Below the pieces are notes generated by a model. That model worked only from the letters and a program-made list of their open reading frames with translations. It did no database searches and had not been told where the DNA came from. Positions 1 to 64,000 of a stretch of DNA of 64,000 bases are shown piece after piece. Position 1 is the stretch's first letter. Each line of letters starts with the position of its first letter. The DNA comes from Nissabacter sp. SGAir0207. Its GTDB lineage: Bacteria; Pseudomonadota; Gammaproteobacteria; Enterobacterales; Enterobacteriaceae. The translations under genes and the position numbers were made by a program. Location: the NCBI RefSeq assembly GCF_005491205.1, contig NZ_CP028040.1:9039-73038 (forward strand). The letters are read 5' to 3'.

Positions 1-525
1 GACGCTGCCGGGGTTGACGATTACACAGCCTGAGTTCAGTTCAAGGAGACGGGGAATGTGGGTATGGCCGCACAGGATAAGTGTGGCGTCCAGGTGTTTC
101 ACATAGTCACTGACGCGCGTAACAGAAGATGGTCTGACGGAGGATGCTGATACCTCCTCAAGCAGATAGGTGGTGTCATTGCCGGGGACACCATGCACCA
201 TCACGATTTCATCATGCAGGGTCAGTTCCGCTGGCAGGGCGCGCAGCCACTCCCAGTGTGCCGGCTGCAACTGTTGGAAGGCGTGTTGGTCAGACAACCC
301 CATCTTATCGAAGGGCATCTCAAGCAGTTGCCGTTCATGGTTACCTTTGATGGTGGGAAAATTGAGGGGCAATAGTCGCTCCGCCGTCTCCGCCGGAAAG
401 AGGCCACCGGAGACAATGTCCCCAAGATTGACGGTAAAGTCCACGCCCTGCCCTGCGATATCCTGCAACACTGCATTAAGCGCGGAGACGTTCCCGTGTA
501 TGTCAGAGAGGGCCGCAAATTTCAT
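1..525 (-). CDS. Calcineurin-like metallophosphoesterase (partial, runs off left edge)
   Basis: The reading frame is open from its ATG to the window edge, so the C-terminus is missing. The 175 visible codons carry the metallophosphoesterase series in order: SDIHGN at residues 7-12, GDIVSGG at 35, KGNHER at 60, VHG at 110 and GHTHIPR at 153. These residues bind two metals in YfcE-like cytoplasmic phosphodiesterases/phosphatases. The substrate cannot be read. The start is supported by AGGAG nine bases upstream. It is divergent from the flavodoxin-like gene, sharing a 145-bp intergenic region that also holds that operon's operators. Confidence 0.85.
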   Translation of the reverse strand, partial: MKFAALSDIHGNVSALNAVLQDIAGQGVDFTVNLGDIVSGGLFPAETAERLLPLNFPTIKGNHERQLLEMPFDKMGLSDQHAFQQLQPAHWEWLRALPAELTLHDEIVMVHGVPGNDTTYLLEEVSASSVRPSSVTRVSDYVKHLDATLILCGHTHIPRLLELNSGCVIVNPGSV

Positions 526-616
526 CAGGTTAAACTCCTTTTTGGTTAGGCACTTAACCATAAACTCTTTTCATCCCTTGCGCTGCAGAAGATCTTTCAT
601 CTTATTTTTGCTTGAA

Positions 617-647
617 ACCTACTAAAAGTAACCTACTATAAGTAGGT
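617..647. promoter_or_regulatory. Tandem operator in front of the flavodoxin/TetR operon
   Basis: A perfect 7-3-7 inverted repeat, ACCTACT-ATA-AGTAGGT, lies at 631-647, 24 bases before the flavodoxin start. A second, decayed copy (ACCTACT-AAA-AGTA) directly precedes it at 617-630. Spacing and symmetry fit binding of the TetR-family regulator encoded second in the operon, giving autoregulation. This is inference; the binding protein is not shown by the sequence. Confidence 0.55.
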
Positions 648-670
648 ATTCTTTGACGGAGGTTAGCCCC

Positions 671-1267
671 ATGCATGCACTGATTGTTTCAGCCCACCCT
701 GATGGCAATTCGCATACCCAGGCGGTGGCGGCACACGTCGCCAGCGGCATTCAGGCGGGTGGTATCCATAGCGTTGAACAGATCAATCTGGCCGACGAGC
801 AATTTGACCCGCGCTTCAATCAGGCTGACTATGCGCAGTTCAGCCAGCGCGCTGCCCTGCCCGCGGATGTGGTGGCGGAGCAGGCGCGGCTGGATCGTGC
901 CAATGCGCTGGTGCTGGTCTACCCAATCTACTGGTGGTCATTCCCGGCCCAGCTCAAGGGCTGGATCGATCGGGTATTCACGCAGGATTGGGCCTACTAC
1001 GAGGATGGCGACAGGGTAACCGGCAAACTCGGCCACCTGCAGGTGCACCTGCTGGCGCTGGGGGCGGCTAGCCCGCGCACCTATGTGCGGCATGGCTATT
1101 TCAGCAGTATGCGTACCCAAATTGACCACGGTATTTTTGATTACTGCGGTGCCCCGGTCATGACCAGTGAGTTGCTGCTCCCTTCTGATGAGCACTTCCC
1201 GGACGCACATTACCGGCTGGCGCATAACCTTGGCCGCCAGCTATTTAACACAAAGGAACCCGCATGA
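671..1267 (+). CDS. NAD(P)H dehydrogenase (quinone)-like flavoprotein, flavodoxin_2 family
   Basis: A 198-residue flavodoxin-fold protein. SAHPDGNSHTQ near residue 7 is the FMN phosphate loop, and YPIYWWSFPAQLKGW in the middle is the family hallmark of MdaB/KefF/NQO-type quinone reductases. It probably passes two electrons from NAD(P)H to quinones in the cytosol, a detoxification role. An in-frame upstream start at 653 exists, but GACGGAGG at 656-663 sits correctly for the ATG at 671. It overlaps the following tetR by four bases (ATGA), so the two are translationally coupled. Confidence 0.85.
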   Translation: MHALIVSAHPDGNSHTQAVAAHVASGIQAGGIHSVEQINLADEQFDPRFNQADYAQFSQRAALPADVVAEQARLDRANALVLVYPIYWWSFPAQLKGWIDRVFTQDWAYYEDGDRVTGKLGHLQVHLLALGAASPRTYVRHGYFSSMRTQIDHGIFDYCGAPVMTSELLLPSDEHFPDAHYRLAHNLGRQLFNTKEPA

Positions 1268-1851
1268 CCCATACCCCACGCCAACGTATGCCCCGTCAGG
1301 CGCGGCGGCAACAACTGCTTAACGTCGCTTGGGAGTTGGTGCGTCAGGGCGGCACCGATGCGCTGGCATTGGGGCGGCTGGCTGAGGAGGCGGGCGTCAG
1401 CAAGCCGGTGGTTTACGATCACTTCACCACCCGCCACGGCTTGCTGGCCGCGCTGTATGAGGATTTTGATATACGGCAGAACGCGATTATCGATGCGGCG
1501 ATGGCGGCCGCCGGTGACAGCGTGGCGGAGAAGGCAGCGGTGGTCGCGTCCAGCTATGTGAACTGCGTGCTGAGCCAAGGGCGCGAAATCCCGGATGTGC
1601 TCTCGGCGCTGGACAGCACGCCAGAACTGGCGGAGGTGAAGCGCCAATACCAACTGGATTTTATCGCGAAGTTCCGTGGCTGGTTTGCCACAGATGTCGC
1701 GCCGCCGGGCCTGCCGCTGGCGGCGATGTGGGGGCTGCTCGGTGCCGCGGACAGCATCTCCAACGCCGTGGTCTGCGGCGACATCAGCCAGCAGGCGGGG
1801 TTGGAGGAGATCACCGCGCTTATCATTGCGACGATCGCGCGTTATCGCTGA
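1264..1851 (+). CDS. TetR-family transcriptional regulator
   Basis: A 195-residue regulator. Its N-terminal helix-turn-helix covers about residues 12-60, with LGRLAEEAGVSKPVVYDHF matching the TetR recognition helix. The C-terminal helical domain would bind a ligand that cannot be predicted. Its start overlaps the stop of the quinone reductase gene. It probably represses the pair through the palindromes at 617-647 and is released by a quinone or electrophile. Assignment to the family is firm; target and ligand are inference. Confidence 0.85.
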   Translation: MTHTPRQRMPRQARRQQLLNVAWELVRQGGTDALALGRLAEEAGVSKPVVYDHFTTRHGLLAALYEDFDIRQNAIIDAAMAAAGDSVAEKAAVVASSYVNCVLSQGREIPDVLSALDSTPELAEVKRQYQLDFIAKFRGWFATDVAPPGLPLAAMWGLLGAADSISNAVVCGDISQQAGLEEITALIIATIARYR

Positions 1852-1978
1852 GCAGGAGGGCCGGATGCCCTTCTCTGACAATAGCCCACTCAGGCCCGCC
1901 GTTTTGCGCTGCTGTTTTTTTCTGCTAGTATGGCGCGCTATTTAATAGTTTGAATTATTTGGATTATATTGGGATAGG

Positions 1979-2110
1979 ATGTCTACTAAATATACGATTG
2001 CAAGCGCGCTGTTTTTGTTTCTGCTGGTAGCAGGGGGATATGAGGTGTTCACCCATGCGGGGGAAGATCTGTTCTCTTCACTGCCGGAATTTGTGCCTTA
2101 CAACCCCTAG
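1979..2110 (+). CDS. Possible 43-residue membrane peptide
   Basis: A short frame beginning MSTKYTIASALFLFLLVAGG, with one hydrophobic helix over residues 6-20 followed by a polar tail ending FVPYNP. It starts 127 bases after the tetR stop. The upstream sequence GGGATAGG is a poor, very close ribosome binding site. Small single-span proteins of this layout are common in enterobacteria, but I do not recognise it, and it overlaps a weak frame on the opposite strand at its 3' end. Confidence 0.35.
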   Translation: MSTKYTIASALFLFLLVAGGYEVFTHAGEDLFSSLPEFVPYNP

Positions 2111-2269
2111 CTGTATTAAATTTCCCCGACTCGCCATCAGCGCAAATTTCGGCTCTGGGGCGATAGTTGCCAGCCAGTCCGCTGTGCGTTGTAAAGACTC
2201 AGGGAGTTCCAGAGCCAGCAACTCCCAAATAGAACGCAAAGAGAGTATGGGCGCTAATATCTTACCCAC
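2078..2269 (-). CDS. Possible short protein downstream of the tccC remnant
   Basis: A 63-codon GTG-start frame with protein-like composition (WELLALELPESLQRTADWL). It lies 40 bases downstream of the broken tccC on the same strand, where polymorphic Rhs/TccC genes often carry an orphan tail or immunity gene. No motif is recognisable. It overlaps the 3' end of the 43-residue frame on the other strand, so at most one of the two is likely real. Confidence 0.25.
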   Translation of the reverse strand: MGKILAPILSLRSIWELLALELPESLQRTADWLATIAPEPKFALMASRGNLIQLGVVRHKFRQ

Positions 2270-2308
2270 GAGATATTAGCCGCCCAACGTTACCGCTATA
2301 AAAATACT

Positions 2309-3215
2309 CTATATCAGCACCCCGTAATCTGTTAATTGCAGAGGATTCCATATTTCAGGTTCAAAACCTTCCGGCATAGTGAAATGTGAGAAATCCCAGG
2401 TTCGCAGTATATCGGCACGTCCCCTCTCTTTTGAATTAACAGGCATCCGCCCATCAATATCTTGTAGCGTGGTTGGATTATTCCTGACCATCCTGAACAG
2501 GTTCTGTCCGTCCACTGTACCCGCCGGGTCTGCGGAGAGCCAGCGCCCCACCCAAGGTTGGTAGTAACGGTAACCGTATTAGTAAAGCCCCGTCGCGTCG
2601 CGCTCTTTGCCGGAGTAACGTCTATTTTTGTCGTTCGCCTCCACCGCGCTACGCGCCGCCCATACCGCCGTGCCACCGTACGGGTAGTACGCTTCCGTAC
2701 TGATGACCTTCCCGTCGCCATCCAGCTCCAGTCCGCAGCTACCGGTGAGATCGCCATAGCTGTAAAATACTTCTCGCGCAGCTTCTGTCCGGCGGCCGAC
2801 CAGCTCAGCGACTTCATGATAACCTGCTCCGTAATGCTCAAGGGACGTCCCGGCAGGGTTGCGTCCGGTACGGGTTACCGCCCGGCTTCTCTCTTCTGTA
2901 CCATCGTCCGCGGTGCGAATATTGCTGACCGCGATACATGGCCGTCCTGCCGCGTCGTTCAGTACCACGATGGTGCCGGAATCTGCGCTGACGGTGCGCA
3001 AGACGGGCCAGCCAGATCGGTGAGGTAGCTGAAGTTCGCCAAATCAGCATCAATGCAGACGCGGATCGGCGCTACGCGCCAAAAAGCCACCGGCATCGTA
3101 CCGATGGAGGGTGATGTACTCACGGGTGACGGTGGTATGCGATGTTGCGCACGGTCAGGCCTCGGTTGTCGAGGAGTGTGATCGTGGGGGTTTTGCTGAA
3201 CAGCGATGTGCTCAT
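2309..3215 (-). pseudogene. tccC: Decayed, internally deleted tccC (Tc insecticidal toxin C component, Rhs-type)
   Basis: The start is recognisable as a TccC N-terminus (MSTSLFSKTPTITLLDNRG) with AGGAG upstream. Across three frames it continues through RYDAGGFLARSADPRLH and NFSYLTDLAG to VLRTVSADSGTIVVLNDAAG. It then jumps to the Rhs-core end: YYPYGGTAVWAARS, RRYSGKERDATGLY, then RYYQPWVGRWLSADPAG and LFRMVRNNP. Lesions: a stop after HRHP, further frame changes, loss of several hundred central codons, and an in-frame TAA at about 2579 inside the normally unbroken GLYYYGYRYY motif. Intact TccC forms the cocoon that packages an ADP-ribosylating toxin; this copy cannot. No tcaA/tcdB partner is visible nearby. 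Confidence 0.85.
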
Positions 3216-3388
3216 GGTATTCTCCTGTTTATCGTATGCAGCCGGTTTGGCAGCACAAAAAATCATACGATAATCAGGAAAACTTAATAGTTACTGGGAC
3301 TTAAGGGCGGGTTAAGAAAGACAACAAGCCTTCCCCACTGATTTTATGGCCAGCTTACACTGGCCTGAATATCGCGGCCGTCACGCCC

Positions 3389-4297
3389 TCAATAGTGATC
3401 CGGCACAATCATATTCTCCGGCACCGGATGGCGGGCGTAATCGTCATGATGGATGCGGGAGGGCAGCGTGATGCGATCACCCTCCTCCGCCTCATAGGGC
3501 ACCTGCTGCAACAGGTGTGAGATGCAGTTGAGGCGCGCTTTCCTTTTATCCACGCCCTTCACCACCCACCACCGCGCCTCCTCAATATTGGTGCGCTCGA
3601 GCATCACCTCTTTGGCGACGGTGTAATCCTCCCAGCGGCGGCGGCTCTCCAGATCCATTGGGCTGAGTTTCCACTGCTTGAGCGGGTCGTGGATACGGCT
3701 CAAAAAGCGCGTCTCCTGCTCCTCATCGGTGATCGAGATCCAGTATTTGACGATCTGGATGCCGCTGCGCACCAACATGCGCTCAAACTCCGGCGTGCTG
3801 TGGAAAAACTCCTCGTACTCTTTGTCCGTGCAGAAGCCCATTACCTTTTCCACGCCCGCGCGGTTATACCAGCTACGGTCGAACAGCACGATCTCGCCTG
3901 CGGAAGGCAGGTGCGACACATAGCGCTGGAAATACCACTGCGAGCGCTCACGCTCATTGGGTGCTGGCAGCGCGGCCACCCGGCAGTAACGCGGGTTCAG
4001 CCGCTGCATGATGCGCTTGATCACGCCGCCCTTGCCAGCCGCGTCGCGCCCCTCAAAAATGACCACCAGACGGTGGCCGGTACGCACCACCCAGTTCTGT
4101 AATTTAACCAGCTCTCCCTGCAAGTGCAGGAGTTCACAGAAGTAACGGCGACGCCAGGCTTTCTCCTCGGGTGAGCCACTCGCATCCAGGCGGCTCTCCT
4201 CGAGTTCCAGCTCCAGCGACTCGTCATAGCTGTCATAGAACTCCTGCAAAAGACGTGTATCAAACATGTCGTTGTAATTAATTTCATGGGTAGACAT
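3389..4297 (-). CDS. ppk2: Polyphosphate kinase 2 family protein
   Basis: A 302-residue PPK2 enzyme. Residues 83-91 (GRDAAGKGG) form the Walker A loop and 138-146 (LFDRSWYNR) the Walker B/catalytic segment; ERERSQWYFQRYV lies in the lid. PPK2 enzymes transfer phosphate between polyphosphate and nucleoside diphosphates or monophosphates in the cytoplasm. Length matches the one-domain class I type. It follows the phosphate transporter on the same strand with only 28 bases between them, so the pair probably couples phosphate uptake to polyphosphate metabolism. Confidence 0.93.
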   Translation of the reverse strand: MSTHEINYNDMFDTRLLQEFYDSYDESLELELEESRLDASGSPEEKAWRRRYFCELLHLQGELVKLQNWVVRTGHRLVVIFEGRDAAGKGGVIKRIMQRLNPRYCRVAALPAPNERERSQWYFQRYVSHLPSAGEIVLFDRSWYNRAGVEKVMGFCTDKEYEEFFHSTPEFERMLVRSGIQIVKYWISITDEEQETRFLSRIHDPLKQWKLSPMDLESRRRWEDYTVAKEVMLERTNIEEARWWVVKGVDKRKARLNCISHLLQQVPYEAEEGDRITLPSRIHHDDYARHPVPENMIVPDHY

Positions 4298-4325
4298 CGT
4301 TCAGTATCCCTGTCAAAAACCAAAA

Positions 4326-5945
4326 TTACAGTGAAATCAAAAGCCAATAGAGTCCAGCAGAGAGCAGTGCGGCAGCGGGCAAGGTCAGCACCCAGGCCAG
4401 CACCATGTTACGCAGGGTCGCCATCTGTAAGCCGCTGCGGTTGGCCGCCATCGTGCCGGCAATGCCTGATGAGAGAACATGGGTGGTGGAAACCGGCATT
4501 CCGAAGGCATCCGCCGCGCCGATGGTGCCCATGGCAACCAGCTGGGCGCTGACGCCTTGCGCATAGTTGAGCGGGTTTTTGCCGATCTTCTCACCCAGCG
4601 TGGAGACGATCCGGCGCCAGCCGACCATGGTGCCGAGGCCCAGCGCAATCGCGACGGCTACCTTGACCCAGGAGGGGATGAATTGGGTGGAGGCGTCCAG
4701 CGCCTTTTTCAGCGACTGCAAGGTCTGCTGCGTGGCCGCCGGCAGGGTCAGCGAGGGGTCAGCCTGCAGGCGTTTGATGGTGCCTGCCGCCAGATACATC
4801 TCATTGCGCACGGTGGTGATCTGTTCCTCCGGGATAGCCTGCAGGGTGCCATAGTGGGACAGCGTAGTGCCGAGGTTGCCAGCGATCTGCGCCAGCGCAG
4901 GCAGCACCTGGGCATTGCGCTCGCTGGTACGCAGATAGGTTGCCAGTACGTCATGTGGCTGGCCAACCGGTGCCGCCGCGCCCTGCCGTGACAGCAGGTG
5001 TTGGCTCTGTTGCGCCAGCGTGATGATGGTCGGCACTTCAGTCTGCGGCAGTGCGCGATTAAGGGAGTAGGTCACCGGCAGGGCCGCAACCAAAATCAGC
5101 ATAATCAGCCCCATGCCTTTCTGCCCATCGTTCGAGCCGTGGGCGAAGGAGACGCCGGTACAGGTCAGCACCATCATGCTGCGGATCCAAAGGGGCGGCG
5201 CGCCGTTCTGTTTCGCGGCCTGATACAGCTCTGGCTTGTTCACCAGCCGCTTCATGATGAGCAGCAGCAGCGCCGCACAGCCGAAGCCCACGATGGGCGA
5301 GAGGAGCAGCGCATTGCCGATGTTGAGTGCCTGCCCCCAGTTCACGCCGCTCATGGCGCTGCGGCCATGCATCACCGCATTGGCGACGCCGACACCGATG
5401 ATGGAGCCGATCAGCGTATGGGAAGAGGAGGCGGGCAGGCCCAGCCACCAGGTTGCCAGGTTCCAGATGATGGCGGCGAAGAGCAGCGCGTAGATCATGA
5501 CAAAACTTTCGCTACTGCCAGCCTGCAAAATCAACTCAACGGGCAGCAGGGAGATAATCCCGAACGCGACCGCACCCGTGGAGAACAGCACCCCAAGGAA
5601 GTTAAAGATCCCTGACAAGACCACAGCCACCGTCGGTGGCAGCGAGCGCGTATAGATCACGGTTGCCACCGCATTTGCGGTGTCATGGAAACCGTTCACG
5701 AATTCAAAACCCAGTGCGGCCAGCAACGCGACACCCAAAAGGATGAAGGGCAGCGAACTGCTATATTCCAGCCCGGTCTGTTTAATGTCGCCAATAAGGT
5801 GTGTACCGGTAAATACCGCGCCCATAATAAGCAGCAGGATGAAAAGAAGCATTGGCTTCTTACTTTCACCTTTTTTGGTCAGGTCGGCCGGGGATAAGGG
5901 GGTTGCAGCCACCGTTAATGGCTGGGTCGTTACATAATCACTCAT
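4326..5945 (-). CDS. pit: PiT-family inorganic phosphate transporter
   Basis: A 539-residue inner-membrane protein of the PitA/PitB family. The two PiT half-signatures are present: GFHDTANA at residues 85-92 and AHGSNDGQKGMG in the second half, followed by VSTTHVLSSGIAG. About ten hydrophobic spans are split by a soluble central loop of about 110 residues. It probably imports metal-phosphate complexes in symport with protons. A PhoB-like box lies 74 bases upstream of the start, and ppk2 follows in the same operon. Confidence 0.93.
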   Translation of the reverse strand: MSDYVTTQPLTVAATPLSPADLTKKGESKKPMLLFILLLIMGAVFTGTHLIGDIKQTGLEYSSSLPFILLGVALLAALGFEFVNGFHDTANAVATVIYTRSLPPTVAVVLSGIFNFLGVLFSTGAVAFGIISLLPVELILQAGSSESFVMIYALLFAAIIWNLATWWLGLPASSSHTLIGSIIGVGVANAVMHGRSAMSGVNWGQALNIGNALLLSPIVGFGCAALLLLIMKRLVNKPELYQAAKQNGAPPLWIRSMMVLTCTGVSFAHGSNDGQKGMGLIMLILVAALPVTYSLNRALPQTEVPTIITLAQQSQHLLSRQGAAAPVGQPHDVLATYLRTSERNAQVLPALAQIAGNLGTTLSHYGTLQAIPEEQITTVRNEMYLAAGTIKRLQADPSLTLPAATQQTLQSLKKALDASTQFIPSWVKVAVAIALGLGTMVGWRRIVSTLGEKIGKNPLNYAQGVSAQLVAMGTIGAADAFGMPVSTTHVLSSGIAGTMAANRSGLQMATLRNMVLAWVLTLPAAALLSAGLYWLLISL

Positions 5946-6350
5946 CAGAAAGAATTTCCTGTATATCGCTCAAGCAGCAGAAGCACAACGATTTGTGTGA
6001 CTAACTTATAGAAATTCTATGAAGGTTTTATGACAGAGCTGTCAAAAAAGCGTCATATAACGCTATTTTTGCGGTGGACGAAAAAGAGAGGGGATAATTA
6101 TAATTAAATTTAAAAACAATAAGTTAAATTATAGCTCGCTTATTTAATGAGGTTTATCCTAAAATAAAACACGCGCGTCCGCAGCGTTATTATCATTACG
6201 GTGACATTTTCATACTGCACATAATTCATGAAAATGACGAGGAAGGGATGTGACCAAAAAAGCATCTTCCCGTTCTGGGCAATGCTTTGAACCTGTCAAT
6301 TTCACACCCGCTGAAAAAAGCGTAGCGGCTTTTTGATACTTTGCGAAAAT
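5946..6350. other. Intergenic region between pit and the araC-type gene
   Basis: About 400 AT-rich bases. Apart from the PhoB-like site I see no gene. It lies between the pit start (transcribed leftward) and the stop of the AraC-type gene, so it holds the pit promoter and the end of the regulator transcript. Confidence 0.5.
6019..6036 (-). promoter_or_regulatory. PhoB box-like site upstream of pit-ppk2
   Basis: On the minus strand the site reads CTGTCAT-AAAA-CCTTCAT: two seven-base half-sites spaced by four bases as in the Pho box consensus, the first half perfect and the second 5 of 7. It lies 74-91 bases upstream of the pit start, reading toward it. Supports phosphate-starvation control of uptake and polyphosphate genes; match is by eye. 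Confidence 0.55.
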
Positions 6351-7220
6351 TTATATTTTCCCCTGCCCGTTCAGCCAGAATTTCTTATAGCGCGCCGGCG
6401 GAATGCCCACCAGGTTATGGAATATACGATGGAAGTTATTCACGTTGTCATACCCCACGGCGTTGGCCACTTCCGTGACGCCCAGATCGGTGCTCAATAA
6501 TAAATTCTGTGCTTCGCCAATGCGGCGGCGCGTCTGATACTGCTTGGGGGAGTAGCCCGAGTAGGCTTTGAAAACATGCGCCAGATAAAACTGGCTCATA
6601 TTGAGGGCGGCAGTGATGGAACTGAGCGCAATGTCATCTTTGTAATGGTTATCGATATACTCCTTCACCCGCTGCCCCAGCAGGGTTTGGGGGCTTTCAT
6701 GCTCAGGCTTATGGGCCATCCAGAGGTTACGGCACAGCAGCAGCAGTACGCTGAGCAGGTTGTCACTCATCTCTGCGCTGTAGACTCGCTTGCTGTTGAC
6801 GTGCGTCCAGAGTTGATCAAACAGCTGGCAGATCTCGTCATAGAACTCACCGCTGGGCATGACGGCGGGCTGCGCGCGGGTAGTGAGGATATTGGTCGGC
6901 AACCCGTCCACTTTCAGTTGCTCAACCCCACAGCTAAAAATCAACAGGTCATCGGATGCGGTCGGGTTTTCATCATGCAGCACGTGCGCGTTGAACAGCA
7001 GCAGGTCACCTTGCTGCACCCGGTAGTTTCGGCCATCAATGTTATAGCTCCCGCTCCCGGCCCGGATAAACATCAGCTCGAGCCGATCGTCGTGCTTGTG
7101 CATCACTCGCGGGATCGCGGCCCCCGCCCCTTCGGCCTTACAGATAAAGGTCAGCCGTGGCCGCAGATTGTTCTCAAAACCACGTAATGAAGGCGGCTCG
7201 TTCAGGCGGAAAGTCAGCAT
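6351..7220 (-). CDS. AraC/XylS-family regulator of the adjacent polyol/sugar operon
   Basis: A 289-residue regulator. The N-terminal half (about residues 40-110) is a cupin-like sensor with HKHDDRLELMFI and GDLLLFNAHVLHDENP. The C-terminal half has the two AraC helix-turn-helices, ending in VTEVANAVGYDNVNNFHRIF. It is divergent from the sugar-porter gene across a 710-bp gap, the usual arrangement for an activator of the operon at 7.9-11.8 kb. The inducer is unknown, probably the transported sugar or polyol. Confidence 0.9.
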   Translation of the reverse strand: MLTFRLNEPPSLRGFENNLRPRLTFICKAEGAGAAIPRVMHKHDDRLELMFIRAGSGSYNIDGRNYRVQQGDLLLFNAHVLHDENPTASDDLLIFSCGVEQLKVDGLPTNILTTRAQPAVMPSGEFYDEICQLFDQLWTHVNSKRVYSAEMSDNLLSVLLLLCRNLWMAHKPEHESPQTLLGQRVKEYIDNHYKDDIALSSITAALNMSQFYLAHVFKAYSGYSPKQYQTRRRIGEAQNLLLSTDLGVTEVANAVGYDNVNNFHRIFHNLVGIPPARYKKFWLNGQGKI

Positions 7221-7930
7221 GATGTCTCCTGTTGGTCTGCCACCATTCTTACATGCCGACGGAGAGCCGTAATCATCAATCTTGCTCTCCCTTTTTTAAC
7301 CAAGCCATTGATAGATAGGGGCTTGCCAATATTCATCCGCTTTTATCTCGCTATTATTGCTATCCCACGTTGTGGCGACGGTGTAGAACAGGCATCTTCA
7401 TCCCTTAACGGATGGGTATCCAGCACCGGCGGGAGAAATACCCGTTGAAAAAACGCGTCAATACCCATTTTTCAACCGCCCAATAATCAATATCATCATT
7501 ATTGCTATTATTGACTGGCGAAAAGATACTCCTGTTTTAATTTGTCAGCCTCCCCTCCCCGCCAAATAATAGCCATGTTTGGAATAACCCACCTATCGAA
7601 ATGCAAGGTGGAAATTAGCCAATTTCAATCCTCTCCATTCTTGCTATGTCAACGGATAAAGCTGGTGCCGTGACAGCCATCACTTGATTTTGTGCTTTTC
7701 GCACGAATTTTTTGATCGCCAACACGCTGCAAAATCATGCATCAGGAATCGTATGGCGTTAAACATTCACTTTGTTATAACTTCATTGCAACGTTAATAG
7801 GCGTGACGTTATAGCACAGAGCCAGCAAGGGTATTCGCAGCTTATAAAATCACTCAGAGTAAAAGAGCATAAATAAAGTGCCGTATTACCGGCATGCAAC
7901 GCTGTTCACTTATAACCAGATGGATACGCT
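7221..7930. promoter_or_regulatory. Divergent control region of the sugar/polyol operon
   Basis: A 710-bp gene-free stretch between the divergent AraC-type regulator and the transporter. It is AT-rich and has no open frame with coding character. It must contain both promoters. Near the transporter end I see related words GTTATAACTTC, CAACGTTAAT and GACGTTATAG within 60 bases (about 7775-7815), possible activator sites, but I cannot define a consensus. Confidence 0.45.
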
Positions 7931-9340
7931 ATGCATAATAAAACCAACCTGCACTCTCCGCGGCGCATGCGGTTAATTACCCTTATTTCAACCATTGGTG
8001 GATTGTGTTTTGGCTATGACACGGGGGTGATTTCTGGCGCGCTTATTTTCATGAAGTACGATCTCAATCTTACGCCAGCTCAGGAGGGGTTGATCACCTC
8101 CTTCCTGTTATTTGGCGCGGCATTGGGCTCACTGTTTGGGGGATATTTATCAGACAAGCAGGGGCGGCGCAAAAACCTGTTGTGGGTGGCGGCCATCTTT
8201 ATGGTGGGGGCTATCGCGACCTCACTGGCGTGGAGCGTGCCATCGATGATTGTGGCGCGTTTCGTGCTGGGGTTGGCGGTCGGTTGTGCGTCGGTTACGG
8301 TGCCCATCTATATTTGCGAGCTGGCGCGCGCCAACCAGCGGGAGCGGCTGGTGACGGTCAATGAGCTGATGATCGTGACTGGGCAGTTCCTGGCGTACTC
8401 GGTCAACGCCGCCATCGTCAACCTCTATCCTGACATGTCCCACAACTGGCGCATCATGCTGGCTATCCCGGCGCTGCCCGGTGCGTTACTGTGGCTCGGG
8501 ATGCTGGTAATGCCTGAATCACCACGCTTTTATATCCGCCGTGGAGAGACGGAAAAAGCAATGAGCGTGCTGAAAACGCTGCGCCTGCCGGAAGAGGTGG
8601 ATCGCGAGGTAAAGGAGATCCAGCAACTCATTAAGGTGGATGAGGTGAAATTCAACCTGTTTGCCGAGCTGAAAAACCGCTGGGTGGTGCAGCTGGTGTT
8701 AATCGGCCTGATGATTGTGTTGGCGACGCGCGTCACGGGCGTCAACACCATCATGTACTATGCGCCCACTGTGCTGAAGGCCACCGGGCTGGGGGATGCC
8801 GCCGCCGTTACCGGTGCCGTCGCCAATGGCCTGATCTCGATTATTGCGACGCTGCTGGGTATTGCGTTAATTGGCCGGCACTCACGCCGTAAAATGTTTT
8901 TCACCGGCCAGGCGGGCGTCACCCTCAGCCTGATTCTGATTGGTTTGTCCTTTAAATACTTTTTCCATACTGAAGTCATTGATGGCGTGGAAACCTTACG
9001 GGCAAACTTTGCCAGCGCGCCCTACGTTATTCTCGGCTTGATGCTGGTATTCCTGTTATTTATGCAGGGGTGGATCGCCCCCGTATTCTGGCTGATGCTT
9101 GCGGAAATCTACCCATTAAGAATGCGCGGCGTCGGCATGGGGTTCGCCGTATTTGGCCTGTGGACTTTCGACTTTATTATTCAGTCACTCTTCCCACTGC
9201 TGCTTAACCATTATGGCGGAGGCATGACCTTTGGGTTCTTTGCGGCCGCGAACATTATCATGCTGCTGCTATTGGTGAAATATCTCCCTGAGACGCGCGG
9301 CATGACACTGGAACAGATTGAAAAGAAATTCAGTTTTTAA
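7931..9340 (+). CDS. MFS sugar-porter family transporter (inositol/sugar:H+ symporter type)
   Basis: A 469-residue, twelve-helix major facilitator. Family marks are GYDTGVISGALIFM near residue 29, the loop DKQGRRK after helix 2, PESPRFYIRRG at the central loop, and PLRMRGVGMG plus PETRGMTLEQIE at the end. This is the sugar-porter branch (XylE/GalP/IolT). The operon partners (Gfo/Idh/MocA dehydrogenase and TIM-barrel isomerase) favour a polyol such as an inositol over a plain hexose. Substrate identity is inference. Confidence 0.9.
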   Translation: MHNKTNLHSPRRMRLITLISTIGGLCFGYDTGVISGALIFMKYDLNLTPAQEGLITSFLLFGAALGSLFGGYLSDKQGRRKNLLWVAAIFMVGAIATSLAWSVPSMIVARFVLGLAVGCASVTVPIYICELARANQRERLVTVNELMIVTGQFLAYSVNAAIVNLYPDMSHNWRIMLAIPALPGALLWLGMLVMPESPRFYIRRGETEKAMSVLKTLRLPEEVDREVKEIQQLIKVDEVKFNLFAELKNRWVVQLVLIGLMIVLATRVTGVNTIMYYAPTVLKATGLGDAAAVTGAVANGLISIIATLLGIALIGRHSRRKMFFTGQAGVTLSLILIGLSFKYFFHTEVIDGVETLRANFASAPYVILGLMLVFLLFMQGWIAPVFWLMLAEIYPLRMRGVGMGFAVFGLWTFDFIIQSLFPLLLNHYGGGMTFGFFAAANIIMLLLLVKYLPETRGMTLEQIEKKFSF

Positions 9341-9365
9341 CTTCACGGCAATTGAGGATAGATCA

Positions 9366-10376
9366 ATGACGGTCAAAATAGGATTGATTGGGTTAGGCAT
9401 GATTGGCCGCGACCACTTGAAGCGTCTGCACACGGTTATTTCGGGTGCGCAGGTGACGGCGGTATGCGATATCAACCGCGCCGCTGCCGATGCGGTCGCC
9501 GCTGAATATGGTGCCAGCGCGTTTTATGATGCAGAGGAGATGATTCATTCAGAACGGGTGGATGCCGTGTTTATCTGCTCCATTGGCCCGGTGCATCAGG
9601 CACAGATTCTGGCGGCGTTCAGGGCTGGCAAACCGGTGTTCTGCGAAAAGCCGCTGACGCCGACCGCCAATGAGTCCAGGGCGATCATTGAGGCGGAGGT
9701 GAAAGCGGGCAGGCGCCTGCTGCAACTCGGCTTTATGCGCCGCTTCGACCCCGGCTATCAGGCGCTGAAACAGGCGATCGACGGCGGCGAACTGGGCGAG
9801 ATCATGCTGATCCACTGCGCGCACCGTAATCCCTCTGTGCCGGAGAGTTATACGCTGGAGATGGCGGTGAACGACTCCGCGACCCATGAAATCGACATTG
9901 TCCGTTACCTGCTCAACGAGAATATCACCTCGGTGCGGGTTGACCGGCCCCGCAAGAAGACCCGCCGGGCGCTGCCCCATTTGCAGGATCCGCTGATCAT
10001 CATCTTTGAGACTGAATCTGGCGTGCGCATTGATGACGAGCTGTTCGTCAATTGCCACTACGGCTATGACATCCGCTGCGAAGTGGTCGGCGAGAACGCC
10101 ACGGCGGCGCTGACCGAGCAGCAGGTGATCAGCACCCGCTCCCTGCATGGCAACGCGCAGCATATCGCGCGCTCCTGCATGGAACGTTTCGCCACCGCCT
10201 ACGATCGTGAGGTGCAGTGCTTTGTCGATAGCATTCGCGCCGGCCGGGCGCTGGGCGGCCCCTCCTCCTGGGATGGCTACGTGGTGGCGCTGGTGTGCGA
10301 CGCGGGGCTGGCCTCGTTGCAAGACGGTGAGAAGCATGACGTGACCATTCCAGAACGGCCCGCCATCTATCGCTGA
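9366..10376 (+). CDS. Gfo/Idh/MocA-family NAD(P)-dependent dehydrogenase (inositol 2-dehydrogenase-like)
   Basis: A 336-residue oxidoreductase. The N-terminus is a Rossmann fold with GLIGLGMIGRDHLKRL, and EKPLTPTANESRAIIEAE carries the family Glu-Lys-Pro motif. The C-terminal half is the substrate-binding sheet. It resembles IolG-type inositol or sugar 2-dehydrogenases. An upstream in-frame start at 9318 overlaps the transporter; the ATG at 9366, shortly after GAGG, gives the natural N-terminus MTVKIGLIGLG. Expected to oxidise the sugar or polyol imported by the preceding protein. Confidence 0.88.
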   Translation: MTVKIGLIGLGMIGRDHLKRLHTVISGAQVTAVCDINRAAADAVAAEYGASAFYDAEEMIHSERVDAVFICSIGPVHQAQILAAFRAGKPVFCEKPLTPTANESRAIIEAEVKAGRRLLQLGFMRRFDPGYQALKQAIDGGELGEIMLIHCAHRNPSVPESYTLEMAVNDSATHEIDIVRYLLNENITSVRVDRPRKKTRRALPHLQDPLIIIFETESGVRIDDELFVNCHYGYDIRCEVVGENATAALTEQQVISTRSLHGNAQHIARSCMERFATAYDREVQCFVDSIRAGRALGGPSSWDGYVVALVCDAGLASLQDGEKHDVTIPERPAIYR

Positions 10377-10411
10377 TTCACTCCACTCCGCGCTGAGCCT
10401 GAGGAGATACC

Positions 10412-10840
10412 ATGCTGAAACTGACTGACGATGTACTGCACCTGCATTGCCACGCGGCGAACAAAATCGAGGCCCTCCATCTTGCCGCCGCCGCGCTGGA
10501 AAAAGCCGGGTGTGTCCAACCGGGCTTCCTTAACGGCATGTTGGCGCGTGAAAAAAGCGTCTCCACCTATATCGGTGCCGGGATTGCGTTTCCACATTGC
10601 GCCAAAGAGAACCTCGATCAGGTGATTAAAACCGGCTTTCAGGTGTTCCAATTTCCTGATGGCGTGAGCTGGGGCATGGGCAAGGTGGCCTTTATCGTGG
10701 TGGCCGTCGCGGCAACGCAGAATGCGCATATCCAGGTACTGGCGGATATCGCCACGTTACTGGGTGATGACGTCAAAACCGCGTTATTAGCCAGGGCCAG
10801 CACCAAACAAGAATTTATTGAGCATTTCGAGAGAGCTTAA
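10412..10840 (+). CDS. PTS EIIA component, mannitol/fructose family
   Basis: A 142-residue single-domain EIIA of the PTS_EIIA_2 type. GAGIAFPHC places the phosphorylatable histidine at residue 62. Normally it would relay phosphate from HPr to a EIIB/EIIC permease, but no EIIB, EIIC, EI or HPr gene is near and the operon already has an MFS importer. It may phosphorylate a permease encoded elsewhere, or act as a regulator. It sits 35 bases after the dehydrogenase gene and 28 before the isomerase gene. Confidence 0.85.
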   Translation: MLKLTDDVLHLHCHAANKIEALHLAAAALEKAGCVQPGFLNGMLAREKSVSTYIGAGIAFPHCAKENLDQVIKTGFQVFQFPDGVSWGMGKVAFIVVAVAATQNAHIQVLADIATLLGDDVKTALLARASTKQEFIEHFERA

Positions 10841-10868
10841 TTATCTCCGGCATTTAAAGGATCAAAAA

Positions 10869-11809
10869 ATGAAACTTGCACTCTGTACCGATGTTCTGGC
10901 CGATTTACCCTTTCCGGCCATGTTGGATAAAGTAAAAAGCTATGGCATCACCGGGGTGGAGATGACCGCTGGGGGGTGGTCGCCCTGCCCGCACGTCGAT
11001 ACCGAAGCCCTGCTGTCATCGCCCGAGAAGCTGGCGCAGTTCCAACAGGCATTGTCACAGCGTGAGATGCGCATTGTCGCGCTCAACTGCTCCGGCAACC
11101 CGTTGGCTCCCGGCGAGCTGGGCGAGCGGCATACCAAGAGCAGTTACCGCGCGGTCGAATTGGCGGGCAAACTGGGCGTCAAAAAGATCGTGATGATGAG
11201 CGGCCTGCCGGGCGGCGGCCCGGAGGATCGCGTCCCCAACTGGATCACCTCGACCATCTCCTGGCCGGACTATATGCCGGGGGTGATTGCGTACCAGTGG
11301 GACGATGTGGCAATCCCTTGGTGGAAAAAATTTGTCCAGCACGCCAAACAGCATGGCGTTGAGCAGATTGCGCTGGAGGCGTTCCCCTGCCAGCTGGTTT
11401 ATAACGCCTCAACCCTGTTGCGTTTGCGCAATGCGGTGGATGAGATGATAGGCATCAACCTTGATCCCTCGCACCTGATTGCCATGGGCGCTGACCCGAT
11501 TGCCGCCGTGCGCAAGCTGGAGGGGCGGTGTTCCATGTGCATGGTAAAGATGCGCGCATTGAGCGCGGTCTGGCGGACATTGATGGCCTGCTGGAGTACC
11601 AGCCGGTGACGAACACCAAAACCCGCACCTGGAACTATGTAGCGGTAGGGTGCGGCCAGGATCTCAAGTGGTGGAAAGAGTTTTTCTCGGTACTGCGCAT
11701 GACCGGATATAACGGCGATGTCTCACTGGAGATGGAGGATTTGACCATGAGCGTGGAAGCCGGTCTGCACACCTCCATTGAGGCCCTGAACGCCAGCATC
11801 AGCCGATAA
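10869..11809 (+). pseudogene. Sugar phosphate isomerase/epimerase, xylose-isomerase-like TIM barrel (one-base frameshift)
   Basis: Starts MKLALCTDVLADLPF, with AAAGGATC upstream. The first frame covers a TIM-barrel fold with AVELAGKLGVKKIVMMSG, IALEAFPCQLVY and INLDPSHL, metal-binding positions of this family. After KLEG the frame changes, and the second frame resumes exactly at AVFHVHGKDARIERGL, continuing to the stop at 11809. Adding one G to the run at 11522-11525 restores a single protein of about 313 residues. A sequencing undercall or a real null mutation are both possible. Expected to act after the dehydrogenase in sugar/polyol catabolism. Confidence 0.85.
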
Positions 11810-12277
11810 GCTATCTGCCCTCCCGACAGCGGGCCAACTGTTGGGCGGGCGGATCTTCAATGCCCACGCGCCTTCCAAGCCATCAGCCACAATGTATATC
11901 GTCAAAACTGAATTACAGATTTACGACGAATCGTAAAAACACTTTTGCGCTATTACGGCAAAAGCGAAAAGGTTACGACTTGCATGTAAACGCCCAAATC
12001 AGGGGTATTACGGCACCTAAAATAGGCTCAATAAGCGTGAAATTGGTTAGCCTGTGACCACATTGCATGAAAGTGTTAACCTTTCAAAACCCCTCTCATT
12101 GGCTCTGCTTTTTAGGCAAGGTGTCTGATAGCCGATGCCACGCCACGAATAAGTTGTCTCCTGCCCCATCATTAACCAACTGATTTTTCAAATCATTCTT
12201 ACAAAAACGATTTTACGATTAATCGTAATGCCGTATTTACTGAAATACTCTTTTCTCCCCGGACTGCGCATCGCCGG
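11810..12277. repeat. Gene-free region with one stray RepA iteron and partition-like palindromes
   Basis: No coding frame of substance. It contains TTACGACGAATCGTAA (11931-11946), a complete repA-type iteron CATGAAAGTGTTAACCTTT (12066-12084), and the perfect palindrome TTACGATTAATCGTAA (12213-12228). Both motif types otherwise cluster at 36.6-42.5 kb in the replication/partition backbone, 24-30 kb away. The region may be a remnant or an outlying control site of the replicon. Confidence 0.6.
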
Positions 12278-12747
12278 TCAGGTGTTGCCTGACTGCTTGT
12301 AGATATCCGGCCGGGCAATCTGCCAGACAGTGTTCTCAAGGTTGACAGGCTGGTAGCCAAACTTCTGGTATAACCAGGGGGCGGTGGTGGTGACCAGCAT
12401 GATTTTGCGCAGACGGGCCATCAACGGATGGGCCTGGCAGCAACTGACCAACCAACGCCCCATCCCCTGCTGCTGGTACTCTTCCAGCACGTAGACGTCA
12501 CACAGATAACCAAAGGTGGCAAAATCCGTCGCCAGACGGGCAAAACCAATCTGCTTACCCGCCTCAAACAAACCAAAGCTCAGGCTGTTCGACACCGCCA
12601 TGCGCACTGTTTCAATGTCGATGCCCTCCGCCCAGCTTGAGCGGGTGAGGTAAGCATGGATGGCCGGAATATCAAGCTGTGCGATATCCGTCGTGACGCT
12701 AAAAGCGCCTTGTTGCCATGAAATAGGGGGTGTGCGGTGGTCATCAT
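12278..12747 (-). pseudogene. GNAT-family N-acetyltransferase (frameshift near the N-terminus)
   Basis: The visible C-terminal frame (start usually called at 12607) carries the GNAT core: LCDVYVLEEYQQQGMGRWL for the acetyl-CoA loop and APWLYQKFGYQPV near the end. The frame stays open further upstream, coding WQQGAFSVTTDIAQLDIPAI and LTRSSWAEGI, typical of this small family. It has no start codon unless one C is added to the run at 12726-12730, which joins it to ATG at 12747 or 12744. The full protein would be about 155 residues. Substrate unknown. Confidence 0.75.
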
Positions 12748-13264
12748 AAACCTTCAGTTAAATTAAAACTCGCCAGTCATTCTTAATAAAAGACACACTT
12801 TGCCAGCGAAGTAAATCCATCTTGAAAAAACCTCACCATATTAATGATAACTATTTTCATATAGAGAGAAGTAATGCGTCCTGTTGCAAGAACATGAGCC
12901 TCCAAAATTATGGCGCTCAGCGTAAGATAAACCTTGATAACAATGTCACGGCGTAACATTATTTAGCACGGTGACTAATTCTGCTCTAATATTACCCGAA
13001 CCGTATTTATCCTCAAATAAATATAAGAAAATAATATCCCTTTGCGAAAACGCCAAAAGTAAAACTTATCGCAGGAGAAGCCGCTATATTTCAACCAATA
13101 AACAGATCAAACAAACCGCACACCAACGATATATCCCGCTTATTCTCTGGCATTAAAACAAATCAAAGGGCAGCGCTCTCTTTATTAAAAAAAGCATTGT
13201 GAAAATGAGCAGGTTATTTTAGCTTAACCCCATAAAGACTAGACCTTAAATCTCGTCTTTATCG
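12748..13264. other. AT-rich intergenic region before the peptide gene
   Basis: About 500 AT-rich bases between the divergent acetyltransferase and the peptide operon. A 61-codon GTG frame at 12971-13156 has no ribosome binding site and low-complexity composition, so I do not call it. The region is likely to contain the promoter of the peptide/oxygenase operon. Confidence 0.45.
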
Positions 13265-13286
13265 TTCACGCAATATATTGCGTGAA
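13265..13286. promoter_or_regulatory. Perfect 22-bp palindrome, probable operator of the peptide operon
   Basis: Two perfect 11-bp arms, TTCACGCAATA and its exact complement, meet without a spacer 40 bases upstream of the peptide start. Position and symmetry fit a dimeric repressor or activator site. No regulator gene lies in the operon itself, so the cognate factor must be elsewhere. Confidence 0.6.
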
Positions 13287-13325
13287 TGCCTTTTATTCCC
13301 ATCTAACGCGTAAAGAGGATCCACC

Positions 13326-13400
13326 ATGAAACAGCAAAAGAAAAAAGTTGTTATCGTTGCAACTCATGCTCGTCCAGTATTGATGCCTGCGCATCTGTAA
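13326..13400 (+). CDS. 24-residue peptide, candidate RiPP precursor
   Basis: A tiny frame, MKQQKKKVVIVATHA followed by RPVLMPAHL and TAA. AGAGGA lies six bases before the ATG, a convincing ribosome binding site. It has a basic N-terminus, a hydrophobic middle and a C-terminal tail containing His, Arg, Pro and Met. It is followed at once by a strong hairpin and then by two PqqD-domain/haem-oxygenase-like proteins and an exporter. That order (short precursor, attenuating hairpin, modifying enzymes, transporter) is typical of ribosomally made, modified peptides. Function is inferred from context alone; a leader peptide acting in attenuation is the main alternative. Confidence 0.7.
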   Translation: MKQQKKKVVIVATHARPVLMPAHL

Positions 13401-13407
13401 TGGGATG

Positions 13408-13428
13408 AAGGCACCCACTGGGTGCCTT
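13408..13428 (+). terminator. Hairpin between peptide gene and first oxygenase-like gene
   Basis: A perfect nine-base stem, AAGGCACCC and GGGTGCCTT, around a three-base loop, followed by TATTA. It starts eight bases after the peptide stop codon. It probably acts as a partial terminator or transcript stabiliser, giving much more peptide mRNA than enzyme mRNA, as seen after many small precursor genes. Confidence 0.65.
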
Positions 13429-13446
13429 TATTACAAGGAGAATCTT

Positions 13447-14421
13447 ATGGATTATGATAACGCCAGACCACGGCTTAATTGCGAATTGACGCTGCACAAT
13501 GACATGCTCCACGCCAATAATGAGTTTGGCGAATTTAAGTTCCAGGAGTTACCGGTAGATAGCCAATCCGCCTATGATATTTTAGGTCAGATCAACGGGG
13601 AAACGACCACCCGTGAGTTGATCAATCAATGGAAAGCCAAAATAGAGCCAGAAGATTTGGTGCAACTTCTGGATGCCATGCAGGAGTTTGGCCTCGTTCT
13701 AAAAAATAATAGCGCATATATGAGCGGCAAAGCCGCCATGTTAGAGATAGAGGATGAGCAACACGCGTGGCTCCATGCCCTACTTTATAAAAATCCCCTT
13801 TGGGAAGCGCTTTCCCAACCGGCCGCCGTGCCCAAAAATGTCTATCTGGGCATGGCGATTGAAACTTACCATCTCCTGGCGCATGGCGCGGTATTTGACA
13901 GCCCAGCACTCTCATTCCAGGGTGCCAGACAAACGCGCAAAGAGATGAGTGAAGTATTCTGTGAAGAGAATGGTCACTATGAGATCTTTCTTTCCGCACT
14001 GATGGCCGAGGGTTTCACCAAAGAGGAGATCAGAAATAGCGTGCCTCTGGCTGAGACCAAAGGGTTGATTAATGCCTTGGCCTTTTGGTCAGCCAATGAT
14101 CCCCTGTTCTTCTTTAGTTGCATGGAGATCATTGAAGGCAAAGACAATGAAGTCGATACCGTGGTCAATGCCATGGAAAGGTCTGGAAAGCTCTCACCCG
14201 AATTTGTCAAAAAAATAAAGTCTCACTCATTGGTCAATATTGAAGAGGGCCATGCCAGCTTTGGCCGCCGTCTCTTGTCTGGCATTGATGTAGTGAACCC
14301 ATTTGACGTTGAGCGCGCCATTCGCCAGACCAAACTGTTTGTAGAACTCTACCACCACTTTTATCTTGCGGTGTGGGAGTACTATTCAAATGAGCACAAC
14401 CCCGTTCTGCGTACCATTTAA
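13447..14421 (+). CDS. PqqD-like domain fused to haem-oxygenase-like di-iron protein (first copy)
   Basis: A 324-residue protein starting at ATG 13447 behind AAGGAG (an upstream start at 13405 would lie inside the hairpin). Residues 1-90 look like a PqqD/RiPP-recognition winged helix (FKFQELPVDSQSAYDILGQI, then LLDAMQEFGLVL). Residues 110-320 are the helical haem-oxygenase-like fold. E139/H142 (IETYH), E173-H177 (CEENGHYE) and E267/H269 (NIEEGHASFG) fit the Glu/His pairs that bind iron in HDO-type oxidases (CADD, UndA, SznF families). It likely oxidises the 24-residue peptide or an amino acid derived from it; no characterised protein with this architecture is recalled. Confidence 0.75.
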   Translation: MDYDNARPRLNCELTLHNDMLHANNEFGEFKFQELPVDSQSAYDILGQINGETTTRELINQWKAKIEPEDLVQLLDAMQEFGLVLKNNSAYMSGKAAMLEIEDEQHAWLHALLYKNPLWEALSQPAAVPKNVYLGMAIETYHLLAHGAVFDSPALSFQGARQTRKEMSEVFCEENGHYEIFLSALMAEGFTKEEIRNSVPLAETKGLINALAFWSANDPLFFFSCMEIIEGKDNEVDTVVNAMERSGKLSPEFVKKIKSHSLVNIEEGHASFGRRLLSGIDVVNPFDVERAIRQTKLFVELYHHFYLAVWEYYSNEHNPVLRTI

Positions 14422-14432
14422 GGGAGGCGGCA

Positions 14433-15433
14433 ATGTTTTTTACTAACCCAAAATTAAGAAAAGAGATCAAGGTTGAGTGCGACAATACCACCTTTCACCT
14501 GTTTTACCGCGAACAGGGCTGCCGTTTGAGCGTCGAGAAGGACGATCTTCATGAAGTTACGCGCTTAATAAATTGCCTATCTGACCGCGATGCCGCGTTG
14601 GCAGATATCTCCCCGGCAATCGTGAACATTGACGTTGAGGAGATTATCTCAACGCTCGATAAGTTGGGCCTGTTGGAAGAGGGAAGCGAAAGCCTGCCTG
14701 CGCCTTCGGGTGTATTGAGCGGGGAAGATTTTTACTATAGCCGTTTATTGCCGACGGCCACCAAATGGCAATCAACCTTTGGCACTTCCCCCTCTATGAA
14801 CGTCTGGTCACGGGTGCCATTACCAAGGGTGAAATTATTGGCTTTGCCATCGAGTACTATCACCTGGTCAAAATGTCTGCCGCCATCGTCTCCTCATCCT
14901 TGAGCCACAACGTTTCGCCGGCCGTCAGAAAAGAGCTGACCAAACTCTTTATCGAAGAGTATAACCACGACGAGATGATGGCCGAGTGCCTGTCTGCGGT
15001 AGGGATACCCGAAAGCGAACTGCTCAAAAGAAATCCGCTGCCCGCCACGTTCTCCGCCAATGCCAGCCTGGCGGTCTATGCCCGGCAACATCCGTTAAGT
15101 TTTTATAGCTCCCTTTTCCTGTTTGAAACGCCCTCCCATGAGTTCAACGCGGCACTATTGCAAGCCTGTAAGGATAAGGGCCTGCCGGAGAAATTTTACA
15201 AACCGATCCTGAAGCACTCGGATATCAATGAAGATGGCGATCACGATTTAATTACCCTCAACCTGCTCAAAGAGACGCCCGCCATCTCCGCGGAGGAGCA
15301 GCACACCATTTTGGTCAATGTCTGTAATATCATTGAATTACTGCATAAAGAGGACAGGCAAATTGTGGCGCACTATGCCGACAGCGATGTGCCAGCGTCG
15401 AGCTTGTCATACTCTGGCCTGGAAGCCTATTAA
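14433..15433 (+). pseudogene. PqqD-like domain fused to haem-oxygenase-like di-iron protein (second copy, one-base frameshift)
   Basis: Starts at ATG 14433 behind AGGGAGGCG, eleven bases after the first copy. The N-terminal frame is again PqqD-like (CRLSVEKDDLHEVTRLINCL, then LDKLGLLEE). It runs to GEDFYYSR, then the frame changes; adding one T to the TTT at 14744-14746 continues as FIADGHQMAINLWHFPLYER. The haem-oxygenase-like part has IEYYH, FIEEYNHDEMMAECL and NEDGDHDL, matching the metal-binding positions of the first copy. The rebuilt length is about 333 residues. Two related but diverged copies suggest a heterodimer or two successive oxidations. Confidence 0.75.
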
Positions 15434-15435
15434 GC

Positions 15436-16632
15436 ATGATTGCGTCTATTAAACCGACGAACTTACCCGCTGGTTCGGCGTTGCTGCCCCTGTTCGTTAC
15501 CCACTGGCTGGAGCGACTGCTCTTTCTGTCGGTGAGCATTGTCTGGCCATTGAAGTTGGTGGTACAGGGCCATCTCACTACGCCGCAGGCGGGCCTCTTT
15601 TACTTTATCCTCTTTAGCCTGTTTAGAGCCTCCCCGATTCTCTACGCTTATCTGGCAAAAACCGTCGCCCGTGAAAAGATTTTTCTCTGTGGCGCGGTAA
15701 TTGAGTCTTGCGCTTTTTTGGGGATGATATTCATCCAATCCCCGCTGTTGCTTATGGCATTGGCAATATTCGCTGGCATCGGGGGAGGCGCCACCTCCTC
15801 CATGTTGCTCTCTTTTTTGGAGGAGGTGGATAAAAGGGCCGTTTCCTCAGGCACCACAAAAAGCAGCCATCAGGTGTTCAATACCCATCTGTTATTGATC
15901 AATCTTGCGGCGGTAATTGCGCCCTTGTTAGCCATCCTGGCTCCTGCCCACTATATCGCCTCCATCATGGTGCTCTTTGCGGCGTTTCTCTTTAGCGCGC
16001 GCCATATCTTCCGGCTCACCGCTGGCTTTGATAGGGGAAGTGAGGTTGAGGAGAGAAAGGAGCGCGCCATTGACGGTAAATTCTTATCGGAGTGGCTTGC
16101 CTGCCTGTCCGTTTGGGCCGGGTGCTCGGTGGTATACGCGATTCTGCCGTCACTCGACGCCCATTTTCTGGCTACGGAGGGCGTCAATTTCTGGCTCTCC
16201 TTCGATGCGATTATCGTGACGTTGCTCTTTTTTGCCATGAAGAGATATGACCTGTTCAGCGAAAATACGCCGACCAATGCGTTGAAAGGGCTGGCTGCCA
16301 TCTTCATCGCCCTGCTTATCTTCTACAGTGGCACCCGCTATTTTCCACTGCTGGTGGTCGCCATCTCGCTGCTCTCTTTTGGCGGTTATGTGGCATTTGG
16401 GCAACTGTATGGTTTGGCGATGGCTACGCATTTCCCTGCGCGAAAAACGTTCTACCTCTCGCTGCTCTCTATGTCCGGTGCCATTGGGGAAGGAGGAGTA
16501 CAGGGCCTGTTTTGGCTGACAGGCAGTACACAGCTCACCCTTTTCATCGTGTTGCTGCTGGTGGTGGCTGGCATGTGCCCGCTACTCCTGCTGCTCCTGA
16601 AAGGCTATAAGACCCGCCCCGTGAAGCCCTGA
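15436..16632 (+). CDS. MFS transporter of the peptide/oxygenase operon
   Basis: A 398-residue protein with about twelve hydrophobic helices and almost no polar loops. It begins two bases after the stop of the second oxygenase-like gene, so it is translationally coupled to it. The sequence is weakly MFS-like (FHWLERLL-type start, GGGATSSMLLSFLEEVDKRAV between helices 4 and 5) without a substrate signature. From its position it most likely exports, or possibly takes back, the modified product of the operon. Confidence 0.75.
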   Translation: MIASIKPTNLPAGSALLPLFVTHWLERLLFLSVSIVWPLKLVVQGHLTTPQAGLFYFILFSLFRASPILYAYLAKTVAREKIFLCGAVIESCAFLGMIFIQSPLLLMALAIFAGIGGGATSSMLLSFLEEVDKRAVSSGTTKSSHQVFNTHLLLINLAAVIAPLLAILAPAHYIASIMVLFAAFLFSARHIFRLTAGFDRGSEVEERKERAIDGKFLSEWLACLSVWAGCSVVYAILPSLDAHFLATEGVNFWLSFDAIIVTLLFFAMKRYDLFSENTPTNALKGLAAIFIALLIFYSGTRYFPLLVVAISLLSFGGYVAFGQLYGLAMATHFPARKTFYLSLLSMSGAIGEGGVQGLFWLTGSTQLTLFIVLLLVVAGMCPLLLLLLKGYKTRPVKP

Positions 16633-16772
16633 GCGATCTGTCTATCCATGAGAGAGGCGAGTGCCAGCGGCTGGTGCGCTGCACCGCCTCTTTGCACTAA
16701 AAGTGAGCAGCGCAATTATCGAGGCATGATACGGCAAGGCTTAACCAGCTGGCATTCACCTTGCATAGCACT

Positions 16773-16782
16773 TGTATATACA
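16773..16782. promoter_or_regulatory. HutC operator core upstream of the ABC transporter operon
   Basis: TGTATATACA, a perfect palindrome, 51 bases upstream of the solute-binding protein gene. The same ten bases recur before hutH, hutC, hutF/hutI and the NCS1 permease, so the HutC regulator encoded at 29.8 kb probably controls this operon too. Confidence 0.7.
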
Positions 16783-16833
16783 TGCCCAGATCACTACGGG
16801 CCTTGCCGATAACCTAGACAGAAGGACACCATC

Positions 16834-17817
16834 ATGCTCTCTCCCCGCGTAATGAATACCTCCTTTGCCGTGCTGTGCTGCGTAGGGCTGCTGCCGGCAA
16901 CCTTTGCCGTGTCGGCGGCGGACACGGCGGGCATTAAAATGGGCGTCGAGCCTTGGCTGGGGTATGGCCAGTGGCATATCGCCGCCAGCCAAAAGTTGTT
17001 TGCACAGCAGGGGCTAAAGCAGGTGGAGGTGATCAACTTTGCCGAAGACAAAGACATCAACGCTGCGCTGGCGAGCGGGCAGATTGACGCGGCCAATATC
17101 GCCACCCACACCGCCATCGGCATGATCTCGGCGGGTCTGCCGGTCAAAATCGTCCTGATGCTCGATCAGAGCAATACCGCTGACGCCATGCTCGGCAGCA
17201 AGGAGATCGCCAGCCTGAAGGATTTGAAGGGCAAGCAGGTCGCCTATGAGGAGGGCACCACCAGCGACATCCTGTTGCGCAGCGCGCTGGCCTCGGCGGG
17301 CCTGACCTATGCCGACATCCAACCGGTGCCAATGCCCGCCGCCTCGGCAGGCAGCGCAATCATTGCCGGGCGGGTGCCGGTAGCGGTCACCTATGAGCCT
17401 TACCTCACTGCCGCCAAACAGGGCGACGCTGGCCTGAAGATGCTCTACAGCGGTGCCTCCGATCCCGGCCTGATCAGTGACGTGCTGGTGGTGCGGGAGG
17501 AGTTCATCGCGCAGCACCCGGAGGGCATCAAGGCGCTGATCAAAACCTGGAACAGCGCGCTGGATTACTACCGGGCGAATACCCAAGAAGGGCGCGCCAT
17601 CATCGCCAAGGCGGTCGGCGCGTCGCCAGCGGAACTGGATAGCGCCTTCGACGGCGTGCACTACTACTCCCTGGCAGATAACAAAACGCTGCTCTCCCAT
17701 GACTTCACCGAGAAAACCTTCCCCCACCTGCTGAAGGCGGCCACCGAGGCGGGCATCGTCAGCCAGCCGGTGACGCCGCAACAGACCATCGACGCCAGCT
17801 TTGTTAACGGCCTGTAG
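16834..17817 (+). CDS. ABC transporter substrate-binding protein, NitT/TauT family
   Basis: A 327-residue periplasmic binding protein with a signal peptide (hydrophobic stretch about residues 8-28, likely cut after VSA). KMGVEPWLGYGQWHIAASQ and SLKDLKGKQVAYEEGTTSD are typical of the TauA/SsuA-like family. AGAAGGACACC precedes the ATG. Because the operon continues into histidinol-dehydrogenase-like and hut genes and has a HutC box, the ligand is probably an imidazole compound (histidine, histidinol, imidazole-lactate or urocanate) rather than a sulfonate. Confidence 0.88.
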   Translation: MLSPRVMNTSFAVLCCVGLLPATFAVSAADTAGIKMGVEPWLGYGQWHIAASQKLFAQQGLKQVEVINFAEDKDINAALASGQIDAANIATHTAIGMISAGLPVKIVLMLDQSNTADAMLGSKEIASLKDLKGKQVAYEEGTTSDILLRSALASAGLTYADIQPVPMPAASAGSAIIAGRVPVAVTYEPYLTAAKQGDAGLKMLYSGASDPGLISDVLVVREEFIAQHPEGIKALIKTWNSALDYYRANTQEGRAIIAKAVGASPAELDSAFDGVHYYSLADNKTLLSHDFTEKTFPHLLKAATEAGIVSQPVTPQQTIDASFVNGL

Positions 17818-17847
17818 TGGCGGGGCGCCAGCCTATTCGGAGGATAT

Positions 17848-18693
17848 ATGAGTTCGCTTGAACTGCAGAGTGTGAACCCGCGGGCCAAAAAGCGCCGTCG
17901 GCGCCATGACCTGCTGACCATCGGGAAGACGCCCAGCCGGGCGCAGTTCCTGACCCTCTCCATCGCGGTGTTCGCCCTGCTGCTGCTGGCCTGGTGGCTG
18001 GCGACGGCCAGCGGCGCCATCAAACCCCTCTTCCTGCCGGGCATTGAGCGGGTCTGGCACCAGATGGTGACGCTGGCGGCCAACGGCACGCTGCTCAATG
18101 ACCTTGAGAGCAGCCTGTATCGCATGGCGATTGCGTTTGCCATTTCGTCGGTGATGTCGATTGTCATCGGCGTGCTGGCCGGCTGCTACGGGCTGGTCAA
18201 GGCCATCGTGGAGCCGCTGGTTGATTTTATCCGCTACATGCCGGTGGTGGCCTTCGTGCCGCTGACCATCCTGTGGACCGGCACGGATGACATCCAAAAA
18301 TTCCTGGTGATCTGGATTGGCACCTTCTTCCAACAGGTGCTGATGATGATCGATGCGGTGAAGCGCGTGCCGCCGGATTTCATCGGGCTGGGCCGCACCC
18401 TCGGCTTGCCAGACCGCAAGATTTTGCTGCGCATCGTCATCCCCTCCGCCCTGCCGGCGATCTGGGACGCGCTGCGCATCAGCCTTGGCTGGGCGTGGAC
18501 CTGGCTGGTGCTGGCGGAACTGGTCGCCTCCACCTCCGGGCTGGGCTACCGCATCGTGGTCTCCCAGCGCTACTTCCAGACCGACACCATTATCGGCTAC
18601 ATCCTGCTGCTGGGCCTGCTCGGGCTTATCACTGACCAGATCATGCGCGCCGCCGAGCGCGTGCTGTTCCGCTACAACCGGAGGCGCAGCTGA
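17848..18693 (+). CDS. ABC transporter permease, NitT/TauT family
   Basis: A 281-residue inner-membrane permease with six or seven hydrophobic spans. The EAA loop contains LGLPDRKILLRIVIPSALPA, which docks to the ATPase. It follows the binding protein gene by 30 bases and ends on the A of the ATPase start (ATGATGG region), so the three subunits are coupled. Confidence 0.92.
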   Translation: MSSLELQSVNPRAKKRRRRHDLLTIGKTPSRAQFLTLSIAVFALLLLAWWLATASGAIKPLFLPGIERVWHQMVTLAANGTLLNDLESSLYRMAIAFAISSVMSIVIGVLAGCYGLVKAIVEPLVDFIRYMPVVAFVPLTILWTGTDDIQKFLVIWIGTFFQQVLMMIDAVKRVPPDFIGLGRTLGLPDRKILLRIVIPSALPAIWDALRISLGWAWTWLVLAELVASTSGLGYRIVVSQRYFQTDTIIGYILLLGLLGLITDQIMRAAERVLFRYNRRRS

Positions 18694-19454
18694 TGGCGAC
18701 CCTGACAATCAACAAGCTGGAGAAGAGTTTCCCCTCAGGCGCGACCCGTCACCGGGTACTGCGCGGCATCGACCTGACGCTGAATGACAATGAGTTCGTC
18801 TCAATCGTCGGCACCTCCGGCTGCGGCAAAAGTACCCTGCTGTCGATTGCCGCGGGGCTGGAGGAGTTCGACGAGGGCGAAGTGCTGGTCGATGGCGAGC
18901 CTATCCAGGGGGCCGGGCTGGATCGCGGCGTGGTGTTCCAGTCCTATACCCTGCTGCCGTGGCTGACGGCGCGCGGCAACATCGAATTTGCCCTGAAAGC
19001 GGCGGGCACCCCCGCCAACCAGTGCCGCGAGATCGCCCAGCAGCATCTGGAACTGGTGAAGCTTGGCCACGCCGCCGATCGCTGGCCCAGCGAGCTATCT
19101 GGCGGCATGAAGCAGCGGGTGGCCATTGCCCGCGCGCTCTCCTACCGGCCAAAAATCCTGCTGATGGATGAGCCGTTCGGCGCCCTCGACGCCATGACGC
19201 GCCACCAGATGCAGCAGTTGCTGATTGAGATCTGGGAGACGCACCGGCTGACGGTGATGTTCGTCACCCATGACATTGAAGAGGCGGTCTGGCTCTCCGA
19301 TCGCATTGTGGTGATGGGGCCGGGTCATATCGACTCGACGTTCGACGTCGGCCTGCCGCGCCCGCGCCATCAGAACATCCAGCGCGTCCCGGCGTTCATG
19401 GAACTCCAGCAGGACGTGCTCAACCGCATCCACCAACACACCCTGGCCCACTGA
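18693..19454 (+). CDS. ABC transporter ATP-binding protein, NitT/TauT family
   Basis: A 253-residue ATPase. Walker A GTSGCGKSTLL is near residue 43, the signature is LSGGMKQRVAIARAL, Walker B is ILLMDEPFGALD, and the switch histidine is in VMFVTHDIEEAV. It energises the importer formed with the two preceding genes; the operon continues 16 bases later with the HisD-like gene. Confidence 0.93.
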   Translation: MATLTINKLEKSFPSGATRHRVLRGIDLTLNDNEFVSIVGTSGCGKSTLLSIAAGLEEFDEGEVLVDGEPIQGAGLDRGVVFQSYTLLPWLTARGNIEFALKAAGTPANQCREIAQQHLELVKLGHAADRWPSELSGGMKQRVAIARALSYRPKILLMDEPFGALDAMTRHQMQQLLIEIWETHRLTVMFVTHDIEEAVWLSDRIVVMGPGHIDSTFDVGLPRPRHQNIQRVPAFMELQQDVLNRIHQHTLAH

Positions 19455-19469
19455 AAATAAGGAACCCGT

Positions 19470-20798
19470 ATGTCTGTCTCATTCCACGATCTGTCGGCCT
19501 CGGCGCAGTTGCCGGCGGCGCTGTTCACCCGCACCGAGTCCGATCTCTCTTTCTTCGCTGGCAAGGTGCAACCGATCATTGAGGCGGTGCGCGAAGAGGG
19601 CGACCGGGCGCTGATCCGCTTTGGCCGCGAGTTTGACGGCGTCCAGCCGGACACTTTCCCGCTGCGCGCGCAGGAGCACGAGTTTGACCAGGCGTTCCAG
19701 CGGCTGGCGCCGGAGGTGATTGAGGCGATCCGCTATGCGGTGGAGAACGTGCGGGCCTTCCATGAGGCGCAGAAGCCCGAGGAGATGTGGTGGAAGGAGA
19801 TGCGGCCGGGCGCGTTTGCCGGCGATCGGCATGTGCCGATTGATGCGGTGGCCTGCTATGTGCCGCGCGGCAAAGGCTCCTTCCCCAGCGTCTTGATCAT
19901 GACCACCGTGCCCGCCGTGGTTGCCGGGGTGCCGCGCGCGGTGGTGATCACGCCGCCCGGCCCGGATGGCACGGTGGATGACGCAACGCTGGTGGCCGCG
20001 CGGCTGGTCGGCATCACGGAGGTCTACAAGTGCGGCGGCGCGCAGGGCGTGGCAGCGGTGGCCTACGGCACCGAGAGCGTGCCGAAGTGCCTGAAAATCG
20101 TCGGCCCCGGCAGCCCGTGGGTGGTGGCGGCGAAGCGCCAGCTCTCCCACCTGATCGATCCGGGCGTGCCAGCTGGCCCCAGCGAAAGTCTGATCCTGGC
20201 GGATGACTCCGTGAGCGGCGCGCTGGCGGCGCTGGATCTGCTGATTGAGTCCGAGCATGGGCCAGACTCCTCCGCCTATCTGGTCACCTCGAGCCGCCGG
20301 GTGGCGGAGGAGGCGATGGCAGCACTGCCCGGCTACTGGGCGCAGATTGGCGAGAAGCGCGCCCGCTTCTCCCAGCAGGTGCTGGGTGGCCAGCACGGCG
20401 GCGTGGTGCTGACCAAGGATTTCGCCACCGCCGTGGCATTCGTCAACCAATATGCGCCGGAGCACCTCGAGATCCTCGCCGAGGAGCCGATGGCAGTGAT
20501 GCCCCAGATCCGCAACGCCGGTGAAATCCTGCTCGGCCCACATACGCCGATTGCGCTCGGCAACTTTGTGCTGGGGCCAAACGCGGTGCTGCCGACCAAC
20601 GGTGCCGCCAAAACGGCCGGGCCGCTCTCGGTGTTCGACTATATGAAACGCATCTCCGTCGGCTACGTTACCCGCGCTGGCTATCAGGAACTGGCGACGC
20701 AGGCGAAGCGGCTGGCGGAGTATGAGGGCTTCCCCGGCCATGCCCTGGCGGTCTCCGGGTTGCGGCACGCGCTGCTGAAGGAGGGCCACCATGAGTGA
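19470..20798 (+). CDS. hisD: Histidinol dehydrogenase-like enzyme (catabolic HisD paralogue)
   Basis: A 442-residue full-length member of the HisD family: AVACYVPRGKGSFPSVLIM, KCGGAQGVAAVAYGTE, GPAGPSESLILAD, QYAPEHLEI and the C-terminal GFPGHALAVSGLR. HisD oxidises L-histidinol to L-histidine using two NAD. Position in a hut island, not a his operon, argues for a catabolic role. Oddity: the zinc-ligand segment reads IESEHGPDS where biosynthetic HisD has a Gln at the first ligand position, so a related alcohol (as for the HisD-like HpsN dehydrogenases) is possible. Confidence 0.85.
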   Translation: MSVSFHDLSASAQLPAALFTRTESDLSFFAGKVQPIIEAVREEGDRALIRFGREFDGVQPDTFPLRAQEHEFDQAFQRLAPEVIEAIRYAVENVRAFHEAQKPEEMWWKEMRPGAFAGDRHVPIDAVACYVPRGKGSFPSVLIMTTVPAVVAGVPRAVVITPPGPDGTVDDATLVAARLVGITEVYKCGGAQGVAAVAYGTESVPKCLKIVGPGSPWVVAAKRQLSHLIDPGVPAGPSESLILADDSVSGALAALDLLIESEHGPDSSAYLVTSSRRVAEEAMAALPGYWAQIGEKRARFSQQVLGGQHGGVVLTKDFATAVAFVNQYAPEHLEILAEEPMAVMPQIRNAGEILLGPHTPIALGNFVLGPNAVLPTNGAAKTAGPLSVFDYMKRISVGYVTRAGYQELATQAKRLAEYEGFPGHALAVSGLRHALLKEGHHE

Positions 20799-22086
20799 GC
20801 AACCGCGCGCGCCGCTGGCCGCGGAGGCGCGGCGGCTGACGCAGCAGGGGGAGTGGGCGCAAGCCAGCGAGAAGCTGGGCCAGCTGATCGCCGAGGTGAC
20901 CGGCGTGGCGGTGAGCGGCCTGCACATCAACCGCGACCAGTACAGCCTCAACTCCCTGAATGGCCGCGTGTCGCTCGCCGACCAACGCACGCTCTTTTTC
21001 AAATATCACCACGAGGAGGGCGAGGAGCAGACCATCGGCGAGTACTACCGCGCCGGGCTGCTGCGCCGCCACGGTTTCCGGGTGGATGTGCCGCTCTACG
21101 CCTGCGGTGAGCCGGGCCGCCAGATCCTGCTCTACGCCCTACGGGATGAGCGGCGGCTGGCCGATGTCTGTTATGACCTGGAGTCCCGTGAGGCGTGGCC
21201 CGCGATGGCGGAGGTGGTGGAGGCGCAGTGCCGCGCGGACGCGGAGATCCTGGCGCACACCCTGCCGACGCTGCGGCAGGCCAGCGCCAGCGAGGTGGCG
21301 GCGGAGTCGATCCACCAGCTGTTCTGGCACCGGTTGGTTTCGCCGGGGCAGCCAGCCGGGCTGGGCGGCCGGGTGGCGCGTTTTTACGTGGGCCAGCCCT
21401 TCCCGTTGGGCGACCTCACCCTGCCGTGGCAGACGCTGAGCACGCTGCGCTGGCGCATCAACGGCGTGATGTACCCCGACACCCTGCAACAGCTCTTCCT
21501 CGCCGCGGGCCAGCATCTGGCCCCTTCTGCGCTGGCCGGGCATGGCGTGGTGGTGGCGCACGGCGACGCCCACAACGCCAATGTCTGGTATGCCACGCAG
21601 GCGGGGCAGCCGCAGCTGGTCAGCTTCGACCCGGCCTTCGCTGGCAGCCATATCCCCGCGCTGCTGGCGGAGATCAAGGCCACGTTCCATAACATCTTCA
21701 CGCACCCCTGCTGGCTCTATGAGCCGCATCAGGCGGTAGAGCGTTACCGGGTCACGGTGACGCGTGAGGGCGACGTGCTGGACGTCCGGCATGACTGGCA
21801 CCTGACCCCGCTGCGCGCGGCGTTCCTGCACAGCAAGGGGGAGCGCTACTGGCGGCCGCTGCTGGCGGAACTGCGTGGCCGGGGCTGGTTGCCCGACAAC
21901 TGGCAACAGATTATGCGTCTGGCGCTGTTTTGCTGCCCGACGCTGGTGATGAATCTGCGCGCAGGCGCGTCCAGCGCCCACAACCCCACCAGCTCCGCGT
22001 TGGGGCTGGCGATGGCCGTGATGCTGGGCAGCCGAGGCGAGGATGATTTTTCCCGCTGGCTGGACAGCCTGCTGACTGAGGAGTGA
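20791..22086 (+). CDS. APH-fold phosphotransferase (small-molecule kinase)
   Basis: A 431-residue protein with aminoglycoside-phosphotransferase-type kinase motifs: VVAHGDAHNANVW is the catalytic loop (Asp and Asn) and LVSFDPAFAG the metal-binding Asp. The N-terminal lobe has FFKYHH as the nucleotide-binding lysine strand. It overlaps the HisD-like gene by eight bases. The family includes choline, homoserine and methylthioribose kinases, so the fold does not give a substrate. Context suggests a hydroxylated imidazole compound. Confidence 0.7.
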   Translation: MSEQPRAPLAAEARRLTQQGEWAQASEKLGQLIAEVTGVAVSGLHINRDQYSLNSLNGRVSLADQRTLFFKYHHEEGEEQTIGEYYRAGLLRRHGFRVDVPLYACGEPGRQILLYALRDERRLADVCYDLESREAWPAMAEVVEAQCRADAEILAHTLPTLRQASASEVAAESIHQLFWHRLVSPGQPAGLGGRVARFYVGQPFPLGDLTLPWQTLSTLRWRINGVMYPDTLQQLFLAAGQHLAPSALAGHGVVVAHGDAHNANVWYATQAGQPQLVSFDPAFAGSHIPALLAEIKATFHNIFTHPCWLYEPHQAVERYRVTVTREGDVLDVRHDWHLTPLRAAFLHSKGERYWRPLLAELRGRGWLPDNWQQIMRLALFCCPTLVMNLRAGASSAHNPTSSALGLAMAVMLGSRGEDDFSRWLDSLLTEE

Positions 22087-22089
22087 GCC

Positions 22090-23055
22090 ATGAGGGCGGT
22101 ACAACTGTATGGGATTGGGCAACTGGCCGTGGGGACGAAAGCCGCCCCGCGGCTCGCGCCCGGCCAGGTGCGCGTTCGGGTGCGGGCAGCGGGCATCTGC
22201 GGTTCGGACATCCACAACTACCGCACCGGGAAGTGGCTGGCTACCCTGCCGGTGACGCCAGGCCATGAGCTGTTTGGCGAGGTGCTGGAGGCGGCGGCGG
22301 ACGTGACCGGGTTCGCGCCGGGCAGCCGGGTGGTGGCTGACTCTCGCGTCTGGTGCGGCCAGTGCGAAGCGTGCCAGCAGAATGCGCACAACCTGTGCGC
22401 CTCACTGGGCTTTGTCGGCGAGGTGTGTGACGGAGGGTTCGCTGAGCAGGTGGTACTGCCCGCGCGCAGCCTGTTGCCGGTGCCAGAGGCAGTGCCCGAC
22501 GATGTGGCGGTGCTAAGCGAGCCGCTCGGCGTGGCGCTCAGGGTGCTCAACCAGCTGCGCGCGCCGCCGGGCAGCCGGGTACGCGTTGCCGGTGGCGGCA
22601 CCATCGGCGGGCTGGTGGCGCTGCTGCTGCGCCGCACCGGCCAGTGCCGGGTTCAGCTGAGTGAGCCAAATGCCGAGCGGCGCGCGCGTCTGGCGGCGTT
22701 GGTGCCGCTGGAGGAGGCCAGCCCGTACGATTTTGCCGTCGAGGCGACCGGCCAGATGGCGGTGCTACGGGAGCTGGTGGCGGGCATCCGCCCCGGCGGG
22801 CGCATCGCGCTGGTGGGGATCTTCCACCATGTCGCCGAGCTGGATTGCAATCTGCTGGTGGAGCGCGAAATCACCCTGACAGGCTGTAGCGTCTTTCGCG
22901 ATGAGCAGCGGCAGGCGCTGGGGCTGATGGCGGGTATGGCGGAGGATCTGCGCACGCTGATGGCACCCCCCGTCCCGCTGGAGGCGGTGCCAGCGGCCTA
23001 CGAGGCGCTGATCGCTGGCCGCTCCTCCTACCTGAAAACAGTGGTGGCCCCATGA
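22090..23055 (+). CDS. Zinc-dependent medium-chain alcohol dehydrogenase
   Basis: A 321-residue MDR enzyme. GICGSDIHNYR and GHELFGEV hold the catalytic zinc ligands; CGQCEACQQNAHNLC gives the four-cysteine structural zinc site; RVAGGGTIGGLVALLL is the NAD-binding loop. It is slightly shorter than usual (about 340) but no break is visible. It resembles L-idonate/threonine dehydrogenases. It follows the kinase by three bases and overlaps the next gene, so it is part of the same imidazole-related operon. Confidence 0.85.
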   Translation: MRAVQLYGIGQLAVGTKAAPRLAPGQVRVRVRAAGICGSDIHNYRTGKWLATLPVTPGHELFGEVLEAAADVTGFAPGSRVVADSRVWCGQCEACQQNAHNLCASLGFVGEVCDGGFAEQVVLPARSLLPVPEAVPDDVAVLSEPLGVALRVLNQLRAPPGSRVRVAGGGTIGGLVALLLRRTGQCRVQLSEPNAERRARLAALVPLEEASPYDFAVEATGQMAVLRELVAGIRPGGRIALVGIFHHVAELDCNLLVEREITLTGCSVFRDEQRQALGLMAGMAEDLRTLMAPPVPLEAVPAAYEALIAGRSSYLKTVVAP

Positions 23056-23810
23056 CGGTGATGGCGCGTTTCTCCCTGCAAGGCAAACGGGCGGTGGTCA
23101 CCGGCGGCACCCGTGGCATTGGTTTTGCCCTCGCCTGCGCGCTGGCCGAGGCAGGCGCGGCGGTGACCATTACTGGGCGGCAGCCCGCCACGCTGGCGAC
23201 GGCGGTGGCCGCGCTGCGGGCGCAGGGGCATCAGGCCGAGGGCCGCGTGCTGGATGTCACCCAGACCGCCGCGATCCGCCACTGTCTCAGCGACTTGGGC
23301 GAGGTGGACATTCTCATCAACAATGCTGGCATGGAGCAGATCTGCCCCTCGCTGGACGCGGATGAGGCGCTCTGGCAGAGCATCATCGACACCAACCTGC
23401 GGGGTGCCTTCTTCTGCGCCCAGACGGTGGCGCGCGGCATGGCCCAACGGCAGGGCGGTACCATCATCAACCTCTGCTCGCTGACCAGCGCGGTGGGCGT
23501 GCCCGGCGCGGCCGCCTATGGCAGCTCCAAATCCGGGCTGGCCGGGCTGACCCGCGCCCTGAGCACCGAATGGGCGGCGCAGGGCATCCGGGTCAACGGC
23601 ATCGCGCCGGGCTATTTTGAGACGGAGATGACGGCGGTGTTCTATCAGGATGAGGCGTGGGTGCGCGGGATGCAGGCCCGCATCCCGCTCGGGCGCTTTG
23701 GGGAGCTGGAGGATCTGGCCGGGGCGGTGGTCTTCCTTAGCTCGCCTGCCGCACGCTACATCACCGGCCAGATCCTCTATGTGGATGGCGGTTATCTGGC
23801 CGCCATCTGA
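23052..23810 (+). CDS. Short-chain dehydrogenase/reductase (SDR)
   Basis: A 252-residue classical SDR. TGGTRGIG is the cofactor loop, NNAG is at residue 90, the catalytic Ser is in LCSLTSAVG, and Tyr-Lys are in YGSSK. The C-terminus SSPAARYITGQILYVDGGY is the FabG-type end. It overlaps the alcohol dehydrogenase gene by ATGA, so both are probably used in one oxidation route. Its 3' end overlaps by 19 bases with the convergent FMN oxidase gene. Confidence 0.88.
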   Translation: MTVMARFSLQGKRAVVTGGTRGIGFALACALAEAGAAVTITGRQPATLATAVAALRAQGHQAEGRVLDVTQTAAIRHCLSDLGEVDILINNAGMEQICPSLDADEALWQSIIDTNLRGAFFCAQTVARGMAQRQGGTIINLCSLTSAVGVPGAAAYGSSKSGLAGLTRALSTEWAAQGIRVNGIAPGYFETEMTAVFYQDEAWVRGMQARIPLGRFGELEDLAGAVVFLSSPAARYITGQILYVDGGYLAAI

Positions 23811-24945
23811 CCGGCGGCCTCCACCAGCAGCCCGGCGTGCAGATCACGGAGCGAGGTGCAGCCGAGCTGCGCCAGCGTGCGGTCAATCTCCTGCACCAGC
23901 GCGCTGAGGGTGCGGGCGGCCAGCGCCTCGCCGCCCGCCGCCACCGCATAGAGCAGCGGCCGCCCAATCAGCACCGCGTTGGCCCCCAGCGCCAGCGCTT
24001 TCACCACATCGGTGCCGCGCCGGAAGCCGCTGTCGATCAGCAGGGTAAAGTCCGGGCCAACCGCCGCCCGCACGTCGGCCAGCACCAGCATCGGGCTGAG
24101 CGTGCCATCCAGCTGCCGGCCGCCGTGGTTTGACAGCACCACCCCCTGCGCGCCCAGCCGCTGGGTGATCAGGGCATCCTCTGGCGTCATGATGCCCTTG
24201 ACATAGAGTGGCCCGCGCCACAGCCCGCGGATCCAGGCTAGTGTCTCCCAATTCAGTGCCGCATCCATCTGGCTGGCAAAGTAGGCCGCCCCGCCGACGC
24301 CCTTCTGCTGTTCCGGCGGCAGGTAGGGCGTCAGGTTGCCAAAGCCGGGCATCCCCTGCGGCACCAGCGTGCGCCATACCCAGCCGGGGTGGGCGGCAAT
24401 ATTCGCCAGCGCCGGTAGGGAGAGGGCCATTGGCCGCCGGTAGTGGCGCTTGTCGCGCTCGCGGTTGCCAAAGTGGACGGCATCCACCGACACCACCAGC
24501 GCGCTGCAACCGGCCTGCTGCGCCCGGCGCAGCAGATCCTGCGTCACCTGCCGATCCTTGAGGACATAGAGCTGGAACCAGCGCTCGCCCCGGCTTCGCT
24601 GATCTCCTCCAGTGAGGCGGTCGACACAGTGCTCTGGATATGCCCAATCCGCTGCTGGGCGGCGGCGCGGGCGAGCATCAGATCGGCCCGGTGACGCAAC
24701 ATGCCGTTGTAGCCGGTCGGGGCCACCAGCAGCGGCGCAGCCAGCCGGGCGTTGCCCAGCGTGGTCGCCAGATCGCGGGCGCTGGCGTCCTTCAGCATGG
24801 AGGGCTTGAACAGCCAGCGGTCAAACACCGCCGTATTGTGCCGCAGCGTCTTTTCATCCTCCGCCCCGCCATCCACATAGTTGAAGGCAAAGGCGGGCAG
24901 TACCCGCCGGGCCTGACGGCGCAGATCCGCCGCATTGAGAATCAT
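23792..24945 (-). pseudogene. FMN-dependent alpha-hydroxy acid dehydrogenase/oxidase (one-base frameshift)
   Basis: LldD/lactate-oxidase family. The first frame (from MILNAADLRRQARRVLP) has FNYVDGGAEDE and LLVAPTGYNGM. After EISEAG the frame changes; the second resumes with RWFQLYVLKDR and continues with DAVHFGNRERDKRHYRRP, YVKGIMTPEDA and VLSNHGGRQLDG (catalytic His-Gly-Gly-Arg), to a stop at 23792. One extra C in the run at 24588-24591 restores about 385 residues. Next to a HisC-like aminotransferase it would suit oxidation of imidazole-lactate to imidazole-pyruvate. Substrate is inference. Confidence 0.85.
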
Positions 24946-26054
24946 GGCAATGCCCTTACGGCGGCGAGGAAGCGCGCGTTGTCCTCGACGCTGCCTACCG
25001 ATACCCGCACCCAGTCGGTGTAGTGGGGTTCCAGCCAGGGTTTGACGATGATGCCGCGCGCCAGCAACGCGTTGGCGAAAGCTTTGCTGTCGCCGTGGAT
25101 GCGGAAGAACAGGAAATTGGCCTCGGAGGGGGCGACCTGGTAGCCCAGCGCCGTCAGGGCATCGTGCATCGCCTGCCGCTGTGCCGCGACCAGCGCCACG
25201 CTGGCGCTGACATGGGCGTCATCGGCCAGTGCCGCCAGCGCGGCCGCCTGTGCCGACCGGTTGATGTTGAAGGGGGTGCGGACGCGGTTGATCACCTCCA
25301 CCAGCGCCGGATCGCTGGCGATGCCATACCCCACCCGCAATCCTGCCAGCCCGTAGGCCTTGGAGAAGGTACGCAGCACAATCCACGGCCGGGACTGCGC
25401 GGCCAGCAGCGCCAGACTGTCAGGGTAGTCCGGCAGGTGGCGGCAATACTCAAAGTAGGCCTCATCAATCACCAGCAGGCACTCCTCGGGCGCGCTGGCG
25501 ATAAGGCTCTGGAACGCGGCGGCGCTGAGCGTGCAGCCGACCGGGTTTGAGGGGTTGCTCAGGATCACCATTTTGGCCGGCTGGCTGAGCGCCGCCTGCC
25601 ACGCGGGCAGGTCAAACGTCATCTCGGGGGTGACGGCCACCAGATCGACCTGTCCGCCCATCATCTGCGGGTAGATCTGGTGCAGCCCGAAGGAGGGCAG
25701 CAGCGTCACCACCCGGTCGCCCGGATTGATGAAGGCGAGGCAGAGCAGCTTCAACAGCTCCTCCGAGCCGTTGCCGACCACCAGCGCGTCCACCCCGGCA
25801 CCGGTTTTCACCGCCAGCGCCTGACGCAGCGCCAGGCTGGCGGAGTCGGGGTAGATGGCCGTGCTGGTCTGCGCCGCCGCGAGGGCATCGGCCACCGCCG
25901 GGCTGGCGCCAAGGGGGTTCTCATTGCTGGCGAGCCGGGCGATGTGGTCAACCCGGTAAGTCGCACGCACGGCCTCATCTGACAATCCGGCGTTGTACAC
26001 CGCAAGCTGTCTGGCCTCCGTCCGGGCCAGCTTTTCAATCTGATTCTGGGACAT
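24942..26054 (-). CDS. Histidinol-phosphate aminotransferase-like enzyme (HisC family)
   Basis: A 370-residue fold-type I PLP enzyme. SNENPLGASP is near residue 43, NPSNPVG lies mid-protein, and FSKAYGLAGLRVGYG carries the PLP lysine. It resembles HisC2/aromatic aminotransferases. It lies in a hut operon and overlaps the FMN oxidase gene by four bases, so it would aminate imidazole-pyruvate (or act on histidinol-phosphate) to feed histidine breakdown. It shares the operon with hutU downstream of hutH, with a small hairpin between hutU and this gene. Confidence 0.88.
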   Translation of the reverse strand: MSQNQIEKLARTEARQLAVYNAGLSDEAVRATYRVDHIARLASNENPLGASPAVADALAAAQTSTAIYPDSASLALRQALAVKTGAGVDALVVGNGSEELLKLLCLAFINPGDRVVTLLPSFGLHQIYPQMMGGQVDLVAVTPEMTFDLPAWQAALSQPAKMVILSNPSNPVGCTLSAAAFQSLIASAPEECLLVIDEAYFEYCRHLPDYPDSLALLAAQSRPWIVLRTFSKAYGLAGLRVGYGIASDPALVEVINRVRTPFNINRSAQAAALAALADDAHVSASVALVAAQRQAMHDALTALGYQVAPSEANFLFFRIHGDSKAFANALLARGIIVKPWLEPHYTDWVRVSVGSVEDNARFLAAVRALP

Positions 26055-26083
26055 GGGGTCTCCCGTACAACGTGAGCAGGAAA

Positions 26084-26102
26084 CGGCCGGCAGAACCGGC
26101 CG
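26084..26102. other. Intercistronic GC-rich hairpin between hutU and the HisC-like gene
   Basis: Seven-base stem CGGCCGG and CCGGCCG around CAGAA, with no T run. It sits in the 56-base gap after hutU (minus strand). It may stabilise the hutH-hutU part of the message or reduce read-through into the HisC-like and FMN-oxidase genes. Confidence 0.4.
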
Positions 26103-26110
26103 CGACAGGG

Positions 26111-27793
<1,683 letters not shown>

Positions 27794-27805
27794 CTCTCTC
27801 TCCTG

Positions 27806-29459
27806 TCAATGTTGCGAATGGCTGGGCAGTAAGCGGGCAATCACCTGCGGCCACGCCGGTTGGCTCGCCCAGAGGCGCATGGTTTCAATGTCTGGCGCCA
27901 TCAGCCGGTCTTGCTCCAAAAACGCCACCTTCTCGCGCAGCGCCGACAGGATCGCTTCCAGCGGCGCGGAGCTTTTGAGCGGGCGGTGAAAATCGATCCC
28001 TTGCGCGGCGGCCATCGCCTCTATCCCGACCACCGCGGCGGTGTTGAAGCACATCGCCCCCAGCCGGCGGGCGGCGTAGGTCGCCATCGAGACGTGATCC
28101 TCCTGATTGGCGGAGGTGGGCAGGCTATCGACGCTGCCGGGGTGCGCCAGCGACTTGTTTTCGGAGGCCAGCGCGGCGGCCGTGACCTGGGCGATCATAA
28201 AGCCGGAGTTGACGCCGCCATCGTTGACCAAAAAGGGCGGCAGGCCAGAGAGGCCAGTGTCCAGCATCAGCGCCATGCGCCGTTCGGAGATGGCACCAAT
28301 TTCGGCCACCGCCAGCGCGATAATGTCGGCGGCAAAGGCCACCGGTTCGGCATGGAAGTTGCCGCCGGAGATCACCTCCCCGCTGTCGGTAAACACCAGC
28401 GGGTTATCCGACGCGGCGTTAGCCTCGGTCTGCAATACCCCGGCGGCGTAGCGCAGGTTGTCGAGGCAGGCACCCATCACCTGCGGCACGCAACGGATCG
28501 AGTAGGGGTCTTGCACGCGCCCGCACTGGGCGTGGGAGACCACAATCTCACTGCCAGCCAGCAGCGCGGCGACGGCACCCGCCACCTCCATCTGCCCGCG
28601 CTGGCCGCGCGCCTGATGGATGCGGGCATCAAAGGGCTTCACTGACCCCTTGATCGCCTGCCAGCCAGCAGCGCGGCGACGGCACCCGCCACCTCCATCT
28701 GCCCGCGCTGGCCGCGCGCCTGATGGATGCGGGCATCAAAGGGCTTCACTGACCCCTTGATCGCCTCCAGCGAGAGCGCGCCAGCCACCAGCCCGGCGGC
28801 AAACACCTTCTCCGCCTCAAACAGCCCGCGCAGCGCCAGCGCCGTCGATACCTGGGTACCGTTCAGCAGCGCCAGCCCCTCTTTCGGCCCCAGCACAAAG
28901 GGCGACAGGCCAACGCTCGCCAGCGCCTGTGTGGCGTCCATCAGCTCGCCCTTGACGCGTACCTGTCCCTCCCCGAGCAGCATCAGGGAGAGGTGCGCGA
29001 GGGGGCGAGATCGCCTGACGCGCCCACCGATCCCTTCTCTGGGATACAGGGCATGATGCCGGCGTTGTAGAGGGTGATTAGCGCGTCAATCAGCGCCGGG
29101 CGCACGCCAGAGTAGCCACGGCCAAGGCTGATGATTTTAGTGGCCATCACCAGCCGCACCACGTTGTCTGGCAGCAGGTCACCCAGCCCGACGCTGTGGG
29201 AGAGCACCAGATTGCGTTGCAGCTCCGCCAGCCGCCCGCTGGGGATGGTGGTTTGCGCCAGTTTGCCAAAGCCGGTGTTGATGCCATACACCACCTTGCC
29301 GGAGGCGACAATCTCCTCCACCGTGCGCTGGGCGGCGATCACCTGCTGGCGCGCGCCCTCCGCCAGGCTCAGCGTGACCCCGCCGTGATAGATAGCGTTG
29401 AGCGTCGCCAGATCCACCTCACCTGGCTGCAAGCAGCATGTTTGCGCTGAGAAAGACAT
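27806..29459 (-). pseudogene. hutH: Histidine ammonia-lyase, disrupted by a frameshift and a 107-bp tandem duplication
   Basis: Starts MSFSAQTCCLQPGEVDL behind CAGGAGTCATT. The MIO prosthetic group motif [11 protein letters not shown] is intact. One C is missing from the run at 29001-29005 (minus strand), after which [12 protein letters not shown] lies in the next frame. A 107-bp segment (28551-28657) is repeated directly at 28658-28764; because 107 is not a multiple of three, the frame changes again before [20 protein letters not shown]. The rest, to SHSQH, is normal. Histidine ammonia-lyase turns histidine into urocanate, the first hut step. If both lesions are real the enzyme is lost. Confidence 0.93.
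28551..28764. repeat. 107-bp direct tandem duplication inside hutH
   Basis: Bases 28551-28657 and 28658-28764 appear identical by eye (both begin CTGCCAGCCAGCAGCG and end TTGATCGC). The unit is not a multiple of three and so breaks the frame. It could be a genuine slippage event, or an assembly join of overlapping ends. Confidence 0.85.
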
Positions 29460-29776
29460 AATGACTCCTGTAGAGACGACCTGACCGGGTAGGGGTCGCG
29501 AGCGCCGAGAAGGTCTCAGGTTCAGGGCGCCGCACCCGCCGGGGTTCGTATGTGTATAATCTTGTATATACAACTAGCAAGCCACGTGCCAGGTAGGGTG
29601 ATCCGGTGTGAGACCGGGTACGGCCAGCATGTTGGGGTGCATGGACGGGCAAAAGGAGAGCGTGGTTGCACCCTATTCAGGCATCATGATCAAGGGTAGT
29701 GCACGCGGTTGAATAGGGGTGTATATACATCTGATTTTTTAGCGGCTACACTTCATTTTTCGACTTCACTCACGTA
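29460..29776. promoter_or_regulatory. Divergent hutH-hutC control region with two HutC operators
   Basis: About 315 bases between divergent hutH and hutC. It holds TGTATATACA at 29563-29572 (hutH side) and again at 29720-29729 (hutC side). The rest is GC-rich with several short inverted repeats, for example CACCCTATTCA near 29675 mirrored by TGAATAGGG near 29711. This leaves a structured leader of about 100 bases before hutH. I do not recognise it as a known riboswitch. Confidence 0.65.
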
Positions 29777-30544
29777 ATGGAAACCCCAATGACTGAGCAG
29801 ACTGCGATTTCCCAACTCGCCGCCGCCATGGGCGAGCAGCCTGCGCCGATCTACGTCCGCGTAAAGCAGGCCATTATCAGCCAGATTAAGCAGGGCACCT
29901 GGAAGCCCAACCAGCGCATCCCCTCCGAGAGCGAGCTGGTGGCCAACCTTGGCGTCAGCCGCATGACCATCAACCGCGCGCTGCGGGAGCTGACCAAAGA
30001 GGGCTTTTTGATGCGTATGCAGGGCGTCGGCACCTTTGTGGCAGAGAGCAAGGGGTTCACCGCCATGCTGGAAGTGCACAACATCGCGGAGGAGATCCGC
30101 GCGCGCGGCCATGTGCACAGCAGCCAGATTATCCGCCTGGAGGCGGTCAAGGCTGACCCGGAACAGGCCGCCGTGCTGGGGCTGACCACCGGCCAGCAGA
30201 TTTTCCACTCCCTGATTGTGCATTTCGAGAATGGGCTGGCGGTGCAGCTTGAGGATCGGCTGGTCAATCCGCAGGTCGCGCCGGACTATCTCCAGCAGGA
30301 CTATGCCCAGGAGACGCCCTACACCTACCTGATGAACGTCGCGCCGCTGTCGGCGGGCGAGCACGTGGTGGAGGCGGTGATGCCGGATGCGGCGCAACGC
30401 ACGTTGCTGATGATGGATGAGCGCGAGCCGTGCCTCCTGATCCGCCGCCAGACCTGGAGCGACACCACCGTGGTGACCTACGCCCGCCTGCTCTACCCCG
30501 GCACCCGCTACAAATTACTGGGCAAGTTCCGCGGTCACGGCTGA
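29777..30544 (+). CDS. hutC: HutC, GntR/UTRA-family repressor of histidine utilisation
   Basis: A 255-residue GntR-type regulator. The winged helix-turn-helix is at residues 20-85 (IPSESELVANLGVSRMTINR, then GTFVAESKG). The C-terminal UTRA domain that binds urocanate ends in YPGTRYKLLGKF. A second ATG at 29789 is also possible, and neither start has a strong ribosome binding site. A HutC-type palindrome lies 48 bases upstream, implying autoregulation. It overlaps the convergent hutD by ten bases. Confidence 0.93.
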   Translation: METPMTEQTAISQLAAAMGEQPAPIYVRVKQAIISQIKQGTWKPNQRIPSESELVANLGVSRMTINRALRELTKEGFLMRMQGVGTFVAESKGFTAMLEVHNIAEEIRARGHVHSSQIIRLEAVKADPEQAAVLGLTTGQQIFHSLIVHFENGLAVQLEDRLVNPQVAPDYLQQDYAQETPYTYLMNVAPLSAGEHVVEAVMPDAAQRTLLMMDEREPCLLIRRQTWSDTTVVTYARLLYPGTRYKLLGKFRGHG

Positions 30545-31079
30545 CCGCACTCCACCACCGACGCAAACAGCAGGCGCGCATCCGGGGAGAGCGGCGTGAC
30601 GTCGCTCTCCTCGCCGCTCCACCACATGCCCTCATCCTGCCCCAGCGTCTCGCCCGCCACACGCCACTGGCCGGCCATCACCAGACAGACACCCGCCCGG
30701 CTGCTCGCCGCTTCCGCAATCAGGGAGACCGTGGCGCGGCAGTGCCCACGGCGGGTCATCAGGTTGAAATCCAGCCCCTCGCCCCCGCCCATTTGGCAAT
30801 GGGTCATCTCGTCGCCGCTAAACGCATAGGGCACCCGAGCGCCAGCCGCTGCACGCGGCCACCGTGATGCAGCGTGGCCTCCGCGCCGCGGATCAGGGTG
30901 ATGATGCGGTCGATGCCGGGAAACGTCGAGAAGGCGCTGCTCTGGCGCAGGGTAGCGATGCTGGCGCGCCAGTGGAATGGCGCGCTGCCCGCCGGGAGGG
31001 AAACGATCTCCCGGGTCTGGCCGCCGCCGTTCTTCCACGGCGTCACGGGCAGGGTGGCGATGCTATAGCGCTGCCTCAT
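30535..31079 (-). pseudogene. hutD: HutD family protein (one-base frameshift)
   Basis: Starts MRQRYSIATLPVTPWKNGGG, the HutD hallmark, and runs to GGRVQRLALG. The second frame continues VPYAFSGDEMTHCQMGGG and LDFNLMTRRG to VVECGQP. One G missing from the minus-strand run (CCC at 30834-30836) explains the break; the rebuilt protein has about 181 residues. HutD is a cupin-fold protein of the hut operon thought to limit toxic urocanate build-up. Its start overlaps the hutF stop by ATGA. Confidence 0.88.
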
Positions 31080-32432
31080 GCTGCCAGCTCCCTCATCACC
31101 TGCCGGAATGCCGCGTCCGCCTGCTCCTCCAGCGGGTGCCGCCCCTCCACTACCACCGGCTGGCCCGCGACGTAGACAGCGCGGATATCCTGTTTCTCGC
31201 CAGCAAAGATCCAGCGGTTGAGCAGGTGTTCGCTCTGACACTCCCCGAGCCAGGCGTTGTCCGCCAGCAGCAGCCAGTCAGCCCGCTGGCCGGGGCGACA
31301 CTGCCCGCCGCGATGCCGCACGCCTGTGCGCCGCCCGCCGCCGCCTGGGTATAGAGCACCGTGCCGACAAAGGGATTATCCGCCGTATGCAGGCGGTTGC
31401 GCCGCTGGTCTCGCAGGCGTTGGGCATACTCCAGCCAGCGCAGCTCCTCCAGCACGCTGAGCGAGACGTGGCTGTCCGACCCGATGCCCCATCGCCCCTG
31501 CTGGTGCAGGTAGGCGGTGGCGGGGAAGATGCCATCGCCCAAATTTGCCTCGGTGGTTGGGCACAGCCCGGCGACGGCCTGACTGCGCGCCAGCCGCGTG
31601 ATCTCCGATTCAGAGAGGTGCGTGGCGTGGATCAGACACCAGCGCCCATCCACCGCAAAGCGATCCATCAGCCACTCCACCGGCCGCTGCCCAGACCATG
31701 CCAGACACTCCTCCACCTCCCGCTGCTGCTCGGCGATATGGAGATGCACCGGCAGGCTGGCGTCGGTGGCGGCCAGCACCTCCCGCATCTGCGGCTCACT
31801 GACGGCACGTAGCGAGTGGAAGCAGACGCCATGATTGATCAGCGGCGCGCCCCGGACGATCTGCTCCAGCCGCGCCAGCTGCCGCAAATAGCCCTCGGTA
31901 TCCTGGATAAAGCGCCGTTGACCCGCGGCCGGGGCTGGCCGCCAAACCCGGCATGGGCGTAGAGCACCGGTAGCAGGGTCTGCCCGATGCCGCTTTCAGT
32001 GGCCGCTGCCAGCAGGTGATGCAGCATCTCATCTGCCGCGTAGGGCTGCCCGCCGGGGGCGTGGTGGAGGTAGTGGAACTCGGCGACCTGGGTATAGCCG
32101 CCCTTCAGCATGGTGATGTAGAGCTGCCGGGCGATGACACCCACTTGCTCCGGCGTCAGGCGCGCCACCAGCCGGTACATCTGCTCGCGCCAGGTCCAGA
32201 AGCTGTCCTGAGGATCACCCGCCATGTCAGTCAGCCCGGCCATCGCCCGCTGGAACGCGTGGGAGTGCAGGTTGGCCATCGCGGGGATAAGCGCCCCCTG
32301 CAACCGGGTGGCGTCACCCGCTGCCGCGTTGGGGGTGACAGAGACGATCATGCCCTGCGCATCAACCTCAATGCGCACCTGCTCCGCCCATCCATCTCCC
32401 AGCAACGCCCGGGAAACAAAAAAACTTAACAT
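31076..32432 (-). pseudogene. hutF: Formimidoylglutamate deiminase (two one-base frameshifts)
   Basis: An amidohydrolase with ANLHSHAFQRAMAG (metal-binding His-x-His), EFHYLHHAPGG, LHIAEQQREVEECLAW, LIHATHLSESE and GIGSDSHVSLSVLEELR, all diagnostic of HutF. The frame breaks after GFGGQP (run at 31931-31934) and after IAAGSVAP (run at 31292-31295), each repaired by one extra base. The last part is GQRADWLLLADNAWLGE to VMRELAA. HutF makes N-formylglutamate and ammonia, the HutF/HutG branch known from Pseudomonas. It is divergent from hutI. Confidence 0.92.
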
Positions 32433-32455
32433 GGTTGATCCTTAATCAGTGTGCT

Positions 32456-32465
32456 TGTATATACA
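32456..32465. promoter_or_regulatory. HutC operator core between hutF and hutI
   Basis: TGTATATACA lies in the 73-base divergent gap between hutF (minus) and hutI (plus). Further TATACATATACATA follows, so the site may be extended or doubled. It would let HutC control both directions. Confidence 0.7.
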
Positions 32466-32505
32466 TATACATACTTCAATCAACCCTGTAAATGGAAGAG
32501 GTGCT

Positions 32506-33734
32506 ATGTCAGCCAAGCAGCACGCCCTACACCACTGCGACAGCCTGTGGTACGGCGCCGATCTGGTCACGATGAGAGAGGGCCAATACAGCCTGATCCA
32601 CGACGGGTTTATTGCCGTGACGCAGGGCGTCATCGTCGGCGTAGGCCCGCGTGATGAGGCGGCGCACTTCTCCGCCGCCCAGGAGCATCGCTTTCACGGC
32701 GGCATCATCACACCGGGCCTGATTGACTGCCACACCCACCTGATCTACGGCGGCAATCGCAGCGAGGAGTTTGAGCAGCGGCTCAACGGCGTCAGCTATG
32801 CGGAGATTGCGGCGCAGGGCGGCGGCATTCTCTCCACCGTCCGGCATACCCGTGAGGCGAGTCTGGCGCAGCTAGTGCAGTCGGCCCAGCAGCGGCTGGC
32901 GATTATGCTGGCGGAGGGGGTCACCACGGTGGAGATCAAGTCGGGTTACGGGCTGGATAAGGCCTCAGAGATCCGCATGTTACAGGCCGCACGCCAGCTG
33001 GGTGACATGCTGCCCGTGGACGTGGTGACCACCTGTCTGGCCGCCCATGCCGTTCCGCCGGAGTATGAGGGCCGGGCAGATGCCTGGATCGCGCTGATCT
33101 GCGATGAGTTACTGCCCGAGATCCAGGCGGCGGGACTGGCGGATGCGGTGGATGCCTTCTGTGAACATCTGGCCTTCTCCCCCCAGCAAGTGGAGACCCT
33201 GTTCCGCCGCGCGCGGGCGCTTGGCCTGCCGATCAAGCTCCATGCCGAGCAGCTCTCGCCGCTCGGCGGTAGCGCACTGGCGGCACGTTATGGCGCGCTC
33301 TCGGCGGATCATCTGGAGTACGCCACCGAGCAGGATGCCAAGGCGATGGCGGAGCATGGCACGGTGGCGGTACTGCTGCCCGGCGCCTTCTATCTCTTGC
33401 GTGAGACCCAGCGCCCACCGGTTGAACATTTCCGCCGCTGGGGGTGCCGATGGCGCTGGCAAGCGATGCCAACCCCGGCACCTCGCCGGCGCTCTCCCTG
33501 CGCCTGATGCTGAACATGGGCTGTACGCTGTTTGGCATGACCCCCGAGGAGGCGCTGGCGGGGGTCACCACCCATGCCGCCAAAGCCCTCGGCCTGTTCG
33601 CCACCCACGGCACGCTGGAGGTGGGCAAGGTCGCCAATTTCGTTCACTGGGAGGTCACCCATCCCGCTGAGCTGGTCTACTGGCTGGGCGGGCAACTCCC
33701 CTGCCATGTTATCTACCAAGGAGAACCAAGATGA
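32506..33734 (+). pseudogene. hutI: Imidazolonepropionase (one-base frameshift)
   Basis: Starts MSAKQHALHHCDSLWYGADL behind GGAAGAGG. The amidohydrolase motif is GLIDCHTHLIYGGNRSEEF, followed by VEIKSGYGLD and LPIKLHAEQLSPLGG. After EHFRRWG the frame changes and [20 protein letters not shown] continues in the next frame to YQGEPR. One extra G in 33440-33444 repairs it, giving about 409 residues. HutI hydrolyses imidazolonepropionate to formiminoglutamate. Its stop overlaps the hutG start (ATGA). Confidence 0.94.
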
Positions 33735-34510
33735 CCCCCTATACCTTCACGCCGGGCAACCTGCCCCTGCTGGTCAGCATCCCCCATGCCGGCACCCAGC
33801 TACCGCCAGAGCTGCAAGGCACCCTCACTGCCGAGGCGGCCAGCCTGCCCGACACTGACTGGCACCTCCCCGTGCTGTATGACTTTGTGAAGGAGATGGG
33901 TGCCAGCCTGCTGGTGGGGCACTACTCGCGCTTTGCCATCGATCTCAACCGCCCGCTGGATGACCAGCCCCTCTACACCACCGCCACCACCGGGCTGTTT
34001 CCTGAGACGCTGTTTAACGGTGAGCCGGTATTCCAGCCCGGCAAGACGCCAACGGATAATCTCCGTCAGCGTTATAAGCAGGAGATATGGCAACCCTACC
34101 ACCAGCAACTGGAGCTGGAGCTGGAGCGCCTGACGGCGAAATTTGGCTATGTGGTGCTGTATGACGCGCACTCCATCGCTTCAGTTATCCCACGGCTGTT
34201 TGAGGGACGCCTGCCTGACATCAACATTGGTACCCACGATGGCAAAAGCTGCGCGCCCGCTTATGCCGACGCCATCACCCAGATGTGCGCTGCCCAGGAG
34301 AAATTTACCTGGGTGGTGAATGGGCGGTTCAAGGGGGGCTATATCACGCGGCACTATGGCGATCCGGCTCGTCAGCGCCATGCCATCCAGATTGAGCTGG
34401 CGCAGGTGAACTACATGGCGGAGCAGCCGCCGTTCGACCTGGATACGCAGAAGGCCCCGGCGTTGCAGAGCCTGTTGCGCCAGTTCCTGACTGGCATCAG
34501 CGCCCGTTGA
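33731..34510 (+). CDS. hutG: N-formylglutamate deformylase
   Basis: A 259-residue HutG of the FGase family: [43 protein letters not shown] and [11 protein letters not shown]. It hydrolyses N-formylglutamate to formate and glutamate, the last step after HutF. It is translationally coupled to hutI by a four-base overlap. The gene is intact. Confidence 0.95.
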
Positions 34511-34518
34511 TGCAGATT

Positions 34519-34544
34519 GGGCGCACGCGCCACCGCGTGCGCCC
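34519..34544. terminator. Hairpin between convergent hutG and the permease gene
   Basis: A perfect 11-base stem, GGGCGCACGCG and CGCGTGCGCCC, around CCAC, in the 39-base gap between two converging genes. There is no clear T run on either strand, but stem strength and position suit a bidirectional terminator. Confidence 0.55.
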
Positions 34545-34549
34545 GGTGC

Positions 34550-35971
34550 TTACTCCGGGAACGCGGAGGACAGCAGAACGTGCTGGCGGCGATAGGTTCC
34601 CACCCATGCATAGAGTGCCGCTGTCACGACCCAGCCAATCAGCCATGAGATGTCATTGCCAGCAAATACCCAGGTCAATGAGCCATGAAACATCGGATTC
34701 TCGATAAATGGCAATTGCACCACCACACCTGCGGCATACACCGCGATCCCCGTCAGGTTCCATTTCCCGTAACGGCCAGCGGGATCATACAACGCCGGCA
34801 CATCCATCTTCCCTTTCGATACCAGATAGAAGTCTGCCAGATTGATGGCGCTCCACGGCACAAAAAAGGCCAGCAAAAACAGCAGGAAGTGGGTGAACGC
34901 CTTGATGAAGTTTGGTTCGCTGAACAGGCCGATCACGCATGAGAGCGCAACCATCAGTACCACAAAGCCGATGCGTACACGCGGTGAGAGGGTGGCGCGG
35001 CGCTGGAAACCGGTGACGATGGTGGCGAGCGACATAAAACTGCCATAGGCATTCAGCGTGGTGAAGGTGATCTTCCCAAAGCAGATCGCGGCATAGATCA
35101 CTAAGGCCATCAGTGCATTGTCACCCAGCCCGACGATGTACCCCACCTCATTGCCGGAAAACGCAGGGCCAGCCAAGGCAGCGGCAATCACACCCAAGGT
35201 CATTGATGCCTGAGTACCGAGTACCGTGCCAAAAAAGACCGCCGCAAAGGTTTTGCCTGCCGGGACATCTTTCGGCAAATAGCGTGAATAGTCTGAGACA
35301 TAGGGGCAGTAGGCGATCTGCCAGGAGGAGGAGAGCGAGATGGCCAGCAGGAACATTGGCAGCGAGAAGTGCCTGTTGCCGTTGATCAAGGCGAGGTTCT
35401 CTGGCGTCAAAATGGAGACAAAGAGATAGGCAAAGGTCAGCAGGCCAATGAGCGTAGCCACCTTGCCCAGACGGTGGATCACCCGGTATCCCAATACCGC
35501 GATCACCACGATGATTGCGCTAAAGATAATCATGCCTGCCGGGTGGCTTACGCCCAGGATCTTAGCCATCGCCTGCCCGGCCAACACTGTCCCGCCTGCG
35601 GAGAAACCGACATACATGATGCACGCCAGTACCAAGGGGATCACCGCGCCATAGACGCCAAACTGTGCCCGGCTCATGATCATCTGCGGCAAGCCAAAGC
35701 GTGGCCCCTGAATGGCGTGCAGCGCCATCACTGCCGCCCCCAGGATCTGACCGATAAACAGCCCTACCAGTGACCAGAACACGTCACCACCCAGCACCAC
35801 TGCCAAGGCGCCGGTAACGATGGCCGTGATCTGTAAATTACCCCCGAACCAGAGCGTAAACAGGCTGAATGGGTGCCCATGTCGCTCGCGCAGTGGGATG
35901 TAGTCGATAGAACGTGATTCAGTGATGCGTTTGGTTTTTCCCTGCTGTTCCGCTGATGTGAATGTGGACAT
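34550..35971 (-). CDS. NCS1-family permease (CodB-like), probable hut transporter
   Basis: A 473-residue inner-membrane transporter with about twelve helices, of the purine-cytosine permease/NCS1 family. The polar N-terminus RSIDYIPLRERHGHPFSLF is typical, and FALYMFIG-type loops are replaced by RYLPKDVPAGKTF. CodB-like permeases occur in Pseudomonas hut clusters, where they import urocanate or histidine. The HutC palindrome 105 bases upstream supports the same role here. The gene is intact. Confidence 0.85.
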   Translation of the reverse strand: MSTFTSAEQQGKTKRITESRSIDYIPLRERHGHPFSLFTLWFGGNLQITAIVTGALAVVLGGDVFWSLVGLFIGQILGAAVMALHAIQGPRFGLPQMIMSRAQFGVYGAVIPLVLACIMYVGFSAGGTVLAGQAMAKILGVSHPAGMIIFSAIIVVIAVLGYRVIHRLGKVATLIGLLTFAYLFVSILTPENLALINGNRHFSLPMFLLAISLSSSWQIAYCPYVSDYSRYLPKDVPAGKTFAAVFFGTVLGTQASMTLGVIAAALAGPAFSGNEVGYIVGLGDNALMALVIYAAICFGKITFTTLNAYGSFMSLATIVTGFQRRATLSPRVRIGFVVLMVALSCVIGLFSEPNFIKAFTHFLLFLLAFFVPWSAINLADFYLVSKGKMDVPALYDPAGRYGKWNLTGIAVYAAGVVVQLPFIENPMFHGSLTWVFAGNDISWLIGWVVTAALYAWVGTYRRQHVLLSSAFPE

Positions 35972-36076
35972 ATCTCACCCCTTCCAGAGTCACCCTTGAT
36001 AAATTCCTTGCCCGAATTTACCCCGTACATGTTCTGGTGATGGCCATACCGCAATCGGCCTCAACATGATTAAACA

Positions 36077-36086
36077 TGTATATACA
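36077..36086. promoter_or_regulatory. HutC operator core upstream of the NCS1 permease
   Basis: TGTATATACA, identical to the four other copies in the hut island, 106 bases upstream of the permease start on the minus strand. It is the last feature of the hut island before the replication region begins. Confidence 0.65.
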
Positions 36087-36474
36087 TAGGTGATATGGAA
36101 TATCCCTTAGGGCGTCAAGATGGGGAGCCATAGCGTTTTTCTATGACAAGCTGGCTAAATTCTCATCAAAAAAGTGATGAAGTGATTCTGGATGAGGAGA
36201 CGATCAAGAAAACGATCCAGCAATGCCCTGAAAACGAACGCAATGAGGCTGCCATGCGCCGATCACTGAGGTAGCCGCCCTACCCCACAGTAAAACCTAA
36301 AAATGGCTCAAAATTGCATACAGGCGCGTTGGTGCGATGGCAACTAAGTTGATGTGTTTTCGGCTGTGTTCTGTTGGATCGCGGTTGAATGCTTGGATCA
36401 TCTCATTATGATCAAGGCTAGAGATATGGGCAAACGAAAGTGATCCTCTGAAGAAAATCAATCTTCACAATGAC

Positions 36475-36726
36475 TTATCCACATATCCACTGACCAGATC
36501 AATTGTTTTAGTTCAATAAAGATCAATAAAGATCAATAAAGAATACCAGCGCTGTATCCTCATGATTCTAATAAGGAAAAAGGCACTTCGGGTTAACACT
36601 TTCATGAATAAGGTTAACACTTTCATGAAAAAGGTGTTTACTTTCATGATAAAGGTTAATACTTTCATGCATCAAAGGTTAACACTTCCATGATAGCAGG
36701 ACGGATTAGGCTCAGGGTGTGGATAA
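36475..36726. other. oriV: Replication origin 1: DnaA boxes, GATC repeats and five iterons
   Basis: In order: a perfect DnaA box TTATCCACA (36475-36483); an AT-rich stretch with GTTCAATAAA then two copies of GATCAATAAA (36511-36540), giving Dam sites as in P1 oriR; five iterons of the form AAGGTTAACACTTTCATGA between 36590 and 36692, spaced 21-23 bases (the third and fourth degenerate); and a second DnaA box TGTGGATAA (36718-36726) touching the repA start. This is the layout of an iteron-controlled theta origin. Confidence 0.85.
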
Positions 36727-37611
36727 ATGAGAAAAACCAAAGAAAACAGCGAGATAAACAACCCTTTTGCTGTTGTGAAAAAAGATTCCGACACAGTTTA
36801 TGAACTGATACCCAACAGCAATAAGACCGTCCAGCCTGTCGCCCTGCTACGTTTGAGTGTTTTCACCCCGGTAGCCCCTCAGGAGAAGGGTAAACGTGAT
36901 TTTTTGATCGATGCCAGTGAGGAGCTGGGCAGCCTTGAGGTGGCCCGCCAGGAGGGGTATACCAATATCCAGATCCAGGGTGCCAAATTGAGCATGTCCA
37001 CCGATTTCAAAACCTGGATCGGCATCATCTCCGCGTTCTCGGTCTATGGCTATTCCAACGCCACCATCAAGCTGCCCTTCACTGAATTCGCCAAAATGTG
37101 CGGCATCAAATCCTCGGATTTCAACCTGCGCTCCCGCAAGCGCCTGAACGAGTCTCTGTTCAACATCTCTGGCGTAACCCTCGGATTTAGCAGCAAAGAT
37201 GGCAGGAAGTTCATGACCACCCACCTGGTGCAATATGCCATCCTGAACATGGATACTGACACCGTGGAGATCACTGGTGACCCCAGGCTGTGGGAGCTTT
37301 ATCGCTACGACAACAAGGTGCTGCTGAGCCTTAAGGCGCTCTCTGAGCTCTCCAGGAAGGAGGCGGCGCAATCTCTGTATATCTATTTTGAGAGCATGCC
37401 GCCCGGCAAGCTTTTCATCTCCATGAAGCGGCTGCGCGAGCGTCTGGCGCTGGAGTCCCCGGTGAAAACGCAGAACTTGATCATCCGCCGCGCCCTAGCT
37501 GACCTCAACCGCATTGGCTATCTGGACTATATCGAACTGAAGAAAGGGCGCGAGATCCAGATCATCGTCAACAGCCGCTCCCCCAAGCTTCAGGGGTTGG
37601 CCTCTTATTAA
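36727..37611 (+). CDS. repA: Plasmid replication initiator, P1 RepA/RepFIB-like
   Basis: A 294-residue initiator. NSNKTVQPVALLRLSVF near residue 29, LSMSTDFKTWIGIISAFSVYG, and KEAAQSLYIYFESMP followed by RLRERLALESPVKTQNLIIR align clearly with P1 RepA and the RepFIB group. Both halves form winged helices that bind the iterons as monomers, while dimers couple iterons and limit copy number. Iterons lie both upstream (origin) and downstream (control locus), as for P1 incC and incA. Confidence 0.93.
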   Translation: MRKTKENSEINNPFAVVKKDSDTVYELIPNSNKTVQPVALLRLSVFTPVAPQEKGKRDFLIDASEELGSLEVARQEGYTNIQIQGAKLSMSTDFKTWIGIISAFSVYGYSNATIKLPFTEFAKMCGIKSSDFNLRSRKRLNESLFNISGVTLGFSSKDGRKFMTTHLVQYAILNMDTDTVEITGDPRLWELYRYDNKVLLSLKALSELSRKEAAQSLYIYFESMPPGKLFISMKRLRERLALESPVKTQNLIIRRALADLNRIGYLDYIELKKGREIQIIVNSRSPKLQGLASY

Positions 37612-37635
37612 TTTGTTAATTTTCAAGCGTTAGAG

Positions 37636-38280
37636 AAAAGGTTAGTAGTTCCATGTGCCCGAATACTGGAGACATCCCTTTTGGATAAGTGCTGCCGCAA
37701 AAGGTTAGTAGTTCCATGTACTCGGATACCTTGAGATACCCCTTTTGGATAAGTGCTGTCCCAAAAGGTTAGTAGTTCCATGTGCCCGGATACCTGGAGA
37801 TACCCCTTTTGGATAAGTGCTGCCTCAAAAGGTTAGTAGTTCCATGTACCGCAAGTGCGGTTACATGAAAGTGTTAACCTTTATGCTAGTATTTTGCCTG
37901 CCCTGACGAATTGATCAGCAATCTGCGGATTCTATAGCCAAAAGATCGTGCCCATCATGAAAGTGTTAACCTTTTCGATGCACTCAACATGGAAGTGTTA
38001 ACCTTTTGCAGAATTTGGCAGGGGTTACTTGCGCTAATTGCCTATGCGACAACGGTATTACCCTCTGTCCCACTGTCCTATCCCCGTTCGAGGACATGGC
38101 CCAATCAGCCTGCGAAAAGGTTTCTACTTCCATGTTGGCGAAGACCAAAGGTTGTTAGTTCCATGCAAGGAGACGTTTTGAGGTGATTTAAGAAGCAAAA
38201 TGCTTTGAATTGCTCATTGCGTATCCACTCCTCATGAAAGTGTTAACCTTTGAGAGGCGTCTACATGGAAGTGTTAACCT
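37636..38280. repeat. Downstream iteron array (copy-control/incompatibility locus)
   Basis: At least eleven iterons and no gene. Four copies of AAAAGGTTAGTAGTTCCATG begin at 37636, 37699, 37763 and 37827 inside a larger unit of about 64 bp that also holds CCTTTTGGATAAGTGCTG. Then come inverted copies CATGAAAGTGTTAACCTTT at 37864, 37956, 37988 and 38233 (some with GGAAG) and 38264, and direct variants at 38115 and 38147. The arrangement resembles P1 incA, where extra iterons titrate RepA and handcuff the origin. Confidence 0.85.
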
Positions 38281-38310
38281 ATGAGTATTGTCACGCCGTA
38301 AAATGATGCG

Positions 38311-38338
38311 TTAATCGTAAAAACGATTTTACGATTAA
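38311..38338. repeat. Perfect 12-4-12 inverted repeat of the TTACGATT family
   Basis: TTAATCGTAAAA and TTTTACGATTAA flank ACGA, with an overlapping second palindrome ACGATTAATCGT. The same word recurs at 11.9 and 12.2 kb, twice downstream of parG and upstream of parA. It is a candidate site for the partition complex or another plasmid-wide regulator. Confidence 0.65.
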
Positions 38339-38436
38339 TCGTTTTTACTTAAATTAATGGGATTTTTTTAGTTAAGTGCATGAACAAGATGAACATTCTC
38401 TGAGATTATGTAGTTTTTGCCCTCAGGCGAAGTGTC

Positions 38437-39210
38437 TTACCTCTCGTTTTGACGGTAATAAAACGCGAGGTGAGTGATTCTCCCTCCTGCCCTTTTCTCT
38501 TTGTAACTGATTGACATGTTTGTACTATTTTGGATTTCGATGATGGCTTTATGGAGAAAGCTGCGTTTAAATTCACCTATTGCCCGGTAAGATTTAGGAA
38601 GACCGTACCGCTCGATCATCCAATCCACTGCCAGCACTGCACACCCGTCACCCTCCGCATTTTTATACTGGCAGAGCGATTCGTAGAGACGTATGGCATA
38701 CGGACTGGTAATGCTGGCTATGTCCTTGATTTTAAGATTGGTAAATCGACGTTCTAGAGAAGTGAAAAAAGGCATGAGATAGGGGTTCAGGTGCACCACA
38801 TAGCTTCCCCGCCGAGGTGAATGGGCCTTTTTAATCATCCAAGGAAATGTTTCATATCCCTTCTCCGCAGCGTCATCCCAATCAGGTCGAAAGATGCAGA
38901 CCTCCTTGATAACAAAATTGGCCAACGCGTTTCTGATGTCTTTGCTGGCTTGGGCAGAGGGCAAATTATACATAGTCGCGTACTCAGAAACCGTGAATTC
39001 ACAAAGACCTACCGTTTTATCACCCTCTTTTTCAGCGCTTCTGATGCGCCCCACTACCAGGAAAAGTATCCGCTTTTGGTCACGCGTAAGGTGGTAAGCA
39101 GCCTCGGTCATCTCATTTGACTGAGCAAACGTCTGACTGACTGGCGTGATGGCTTCAATCAGGCTTAATGCCTGTTTGTTCTTGTCGAGGGTGTCCATGT
39201 GCATATCCAT
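38437..39210 (-). CDS. repE: Second replication initiator, RepE/pi-type (Rep_3 family)
   Basis: About 257 residues. TRDQKRILFLVVGRI, YNLPSAQASKDIRNAL, FTNLKIKDIASITSPYAIRLYESL and RYGLPKSYRAIGEFKRSFL are typical of the Rep_3 superfamily (F RepE, R6K pi). A TTG start at 39237 would code through an iteron, so ATG at 39210 (or 39204/39198) is preferred; none has a strong ribosome binding site. Six 22-bp iterons lie just upstream. It is unrelated at the sequence level to the P1-like RepA 0.8 kb away. Confidence 0.88.
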   Translation of the reverse strand: MDMHMDTLDKNKQALSLIEAITPVSQTFAQSNEMTEAAYHLTRDQKRILFLVVGRIRSAEKEGDKTVGLCEFTVSEYATMYNLPSAQASKDIRNALANFVIKEVCIFRPDWDDAAEKGYETFPWMIKKAHSPRRGSYVVHLNPYLMPFFTSLERRFTNLKIKDIASITSPYAIRLYESLCQYKNAEGDGCAVLAVDWMIERYGLPKSYRAIGEFKRSFLHKAIIEIQNSTNMSISYKEKRAGGRITHLAFYYRQNER

Positions 39211-39228
39211 GTGTTTAAGGCGATTTCG

Positions 39229-39461
39229 TGAGGGCAATTTCTACATGAGTTGAGGGCAATTTCTACATAATCTGAGGGCAATTTCTACATAATCTGAGGG
39301 CAAAAATTACATAACCTGAGGGCAATTTCTACATACCCTGAGGGCAATTTTTACATGTCGCTCCTCTGCAGCCCTTGTCCTGCAAGGGCTGCGGGCCTCT
39401 TAAAAAGGTTTTAAAAATATATAAAAATATATAAAAATAGTAAAAATAGGCCTGTGGATAA
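39229..39461. other. oriV: Replication origin 2: six 22-bp iterons, AT-rich segment, DnaA box
   Basis: Iterons of the type TGAGGGCAATTTCTACAT start at 39229, 39251, 39273, 39295, 39317 and 39339, an exact 22-base period; the fourth is degenerate (AAAAATTACAT). They are followed by a GC-rich hairpin near 39365-39392, a run of A/T with repeated ATATAAAA words, and a DnaA box TGTGGATAA at 39453-39461. This is a complete iteron origin for the Rep_3 initiator. Confidence 0.85.
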
Positions 39462-39999
39462 GTTGATAACTTTTCAAATAATACAGTCTTATTATGAATT
39501 GCCTAGGCTAAATTTGTGTGGATTATGTATTTGTCTACCACACGCATTTTTAGAAGCAGGATTATAAGATAAAGATATTATTAAGTATTAATAAATTTGA
39601 ATGCGACATAGTAGGGTGCATCTATTTAAAAAAATTTCATTAGTGATTATTTCTCTTATTTCATCTTGATTATTTTTTAATAAATTACTGATTTTTTGTT
39701 AGGCATTTTTATTGGGTTCATTTTCTTTCTTTAACGGATTTATAATAATTTTTTAGTGCAGAAACTAGAAAATAATTCATTTTTCTCCATTGTATGGAGT
39801 GGATTGAAATATCTTACTTAGAGTCATTTTTTTACTTATTTTGGGGTTTTTCTTAGCGTAGGAAGCATGTAGGTTAAATTTTCTTCATATGTATGAATGG
39901 TTATTCAAGCCATGTATCATGTAAAGAATAGGGTATAATGCTAACCAAAAGACTGGGCAGAATAATTAACGTTAATCAGCATGGTTAAAAGGCGGAAAA
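39462..39999. other. Very AT-rich gene-free stretch
   Basis: About 540 bases, the most AT-rich part of the window, between origin 2 and prpF. I see no open frame with coding character. It may help strand opening or be a scar of insertion. AGCGTAGG-type promoter elements for prpF are not clear; GTTAACGTTAATC lies 30 bases before its start. Confidence 0.45.
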
Positions 40000-41163
40000 A
40001 TGGCGCAGAAGAGGCTCAGAGCGGTTTATATGCGGGGTGGAACCAGTAAAGGACTCTTTTTCCTTAGGGAATGGCTTCCTGCTGATGAGGTTGAAAGGGA
40101 GACGCTGCTTTTGCGAATTATGGGCAGTCCCGACCCTTATGAAAAGCAGATTGATGGTATGGGAGGCGCCACCTCCAGTACGAGTAAAGTCGTAATAGTG
40201 TCGCCCTCTGAACGTGAAGATTCTGATGTTGATTACCTCTTTGGGCAGGTCTCCTTGGATAAGGCATCAATCGACTGGTCAGGAAACTGCGGCAATTTGA
40301 CATCAGGTGTTGGGCCTTTTGCGCTAAACCAAGGGCTGCTTGATTGTCCTGAGAACGGCACCGCGACCGTCAGAATATGGCAATTAAACATCAGCGCCAG
40401 AATAATTGCCCATGTTCCCGTAAAGCATGGAGAGGTTCAGGAGGAGGGTAACTATCTCATGGATGGCGTTGCCTTTCCGGGGGCAGAGATTTTACTCGAA
40501 TACCTCAGTCCCTGCGGTGAGGAGGATAGCCTGACCCCGATGTTCCCGACCGGTAACATGATGGACAATTTCGATATTCCTGGCATCGGAAAGATAGAGA
40601 TGACCCTCATTAATGCCGCTAACCCTACCCTGTTTATACATGCCCATGCTCTCGGCCTGACCGGCAATGAGCTTCAAGGCGATGTCAACAGTGACAACGC
40701 TCTGCTGGAGAAGGCTGAATGTATACGCGCATTTGGTGCGGTGAAAATGGGGCTGGCTGATACACCTGAGCAAGCCACTGAAAAACGACCACACACGCCG
40801 AAACTGGCCTTTCTTGCAAAGCCCTCTGCGTATCTGTCATCCGGCGGTAAACCCATTGAGCCCGACCAGATAGACATTAACGCGAGGATATTCTCGATGG
40901 GCAAGCTGCATCACGCCATAACAGGAACCGGTGCTATAGCGCTATCGGTTGCCGCCGCCTTGCCTGGCACCCTGGCAGAACAGCTCGTAGCAGCTCACCA
41001 CAATGCGTTGCTTCGCATTGGCCATCCTTCAGGGCGGGTCGAAGTCGGTGCAGTGGTGGAGCGCAGAGAGCAAAATTGGTTTGTATCAAAGGCGATCATG
41101 AGCCGTTCTTCCAGAAGGCTTATGGAGGGATTTGTCTTTATCCCTAGCGAACGTGAACTATAA
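40000..41163 (+). CDS. prpF: PrpF-family 2-methylaconitate/4-oxalomesaconate isomerase
   Basis: A 387-residue PrpF protein (diaminopimelate-epimerase fold, cofactor-free). MRGGTSKGLFF near residue 11, GMGGATSSTSKVVIV, SGNCGNLTSGVGPFA and GHPSGRVEVGA are the family hallmarks. In propionate catabolism PrpF isomerises the AcnD product, and relatives tautomerise 4-oxalomesaconate. It stands alone between the origins and the partition genes with no prpC, prpD or acnD nearby. GGCGG precedes the start, and a hairpin follows the stop. Confidence 0.9.
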   Translation: MAQKRLRAVYMRGGTSKGLFFLREWLPADEVERETLLLRIMGSPDPYEKQIDGMGGATSSTSKVVIVSPSEREDSDVDYLFGQVSLDKASIDWSGNCGNLTSGVGPFALNQGLLDCPENGTATVRIWQLNISARIIAHVPVKHGEVQEEGNYLMDGVAFPGAEILLEYLSPCGEEDSLTPMFPTGNMMDNFDIPGIGKIEMTLINAANPTLFIHAHALGLTGNELQGDVNSDNALLEKAECIRAFGAVKMGLADTPEQATEKRPHTPKLAFLAKPSAYLSSGGKPIEPDQIDINARIFSMGKLHHAITGTGAIALSVAAALPGTLAEQLVAAHHNALLRIGHPSGRVEVGAVVERREQNWFVSKAIMSRSSRRLMEGFVFIPSEREL

Positions 41164-41186
41164 ACAGACGTCAAGGTAGTCTGTTT
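41164..41186 (+). terminator. Terminator-like hairpin after prpF
   Basis: Stem AACAGAC and GTCTGTT with a nine-base loop immediately after the prpF stop, followed by TCTT. A second hairpin, AAAGCCGC/GCGGTTTTT, follows at about 41208-41230 and ends in a T run. Confidence 0.6.
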
Positions 41187-41274
41187 CTTACACCCTCTTT
41201 GTGAACAAAAGCCGCTCAACGCGGTTTTTGTCCCTCCTACGGCGGCATCGACCACACATTCACAGAATTCAGTT

Positions 41275-41450
41275 TTATCGTAATCACGATTTTACGACGA
41301 AGTGTAATCACGCTTTTCCGTGCTTCTTTAAAAGTAATTTTCTACTTTTGCTGATGCTGAGCCATCGCCCTGACAGCATTCCACCTGCCCACTGTCTGTC
41401 TGAGACTAGCTATAAACACGCTTTGCCGTTTAATCGTAATTACGATTTTG
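41275..41450. repeat. TTACGATT-family palindromes downstream of parG
   Basis: Contains TCGTAA-TCACGAT-TTACGA at about 41279-41297 and the perfect 16-base palindrome AATCGTAATTACGATT at 41432-41447. A long frame over this stretch (41201-41464) is not coding. These repeats, with those upstream of parA, are the best candidates for the centromere (parS/parH-like) or ParG operator. Confidence 0.55.
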
Positions 41451-41475
41451 CAGAATTAAGTTAAGTTACAAAAGT

Positions 41476-41498
41476 AAAAAAGCCCGCAGGGCGCGGGC
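41476..41498 (-). terminator. Rho-independent terminator of parA-parG
   Basis: Read on the minus strand: GCCCGC, GCCCT, GCGGGC, then TTTTTTAC, 64-86 bases after the parG stop. A textbook stem plus T run. Confidence 0.8.
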
Positions 41499-41561
41499 AT
41501 GGTTGCCGTTGGCATAGGGTCAACCGGCATGGGATAGCCTTACAGAAACGTATAAGCGGAA

Positions 41562-41795
41562 TTACGACTTTCCGTATTTCTGTAAAAGCAGCTCTCGTAA
41601 TTCATCCGCAATTTTGGTGCCACGCATGGCGCACTCGGCTTTGATGAGACGATGCAGGCTCTCCGGCACGTCAATGGTCAGGCGCTTCATTTTCTCTTTT
41701 TCTGGCGCTTCACGTGTCTCTACCCAGTCGTCAGCTTTCTCTGGCAGGGTGTTAGTTGTGGGCCTTTTGCCAAAGGCGATTTTCTTAGCTGTCAT
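41562..41795 (-). CDS. parG: ParG-like ribbon-helix-helix partition protein
   Basis: A 77-residue protein. The flexible N-terminus begins KKIAFGKRP, as in ParG of plasmid TP228 (KKMTFGE), and the C-terminal ribbon-helix-helix is MKRLTIDVPESLHRLIKAEC then GTKIADELRELLLQ. ParG binds the centromere, stimulates ParF ATPase activity and represses its own operon. Its start overlaps the parA stop by four bases, the usual parF-parG order. Confidence 0.85.
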   Translation of the reverse strand: MTAKKIAFGKRPTTNTLPEKADDWVETREAPEKEKMKRLTIDVPESLHRLIKAECAMRGTKIADELRELLLQKYGKS

Positions 41796-42421
41796 TTTGC
41801 GAACTCCTTAATCTCATCCACCAGCGCGTTAATCTCCTGTGTGGAGCGCCCGGCCGGATCCACTTCAAACACACCTTTGCCCTGTGCAGCGGCCTCGGCA
41901 AAGATCACGCGCTGGGAGATGGTGTTACCCAGCACTGGCACGTTATAGCCGGAGAGAGCCTCGCCCACATCCCGCCCAATAGCAGTATTAACGATTTTAC
42001 GATTAACCACAAAAGCACATTTCAACTTTTCTTTATAGATTTGTGCCTCACCAATCAGGTTCACCACCTCTTCAGCCGCCCACACATCGTAAGGGCTAGG
42101 CTGCACCGGAATCAGCACCAGATCCGCGGCCATAATGGCCGAACGTGCCAGGTCAGTGACGCGCGGCGGGCCATCAATGATGACGTGATCAAAACCCTTG
42201 CCCACTTCAGCCACTTCTTTATGAATCGTTTTGCGCGGCAGGCCGACGACCGTAAACAGTGGGTCGCCATCACGGGCGGCGGCCCAGTCGAGCGCGCTCC
42301 CTTGGGGGTCAGCGTCAATCAGCAGCACCCGCTGCCCAGCCTGTGCCAGGCTTGCCGCAATGTTCACGCTGAGGGTGGTTTTGCCAACGCCGCCTTTTTG
42401 GTTAAGTACAGAAATAATCAT
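41792..42421 (-). CDS. parA: ParA/ParF-type partition ATPase
   Basis: A 209-residue type Ib ParA (no N-terminal DNA-binding domain). The deviant Walker A QKGGVGKTTLSVN is at residues 8-20, Walker A' is LLIDADPQGSALDW and the switch is HVIIDGPPRV. It polymerises or forms gradients on the nucleoid to segregate plasmid copies with ParG. TTACGATT direct repeats lie in the promoter region upstream (42518-42537). Confidence 0.93.
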   Translation of the reverse strand: MIISVLNQKGGVGKTTLSVNIAASLAQAGQRVLLIDADPQGSALDWAAARDGDPLFTVVGLPRKTIHKEVAEVGKGFDHVIIDGPPRVTDLARSAIMAADLVLIPVQPSPYDVWAAEEVVNLIGEAQIYKEKLKCAFVVNRKIVNTAIGRDVGEALSGYNVPVLGNTISQRVIFAEAAAQGKGVFEVDPAGRSTQEINALVDEIKEFAK

Positions 42422-42742
42422 GGAAAGTGCCTTATATCTGGTCAGGGTTATGACCTCTAGGATATACGGAATTGCGATGATGTTGAAATGTAATTACACG
42501 ATAATTTTCAATTGTGTTTTTACGATTTTACGATTTTGTGTTTTTGAGGTGAGTTTGACGCAACCAGATTTAGGCCTATCTTAGGTTGTTATATTTAGTA
42601 CCAACATACTTATCTTGTTATACATTAGTCACCGCTATATGTCATTGCAGAGATAAGGCACATAGCGGCTACTACTATTAGGGATACTTTTGATGAACTG
42701 CGGCGGCTGAGGGGCTCAGCGCGTCGATGATATGTTCACCGC
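42422..42742. promoter_or_regulatory. parA promoter/operator region
   Basis: About 320 gene-free bases between parA and the stop of the Cre-like gene, both on the minus strand. Includes overlapping direct repeats TTTACGATTTTACGATTTT at 42518-42536 and ATGTAATTACACGATAATT just inside. These are likely ParG operator or centromere elements, from their match to the repeats on the other side of the operon. Confidence 0.55.
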
Positions 42743-43774
42743 TTAGGAGGAGGTTTTCTCCATCAAATCAATCATCGCGCCCTTGTGCGCATCGACGTTG
42801 CGGATGTAACGCATCAGGGTTTCTGGCTTTTTCCAAGTACCCTCCTGCATGATCTGCGCCACGCTGTACCCCTGCTGTGCCATGTCCTGCGCCGCGCCAA
42901 CGCGGGCGCTGTGGCCACTCCAGCCCAAGTAACGATCTTTGTTCGCTTTCACCTGTTTGCCCTGCCCGGCCACCTGCCACGCCTGCGCGAAGATCGCTTC
43001 CAGCGCTGGCGTGCTGAGCGGGCCACGGGTGGTGATAGTCGCTTTGTTGGTGCGGTGCACCCGGCAGAACAGGTAGGCGTCTGGCTCATAAGCCAGCCCG
43101 GCCAGCTCAATCCACTCAGTCAGGCGCTGGGAGGAGAGCGTGCTAAGCGCCTTCACTAGCCCACCAGTCTGCACGATGGTTTTGGTGTAGCCAACATCCA
43201 AAATGATGCGGCCATCCTCCGCGCGCGTCACATCGCCCATCCGCAGGCGCGCCAGTTCACTGACCCGCAACAGGGTGCTGTAGGCCACATGCAGAAATGC
43301 CAGATTGCGCCGATCCTGCAAGCGATCTGATTCTGACCAGATTTTGTCCAGCGCCATCAAATCCGCCAGCCGGAACGGCACGGCCTGCCCGGTGCGCTCG
43401 CCAGTGACGACCGCCACGCGATTGATCTTCTTCATCGCCCGCGACACGGCTGGCGAGCTATTTGGCGGCAGCAAACCGGCGTGACGGTGTAACATTGAGA
43501 TAAGAGATGCATGGGTGGAAATGGTCGACGAGGCGCGGCCAGCCTGTTGCAGATGGGTCAGGTAGTCCCGCAGGTCGCCCGGCATCATGGGCAAAAAGCT
43601 GCGCTGGTGCTCTTGCGCCCAGCGATAGCAGCTGCGCATCACGCTGAGCAGCTGCCGCCAGGTATTGGGCGAGAAGGCATCTTTATCCTGCACAAACTCC
43701 CGCAGCCGCGCCGCAATGTCCTCATCTACCGACAACGCCGGCAAGGTCTCTTGGGTCTGTATCATCTCTGGCAT
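42743..43774 (-). CDS. cre: Cre-like tyrosine recombinase (P1 Cre homologue)
   Basis: A 343-residue recombinase, the same length as P1 Cre, collinear with it throughout: DKDAFSPNTWRQLLSVMRS, DLRDYLTHLQQAGRA, STLLRVSELARLRM, WSGHSARVGAAQDMA and IMQEGTWKKPETLMRYIRN. Catalytic residues fall at R170, K198, H288, R291, W314 and nucleophile Y323, against R173, K201, H289, R292, W315 and Y324 in Cre. It probably resolves plasmid dimers at the lox-like site 154 bp upstream. Alternative start at MIQTQE (three codons in). Confidence 0.93.
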   Translation of the reverse strand: MPEMIQTQETLPALSVDEDIAARLREFVQDKDAFSPNTWRQLLSVMRSCYRWAQEHQRSFLPMMPGDLRDYLTHLQQAGRASSTISTHASLISMLHRHAGLLPPNSSPAVSRAMKKINRVAVVTGERTGQAVPFRLADLMALDKIWSESDRLQDRRNLAFLHVAYSTLLRVSELARLRMGDVTRAEDGRIILDVGYTKTIVQTGGLVKALSTLSSQRLTEWIELAGLAYEPDAYLFCRVHRTNKATITTRGPLSTPALEAIFAQAWQVAGQGKQVKANKDRYLGWSGHSARVGAAQDMAQQGYSVAQIMQEGTWKKPETLMRYIRNVDAHKGAMIDLMEKTSS

Positions 43775-43927
43775 AGCACGCCTTTGTTCTCATGAGTTCA
43801 GCAGGTGACGCTACATAAAATCTGAGCAACTCATAAGGGAAAACCCTTGCAGATTTCGCGTAGCGCTATAAAAGGTTATTGGCGCTATTTCAGTCAGTTA
43901 GCCTAAGGAAAGTATAGCAGGAGTGGC

Positions 43928-43961
43928 ATAAATTTATATAACACTAATTATATAAAGTTTT
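43928..43961. other. loxP-like recombination site
   Basis: A 34-base site with exact loxP architecture: 13-base arm ATAAATTTATATA, 8-base asymmetric spacer ACACTAAT, 13-base arm TATATAAAGTTTT. The arms match P1 loxP arms (ATAACTTCGTATA; TATACGAAGTTAT) at 10 of 13 positions each, and the arms pair with each other. It lies 154 bp upstream of the Cre-like gene start. The flanks, about 420 bases from 43775 to 44198, hold no gene and are AT-rich. Confidence 0.75.
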
Positions 43962-44198
43962 AATTATGGGTGGGGGCAGGGCGATCTTTTTCTCCTTAGA
44001 TAGGGGTGTGTCTTACTGCGCCACTGCGAAAAATTGCGGTTAATTACGATTTGAATGCTGAAAAATAAAAAATGACTGGTTAACATTCGCCATTATAAAA
44101 TCAATAAATAATAAATAGAGAATGATCGTTCTTTTATAAAAAGATAAATGACAGGCCGCCAAGATTTAATTTATCGACCTGCCAGCACAAATTAATGC

Positions 44199-44954
44199 TT
44201 ACAACGCCTGTCCATTAATTGCCGCGAAAGCGCTGGCGAAACGGTTTTCTCGCTCTGCATTACGCAAGAAATTCACCCGTTGCACCAGAATTTCTTCCGG
44301 GACATGTTCCTGTGACATTATCTCCACCACCTCTTGCACGAAAGCGTCCAGTGGCAGCGCCTGCTCCCAGGTTGACTGGCCGGGTGTCAGCTCGGTGGCA
44401 ACCAGCGGTGGGGCGATCTCATAGACCGCAACCGACGTGTCACGCAGCTGATGACGTAGCGACTGCGACCATGAGTGAATGGCGGCTTTAGTCGCTGAAT
44501 ATGCGGGGTTTTCTGCCTTTGGCACGAAAGCCAGCCCCGAGGACACGGTAACCAACGCGGCTTCTGGCCGACTGCGTAGGTGTGGGAGCAGGGCTGCGGC
44601 AAGGTGGATGGGCGCAATCAGATTGGTTGCAATGGTGCGGTCAGCGACCTCAGTACTCACTACGTCAGCGGTATAGTCTTCCGCTTCCATGATTCCCGCA
44701 TTGAGAATAACGGCATCCAGATCGGGATGATCGGCACGCATGTTATCCAAAAACTCGGCCATAGATTGGCTGTCTGTCACATCCAGCACATAGCCTGCCA
44801 TATCAGGGTTGTCCTTCAGCACCTGGGTAAGGGTCGCTTGCTTACGGCCGGTAATGATTATGCGGTTGCCTCTGGCCTGCAAAGCCTCGGCCAGCGCCTT
44901 GCCAATGCCTGAGTTGCCGCCAGTGATAAGGATTTTACGGTGGGTAAAACGCAT
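44199..44954 (-). CDS. Short-chain dehydrogenase, DltE-like
   Basis: A 251-residue SDR. ILITGGNSGIGKALAEAL is the cofactor loop, ILNAGIME follows strand 4, the catalytic Ser is in VTVSSGLAF and Tyr/Lys in YSATKAAIHSW. A longer frame starts further upstream, but ATG 44954 behind CCCAGGAG is the natural start. It is divergent from an HxlR-type regulator with a palindrome between them, a common regulator/target pair for stress-type SDRs. Substrate unknown. Confidence 0.88.
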   Translation of the reverse strand: MRFTHRKILITGGNSGIGKALAEALQARGNRIIITGRKQATLTQVLKDNPDMAGYVLDVTDSQSMAEFLDNMRADHPDLDAVILNAGIMEAEDYTADVVSTEVADRTIATNLIAPIHLAAALLPHLRSRPEAALVTVSSGLAFVPKAENPAYSATKAAIHSWSQSLRHQLRDTSVAVYEIAPPLVATELTPGQSTWEQALPLDAFVQEVVEIMSQEHVPEEILVQRVNFLRNAERENRFASAFAAINGQAL

Positions 44955-44996
44955 GGGAAACTCCTGGGTGTTTGCGTGAATTTCCAGCATACTGAC

Positions 44997-45019
44997 CCTA
45001 CTTTCATCCTGAAAGTAGG
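44997..45019. promoter_or_regulatory. Probable HxlR operator
   Basis: Perfect nine-base arms CCTACTTTC and GAAAGTAGG around ATCCT, in the 110-bp divergent gap between the SDR and the HxlR gene. Position suits repression of both genes. Confidence 0.6.
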
Positions 45020-45064
45020 CACCCAAAATATCTATACTTACCAAAAAGAGAGTGACCGTCGAAT

Positions 45065-45460
45065 ATGGAAAAACCTGCGCGCGCACTACGTCACTACCCT
45101 GAAACCTCTCCTGAGATTGATCGCCTTGTCATGCAACTGATTGGCCGCATTGCGGATAAATGGACCATGATGGTGATTGAGATCCTCACGGAAAAAGAGG
45201 CGTTGCGTTTCGGCGAGTTATCCCGTGCCTGTGAGGGGATCAGCCAAAAGATGCTGACCCAAACGTTACGGGCGCTGGAGCGGGATGGCCTCGTCACCCG
45301 TACCGTTTTCCCTGTCATCCCGCCCAAGGTGGTCTATTCATTGACGGATCTGGGACTGGGCCTGAGCGAGGCATTTTGTGGCGTGTGGATATGGGCGCTC
45401 AAGAACCATGAAAATATTCATCATGCCCGTGAAGCCTATGATGCGGCATTATTAAAATAG
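45065..45460 (+). CDS. HxlR-family transcriptional regulator
   Basis: A 131-residue winged-helix regulator: LIGRIADKWTMMVIEIL and RACEGISQKMLTQTLRALERDG are the HxlR signature. Unlike the YodB/HypR redox sensors it lacks an N-terminal Cys, although one is present in RACEG. It probably represses the divergent SDR gene and itself through the palindrome at 44997-45019. Confidence 0.88.
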   Translation: MEKPARALRHYPETSPEIDRLVMQLIGRIADKWTMMVIEILTEKEALRFGELSRACEGISQKMLTQTLRALERDGLVTRTVFPVIPPKVVYSLTDLGLGLSEAFCGVWIWALKNHENIHHAREAYDAALLK

Positions 45461-45545
45461 CTTCTGGAGTATCCGAAGGTTTTATTTACGGGCAAAATGA
45501 TACCTGTTGGAATATTCTATCTGACTTAATTACAGGGAGGGCATC

Positions 45546-46441
45546 ATGATATTTACCGGTCTTAGCGCATTTCCACTTACCCGATAACGTCCTCGGGAAT
45601 TGATGAAAAAGGCTTCAGCACTATCCTATCGCGGATTACCTCAGCAGGGGCAGATTCCATAGGCGTGCTTGGCTCGACCGGAAGCTATGCCTATCTGACC
45701 CGGCAGCAGCGCAAGCAGGTCGCGACGTTCGCCAAGGCGCAAGCGGGCGACATTCCAATCATGGTCTGTATCGGTGCCATCAGTACCGAGGAGGTGGTTC
45801 GTCTGGCTGATGATGCCCAGCAAAGCGGCGCAGATGCCTTACTGCTTCCGCCGGTCTCTTATCAGAAATTGAATGAGGATGAGGTGTTCGGCCTGTTCGA
45901 AACGGTGGTGCACCATGCTTCAGTGCCTGTGTGCATCTATGACAATCCGGGCACGACCCATTTCACCTTTTCAGATGAACTCTATGGCCGCATTGCCGCA
46001 CTGAAGGGTATCGGCTCCATTAAGATTCCGGGCGTGCCTGCTGATCCACATCAGGCGCAGGCACGTGTGCAGAGCCTGCGCGACAGGCTGCCGGCGCATG
46101 TCACGGTCGGTGTCAGCGGCGATGCCTTTGCCGGGACAGGGTTGAACGCCGGATGTGACATTTGGTACTCCGTCTGCGGCGGACTGTTCCCGCATACTGC
46201 CAAAGAGATCACCCTGGCGGCCGGGCGCGGGGAGCATGAGAAAGTGACTGAACTGACGGCGCGCCTTGAGCCGCTGTGGGCCTTATTTCGCAAGCATGGC
46301 GGCAGCATTCGCGTTATGGCAGGCGCTGCTGGTGTATTGGGCCTGACCGATAGCGACTGCCTGCCGCGTCCGCTCATGCCTCTTTCAGCAGAGCATCTTG
46401 CTGAGATAAAAACGGTTATCGACACCCTCGACCTGCACTGA
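45546..46441 (+). pseudogene. Dihydrodipicolinate synthase-family aldolase (one-base frameshift near N-terminus)
   Basis: Starts MIFTGLSAFPLT, then loses frame: adding one C at 45580-45582 continues PITSSGIDEKGFSTILSRI and joins the long frame GVLGSTGSYAYLTRQQRK. Family marks are LLPPVSYQKLNEDEVF, VPVCIYDNPGTTHF (catalytic Tyr) and IGSIKIPG (Schiff-base Lys). The DapA/NanA-like class I aldolases act on pyruvate plus an aldehyde. The rebuilt length is about 298 residues. The exact reaction is unknown; the gene stands alone with a GGGAGG ribosome binding site. Confidence 0.85.
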
Positions 46442-46659
46442 TCATCCTCTTACCCTGATATGCCGACGTAATGAAAATCAGGGTAAGTTGCTGTTTTTAG
46501 CTGAACTTCATACAGAATTTCTGTGCTTTCCCACTCCCAACGCCCTTCACTCTCAAGCTTTCCCATTCGCATAGTGCAGTGCTTCGCTCTAGCCAGACAG
46601 TTCGTTTACAAACTAAATTCAAAACTCAGTTGACATCGATTTAACAAATCTAAATAATT

Positions 46660-46678
46660 TGTATACACCAAGTATACA
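46660..46678. promoter_or_regulatory. Inverted repeat upstream of the FAD oxidoreductase
   Basis: TGTATAC and GTATACA around ACCAA, perfect 7-5-7 symmetry, 200 bp upstream of the oxidoreductase in a 440-bp gene-free region. It resembles GntR/FCD-type operators but differs from the HutC core. No dedicated regulator gene is adjacent. Confidence 0.5.
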
Positions 46679-46880
46679 TAGAGAATACAAAACAGCCTGT
46701 GTCCTGTTCGCCTTACGTACTTGGCGGCACTGTTTGGCTGATAACAGGCTGGATCAAGAAGAGTCCATAAGAGAAGGTTTGCATCATTTTTTGGCAATGA
46801 CGTACGCGCAAGACGGAACCCAGTGTTAAGGCGTACAGAGCAACATTAAAAGCAAGGTACTATCATCAAGGAGTTTTTTA

Positions 46881-48317
46881 ATGGCTATTTCTCGAAGGAA
46901 ACTGATTATTGGCACAGGTGTCGGTGCTGGCGTATTGGCTGCGGGGGCTGGGGCAACACTGCTTACCGACAATCTGCCTGCCGCCCCTGATTCATTGCTG
47001 AAAATCGATGCCCTTCCTTCAGACGATCCTACGCCGGGCTGGTTCCATACCAGCAAGAAGCGCCAGCCCAAGCCAGCGCTGGTCGGCGACGCACAGGCTC
47101 CTTGGGTGGTTATCGGTGCGGGGTTTGCCGGTCTGGCCGCCGCCCGCCAATTGGCGCTCAACTTTCCCCAGGATCAGGTGATTTTGATTGAGGCCCAGCA
47201 GGTTGGTTTTGGCACCGCCGGGCGTAACGCCGGGTTCCTTATCGATGTGCCGCACGACATCAGTGCGCCGGACTATATCGGTGATAAAACCATTGCCCGT
47301 AATATTCTGAACTTAAATCAGACCGGCCAGCGGATCCTAAAAGATTTGGTGGAAGAGCATAATATTACTGAAGCCCATATGCGGCATTCAGGTAAATATC
47401 AGGCTGCGGTAGAAGACAGCGGTATTGCGGTTCTGGAAGCCTATCGCGGTGGTCTGGAATCACTGGGCCAAAAATGCAAAATTATTGAAGGCAAAGATCT
47501 GCCTGATATTTTCGGCACCAAGTTCTATCGCAAGGCGCTATATACGCCGGGCACTATTTTGGTTCAGCCCTCTGGTCTGGTGAAAGGATTGGCCGACAGC
47601 CTGCCGGAAAACGTCACGCTCTATGAAGATACGCCGATCACCGCCATTGAATATGAGCCACAGATCGTGCTGCACCACCCGACCGGGCGTATTCTGGCCA
47701 ATAAGCTGATCCTGGCGAATAATGCCTTTGGTACCCATTTCGGCTTTGGCGAACGCACTATTTTCCCAATCTTCACCTATGGCAGCCTGACGCGTCCGCT
47801 GACCAAAGCGGAGCAGGACAGCATTGGCGGGCACGATTTCTGGGGCATTATTCCGGCCGATCCGTTTGGTACAACCTGCCGTCGTACCCACGATAACCGC
47901 ATCCTGATCCGTAACAGCTTTAGCTTTAATGAGGATGGGCGTCACAAGCCGGGTTATACCCAAAAATATCGCCAGTCACACCGTCTCTCATTCGAACGTC
48001 GCTTCCCAACCCTGACAGATGTTAATTTCGAACATACTTGGGGCGGCGGTCTGGGGATGACGCGCAACGGTTCCAGCCTGTTTGGTGAACTGAGAAAGAA
48101 TGTGTATGGCGCGCTGGGTTGTAACGGGCTTGGCACCGTGCGCTGTACCGCGATGGGCACCATGCTGGCCGACTGGCTCGCTGGCAAGCGCAACGATACC
48201 ATTGACTACCTGTTATCACTGCCAAAACCAGAGTGGAACCCGCCGGATCCGTTGCTGACGATGGGCGTGAACTTCACCCTGCGTCGTGGCATGAGTAACG
48301 CTGGTCTTGAAGCCTGA
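46881..48317 (+). CDS. FAD-dependent oxidoreductase (DAO family) with Tat-like N-terminus
   Basis: A 478-residue flavoprotein. The N-terminus SRRKLIIGTGVGAGVLAAGAG resembles a twin-arginine signal, suggesting an exported or membrane-anchored enzyme. WVVIGAGFAGLAAARQLAL near residue 75 is the FAD Rossmann loop, with GTAGRNAGF and the C-terminal GALGCNGLG as second FAD contacts. It resembles gamma-glutamylputrescine/amino-acid oxidases. AAGGAG precedes the start and a terminator hairpin follows. Substrate unknown. Confidence 0.85.
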   Translation: MAISRRKLIIGTGVGAGVLAAGAGATLLTDNLPAAPDSLLKIDALPSDDPTPGWFHTSKKRQPKPALVGDAQAPWVVIGAGFAGLAAARQLALNFPQDQVILIEAQQVGFGTAGRNAGFLIDVPHDISAPDYIGDKTIARNILNLNQTGQRILKDLVEEHNITEAHMRHSGKYQAAVEDSGIAVLEAYRGGLESLGQKCKIIEGKDLPDIFGTKFYRKALYTPGTILVQPSGLVKGLADSLPENVTLYEDTPITAIEYEPQIVLHHPTGRILANKLILANNAFGTHFGFGERTIFPIFTYGSLTRPLTKAEQDSIGGHDFWGIIPADPFGTTCRRTHDNRILIRNSFSFNEDGRHKPGYTQKYRQSHRLSFERRFPTLTDVNFEHTWGGGLGMTRNGSSLFGELRKNVYGALGCNGLGTVRCTAMGTMLADWLAGKRNDTIDYLLSLPKPEWNPPDPLLTMGVNFTLRRGMSNAGLEA

Positions 48318-48333
48318 TGTAAATGAGTGCGTA

Positions 48334-48358
48334 GCTGCATCCCTTTCTGGGATGCAGC
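48334..48358 (+). terminator. Terminator after the FAD oxidoreductase
   Basis: Ten-base perfect stem GCTGCATCCC and GGGATGCAGC around TTTCT, 17 bases after the stop, followed by TTATCTGGCTTTT. Confidence 0.75.
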
Positions 48359-48418
48359 TTATCTGGCTTTTCTATGAGCGAAGCGTGATAAAACCTGAGT
48401 TTGCCGAGATATGCGTAT

Positions 48419-48706
48419 TCAGTGATGAATATGCTTCAGCTCTTCTTCAGTCAGCCCAGTAATTTTTATGATGGAGACATGGTCGAGGCCGTTTTCAAGC
48501 ATCTTGCGGGCGATTTCCAGACTGGCTTCATATTTGCCAAGCTGTATGCCTTCTCGACATCCTATTTCTTTACCTTCCTGGCGCCCTATTTCTTTGCCTT
48601 CCTGACGCCCTTTCTCGCGGCCTTTTTGCTCGAGTTGTTGTGCAATCGTCATCAGTTCATCCTCACCGCTTTGCCAGTTCGACAGCGCACAGAGGCGTGC
48701 AGCCAT
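48419..48706 (-). CDS. Stand-alone duplicate of the Rpn C-terminal module (RpnS-like)
   Basis: Begins right after the rpn stop. From residue 19 on, MTIAQQLEQKGREKGRQEGK and the end LTEEELKHIHH repeat the C-terminus of the preceding nuclease almost exactly, with a different number of GREGKEIG-type repeats. ATG at 48652 has GAGG eight bases upstream, the same spacing as the internal start in the parent gene, and is the likely start (about 77 residues). It lacks the nuclease domain. In E. coli Rpn genes such C-terminal products act as intragenic antitoxins, so this may be a freed antitoxin copy; a truncated duplication is the plain alternative. Confidence 0.65.
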   Translation of the reverse strand: MAARLCALSNWQSGEDELMTIAQQLEQKGREKGRQEGKEIGRQEGKEIGCREGIQLGKYEASLEIARKMLENGLDHVSIIKITGLTEEELKHIHH

Positions 48707-49657
48707 TCAGTGATGAATATGCTTCAGCTCTTCTTCAGTCAATCCGGTAATTTTCATGATGGAAACATTGTCGAGGCCGTTTTCAAGCATCTTGCGGGCA
48801 ATTTCCAGGCTGGCTTCATATTTGCCTTCTCGACGCCCTATTTCTTTACCTTCCTGGCGCCCTATTTCTTTGCCTTCTCGACGCCCTTTCTCGCGGCCTT
48901 TCTGCTCGAGTTGTTGTGCAATCGTCATCAGTTCATCCTCATGTTGCGGCATCCGCTGTGCCAGTTCACGGATAATCGCTTCCGCATCCGGCGTTTCGCC
49001 CGCCTGAAGCATATAGTTTACCAGCGCCAGCACCTGCTGTCCGGTCATAAATTCGGTCAGCATCAGCGCCACCAGCCGGTCGAGAAACTCATTCAAATCG
49101 CGTTGGCGGATATGTTTTTGCAGCAGGGTCAATGCCGCCATGCTGCGGTGCTGCATGATCTCCTCGTCTGGGATGATCGTTACGTCCACCAGTGGAAAAC
49201 CCGTGCTGTAGAGCGCGGCGGCGGTGTCCGGGTCATTGAACAGTTGCAGCCAGTTCATGCTGTAAGGATAGGGGCTACGCTTGCCTTGGTAAAACAGCAC
49301 CGGAATGACCAGCGGCAGCGTTTTATGCCCTGCATCCAGATGACGCTGCATGGCGGCCACCGCATAGCGCATCAACCGAAACGCCATATGCTTGTCCGGT
49401 GAGCTTTGATGCTCAATCAGCACATGCACGTACCCTTGGCCTTTCGCCGTGTTCAGCGAGTAGAGCACATCGCTGTAGTAGGGGCGTAAATCATCCTCGA
49501 CAAAACTGCCGGACTCCAGCTTCAGCGTCGCGAGGTCACACATCGCCAGCAGGGCCGGTGGGAGGTGAAGCCTCATAAAATCACGCGCCGTGTCAGGGTG
49601 CGAAAGAAAGGTTTTGAATACCGCGTCATGCGGCGTAGGCGTACTTTTTTTCTTCAT
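48707..49657 (-). CDS. rpn: Rpn-family PD-(D/E)XK nuclease (recombination-promoting nuclease/YhgA-like)
   Basis: About 316 residues from MKKKSTPTPHDAVFKTFLSH. DLRPYYSDVLYSL and VLIEHQSSPDKHMAFRLMRY hold the PD-(D/E)XK active site (Asp, then Glu-x-Gln). The C-terminus is a helical region with repeated GRREGKEIG words and ends LTEEELKHIHH. Rpn proteins are DNA endonucleases linked to recombination and phage defence. An internal ATG at 48928 with GAGG eight bases upstream would give an RpnS-type small product. A longer frame to 49699 lacks support. Confidence 0.9.
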   Translation of the reverse strand: MKKKSTPTPHDAVFKTFLSHPDTARDFMRLHLPPALLAMCDLATLKLESGSFVEDDLRPYYSDVLYSLNTAKGQGYVHVLIEHQSSPDKHMAFRLMRYAVAAMQRHLDAGHKTLPLVIPVLFYQGKRSPYPYSMNWLQLFNDPDTAAALYSTGFPLVDVTIIPDEEIMQHRSMAALTLLQKHIRQRDLNEFLDRLVALMLTEFMTGQQVLALVNYMLQAGETPDAEAIIRELAQRMPQHEDELMTIAQQLEQKGREKGRREGKEIGRQEGKEIGRREGKYEASLEIARKMLENGLDNVSIMKITGLTEEELKHIHH

Positions 49658-49733
49658 TGTGAACCTGTTGCCCCTTGTATAAACGAGCCATGTTACCACC
49701 CTCTTCTGATCGCCAGCCGTGAGGGGATCACGG

Positions 49734-50483
49734 TTACATCAGGCTGATGTGCTTATTTGCCAGCCACTGGCGCATCTCGTCATCGGGTTCCTCATCAACC
49801 ACCAGTGTGCTGGCCAGTGTCAGATCGCCAATCACAAAGGCGGACGCGGAATTCATCTTCTCCGGCGAAACCATCACCACGGTTTCAGCGGCGCGGGCTG
49901 CCAAGGCGCGTTTCACACTCGCTTCCTCGTAGTTGCCGGTGGTCAATCCTGCGGTTTTATGCACGCCGGTCACCCCCATAAAGAAGATATCCGCGTTGAT
50001 ATGCGCGATGGCTTCCAGCACGGCACTGCCCACGGCAACCACCGAGTGGCGATAGAGCTGCCCGCCAATCATGATGACATCGATAAGGGGATAATCCACC
50101 AGCGCCACCGCGATGCTGGGGCTATGGGTAACCACGGTAAACGCCAGGTTGGTGGGCAACACCTTTACCATTTCTGCGGTGGTGGTGCCGCCATCGATGA
50201 TCACCACCTGCCCCGCCTGAATCAACTGGACGGCTTTTTTCGCAATCACCTGTTTTGAGCCAGTCTGCACGTTTTTGCGCGTTTCAAACGGCGCGATAGC
50301 GGCTGAAACCGGCAGGGCACCGCCGTGCACGCGTTGCAGCAGCGATTCCGAAGCCAGTTCGCGTAAGTCCCGGCGGATAGAGTCCTCCGAGACGCCAAAC
50401 CGTTGGCTCAAATCGCTGGATGTCACCTGCTTCTCCTCTGCCAGGATTTGCAGGATACGCTGTTTACGTTGGCTCGATAGCAT
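49734..50483 (-). CDS. DeoR-family transcriptional regulator
   Basis: A 249-residue regulator. The N-terminal helix-turn-helix is RKQRILQILAEEKQVTSSDL then SEDSIRRDLRELA. The C-terminal DeoRC sensor has VIIDGGTTTAEMVKVLP and ADIFFMGVTGVHKTAGLTT, which bind a phosphosugar. It is divergent from the Nudix gene across 81 bp, but no sugar operon is adjacent, so its targets are unknown. A longer frame to 50594 would overlap the Nudix start. Confidence 0.88.
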   Translation of the reverse strand: MLSSQRKQRILQILAEEKQVTSSDLSQRFGVSEDSIRRDLRELASESLLQRVHGGALPVSAAIAPFETRKNVQTGSKQVIAKKAVQLIQAGQVVIIDGGTTTAEMVKVLPTNLAFTVVTHSPSIAVALVDYPLIDVIMIGGQLYRHSVVAVGSAVLEAIAHINADIFFMGVTGVHKTAGLTTGNYEEASVKRALAARAAETVVMVSPEKMNSASAFVIGDLTLASTLVVDEEPDDEMRQWLANKHISLM

Positions 50484-50564
50484 GAGTGGCACTCGTCTTT
50501 TTTCTTGATGTTGCACGATTATGCATGATAGCGTGGATTTTGTCATCAACAGGAGGGCGCAAAC

Positions 50565-51139
50565 GTGCAGGCTAAAGTACGCAATATCCAACAACAGTTA
50601 CTCTCTGATAACTGGTATATCCTGAAAAAATACACCTTCGAGTTACAACGTGCGGATGGCACCTGGCAGCAGCAGAGCCGGGAAGCCTACGATCGGGCAA
50701 CGGCGCGGTGATTCTGCTCTACAACCGCCAGAAGCAGACCGTGGTGCTGACCCGGCAGTTTCGCCTTCCTGCCTTCATCAATGGCCATGACGGGATGCTG
50801 ATTGAGGCCGCAGCGGGCCTGCTGGATGACGCCACGCCAGAGGCGCGCATCCTCGCTGAGGCGGAGGAGGAGACAGGTTTCAGCGTAAGCAAGGTTGAAA
50901 AGGTGTTTGAAGCCTTTATGAGCCCCGGCTCGGTCACTGAGAAGCTCTACTTTTTTATCGCCGAATATGAGGATAAAGACAGGCTAAACGCCGGCGGCGG
51001 GCTGGCAGAGGAAGGAGAGGATATCGAGGTACTGGAGTGGCCATTGGCGCGCGCACTGGAGGCTATTCGCAGCGGGGAGATCATGGATGCGAAAACCATC
51101 ATGCTATTACAACACCTGGCGTTGAACGTCACCTTTTAA
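50565..51139 (+). pseudogene. nudK: NudK-like Nudix hydrolase (one-base frameshift)
   Basis: GTG start behind AGGAGGG; the N-terminus [20 protein letters not shown] runs to REAYDR, then changes frame. One extra G at 50695-50697 restores [20 protein letters not shown]. The Nudix box is [20 protein letters not shown], with Ala in place of the usual Arg before the Glu repeat. [18 protein letters not shown] and [18 protein letters not shown] match NudK, which hydrolyses GDP-mannose and other nucleotide sugars. The rebuilt protein has about 191 residues. Confidence 0.85.
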
Positions 51140-51143
51140 GCGT

Positions 51144-52108
51144 CTATCCGCAGGGATGCCGGTGATATTCATCCTGCGATTTATTGATTGCGCGCGCAGA
51201 GAGGTGGCCAGGCACGGCGGCAGGGAAATGATCCATCAACCAGTGGATAAATACGCGGAGCCGGGGTGGAATATGCCTGTTTTGTGAATAGACGACATGA
51301 AAGGGATAGGGATCTGGCCGCCATTTATGCAGGATTTCAACCAGTGCCCCGGTTTTGAGTGCATGATCCAGCGAATAGGTGAATGTCTGGATAATACCCA
51401 GCCCAGATTCCACAGCAGCTATATGGGCATTGCTCTCATTGATGCCCAAATGGTATTCCGTTTTTACCTCCAGTTTTACCCCATTATGTTTGAACCGGAA
51501 TGGAAACGCCTTGCCGCTTGCTGGTGAAAGATAGCTGATAAGGCGATGGCCATTCTTCAACTCTTCTGGATAGGCCGGCACCCCATAGCGTTTCAGGTAG
51601 CCCGGCGTGGCGCAGGTGATCATGGTCGCCTCACCAATTTTGCGGGCAATCAAGGTGGAATCCTCCATTGGCCCGCCTCTTATCGCGCAATCAACGCTAT
51701 TGCTAATGAGATCCGAAGGCTTATCGGCCACCTCAAGATTAATACGGATGTCCGGGTAGGTCGCCATAAAACTCGCCAACAGGGGAATGACCACATTGCA
51801 CGCGGTAGACCCGCCGATGGCAATTCGCAGATGCCCACGGGGTTTATTTCTCGATCCCTTAAAAGAGGCATCAATCTCTTCCAGTTCTATCAACAGCCTT
51901 ACTGCCTTATCGTAATACTCTCGCCCCTCCGGGTAATGGTGATTTTCCGGGTGGTGCGCTGCAAAAGACACACCCCAAGATGGGACTCAAGCTGCTGGAT
52001 GGTTTTACTGAGGGTGGCGTTCGGCATATTGAGTGACTCTGCCGCGCGGGTAAAATTCCCTGCCTCAACGACCCGAGTAAATGCCCTGATAGCTAAGAAT
52101 CTGTCCAT
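51144..52108 (-). pseudogene. LysR-family regulator of the divergent SDR gene (one-base frameshift)
   Basis: The first frame, MDRFLAIRAFTRVVEAGNF to RTTRKITIT, is the LysR helix-turn-helix. The second frame takes over at EGREYYDKAVRLLIELEEI and gives the whole effector domain (GHLRIAIGGSTACNVVIPLL, ISYLSPASGKAFPFRF). One C missing opposite GGG at 51931-51933 explains the break; the rebuilt length is about 321 residues. It is divergent from the SDR at 52.3 kb, the classical LysR/target arrangement. Confidence 0.87.
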
Positions 52109-52293
52109 TTGTTCATTATTCCCGGTTGTTATTTCTAATTATTCACCCAGAGAAATAGTGTTTTTCTTTTTTGTAGATTTTTCCAGCCTTGATTTCAGCG
52201 TTACAGTGCCTGTGCGCTGTTAACACGCAATCAGTGATAAGTAACCCGCTGACTCTTCTCACCAATTTTTACCATACATTGAGGTTCCACTTC

Positions 52294-53043
52294 ATGAGTA
52301 AAAATCTATCAGAAAAGATCGCATTAGTGACCGGGGGAAGTTCTGGTATTGGCCTGGCTTCAGCAAAAGAACTGGCAACACAGGGCGCCAGGGTCTATAT
52401 CACGGGCCGCCGGCAGGAGGAGCTGGATGCTGCGGTGGCTGACATTGGGCCAGCAGCGACCGGCATCCGGGCCGATGCCGCGGTTTTATCCGATCTCGAC
52501 AGGGTTTTTGCGACCATCGCCAGCGAGTCAGGACGTCTGGATATCCTTTTTGCCAATGCGGGCGGCGGCGACATGATGCCTTTGGGTGCCATCACGGAAG
52601 AGCACGTTGATCGCATATTCGGCACCAACGTCCGTGGGCTGCTCTTCACAGTCCAAAAGGCGCTGCCCCTGCTGGTGAATGGTGCCTCCATCATACTGAC
52701 AGGCTCAACCGCCGCGGCCAAGGGAACGGCAAACTTCAGCGTCTACAGCGCGAGCAAAGCAGCCGTCAGGAACTTTGCCCGCTCATGGGCGCTGGACTTA
52801 AAGGATCGCGGCATCCGGGTGAATGTGGTTAGCCCCGGCCCCATCCGCACGGCTGGCTTGGGCGGGCTGGTGCCTGAGGCGCAGCGTCAGGGGCTGTTTG
52901 ACAGCCTTGCCGCGGGCGTCCCCCTTGGGCGGCTGGGCGAGCCTGAGGAAATTGGCAAAGCCGTCGCCTTTCTTGCGTCTGATGATGCAGCCTTTATTAA
53001 CGCCGCTGAATTTTATGTCGATGGCGGTTTGGCACAGGTCTAG
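52294..53043 (+). CDS. Short-chain dehydrogenase/reductase
   Basis: A 249-residue classical [22 protein letters not shown] (cofactor loop), [10 protein letters not shown] (in place of NNAG), catalytic Ser in [11 protein letters not shown], and [19 protein letters not shown]. It begins at ATG 52294 with GAGG nine bases upstream; the longer frame upstream is not needed. Likely controlled by the divergent LysR gene. Similar enzymes reduce small carbonyl compounds; substrate unknown. Confidence 0.88.
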
Positions 53044-53155
53044 CTAAGAGCCAGATAAAAATAGAGAAGCAATGCTTTTGGGCGGGTTTCATTATCCCGG
53101 CTCGCATTCAGCGATTGTTTCTCTATTCCATAAACTCATTTCCATGAAGGTGTTT

Positions 53156-53572
53156 ATGCGATCGATACGTTCTACATTCATTTGCGCCTGCCTGCTGCCG
53201 TTCTTCACGGTCGGCGCCCAGGCCCACGATCATGCGGCCCTGCCGGTCACCCACGGCACCCCGGAAGCCGCCTTTATGCAGGATAATCAGGTTGCGATGG
53301 ACAAGATGATGGCCGGGATGGCCATCAAGCCAGCGGGAAATATCGACGAAGATTTTTTGGCGATGATGGCATCTCACCATCAGGGAGCCATCGATATGGC
53401 GATGGCTGAATTACGATACGGCACCCACCCGCAGCTCAGGCGTATTGCACAGGAGATTATCGTCACCCAGCAGCAGGAGATAACCGCCATGTATCAGGCG
53501 TTGGGCAAACCGCTGCCACCTTCCCAACCCGCCCCCGACCAGATCACGCCGGTTTCTCAGCCCGTACCGTGA
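53156..53572 (+). CDS. DUF305 family secreted protein
   Basis: About 138 residues with a signal peptide (RSIRSTFICACLLPFFTVGA, cut after AQA). The mature part begins HDHAALP and has the DUF305 motif DEDFLAMMASHHQGAIDMA, a four-helix, His/Met-rich ferritin-like fold. Related proteins are linked to copper handling (CopM-like). GAAGG fits ATG 53156 better than the in-frame ATG 53144. The beta-propeller gene follows 66 bases later; both products are predicted to be periplasmic. Confidence 0.87.
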   Translation: MRSIRSTFICACLLPFFTVGAQAHDHAALPVTHGTPEAAFMQDNQVAMDKMMAGMAIKPAGNIDEDFLAMMASHHQGAIDMAMAELRYGTHPQLRRIAQEIIVTQQQEITAMYQALGKPLPPSQPAPDQITPVSQPVP

Positions 53573-53638
53573 GGGCACGGCCTCCCTTCGCAGGCATTGA
53601 CGTTTCAAACAGGGCTCTACTAACAACAGGACATCGCC

Positions 53639-55079
53639 ATGAAAAATCTGTTACGTACAGGCGTGGCTGCGGCACTCGCACTCTCATCGCTTCCCAGCCT
53701 TGCCGGCCAGGCTCCGTTCGCCTCTGCTGCCCCAAACATCCCGGTCAGCCACCGCGACCGCGTCTATGCGGCTGAACAGTTTTCAAATACTGTCTCGGTC
53801 ACCGATCCCGCCAGCAACACGCTGCTCGGCGTCATCAAGTTGGGCGATCCGCAGCCTGCCAACCTCAGCCCGCTGTATAAAGGGCAGGTGCTGGTACATG
53901 GCATGGGGTTTTCACCCGACGGCAAAACGCTGGTTGTTGTCTCGATAGGCTCCAACTCGGTGAGTTTTATTGACACCGCCACCAATCATGTCCGGCATAT
54001 CACCTACGTTGGCCGCTCGCCGCATGAAGCCTTTTTTACCCCGGACGGAAAAGAGGTATGGGTCACGGTACGTGGGGAAGATTATGTCTCCGTACTGGAT
54101 GGCAGTAGCGGCGAGGAGAAGCAACGCATCAAGGTGCCGGGCGGCCCCGGTATGCAGATTTTCTCGCCTGACGGGCAATATGGTTACGTCTGCTCCTCCT
54201 TCAATCCTGAAACCGTCGTCATTGAGGTAAAAACCCATAAAATCGTCGGTTCAGTGAAGCAGGCAAGCCCCTTCTGCCCGAACATCGCGGCCTCCCCAGA
54301 TGGAAAACAGGTGTGGTTTACCCTTAAAGATACGGGCAAAGTTCAGGTCTTTAACGCTAAGCCACCTTTTGATTTGCTCAAGACGCTGGATACCGGGCCG
54401 ATCACCAATCACGTCAACATTGTGCGCAATGCGCAGGGCAGCTTTGCCTGGATAACCGTCGGCGGCCTGAACAAGGTGGATGTGTATCGCACAGATGACT
54501 TCTCACTTGTCGCCTCTATCCCGGTCGGCAACCTGCCACATGGGCTGTGGCCCTCGGGCGATGGAAAGCGGATCTACGTCGGGCTTGAGAACGCCGATGC
54601 ACTCACGGCCATTGATACGGCAACCTACAAAGTGACCGCCACCATCCCGATCGGGCAGGCGCCACAGGCGGTCGCCTATGTGCCTGGAGCCGTGCCGACT
54701 GGCGACGGAACCCAAGGCTTGCAGCCGTTGGGGTGGCTGGCCACGCTGTCCACCTTAAATTGAAATCTGTCCATGCTGCACAGGGCGCGCAACCCGCCAC
54801 GACCGCCTCTTTGTTCGAGCAAGGGATCACGCAGATCCTCCAGGCGTCTGCCACCGGCCTCGAACCCAAGCAGAGCTATCTGCTGGCGCTGGCGGATCAA
54901 GCTGATGGCAAGGGGAAGCTGGAGTCGCTGACGCAGTTTATGACCAATCCCGCGGGCGCAGCCATCGTGAATGCGGTCGGGCCGATCCGCCAAATCGTCG
55001 ATGCCCAACATGCTGATGAGCGCCGCTATCTGGTGATAGTCAAACAGCAGGGGAGATTGTGCAGGTTCAGACGCCCTAA
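53639..55079 (+). pseudogene. YncE-like secreted beta-propeller protein (two one-base frameshifts)
   Basis: Signal peptide MKNLLRTGVAAALALSSLPS, then YVTN-type propeller repeats: VYAAEQFSNTVSVTDPASN, VVVSIGSNSVSFIDTATN, VWVTVRGEDYVSVLDGSSG and others. The frame breaks at QPLG (one G missing at 54730-54733); the next frame continues VAGHAVHLKLKSVHAAQG. It breaks again at KQQG (55050-55053) before ending EIVQVQTP with a stop at 55077-55079. The rebuilt length is about 480 residues, with an extra C-terminal helical domain after the propeller. A role in metal or heme handling is possible; unproven. Confidence 0.82.
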
Positions 55080-55118
55080 TTCCCCAGCAAAATGAGGCGC
55101 GCGAAAAATAAGGTTTAT

Positions 55119-55147
55119 AAAGCCCACCGGATAGGGGGCTTTTTTTA
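55119..55147 (+). terminator. Terminator after the beta-propeller gene
   Basis: AAGCCC and GGGCTT stem followed by a run of seven T, about 40 bases after the rebuilt stop. It supports DUF305 plus propeller as one transcript ending here. Confidence 0.75.
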
Positions 55148-55328
55148 TATTGCTGGCGCCATAATCGATGCCCTTAAAATCCCATCTGCGTAAATAATCA
55201 TACCGGCTACCGGTTTACTCCCGCTTAGGAGCATATTGATGCTGATAGACGGTGCCATGTCTGTTAATTTAAGCCCTTGGCTGGAAAAGATAAAAATAAC
55301 GCCGCCTTCCCCCTACAAGGAGTTGTTG

Positions 55329-56228
55329 ATGCCAGTAAATTTTGATCTCAACGATCTCTATGCTTTTCGCGCCCTGGTTGAGTATGGCAATTTTCGGCTG
55401 GCTGCTGAGTCTATCTGCCTGTCACAGTCTGCGTTGAGCCGAAGAATAGACAAACTTGAGGGCGCACTGGGCCTGAAGTTATTCGAGCGTACGACCCGGC
55501 GTGTCAGCCTGACCCTTGCCGGGCAGACATTCGCTGAGCGGGCAGGACGGCTCCTGACCGATTTTGAGGATGTGATGGCCGACATCAGCGAGGTTGGCCA
55601 GAGCCGGACTGGTCTGGTGACGGTCGCTTGCGTCCCTTCCGCCGCCTATTACTTTATGCCCAATGTGATAAGCCGCTTTCAGGCCAGATACCCCAGGGTG
55701 CGGGTAAAGCTTATCGACAGCAGCGCCAGCACTGTTTATGACGCGGTGGTCAGCGGGCAGGCAGATTTTGGCATCAGCTTTTCGGGTAGCCGGCAGCCGG
55801 ATATCGAGTTTTTGCCCCTGATTGAGGACCGGTATGTGGCCGCTTGCCGCCATGATCACCCACTCGTGGGCAAGAAGAGCCTGACCTGGCAGGCGTTTTA
55901 TCAGTATGCCTGGCTCGGTCTGGATAAGACCTCTGGCAACCGAAACCTGCTCGATCAAGCGCTGGCAGAGGTAGTGCCTGAGCGCCCCAGCCGTTGTGAA
56001 ACCCGGCATGTGACCACCCTGCTCGGCATGGTCGAGGCGGGGCTGGGCATTGCCGCGGTTCCTGCGATGTCACTGCCCGCCTCCGGCCATTCCATCCTGA
56101 CCCACCTGCCCCTGACCGACCCTGTGGTCACGCGCACCGTGGGCCTGCTCAAGCGCAACGGACGCATACTGTCACATGTGGCCGCTGAGCTTGAGAAACT
56201 GATTACTGAGCAGTATCCACCAACGTAG
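55329..56228 (+). CDS. LysR-family transcriptional regulator
   Basis: A 299-residue LysR protein from MPVNFDLNDLYAFRALVEYG; AAESICLSQSALSRRIDKLE is the recognition helix and TTRRVSLTLAGQTF the wing. The effector domain follows from about residue 90. A longer frame starts at 55236, but AAGGAG just before ATG 55329 decides the start. No obviously divergent target; the neighbours are unrelated. Confidence 0.9.
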   Translation: MPVNFDLNDLYAFRALVEYGNFRLAAESICLSQSALSRRIDKLEGALGLKLFERTTRRVSLTLAGQTFAERAGRLLTDFEDVMADISEVGQSRTGLVTVACVPSAAYYFMPNVISRFQARYPRVRVKLIDSSASTVYDAVVSGQADFGISFSGSRQPDIEFLPLIEDRYVAACRHDHPLVGKKSLTWQAFYQYAWLGLDKTSGNRNLLDQALAEVVPERPSRCETRHVTTLLGMVEAGLGIAAVPAMSLPASGHSILTHLPLTDPVVTRTVGLLKRNGRILSHVAAELEKLITEQYPPT

Positions 56229-56574
56229 CCGACTGCCGCATGGCAACCGCCCTCAGGCCAGTCGACCGCACCACTTCCTGTACCGCTGCTGACGAGAGGT
56301 AATCCAGCAGCTTTTTTGCCTCTTGGCTCCTCACTCTCTGCTTTATATTTGAAAATTATCCACGCTTTTTTGTTACCTGCTTTACAAGTGTGAATAAAGG
56401 ACGCGCCAATGTATTGATATGCGAGCGCCAGAGAGTTATACGATAAAGTGAAATATATGGGCATAAATCAATGGCTAAAAAGCACGGAGACATGCATCTC
56501 ATGAATACATAGTTAATTTAAATGATTTAGTTAACATCGATATTTTTTAAATAAATTTCATAAGGATATAAATC
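56229..56574. other. AT-rich gap before the Hcp cassette
   Basis: About 350 bases, without a coding frame of substance, becoming strongly AT-rich toward the hcp gene. The drop in GC and the absence of other T6SS genes suggest the boundary of a transferred cassette. Confidence 0.45.
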
Positions 56575-57066
56575 ATGGCTATTCCTGCTTATCTGTGGCT
56601 CACTAGCGAAAAAGGAGAACAGATCAAAGGGTCAGTTAATATAGAAGGTCGCGAAGGTAGCGCCGAGATCGTAGAACTGATGCACTCTGTCAACGTACCC
56701 ATCGACACTATAACCGGACAAATAACAGCCAAATGTAATCATGGGGATTACGCCCTCATCAAAGAAGTAGACAGTATGTCACCTTATCTCTACCAAGGTG
56801 TCGCCACAGGAAAACGCTATGAAAAAGCAGAGCTCAAGTTTTATAAAATAGATGACGCCGGCCAGGAGGCTGAATATTTCCGTACAACCCTGGAGGGGGT
56901 TCGCGTGAGTGAAATAGAACCATTCATGTTGAATGTAAAAGATCCGAATTTTGCTAACAATAACCCTCTTGAACTGTTTTATTTGAGCTATGAAAAAATC
57001 ACCTGGCACCATATTGATGGCAATGTCATATACACAGCTATATGCAGTGACAGGAGAGACGCATAA
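56575..57066 (+). CDS. hcp: Hcp-family type VI secretion tube protein (orphan)
   Basis: A 163-residue Hcp: MAIPAYLWLTSEKGEQIKGS, EIVELMHSVNVPID, SPYLYQGVATGKRYEKAELK and LSYEKITWHHIDGN are the conserved segments of the hexameric tube ring. No other type VI secretion genes lie in the window, so the apparatus must be encoded elsewhere. Its stop overlaps the next gene's ATG, coupling it to the effector that it probably carries. AAGGA is seven bases upstream of the start. Confidence 0.92.
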   Translation: MAIPAYLWLTSEKGEQIKGSVNIEGREGSAEIVELMHSVNVPIDTITGQITAKCNHGDYALIKEVDSMSPYLYQGVATGKRYEKAELKFYKIDDAGQEAEYFRTTLEGVRVSEIEPFMLNVKDPNFANNNPLELFYLSYEKITWHHIDGNVIYTAICSDRRDA

Positions 57067-57431
57067 TGGGATGGCTTTACAAGGTAAGTTCTAAGGCATT
57101 TTATCTTAATGGAACCTACCAGTTTTCTGCAAAGTACTCCGGCAGGCCCGGCTACAAGAATGACAGTACCCAGGAATGCGTGAAAGGCAAGGGGCCGATT
57201 CCACGAGGAAAATATACCATCGGTGAGCCGTTTTATCACCCCAAAACCCGCGCGTGGACGATGCGACTGACCCCTTATGCCTCCAACCAAATGTGTGGGC
57301 GTGATGGTTTCATGATTCATGGGGACAGTTCAACGCACCCAGGTGAAGCCTCCGACGGCTGTATCATTGTGAATATTGCCGGCCGAAAAGCCATTGCTGC
57401 CAGCGGCGACCATCTGCTTATCGTGGAGTGA
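57066..57431 (+). CDS. tlde1: Tlde1-like T6SS effector, L,D-transpeptidase fold (DUF2778)
   Basis: A 121-residue DUF2778 protein. GPIPRGKYTIGEPF is followed by the catalytic His in FMIHGDSSTHPGEAS and the catalytic Cys in DGCIIV. Tlde1 effectors of Salmonella cleave peptidoglycan tetrapeptides and exchange D-amino acids in the periplasm of rival cells. There is no signal peptide, consistent with delivery by Hcp. It is coupled to hcp upstream and to the putative immunity gene downstream. Confidence 0.87.
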   Translation: MGWLYKVSSKAFYLNGTYQFSAKYSGRPGYKNDSTQECVKGKGPIPRGKYTIGEPFYHPKTRAWTMRLTPYASNQMCGRDGFMIHGDSSTHPGEASDGCIIVNIAGRKAIAASGDHLLIVE

Positions 57432-57436
57432 TAGGT

Positions 57437-57880
57437 ATGCGAAAGGCACTGTTATCCCTTCTAATGGCAGCCCCCTGTTTTTCACATGCCGCAGAAGGCA
57501 ATTGTGCAGTGATTGGCGGCTCGATGGAGCAGTCCCTCTTTGATGCCATCGTCCATGATCTCAATATCGACGGAGCGACGATTCAAAGGGATAAAACCAT
57601 TGTGAACGTATTGTATATGTCCCCTGTCTCTGAAGCTTTTGCCCATCAACTTGCTAAAACAGATAGTGACTCAGACAGAAAGAGAAATGGCAAAGCGCTA
57701 CTGCCGGAAAGTGATTATTTCGAAAGCTATTATATTAACGGGGCAAAGAGCATTACGGCCAGATATACTTTTATAAACCAACATGGCAAGCGCAATGTTT
57801 TTATTGCGTCCAGCCTGATGAATAACGATGAGTGCTCTGTACGTTTTAACGGATACCTGACGCTATCCCGTCAATTTTAA
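57437..57880 (+). CDS. tldi1: Putative periplasmic immunity protein for the Tlde1-like effector
   Basis: 147 residues with a signal peptide (MRKALLSLLMAAPCFSHAAE) and a soluble mature part with two or three Cys. Located five bases after the effector stop, with GGAG correctly placed for ATG 57437 (a GTG start at 57428 would overlap). Position and export to the compartment where Tlde1 acts are the evidence for immunity; no recognised domain. Confidence 0.72.
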   Translation: MRKALLSLLMAAPCFSHAAEGNCAVIGGSMEQSLFDAIVHDLNIDGATIQRDKTIVNVLYMSPVSEAFAHQLAKTDSDSDRKRNGKALLPESDYFESYYINGAKSITARYTFINQHGKRNVFIASSLMNNDECSVRFNGYLTLSRQF

Positions 57881-57912
57881 CAGCATCTTTCCTGTAATTG
57901 TCATGACACAGA

Positions 57913-57935
57913 AAAGGATCGCTCCTTGATCCTTT
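57913..57935. terminator. Hairpin after the Hcp cassette
   Basis: Eight-base stem AAAGGATC and GATCCTTT around GCTCCTT, 30 bases after the immunity gene and before the convergent MFS gene. It probably terminates the cassette transcript. Confidence 0.55.
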
Positions 57936-58000
57936 CCTGCTATCACCTTTCTGGGTCAGTGACGCCCATTGAGGACTATTAAGGCGACCCCATCTTATGC

Positions 58001-59311
58001 TCAACCAGCAATCTTGCGGGCGGATTGCAGAGGCAGGGCGCTGCGTCGATAGAGATACAGCGTCGCCAGTAGCGCACAGACAGCCGCAAAGCTCATCCAG
58101 TAGCCGGGCGAGGCTTTGTCGCCTGTCAATTCAATCAGCCCAGTCGAGACCACCGGGGTGAAGCCACCAAAGAGCGCCGTGGCGAGGCTATAGGCCAGTG
58201 AAAAGCCCGCCACGCGTACGTCCGTTGGCATGATCTCCGTCAGGGCGGGGATCATGGCCCCGTTATACAGGCCATAGATGAAGGAGAGCCACAGCAGCAC
58301 GCCCAGCATCATGGCGAACCCCGGTGCGCTGGCCAGCAGGCTGAGCGCCGGGTAGGAGGTGCAAAGCGCCAGCAGCGTCATGGTCACCAGTACTGGCTTA
58401 CGGCCGAAGCGATCCGACAGCATCCCGCCAATGGGCAGCCAGATGAAGTTTGAAATCGCCACCAGCAACGTGACCAGCAGGCTGTCGGAGGCACTGAGCA
58501 TCAGCACTTTCTTGCCGAAGGTCGGCGCATAGACGGTGATGAGATAGAACGCCGTTGTGGTCATCGCAACCATCATCATGCCCGCGATCACCACTTGCCA
58601 GTTGGCCAGCAGCGTCTTGAAAACCTGCTTCATCTCGAGGTGTTTACGGCGAGCGTTGAACTCTTGCGTCTCCTCAAGCTTGCGGCGCAGGAAAAAAATA
58701 AAAGGCACAATGACGCAACCCAGCAGGAACGGGATGCGCCAGCCCCACTCACGGATCGCCTGCTCATCGAGCAGGGCATTGAGCGCGAAGCCGAGGGCCG
58801 CCGCCGCCATGATGGCCACTTGCTGGCTGCCTGATTGCCAGCTGGTATAGAAACCCTTGCGCCCTGGCGTGGCGATCTCCGCCAGATAGACAGAGACCCC
58901 GCCCAGCTCCGCGCCTGCCGAGAAACCCTGCAACAAACGGCCAGTCAGCACCAGCAGCGGCGCCCACAGCCCGATGCTGTGGTAAGAGGGGATGAGCACG
59001 ATAAGGAAGGTGCCAGCCGCCATGATGGAGAGGGTGACAATCAGCCCTTTGCGCCGCCCTACTTTATCAATGTAGGCCCCCAGCACCACCGCCCCGACCG
59101 GCCGCATCAGGAAGCCCGCGCCAAAGACGGCAAAGGTCATCATCAAGGATGCAAACTCACTGCTTGACGGGAAAAAGGTATGGGCAATGTAGGTGGCATA
59201 AAATCCAAACAGGAAGAAGTCAAACTGCTCCAGAAAGTTACCCGAAGTCACGCGGAAAATAGCGCCAATCCGGGCACGGGTGGTAAGGGTCGAGGTAGGG
59301 GAAATGTGCAT
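58001..59311 (-). CDS. MHS-family MFS transporter (citrate/dicarboxylate:H+ symporter-like)
   Basis: About 436 residues, twelve helices. [20 protein letters not shown] near residue 26, DKVGRRKGL after helix 2, [14 protein letters not shown] in helix 4 and [11 protein letters not shown] in the second half are typical of the CitA/ShiA/ProP (MHS) branch. ATG 59311 behind GGAGATCACC is preferred over a TTG four codons upstream. It is divergent from the proline-racemase-family gene; it may import a hydroxyproline, betaine or carboxylate used by that enzyme. Confidence 0.88.
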
Positions 59312-59762
59312 GGTGATCTCCAAATTGTCAGTGACGCTTTTCGCCGCGCCTGTGCCAAAGACTGGATGAGGAGAGAGCAGTAAATAAGTGCAATTAATGC
59401 ATCAACCCATGCGCCAGCCACATCATTCCCCGTCCACGTAAGAAAAACCTCTGGATTTACAGCGATTTTATTTTTGGGCACGTGTGTTGCCCAAAAGTCA
59501 GGGAGTTAATGAGTTTGCTTTTTTGTGACAGGATTCATAAATAAAATAGGGGAAATTGTGACAGTAAATAATCCGGTCGCCACCTGGGCTATATCACCGC
59601 TACGCCCTGCCATCCTCTCGCCGTAGGGCGGTCAATGTTGTTACAGCAATTGTCCTAACCATCATAGAAATCATTGAAAATCATCATCATAATCAACAGC
59701 GTGGCGACTGCCTGCCTTGTGTCGCTTGACTTATCACATCGTTTAATCACAGGTGAGTTGCT
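59312..59762. other. Divergent intergenic region, MHS transporter/proline racemase-like
   Basis: About 450 bases with no gene. It must contain two divergent promoters. I see no regulator gene or clear palindrome; AGGTGAG precedes the racemase-like start. Confidence 0.45.
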
Positions 59763-60814
59763 ATGGCCTTTAAAAGAACTGTCCATGCCGTTGATACCCA
59801 TGCTGGCTGTCCCATGCGCGTGATTACCGGTGGTGTGCCGCATATTCCCGGTAGCAGCGTGTATGAAAAGATGAAATGGCTGGAAGAGAATGATGATCAG
59901 CTGCGCAAACTGATGCTGCGGGAGCCGCGGGGCTATCCGGCACACTGCTGCAATATTATTGTGCCGCCAACCGATCCGCAGGCTGATGCGGGCTACATCA
60001 TCATGGAGCAGATAGAGTACCCGGTGATGTCGGGCGGGAATACCATCGCGGTCGTCACGGTGCTGCTGGAGATGGGCATGTTGCCGATGCAAGAGCCGGT
60101 CACCGAGCTGATACTGGAAGCGCCGGCGGGGCTGATCAACGTGCGCGCGGCGTGTCAGGGCGGCAAGGTCAAAAACGTCACCTTTACCAATGTGCCGGCG
60201 TTCGCGGTCTATCTGGATGCAATTATCGATGTGCCACATCTTGGCAACGTACAAGTGGACGTCGCCTGGGGCGGCATGTTCTATGTGATCGCGGATGTCC
60301 GCCAGTTCCCCGGCATTGAACTGACGCCCGCCTACGGCCGGGAGATTGCGCGCATCTCCGCCATGATCCGTCAGGCCGCGATCGAACAGCTACCGGTTGC
60401 GCACCCGGACTATCCCGGCGTTGGCATTACCATTTCCCAGCTCTCTGGCCCCACTGACCACCCGGAGGCGGACTGGCGCAACGTCGTGACAATGGCGTCC
60501 GGCGAGTTTTCATGGGATGACCCCTCCACCTGGACAGGCGCGATTGACCGCTGCCCCTGTGGCACCGGCACCTGTGCCAAAATGGCGGTGCTGCACGCCA
60601 AGGGCGAGCTGCCCTGCACCGGGATTTTCGCCATCAGGGCATTCTCGGCAACGTATTTACCGGGCGGCTGATCGCAGAGACGGTGACGGATGGCCGGGCG
60701 CTGGTGACCCCAACCATCACCGGCCAGAGCTGGATCTACGGCATCAACCACTTCGTGCTCGACCATGACGATCCCTTTGATGAGGGGTTCATGGTGGGCG
60801 ACATCTGGGCGTAA
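59763..60814 (+). pseudogene. Proline racemase/hydroxyproline epimerase-dehydratase family enzyme (one-base frameshift)
   Basis: Starts MAFKRTVHAVDTHAGCPMRV, with MRVITGGVP, IIMEQIEYPVMSGGNTIA, and the second catalytic loop DRCPCGTGTCAKMAVLHAKG. At LPCTG the frame changes; one extra G at 60621-60623 continues DFRHQGILGNVFTGRLIAE to VGDIWA. The rebuilt length is about 350. The first catalytic position is Ser (MSGGNTI) where racemases and epimerases have Cys; the second keeps its Cys. Loss of one Cys suggests a dehydratase-type or altered reaction on a proline derivative. Confidence 0.85.
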
Positions 60815-60826
60815 CGGAGGAGCCAG

Positions 60827-61494
60827 TTACGCCTCGTCGCTCTCCTTACCATAGAAGAGCTTGCCCAGTTTGATCAGCGGGCGGCCCTGGGATTTGCGGT
60901 GGAGATTGGTATCGCGTAGCGAGTAGACGCACCCGCAATACTCTTGCTGGTAAAACTGCTCGCGTTTGCTGATCTCAATCATCCGCGCCGCGCCGCCCTG
61001 CTTGCGCCAGTTGAAATCCCAGTAGGTCATGCCGGGATAGTGGCTGGCCGCTCGCTGGCCACAGTCGTTGATCTGTTGCATGTTCTTCCAGCGCGAGATG
61101 CCCAACGAGCTGCTGATCACCGGAAAGCCGTGCTCGGCAGCATAGAGCGCGGTACGCTCAAAGCGCATATCAAAGCACATCGTGCAGCGCACGCCGCGCT
61201 CTGGCTCCCACTCCATGCCCTTTGCCCGCTCAAACCAGTTGTCAGTGTCGTAGTCCGCATCCACAAAGGGCACGCCATGCTGTTCAGCAAAGCGGATATT
61301 CTCCTCTTTGCGGAGCAGGTACTCTTTCTGCGGGTGGATATTGGGTTGTAGAAATAGATGGTGTACTCAATGCCCGATGCCTGGATTGCTTCCATCACTT
61401 CGCCCGAACAGGGCGCACAGCAGGAGTGGAGCAGCAGTTTATTGGCACCGTTCGGCAGTGTCAGTTTGGGGCGTTTGAATTCACTGTTGTTCAT
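60827..61494 (-). pseudogene. queH: Epoxyqueuosine reductase QueH (one-base frameshift)
   Basis: Starts [20 protein letters not shown], then [17 protein letters not shown], the QueH Cys-Cys-x-x-Cys motif. After YFYNP the frame changes; one extra C (GGG at 61343-61345) gives [20 protein letters not shown], then [33 protein letters not shown] and [15 protein letters not shown] complete the iron-sulfur/zinc cysteines. QueH makes queuosine in tRNA, replacing QueG. The rebuilt length is about 222 residues. A tRNA-modification gene on an accessory replicon is unusual. Confidence 0.88.
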
Positions 61495-61686
61495 GGATGT
61501 ACTTCATTTATTTGCAGGTTTGACCTGCGAGTATAGGCGAGGGGCGCGAGAACATGTAGGAATGGTGCGGCGCTGCATTCGTCGGTAGTTGAAGCCGATT
61601 CAACGCTCGATTCACTTCTCCTCAAGGAAAACTCACACATCTTTGCCAGACTTAAGCCTGAATTCACTCACACCAAGGAAAACAGG

Positions 61687-62484
61687 ATGAGCAATCAAAA
61701 AACTGCACTGATCACCGGCGCGTCGAATGGCATTGGCCTGGCACTGGCAAAAGTGTTCGCCCGCAATGGGTATGACATCATCGCCGTGGCGCGCAATGAG
61801 GAGAAGCTGGCCCAAGCCAGCCGTGAGATGAGTCAGGAGGGCGCGAAGGTTCACACCTTTTCTGCTGATTTAAGCCGTTATGAGGAGGTTGAGGCGCTGC
61901 ATGACAAGGTGCGTGAGGCAGGATTTGAGTTGGATGCGTTGGTGATCAACGCTGGCCAAGGGCTGGGCGGCCGTTTTATTGGCGGAACCGAGCTGGCGAA
62001 GGAGTTGCAGCTGATCCGCTTGAACGTGGACTCCTATGTTCATCTCTCCAAATTGTTCCTGCCCGACATGATCAACCGAGGCGGCGGCCATGTGCTGATG
62101 ACCTCCTCCGTCTCCGGCACGGCCCCCATTCCTTTTGAGGCGGTGTATGGCGCCTCCAAGGCCTTTGTGAACTCCTTCTTCTGGGCGATCCGCAATGAGA
62201 CAAAGGGGAGCGGCCTGAATATGACCCTGCTGATGCCGGGTGCCACCGAAACCAATTTTTTCAAAAATGCTGGCCAGACTGACACCACCGTGGGCGCCTC
62301 CCAACCGACCCAGCCCGAAGAGGTGGCCGAGCGCGCCTGGTATGCGTTGATGAGCGGCCATGAGTATGTCTATGGTGACGATGCAGCCGAGCATGAGGGC
62401 GATGTGCTCAACCGTTTGCAGAGCGAGTCACAGAAAGCGCAGCGCCACCGCATCATCTCGGAACCGGGTTCCGCCAACAAATAA
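61687..62484 (+). CDS. Short-chain dehydrogenase, YqjQ/DltE-like
   Basis: A 265-residue SDR: ALITGASNGIGLALAKVFA, ALVINAGQGLGGRF (INAG variant), catalytic Ser in LMTSSVSGTAPIPF and YGASKAFVNSFFWAI. The C-terminal extension EPGSANK is polar. AAGGAAAACAGG precedes ATG 61687. It is followed by a strong terminator, so it is monocistronic. Substrate unknown. Confidence 0.88.
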   Translation: MSNQKTALITGASNGIGLALAKVFARNGYDIIAVARNEEKLAQASREMSQEGAKVHTFSADLSRYEEVEALHDKVREAGFELDALVINAGQGLGGRFIGGTELAKELQLIRLNVDSYVHLSKLFLPDMINRGGGHVLMTSSVSGTAPIPFEAVYGASKAFVNSFFWAIRNETKGSGLNMTLLMPGATETNFFKNAGQTDTTVGASQPTQPEEVAERAWYALMSGHEYVYGDDAAEHEGDVLNRLQSESQKAQRHRIISEPGSANK

Positions 62485-62491
62485 CCGTCCG

Positions 62492-62519
62492 ATCATCCCG
62501 GTAGCCTTGCCGGGATGAT
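62492..62519 (+). terminator. Terminator after the SDR gene
   Basis: Perfect ten-base stem ATCATCCCGG and CCGGGATGAT with an eight-base loop, eight bases after the stop codon. There is no strong T run, but stem and position are convincing. Confidence 0.65.
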
Positions 62520-62611
62520 AATCCAATAACTTCCGTTTTTTCATGTCATTATCTACACTTAGCTCACGCACAGGTTTGCGTCCTGTCACGTTGAATATGG
62601 AATGATGATGT

Positions 62612-63550
62612 ATGCCCGTCCAGCCCACCGCCCGCCTCTCCCGCAACGATTTGGCTGACCTGAATGCGTTCAGGGTAGTTGAACGGCTACGAAGCTTTAC
62701 CAAAGCTGCCCTTGAGTTGGGCGTCACCACTTCCGCGCTCAGCCATGCTATCCGCAACCTGGAGACCCGCCTGGGCGTACGGTTACTGAACCGGACCAGC
62801 CGCACCGTCTCGCCTACGGATGCAGGTGCCAGTCTGGCGCGTCGGTTAAACATCGGATTCCAGGAGATTGGTGAGGCACTGGAAGAGATCAGCCAGATAC
62901 GTGGCCGGCCAGCGGGTCGCCTGCGGCTTAACGTGCTCAGTGACGGGGCCAGGCTTCTTATCGCGCGCCACTTGCCCACGTTTTTATACCGCTATCCAGA
63001 GGTAGAGGTGGAGATCAGCGTGGATGATCGTATGGTCGACATCGTGGCCGAGGGCTTTGATGCTGGCATCCGTTTCGGTGGCACCGTGCCGGAAGATCTG
63101 GTGGCGGTAAAGCTTGGCAATGCGCTGAAGTGGGTCGCGGTGGCGTCACCCACTTATCTCCATCACCGCCCGATGCCTACTACACCTGACGATCTGCGCG
63201 CCCATGCCTGCATTCAGATGCGAACCGGCCAGGGCATTATCTATAAATGGGAGTTTGAGCGTGCGGGAGAGCGCCGCGTCATTGAGGTTGCCGGTCAGGT
63301 GTGCGTCAGTGAAACCGCCCTTGCCATCGAACTGGCGCTGGCTGGCGCGGGCATTGCCTACTGCCTTGAGGCACGCGTGGCCCACCACCTCCGTGACGGG
63401 CAGCTCCGAGTGCTCCTGCCAGACTGGTCGCCAACCGAGCCAGCGATGTACCTCTACTATCCCGGTCACCGCCGTATCCCACAGGGACTGCGTGAATTAA
63501 TTGATCTGCTTAAAGAGGAAATAGCCAAAGAACCGTTTAATGAAATATGA
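62612..63550 (+). CDS. LysR-family transcriptional regulator
   Basis: A 312-residue LysR regulator. DLNAFRVVERLRSFTKAALE and TTSALSHAIRNLETRLGVRL form the helix-turn-helix, followed by LLNRTSRTVSPTDAG. The effector domain contains VEVEISVDDRMVDIVAEGFD and FDAGIRFGG, as in the DgdR/CrgA-type subgroup. Single gene with the same orientation as the SDR before it; the target is not evident. Confidence 0.9.
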   Translation: MPVQPTARLSRNDLADLNAFRVVERLRSFTKAALELGVTTSALSHAIRNLETRLGVRLLNRTSRTVSPTDAGASLARRLNIGFQEIGEALEEISQIRGRPAGRLRLNVLSDGARLLIARHLPTFLYRYPEVEVEISVDDRMVDIVAEGFDAGIRFGGTVPEDLVAVKLGNALKWVAVASPTYLHHRPMPTTPDDLRAHACIQMRTGQGIIYKWEFERAGERRVIEVAGQVCVSETALAIELALAGAGIAYCLEARVAHHLRDGQLRVLLPDWSPTEPAMYLYYPGHRRIPQGLRELIDLLKEEIAKEPFNEI

Positions 63551-64000
63551 ATGCACTCAAATGTCATTCTCATGAATGCATTTAAGTTAAACATACTTAT
63601 TATTTGAGGTGCGGCTTGCATCACAAGTAAATTAACCTCTATAGATATATTCCTCTGCTACATAAGCCTACCCAAACATAAGTGCGCATTATCCAGAAGT
63701 TAATTGGTTTCCCGTAGATAATTCATTGCGGGCGGTCAGGATGTGTTGCCAGACGGCGAACTTAACTCTACGCAGATACTAAAGCCGGTGGCATTAATCA
63801 AAATCTGGATCAGGGTGTGGCACAGAAAATTCAGATAGTGGAAGACAATGAAACAGTACGAGCTGCGGACTGCGCAAATGCGCTCAGGATCGGTATCCTA
63901 AATTCTTGCGCTATCAGCAGATTAAGAAGCCGAAGATGTTGGTTGGTGCATGACTAGGATATGATGCGTTGAATAATAACCATCATGTTAGTGAGGGATT
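63551..64000. other. Gene-free right end of the window
   Basis: About 450 bases with only short frames, none with a ribosome binding site. Composition changes near 63730 to GC-richer sequence that could be a fragment of a decayed gene or mobile element cut by the edge, but nothing is recognisable. Confidence 0.4.

Follow-up and report, generated by a model that had tools for sequence, protein, structure and literature searches.

The gene cluster described here probably represents an undescribed RiPP-type family, in which paralogous enzymes that fuse a PqqD-like leader-binding domain (RRE) to an HDO-like domain oxidise the C-terminal His-Leu of a small encoded peptide, the product leaves the cell through an MFS protein and some clusters shield the producer with a GNAT acetyltransferase. 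The label RiPP-type, rather than RiPP, reflects that modification of the precursor is predicted from the genes. Its closest precedents are the thiovarsolin enzyme VarO and the mangotoxin enzyme MboA.

Gene organization

The window (the whole stretch of 64,000 nucleotides of Nissabacter sp. SGAir0207 that was analysed) carries the features listed in Table 1. A sequence-only reading had described a peptide gene, a hairpin, a pair of HDO fusions and an MFS gene, and this layout is present, except that the second fusion does not form a single open frame. The GNAT gene, absent from that reading, belongs to the cluster. No protease was seen in the cluster itself, a point counted against the preferred explanation. 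A promoter scan returned 7 sites compared to 5.2 expected, and sites with a hairpin and T-rich tail, like the one 5' of the peptide gene, numbered 7 compared to 5.1 (sd 2.6) expected, a signal that is weak alone. Synteny on the right flank consisted of just 40–50-base matches, found in two of three genomes.

Table 1. Features of the cluster in Nissabacter sp. SGAir0207 (window coordinates)
Feature	Position	Strand	Basis
GNAT acetyltransferase	12278..~12757	-	tblastn with L017; PF13508
Hairpin and T-rich tail 5' of peptide gene, possible attenuator	13263..13288	+	hairpin scan
Ribosome binding site of peptide gene, AAAGAGGA	13312..13319	+	sequence
Precursor peptide, MKQQKKKVVIVATHARPVLMPAHL, 24 aa	13326..13400	+	ORF; conservation across loci
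12-pair hairpin between peptide gene and HDO1, terminator-like or attenuator	13405..13431	+	RNA fold, z -4.85
HDO1, 324 aa: PqqD-like domain (residues 1-~90) and HDO-like domain	13447..14421	+	PF14518, model, profiles
HDO2, N part in first frame: PqqD-like domain, beginning of HDO-like domain	14433..14903	+	homology
HDO2, C-terminal part: most of HDO-like domain, other frame	14765..15433	+	homology; copy P0011
MFS transporter, 398 aa	15436..16632	+	PF07690; likeness to L014 MFS

The precursor peptide

On sequence grounds, the peptide gene is real. The good ribosome binding site claimed for it was confirmed, with AAAGAGGA 6 nt 5' of the ATG. A small ORF ending in P-x-L-x-x-x-H-L-stop lies directly 5' of HDO1 in 37 of 38 related GTDB loci. 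Retention of the peptide in homologous operons had been set beforehand as a refutation test, and the same type of ORF was also found immediately 5' of HDO1 in 12/12 fresh loci fetched later (L057-L059, L070, L071, L072, L075, L076, L078, L079, L081 and L122), loci of the genus searches that repeated earlier ones being excluded as duplicates. These counts, together with the codon pattern described below, give the encoded precursor conserved beside its enzymes that is expected of a RiPP. A chance ORF was set aside on the ORF statistics: among 9,610 ORFs of at least 12 aa in the 38 related loci, the PxLxxxHL ending occurs in 37, one per locus in 37 loci, and all of these precede HDO1 on its own strand. 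The single miss, a Pedobacter locus (L045), has no peptide and an HDO1 without the N-terminal domain, and was counted against the preferred explanation.

The peptide is Lys-rich, with a KKVVIVA stretch and a P-x-L-x-x-x-H-L-COOH end, and contains neither Tyr nor Glu. The C-terminal His-Leu is invariant in all 42 tabulated peptides (the window, 37 GTDB loci, L053, L055 and the two fresh loci L057 and L058, the table omitting L045, L054 and later loci), with synonymous variation of the codons, which strengthens the case for the C-terminal part as the functional end. The long precursors (57–95 aa, predicted) end in HL in 29/30 cases. A search of 21 genomes for a second peptide site elsewhere gave none at E <0.001.

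The hairpin had been placed right after the peptide gene and given as nine bases; the position is correct, but the fold has 12 pairs (-21.3 kcal/mol for 49 nt folded), and 0/200 shuffles were equally stable. The 70 nt 3' of the peptide stop also fold well in 42/42 rows of the peptide table, a count made without shuffle controls. This hairpin may set the peptide in excess over the enzyme. Such a strong structure directly 3' of the ORF, with stable folds at the equivalent place in related loci, would also suit a small ORF that serves as a regulatory leader peptide only, the hairpin being an attenuator and the HDOs using some small molecule, such as a free amino acid, as substrate. We regard this as very improbable, given that conservation is at the protein level with synonymous codons, that nearly all the predicted long precursors share the HL ending, and that the enzymes bear PqqD-like domains; the order precursor, hairpin, enzyme is in any case common among RiPP operons.

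The RRE-HDO fusions

Of the two successive fusions proposed, HDO1 is intact and matches PF14518 (E 1.1e-8), but HDO2 is frame-broken at about 14774–14789, with its N and C parts in different frames. A public protein of 333 aa (P0011) is an intact, near-identical HDO2, with matches of 96% and 99% to the respective parts. A further frame break affects an unrelated isomerase gene some 3 kb upstream, which is intact in two genomes of the same genus (G001 and G002). Based on the isomerase and the intact P0011, decay of the cluster was set aside as the source of the break, and an assembly error or strain-level change seems likelier. The break in the present assembly was counted against the preferred explanation.

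The proposed PqqD-like N-terminus was borne out for HDO1 by both profile and topology. The comparison with the PqqD profile gave an hhalign probability of 95 (P 4e-8, 44 columns), with six controls at P 0.02–0.48, and the modelled N-terminus has three strands followed by three helices, the RRE topology (bbb-aaa). The match is weaker for HDO2 (probability 56.5, P 1.1e-4), and a model of HDO2 from the relative L016 (Acerihabitans arboris) has an HDO1-like N-terminal topology with one short extra strand in front. HDO3, the third fusion of longer clusters, does no better than the controls (probability 3.4, P 0.013) and so gives no RRE match. Pfam PqqD (PF05402) matched 0/29 HDO1 and 0/22 HDO2 members, the two sets being chosen from the available sequences so as to exclude near-duplicates. 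This result and the weak or absent profile matches of HDO2 and HDO3 were counted against the preferred explanation. In the fold searches the N-terminal domain was searched within the full protein, and HDO-like domain matches dominate the listings. An RRE is not present in every RiPP class.

The C-terminal domain has the haem-oxygenase-like helical fold of the HDO superfamily. By sequence, the HDO1 profile finds MboA as its top match in the PDB, and MboA is absent among the 50 matches listed in each of two HDO1 fold searches. HDO2 is closest in sequence to CADD (CT610, E 3.2e-6) among PDB entries, with MboA only at 0.011. The fold listings and the HDO2 ranking were both counted against the preferred explanation.

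Conserved Glu and His positions had been noted in the helical domain, and indeed the six MboA-type metal positions are retained in HDO1 (E174, H177, E230, H260, N264 and H269) and HDO2, with Asn replacing an Asp of MboA (H-x3-N-x4-H). The Asn is found in 39/39 HDO1, 38/38 HDO2 and 32/33 HDO3 sequences (L052, a duplicate of L018, was dropped; L023, a short contig, was dropped for HDO2; HDO3 counts exclude L023 and the remnant cluster L022), which makes a standard di-iron site uncertain and was counted against the preferred explanation. The substituted position corresponds to MboA Asp176; five of the six ligands are as in MboA, and the Asn keeps HDO1 and HDO2 out of the 3-His/3-carboxylate subtype (MboA, UndA, AetD, HrmI and PolF). 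This change across three paralogues poses a direct question for metal biochemistry.

Transporter and acetyltransferase

The MFS gene starts two bases past the HDO2 stop, as originally noted, with an ATG at 15436. Its protein is 46% identical to the equivalently placed MFS of L014 and matches PF07690 at E 6.8e-8 (32.2 bits, just below the curated cut-off of 33.4); it is likely an exporter. The GNAT gene is divergent from the peptide operon and is 68% identical (tblastn) to the GNAT ending a Photorhabdus cluster (L017). It matches PF13508 (E 2.9e-12) over 12278–12607, with the first listed in-frame start codon at 12607 and the frame open to about 12757. A role in self-protection is likely, although the gene was detected in just 13/38 loci, which was counted against the preferred explanation.

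Proposed pathway

In the pathway we propose, the PqqD-like domains would grip the peptide by its N-terminal strand, and the C-terminal Leu (or His-Leu) would reach into the HDO active site and bind iron through its carboxylate, by analogy with MboA. HDO1 and then HDO2 would oxidise the Leu or His-Leu, the candidate reactions being hydroxylation, desaturation and C-C cleavage. A host peptidase would then free a small product, either a modified amino acid or a modified peptide, and the MFS protein would export it. Acetylation of its free amine by GNAT would leave the producer unharmed, and the ATP-grasp ligase, aminotransferase and third fusion of longer clusters may elaborate the product. More tentatively, the clusters could form a new RiPP class that extends across the Gammaproteobacteria, Betaproteobacteria, Alphaproteobacteria and Actinomycetota. 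Two to three paralogous RRE-HDO fusions with an unusual H-x3-N-x4-H metal site would oxidise the invariant His-Leu of a peptide of 24 to about 60 residues, a small antimetabolite would be released and, in many members, a dedicated acetyltransferase would provide immunity. Enzymes carrying their own leader-binding domain would offer a genetically encoded, easily varied substrate for HDO chemistry, and the minimal cluster (peptide, two enzymes and transporter) is small enough for rebuilding in E. coli.

Comparison with known systems

PQQ biosynthesis also combines a PqqD-like domain with an oxidase of haem-oxygenase-like fold, and its precursor, PqqA, is similar in length to the 24-aa peptide. 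A precursor of this size with PqqD-like and PqqC-fold parts, and the PqqC structures among the HDO1 fold matches listed, would fit a peptide that matures into a redox cofactor or metal chelator, as with PqqA, PqqD and PqqC, and not an antimetabolite. This is distinctly unlikely. The PQQ pathway needs the radical SAM enzyme PqqE, and Glu and Tyr are conserved in its precursor, whereas no radical SAM gene occurs within 12278–16632 and the peptide is a different one, without either residue; the accessory distribution (HDO2 in 4/295 family genomes) and the transporter or GNAT of many clusters also argue against a cofactor. PqqCD, the solved natural fusion from Methylobacterium, has its PqqD part at the C-terminus, as opposed to the N-terminus in HDO1 and HDO2. 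Scaffold pathways of the tRNA-dependent, 3-thiaglutamate type use a LanB-like ligase, and the window's cluster contains none.

The sequence-only reading knew of no described pathway with two PqqD-HDO fusions acting on so short a peptide. This stands for the RRE-HDO fusions, no description of which was found by term searches of open-licence papers, but not for HDOs as such: one in a RiPP pathway (VarO, PMC6511847) and one that works on the last residue of a tripeptide (MboA, PMC13185094) are described in the available parts of these reports. As given in that part of PMC6511847, the thiovarsolin cluster of Streptomyces varsoviensis (varA, varO HDO, varL ATP-grasp, varP MFS) likewise encodes a ribosomal precursor, has MFS and ATP-grasp genes and no specific protease, and its products are N-acetylated; in a varO mutant, the side-chain double bond is missing. 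It differs in the thioamide formed by YcaO/TfuA, the action on Arg, the cores repeated within the precursor, the dispensable MFS and ATP-grasp genes, and the single haem-oxygenase-like gene, for which the same text mentions no RRE fusion. Its authors leave open at which stage VarO works, on the intact precursor or once proteolysis has taken place, which was counted against the preferred explanation. The cluster in the window has no YcaO-TfuA pair.

MboA resembles HDO1 in its profile match and aligned ligand positions, and its target is the C-terminal residue of a carboxylate-bound peptide. However, the available part of PMC13185094 describes a non-ribosomal tripeptide substrate made by ATP-grasp ligases and a dedicated reductase, MboB. 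The 250-residue PDB chain has no counterpart of the N-terminal domain, and has Asp in place of the Asn found here. The FVG (gvg) cluster, likened by gene descriptions only from the available part of PMC8067088, has a Lys-rich small ORF (gvgB), a haem-oxygenase-like gvgC and a class III aminotransferase (gvgH) as in the longer clusters, but differs in its single haem-oxygenase-like gene, carbamoyl- and formyltransferases, esterase-like gene and LysE exporters. Counterparts of the gvgF carbamoyltransferase and gvgI formyltransferase are absent from the cluster of the window.

Distribution and variants

Cluster genes were found in distantly related bacteria. The four family genomes with HDO2 are the window, G002, G1113 (whose contig number and position are those of L016) and G1078, only the last being fresh. 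Longer clusters add a third fusion and a class III aminotransferase, and some an ATP-grasp ligase. Type B clusters carry an ATP-grasp gene, which is ligase-like in L052.

This gene, the invariant free C-terminus and the pairing of gvgB with gvgC in the available FVG description would be consistent with the peptide acting as a carrier, in which an amino acid is ligated to the free C-terminal carboxylate, oxidised by the HDOs and cut off. The amino-group carrier protein is a precedent, as is the TglA scaffold of 3-thiaglutamate in the part of its description available. We consider a carrier unlikely, as the type B ATP-grasp protein had no match in the fetched flanks of the window's cluster, L014-L016 and Sphingomonas-type loci, and no ATP-grasp is annotated alongside the Rhodococcus cluster (L055).

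A DNA search for plasmid-borne relatives of the window's cluster gave no match; by protein, six plasmid records were retrieved, three of which were inspected. In Tistrella (L054), which lies outside all counts given above, a 60-aa ORF precedes the HDO1 match by about 2 kb.

Cluster Organization

The sequence-only reading had described a peptide gene preceded by a good ribosome binding site and followed by a hairpin, two successive fusions of a PqqD-like N-terminal domain to a haem-oxygenase-like (HDO) domain, and a downstream MFS gene. All of these are present (see table), except that HDO2 is not a single frame in the window. An intact form is found in a public database protein of 333 aa (P0011), which shares 96% identity with the N-terminal piece and 99% with the C-terminal piece. 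In G001 as well as G002, both of the same genus, the isomerase-like gene is an uninterrupted frame of 313 aa; this suggests indel errors in the window assembly or strain. Downstream, the apparent operon specifies a substrate-binding protein, an ABC permease and ATPase (sulfonate/nitrate type), and histidinol-dehydrogenase-like and phosphotransferase-like proteins; a DNA search with 16834–18700 gave just short matches in three same-genus genomes.

Features of the cluster (12278–16632) and its surroundings, in window positions
Feature	Position	Strand	Remarks
Sugar-phosphate isomerase-like gene	~10869–11806		frame broken at about 11522
GNAT gene	start of cluster, from 12278	−	sequence and tblastn
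24-codon ORF (peptide)	13326–13400	+	between GNAT and hairpin
Stable hairpin	between ORF and HDO1		−21.3 kcal/mol over 49 nt folded, z −4.85
HDO1	13447–14421
HDO2	14433–14903, 14765–15433		split over two frames
MFS gene	after HDO2, to 16632
Separate operon (apparent)	16834–22086		genes named by eye from ORF list

Conservation of the Precursor Peptide

Scanning of GTDB genomes with the HDO1 alignment and two sequence patterns retrieved at least 38 loci, from Enterobacterales, Photorhabdus, Pseudomonas, Vibrio, Chromobacterium, Burkholderia, Paraburkholderia, Sphingomonas, a Legionellales MAG and Pedobacter. Upstream of HDO1, a small ORF ending in P-x-L-x-x-x-H-L occurs in 37 of the 38; the Pedobacter locus has none. 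Such endings are carried by 37 of the 9,610 ORFs of ≥12 aa in these loci, one per locus and all on the HDO strand. Since the motif was derived from the same loci, 12 fresh ones were fetched as a test (3 from 398 Pseudomonas, 8 from 144 Paraburkholderia and 1 from 295 family genomes), and all 12 carry the peptide; six matches in 250 Sphingomonas genomes were repeats of earlier loci. Homologous operons thus keep the peptide, as expected of a RiPP-type precursor.

Three of six plasmid records with an HDO1 match were examined. At least the final His-Leu is retained in Robbsia (RPVLIPVHL) and Rhodococcus gordoniae (RTIVAVAVHL), and Tistrella has a 60-aa candidate about 2 kb upstream, ending KPVLIAVHL. 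Among 42 tabulated peptides, His is encoded by CAT (10) or CAC (32) and Leu by five codons, so it is the protein that is conserved, not the DNA; the peptide ORF is a genuine gene. Position −9 varies (Arg 35, Thr 5, His 2) and is therefore less likely to be the modified residue than His and Leu.

A search with the 62-aa precursor of locus L034 gave 30 relatives, 29 of which end in HL, the exception being P0068 (RTLIAIPL). These long precursors (L034, L040; P0039–P0068) share a leader like FDGxKxDLYINTxxLGGKHFLVxV that is absent from the short ones and offers a ready profile for mining.

Enzyme Domains and Putative Metal Ligands

HDO1 and HDO2 are paralogues of the same plan. AlphaFold models (mean pLDDT 91.0 for the window HDO1 and 88.1 for the L016 HDO2) predict strands and three helices, then a haem-oxygenase-like bundle, which in fold searches matches the solved structures 3dde, CADD, HrmI, FlcD, UndA and PqqC, with true haem oxygenases lower down the list. 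By profile comparison, the proposed PqqD-like N-terminal domain is well supported in HDO1 (probability 95) and less so in HDO2 (56.5); C-terminal domains and reversed PqqD gave no PqqD match. The N-terminal part of HDO3, the third fusion of longer clusters, has matches in the corresponding parts of HDO1 and HDO2, with no direct match to PqqD. The window's genome also holds an ordinary PqqD (contig C1, 348926–349117; L106) and another PF14518 protein above the family cut-off (C1, 1275962–1276333).

The best PDB sequence match of the HDO1 profile is the mangotoxin enzyme MboA (E = 1.1e-6), and that of HDO2 is CADD (3.2e-6; MboA 0.011). The published MboA ligands are E86, H89, E143, H172, D176 and H181, numbered 25 higher in the PDB chain (PMC13185094); aligned to them are the putative HDO1 ligands E174, H177, E230, H260, N264 and H269. 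Among 29 aligned HDO1 sequences, H177 is lacking only from L022, and the equivalent HDO2 set is invariant in 22/22. Asn replaces the MboA Asp in 39/39 HDO1, 38/38 HDO2 and 32/33 HDO3, a change that at sequence level is general across the three paralogues. The extra MboA ligand Asp90 is Asp in the aligned HDO1s except the window type, which has Y, G, C, F or A. L022 (7875–10041, Photorhabdus luminescens DSM 3368) keeps the peptide, HDO1 (Tyr at one metal His position) and HDO2, with a remnant ATP-grasp gene, and looks like a decaying copy.

Proposed Pathway

Architecture, precursor conservation, domains and kept metal positions are read directly from the sequences; the pathway steps are drawn by analogy with MboA, whose substrate carboxylate reportedly binds iron (PMC13185094), and VarO, described as a haem-oxygenase-like protein within the thiovarsolin RiPP pathway (PMC6511847). 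In the most probable course, the PqqD-like domains would bind the KKVVIVA part of the peptide, the C-terminal Leu or His-Leu would be oxidised in two steps, and a host peptidase would release the product, which the MFS protein would export; the GNAT would protect the cell.

Term searches of open-licence main texts, in which absence is weak evidence, found no paper on fusions of RiPP recognition elements (RREs) to HDOs or on this peptide. A 2025 RRE survey, searched by term, has no match for heme oxygenase, HDO or PF14518, its sole 'haem' match being a reference title on MNIO enzymes (PMC12710340), and the 2020 RRE-Finder paper matched none of six terms sought. We assign the cluster to an undescribed RiPP-type family.

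Cluster Types and Distribution

Cluster types assigned by tblastn of fetched flanks with eight reference proteins
Type	Genes	Loci
A	peptide, HDO1, HDO2, MFS	window (with GNAT), L014, L015, L016, Rhodococcus L055
B	peptide, HDO1–3, class III aminotransferase, ATP-grasp, MFS, GNAT	Photorhabdus L017, Chimaeribacter californicus L018/L052, Pseudomonas L019–L021, L024
C	peptide, HDO1–3, aminotransferase, GNAT in some	Chromobacterium, Paraburkholderia, Burkholderia, Legionellales L028, Robbsia L053
D	HDO1–3 only	Sphingomonas, Burkholderia stagnalis, Paraburkholderia atlantica; Pedobacter without peptide

GNAT is found in 13/38 loci and the window, some loci being ended by a contig edge; the fetched flanks of L014, L015 and L016 gave no tblastn match to it, and both MFS and GNAT are annotated in L055. 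An EamA transporter was identified in type C loci L026 and L053. The cluster is accessory: it is carried by two of four Chimaeribacter genomes, G002 among them, one with type A and one with type B. The HDO2 of Rosenbergiella epipactidis (P0012) shares 87% identity with the C part of HDO2 in the window, against ≤65% for all other matches except P0011; this hints at horizontal transfer.
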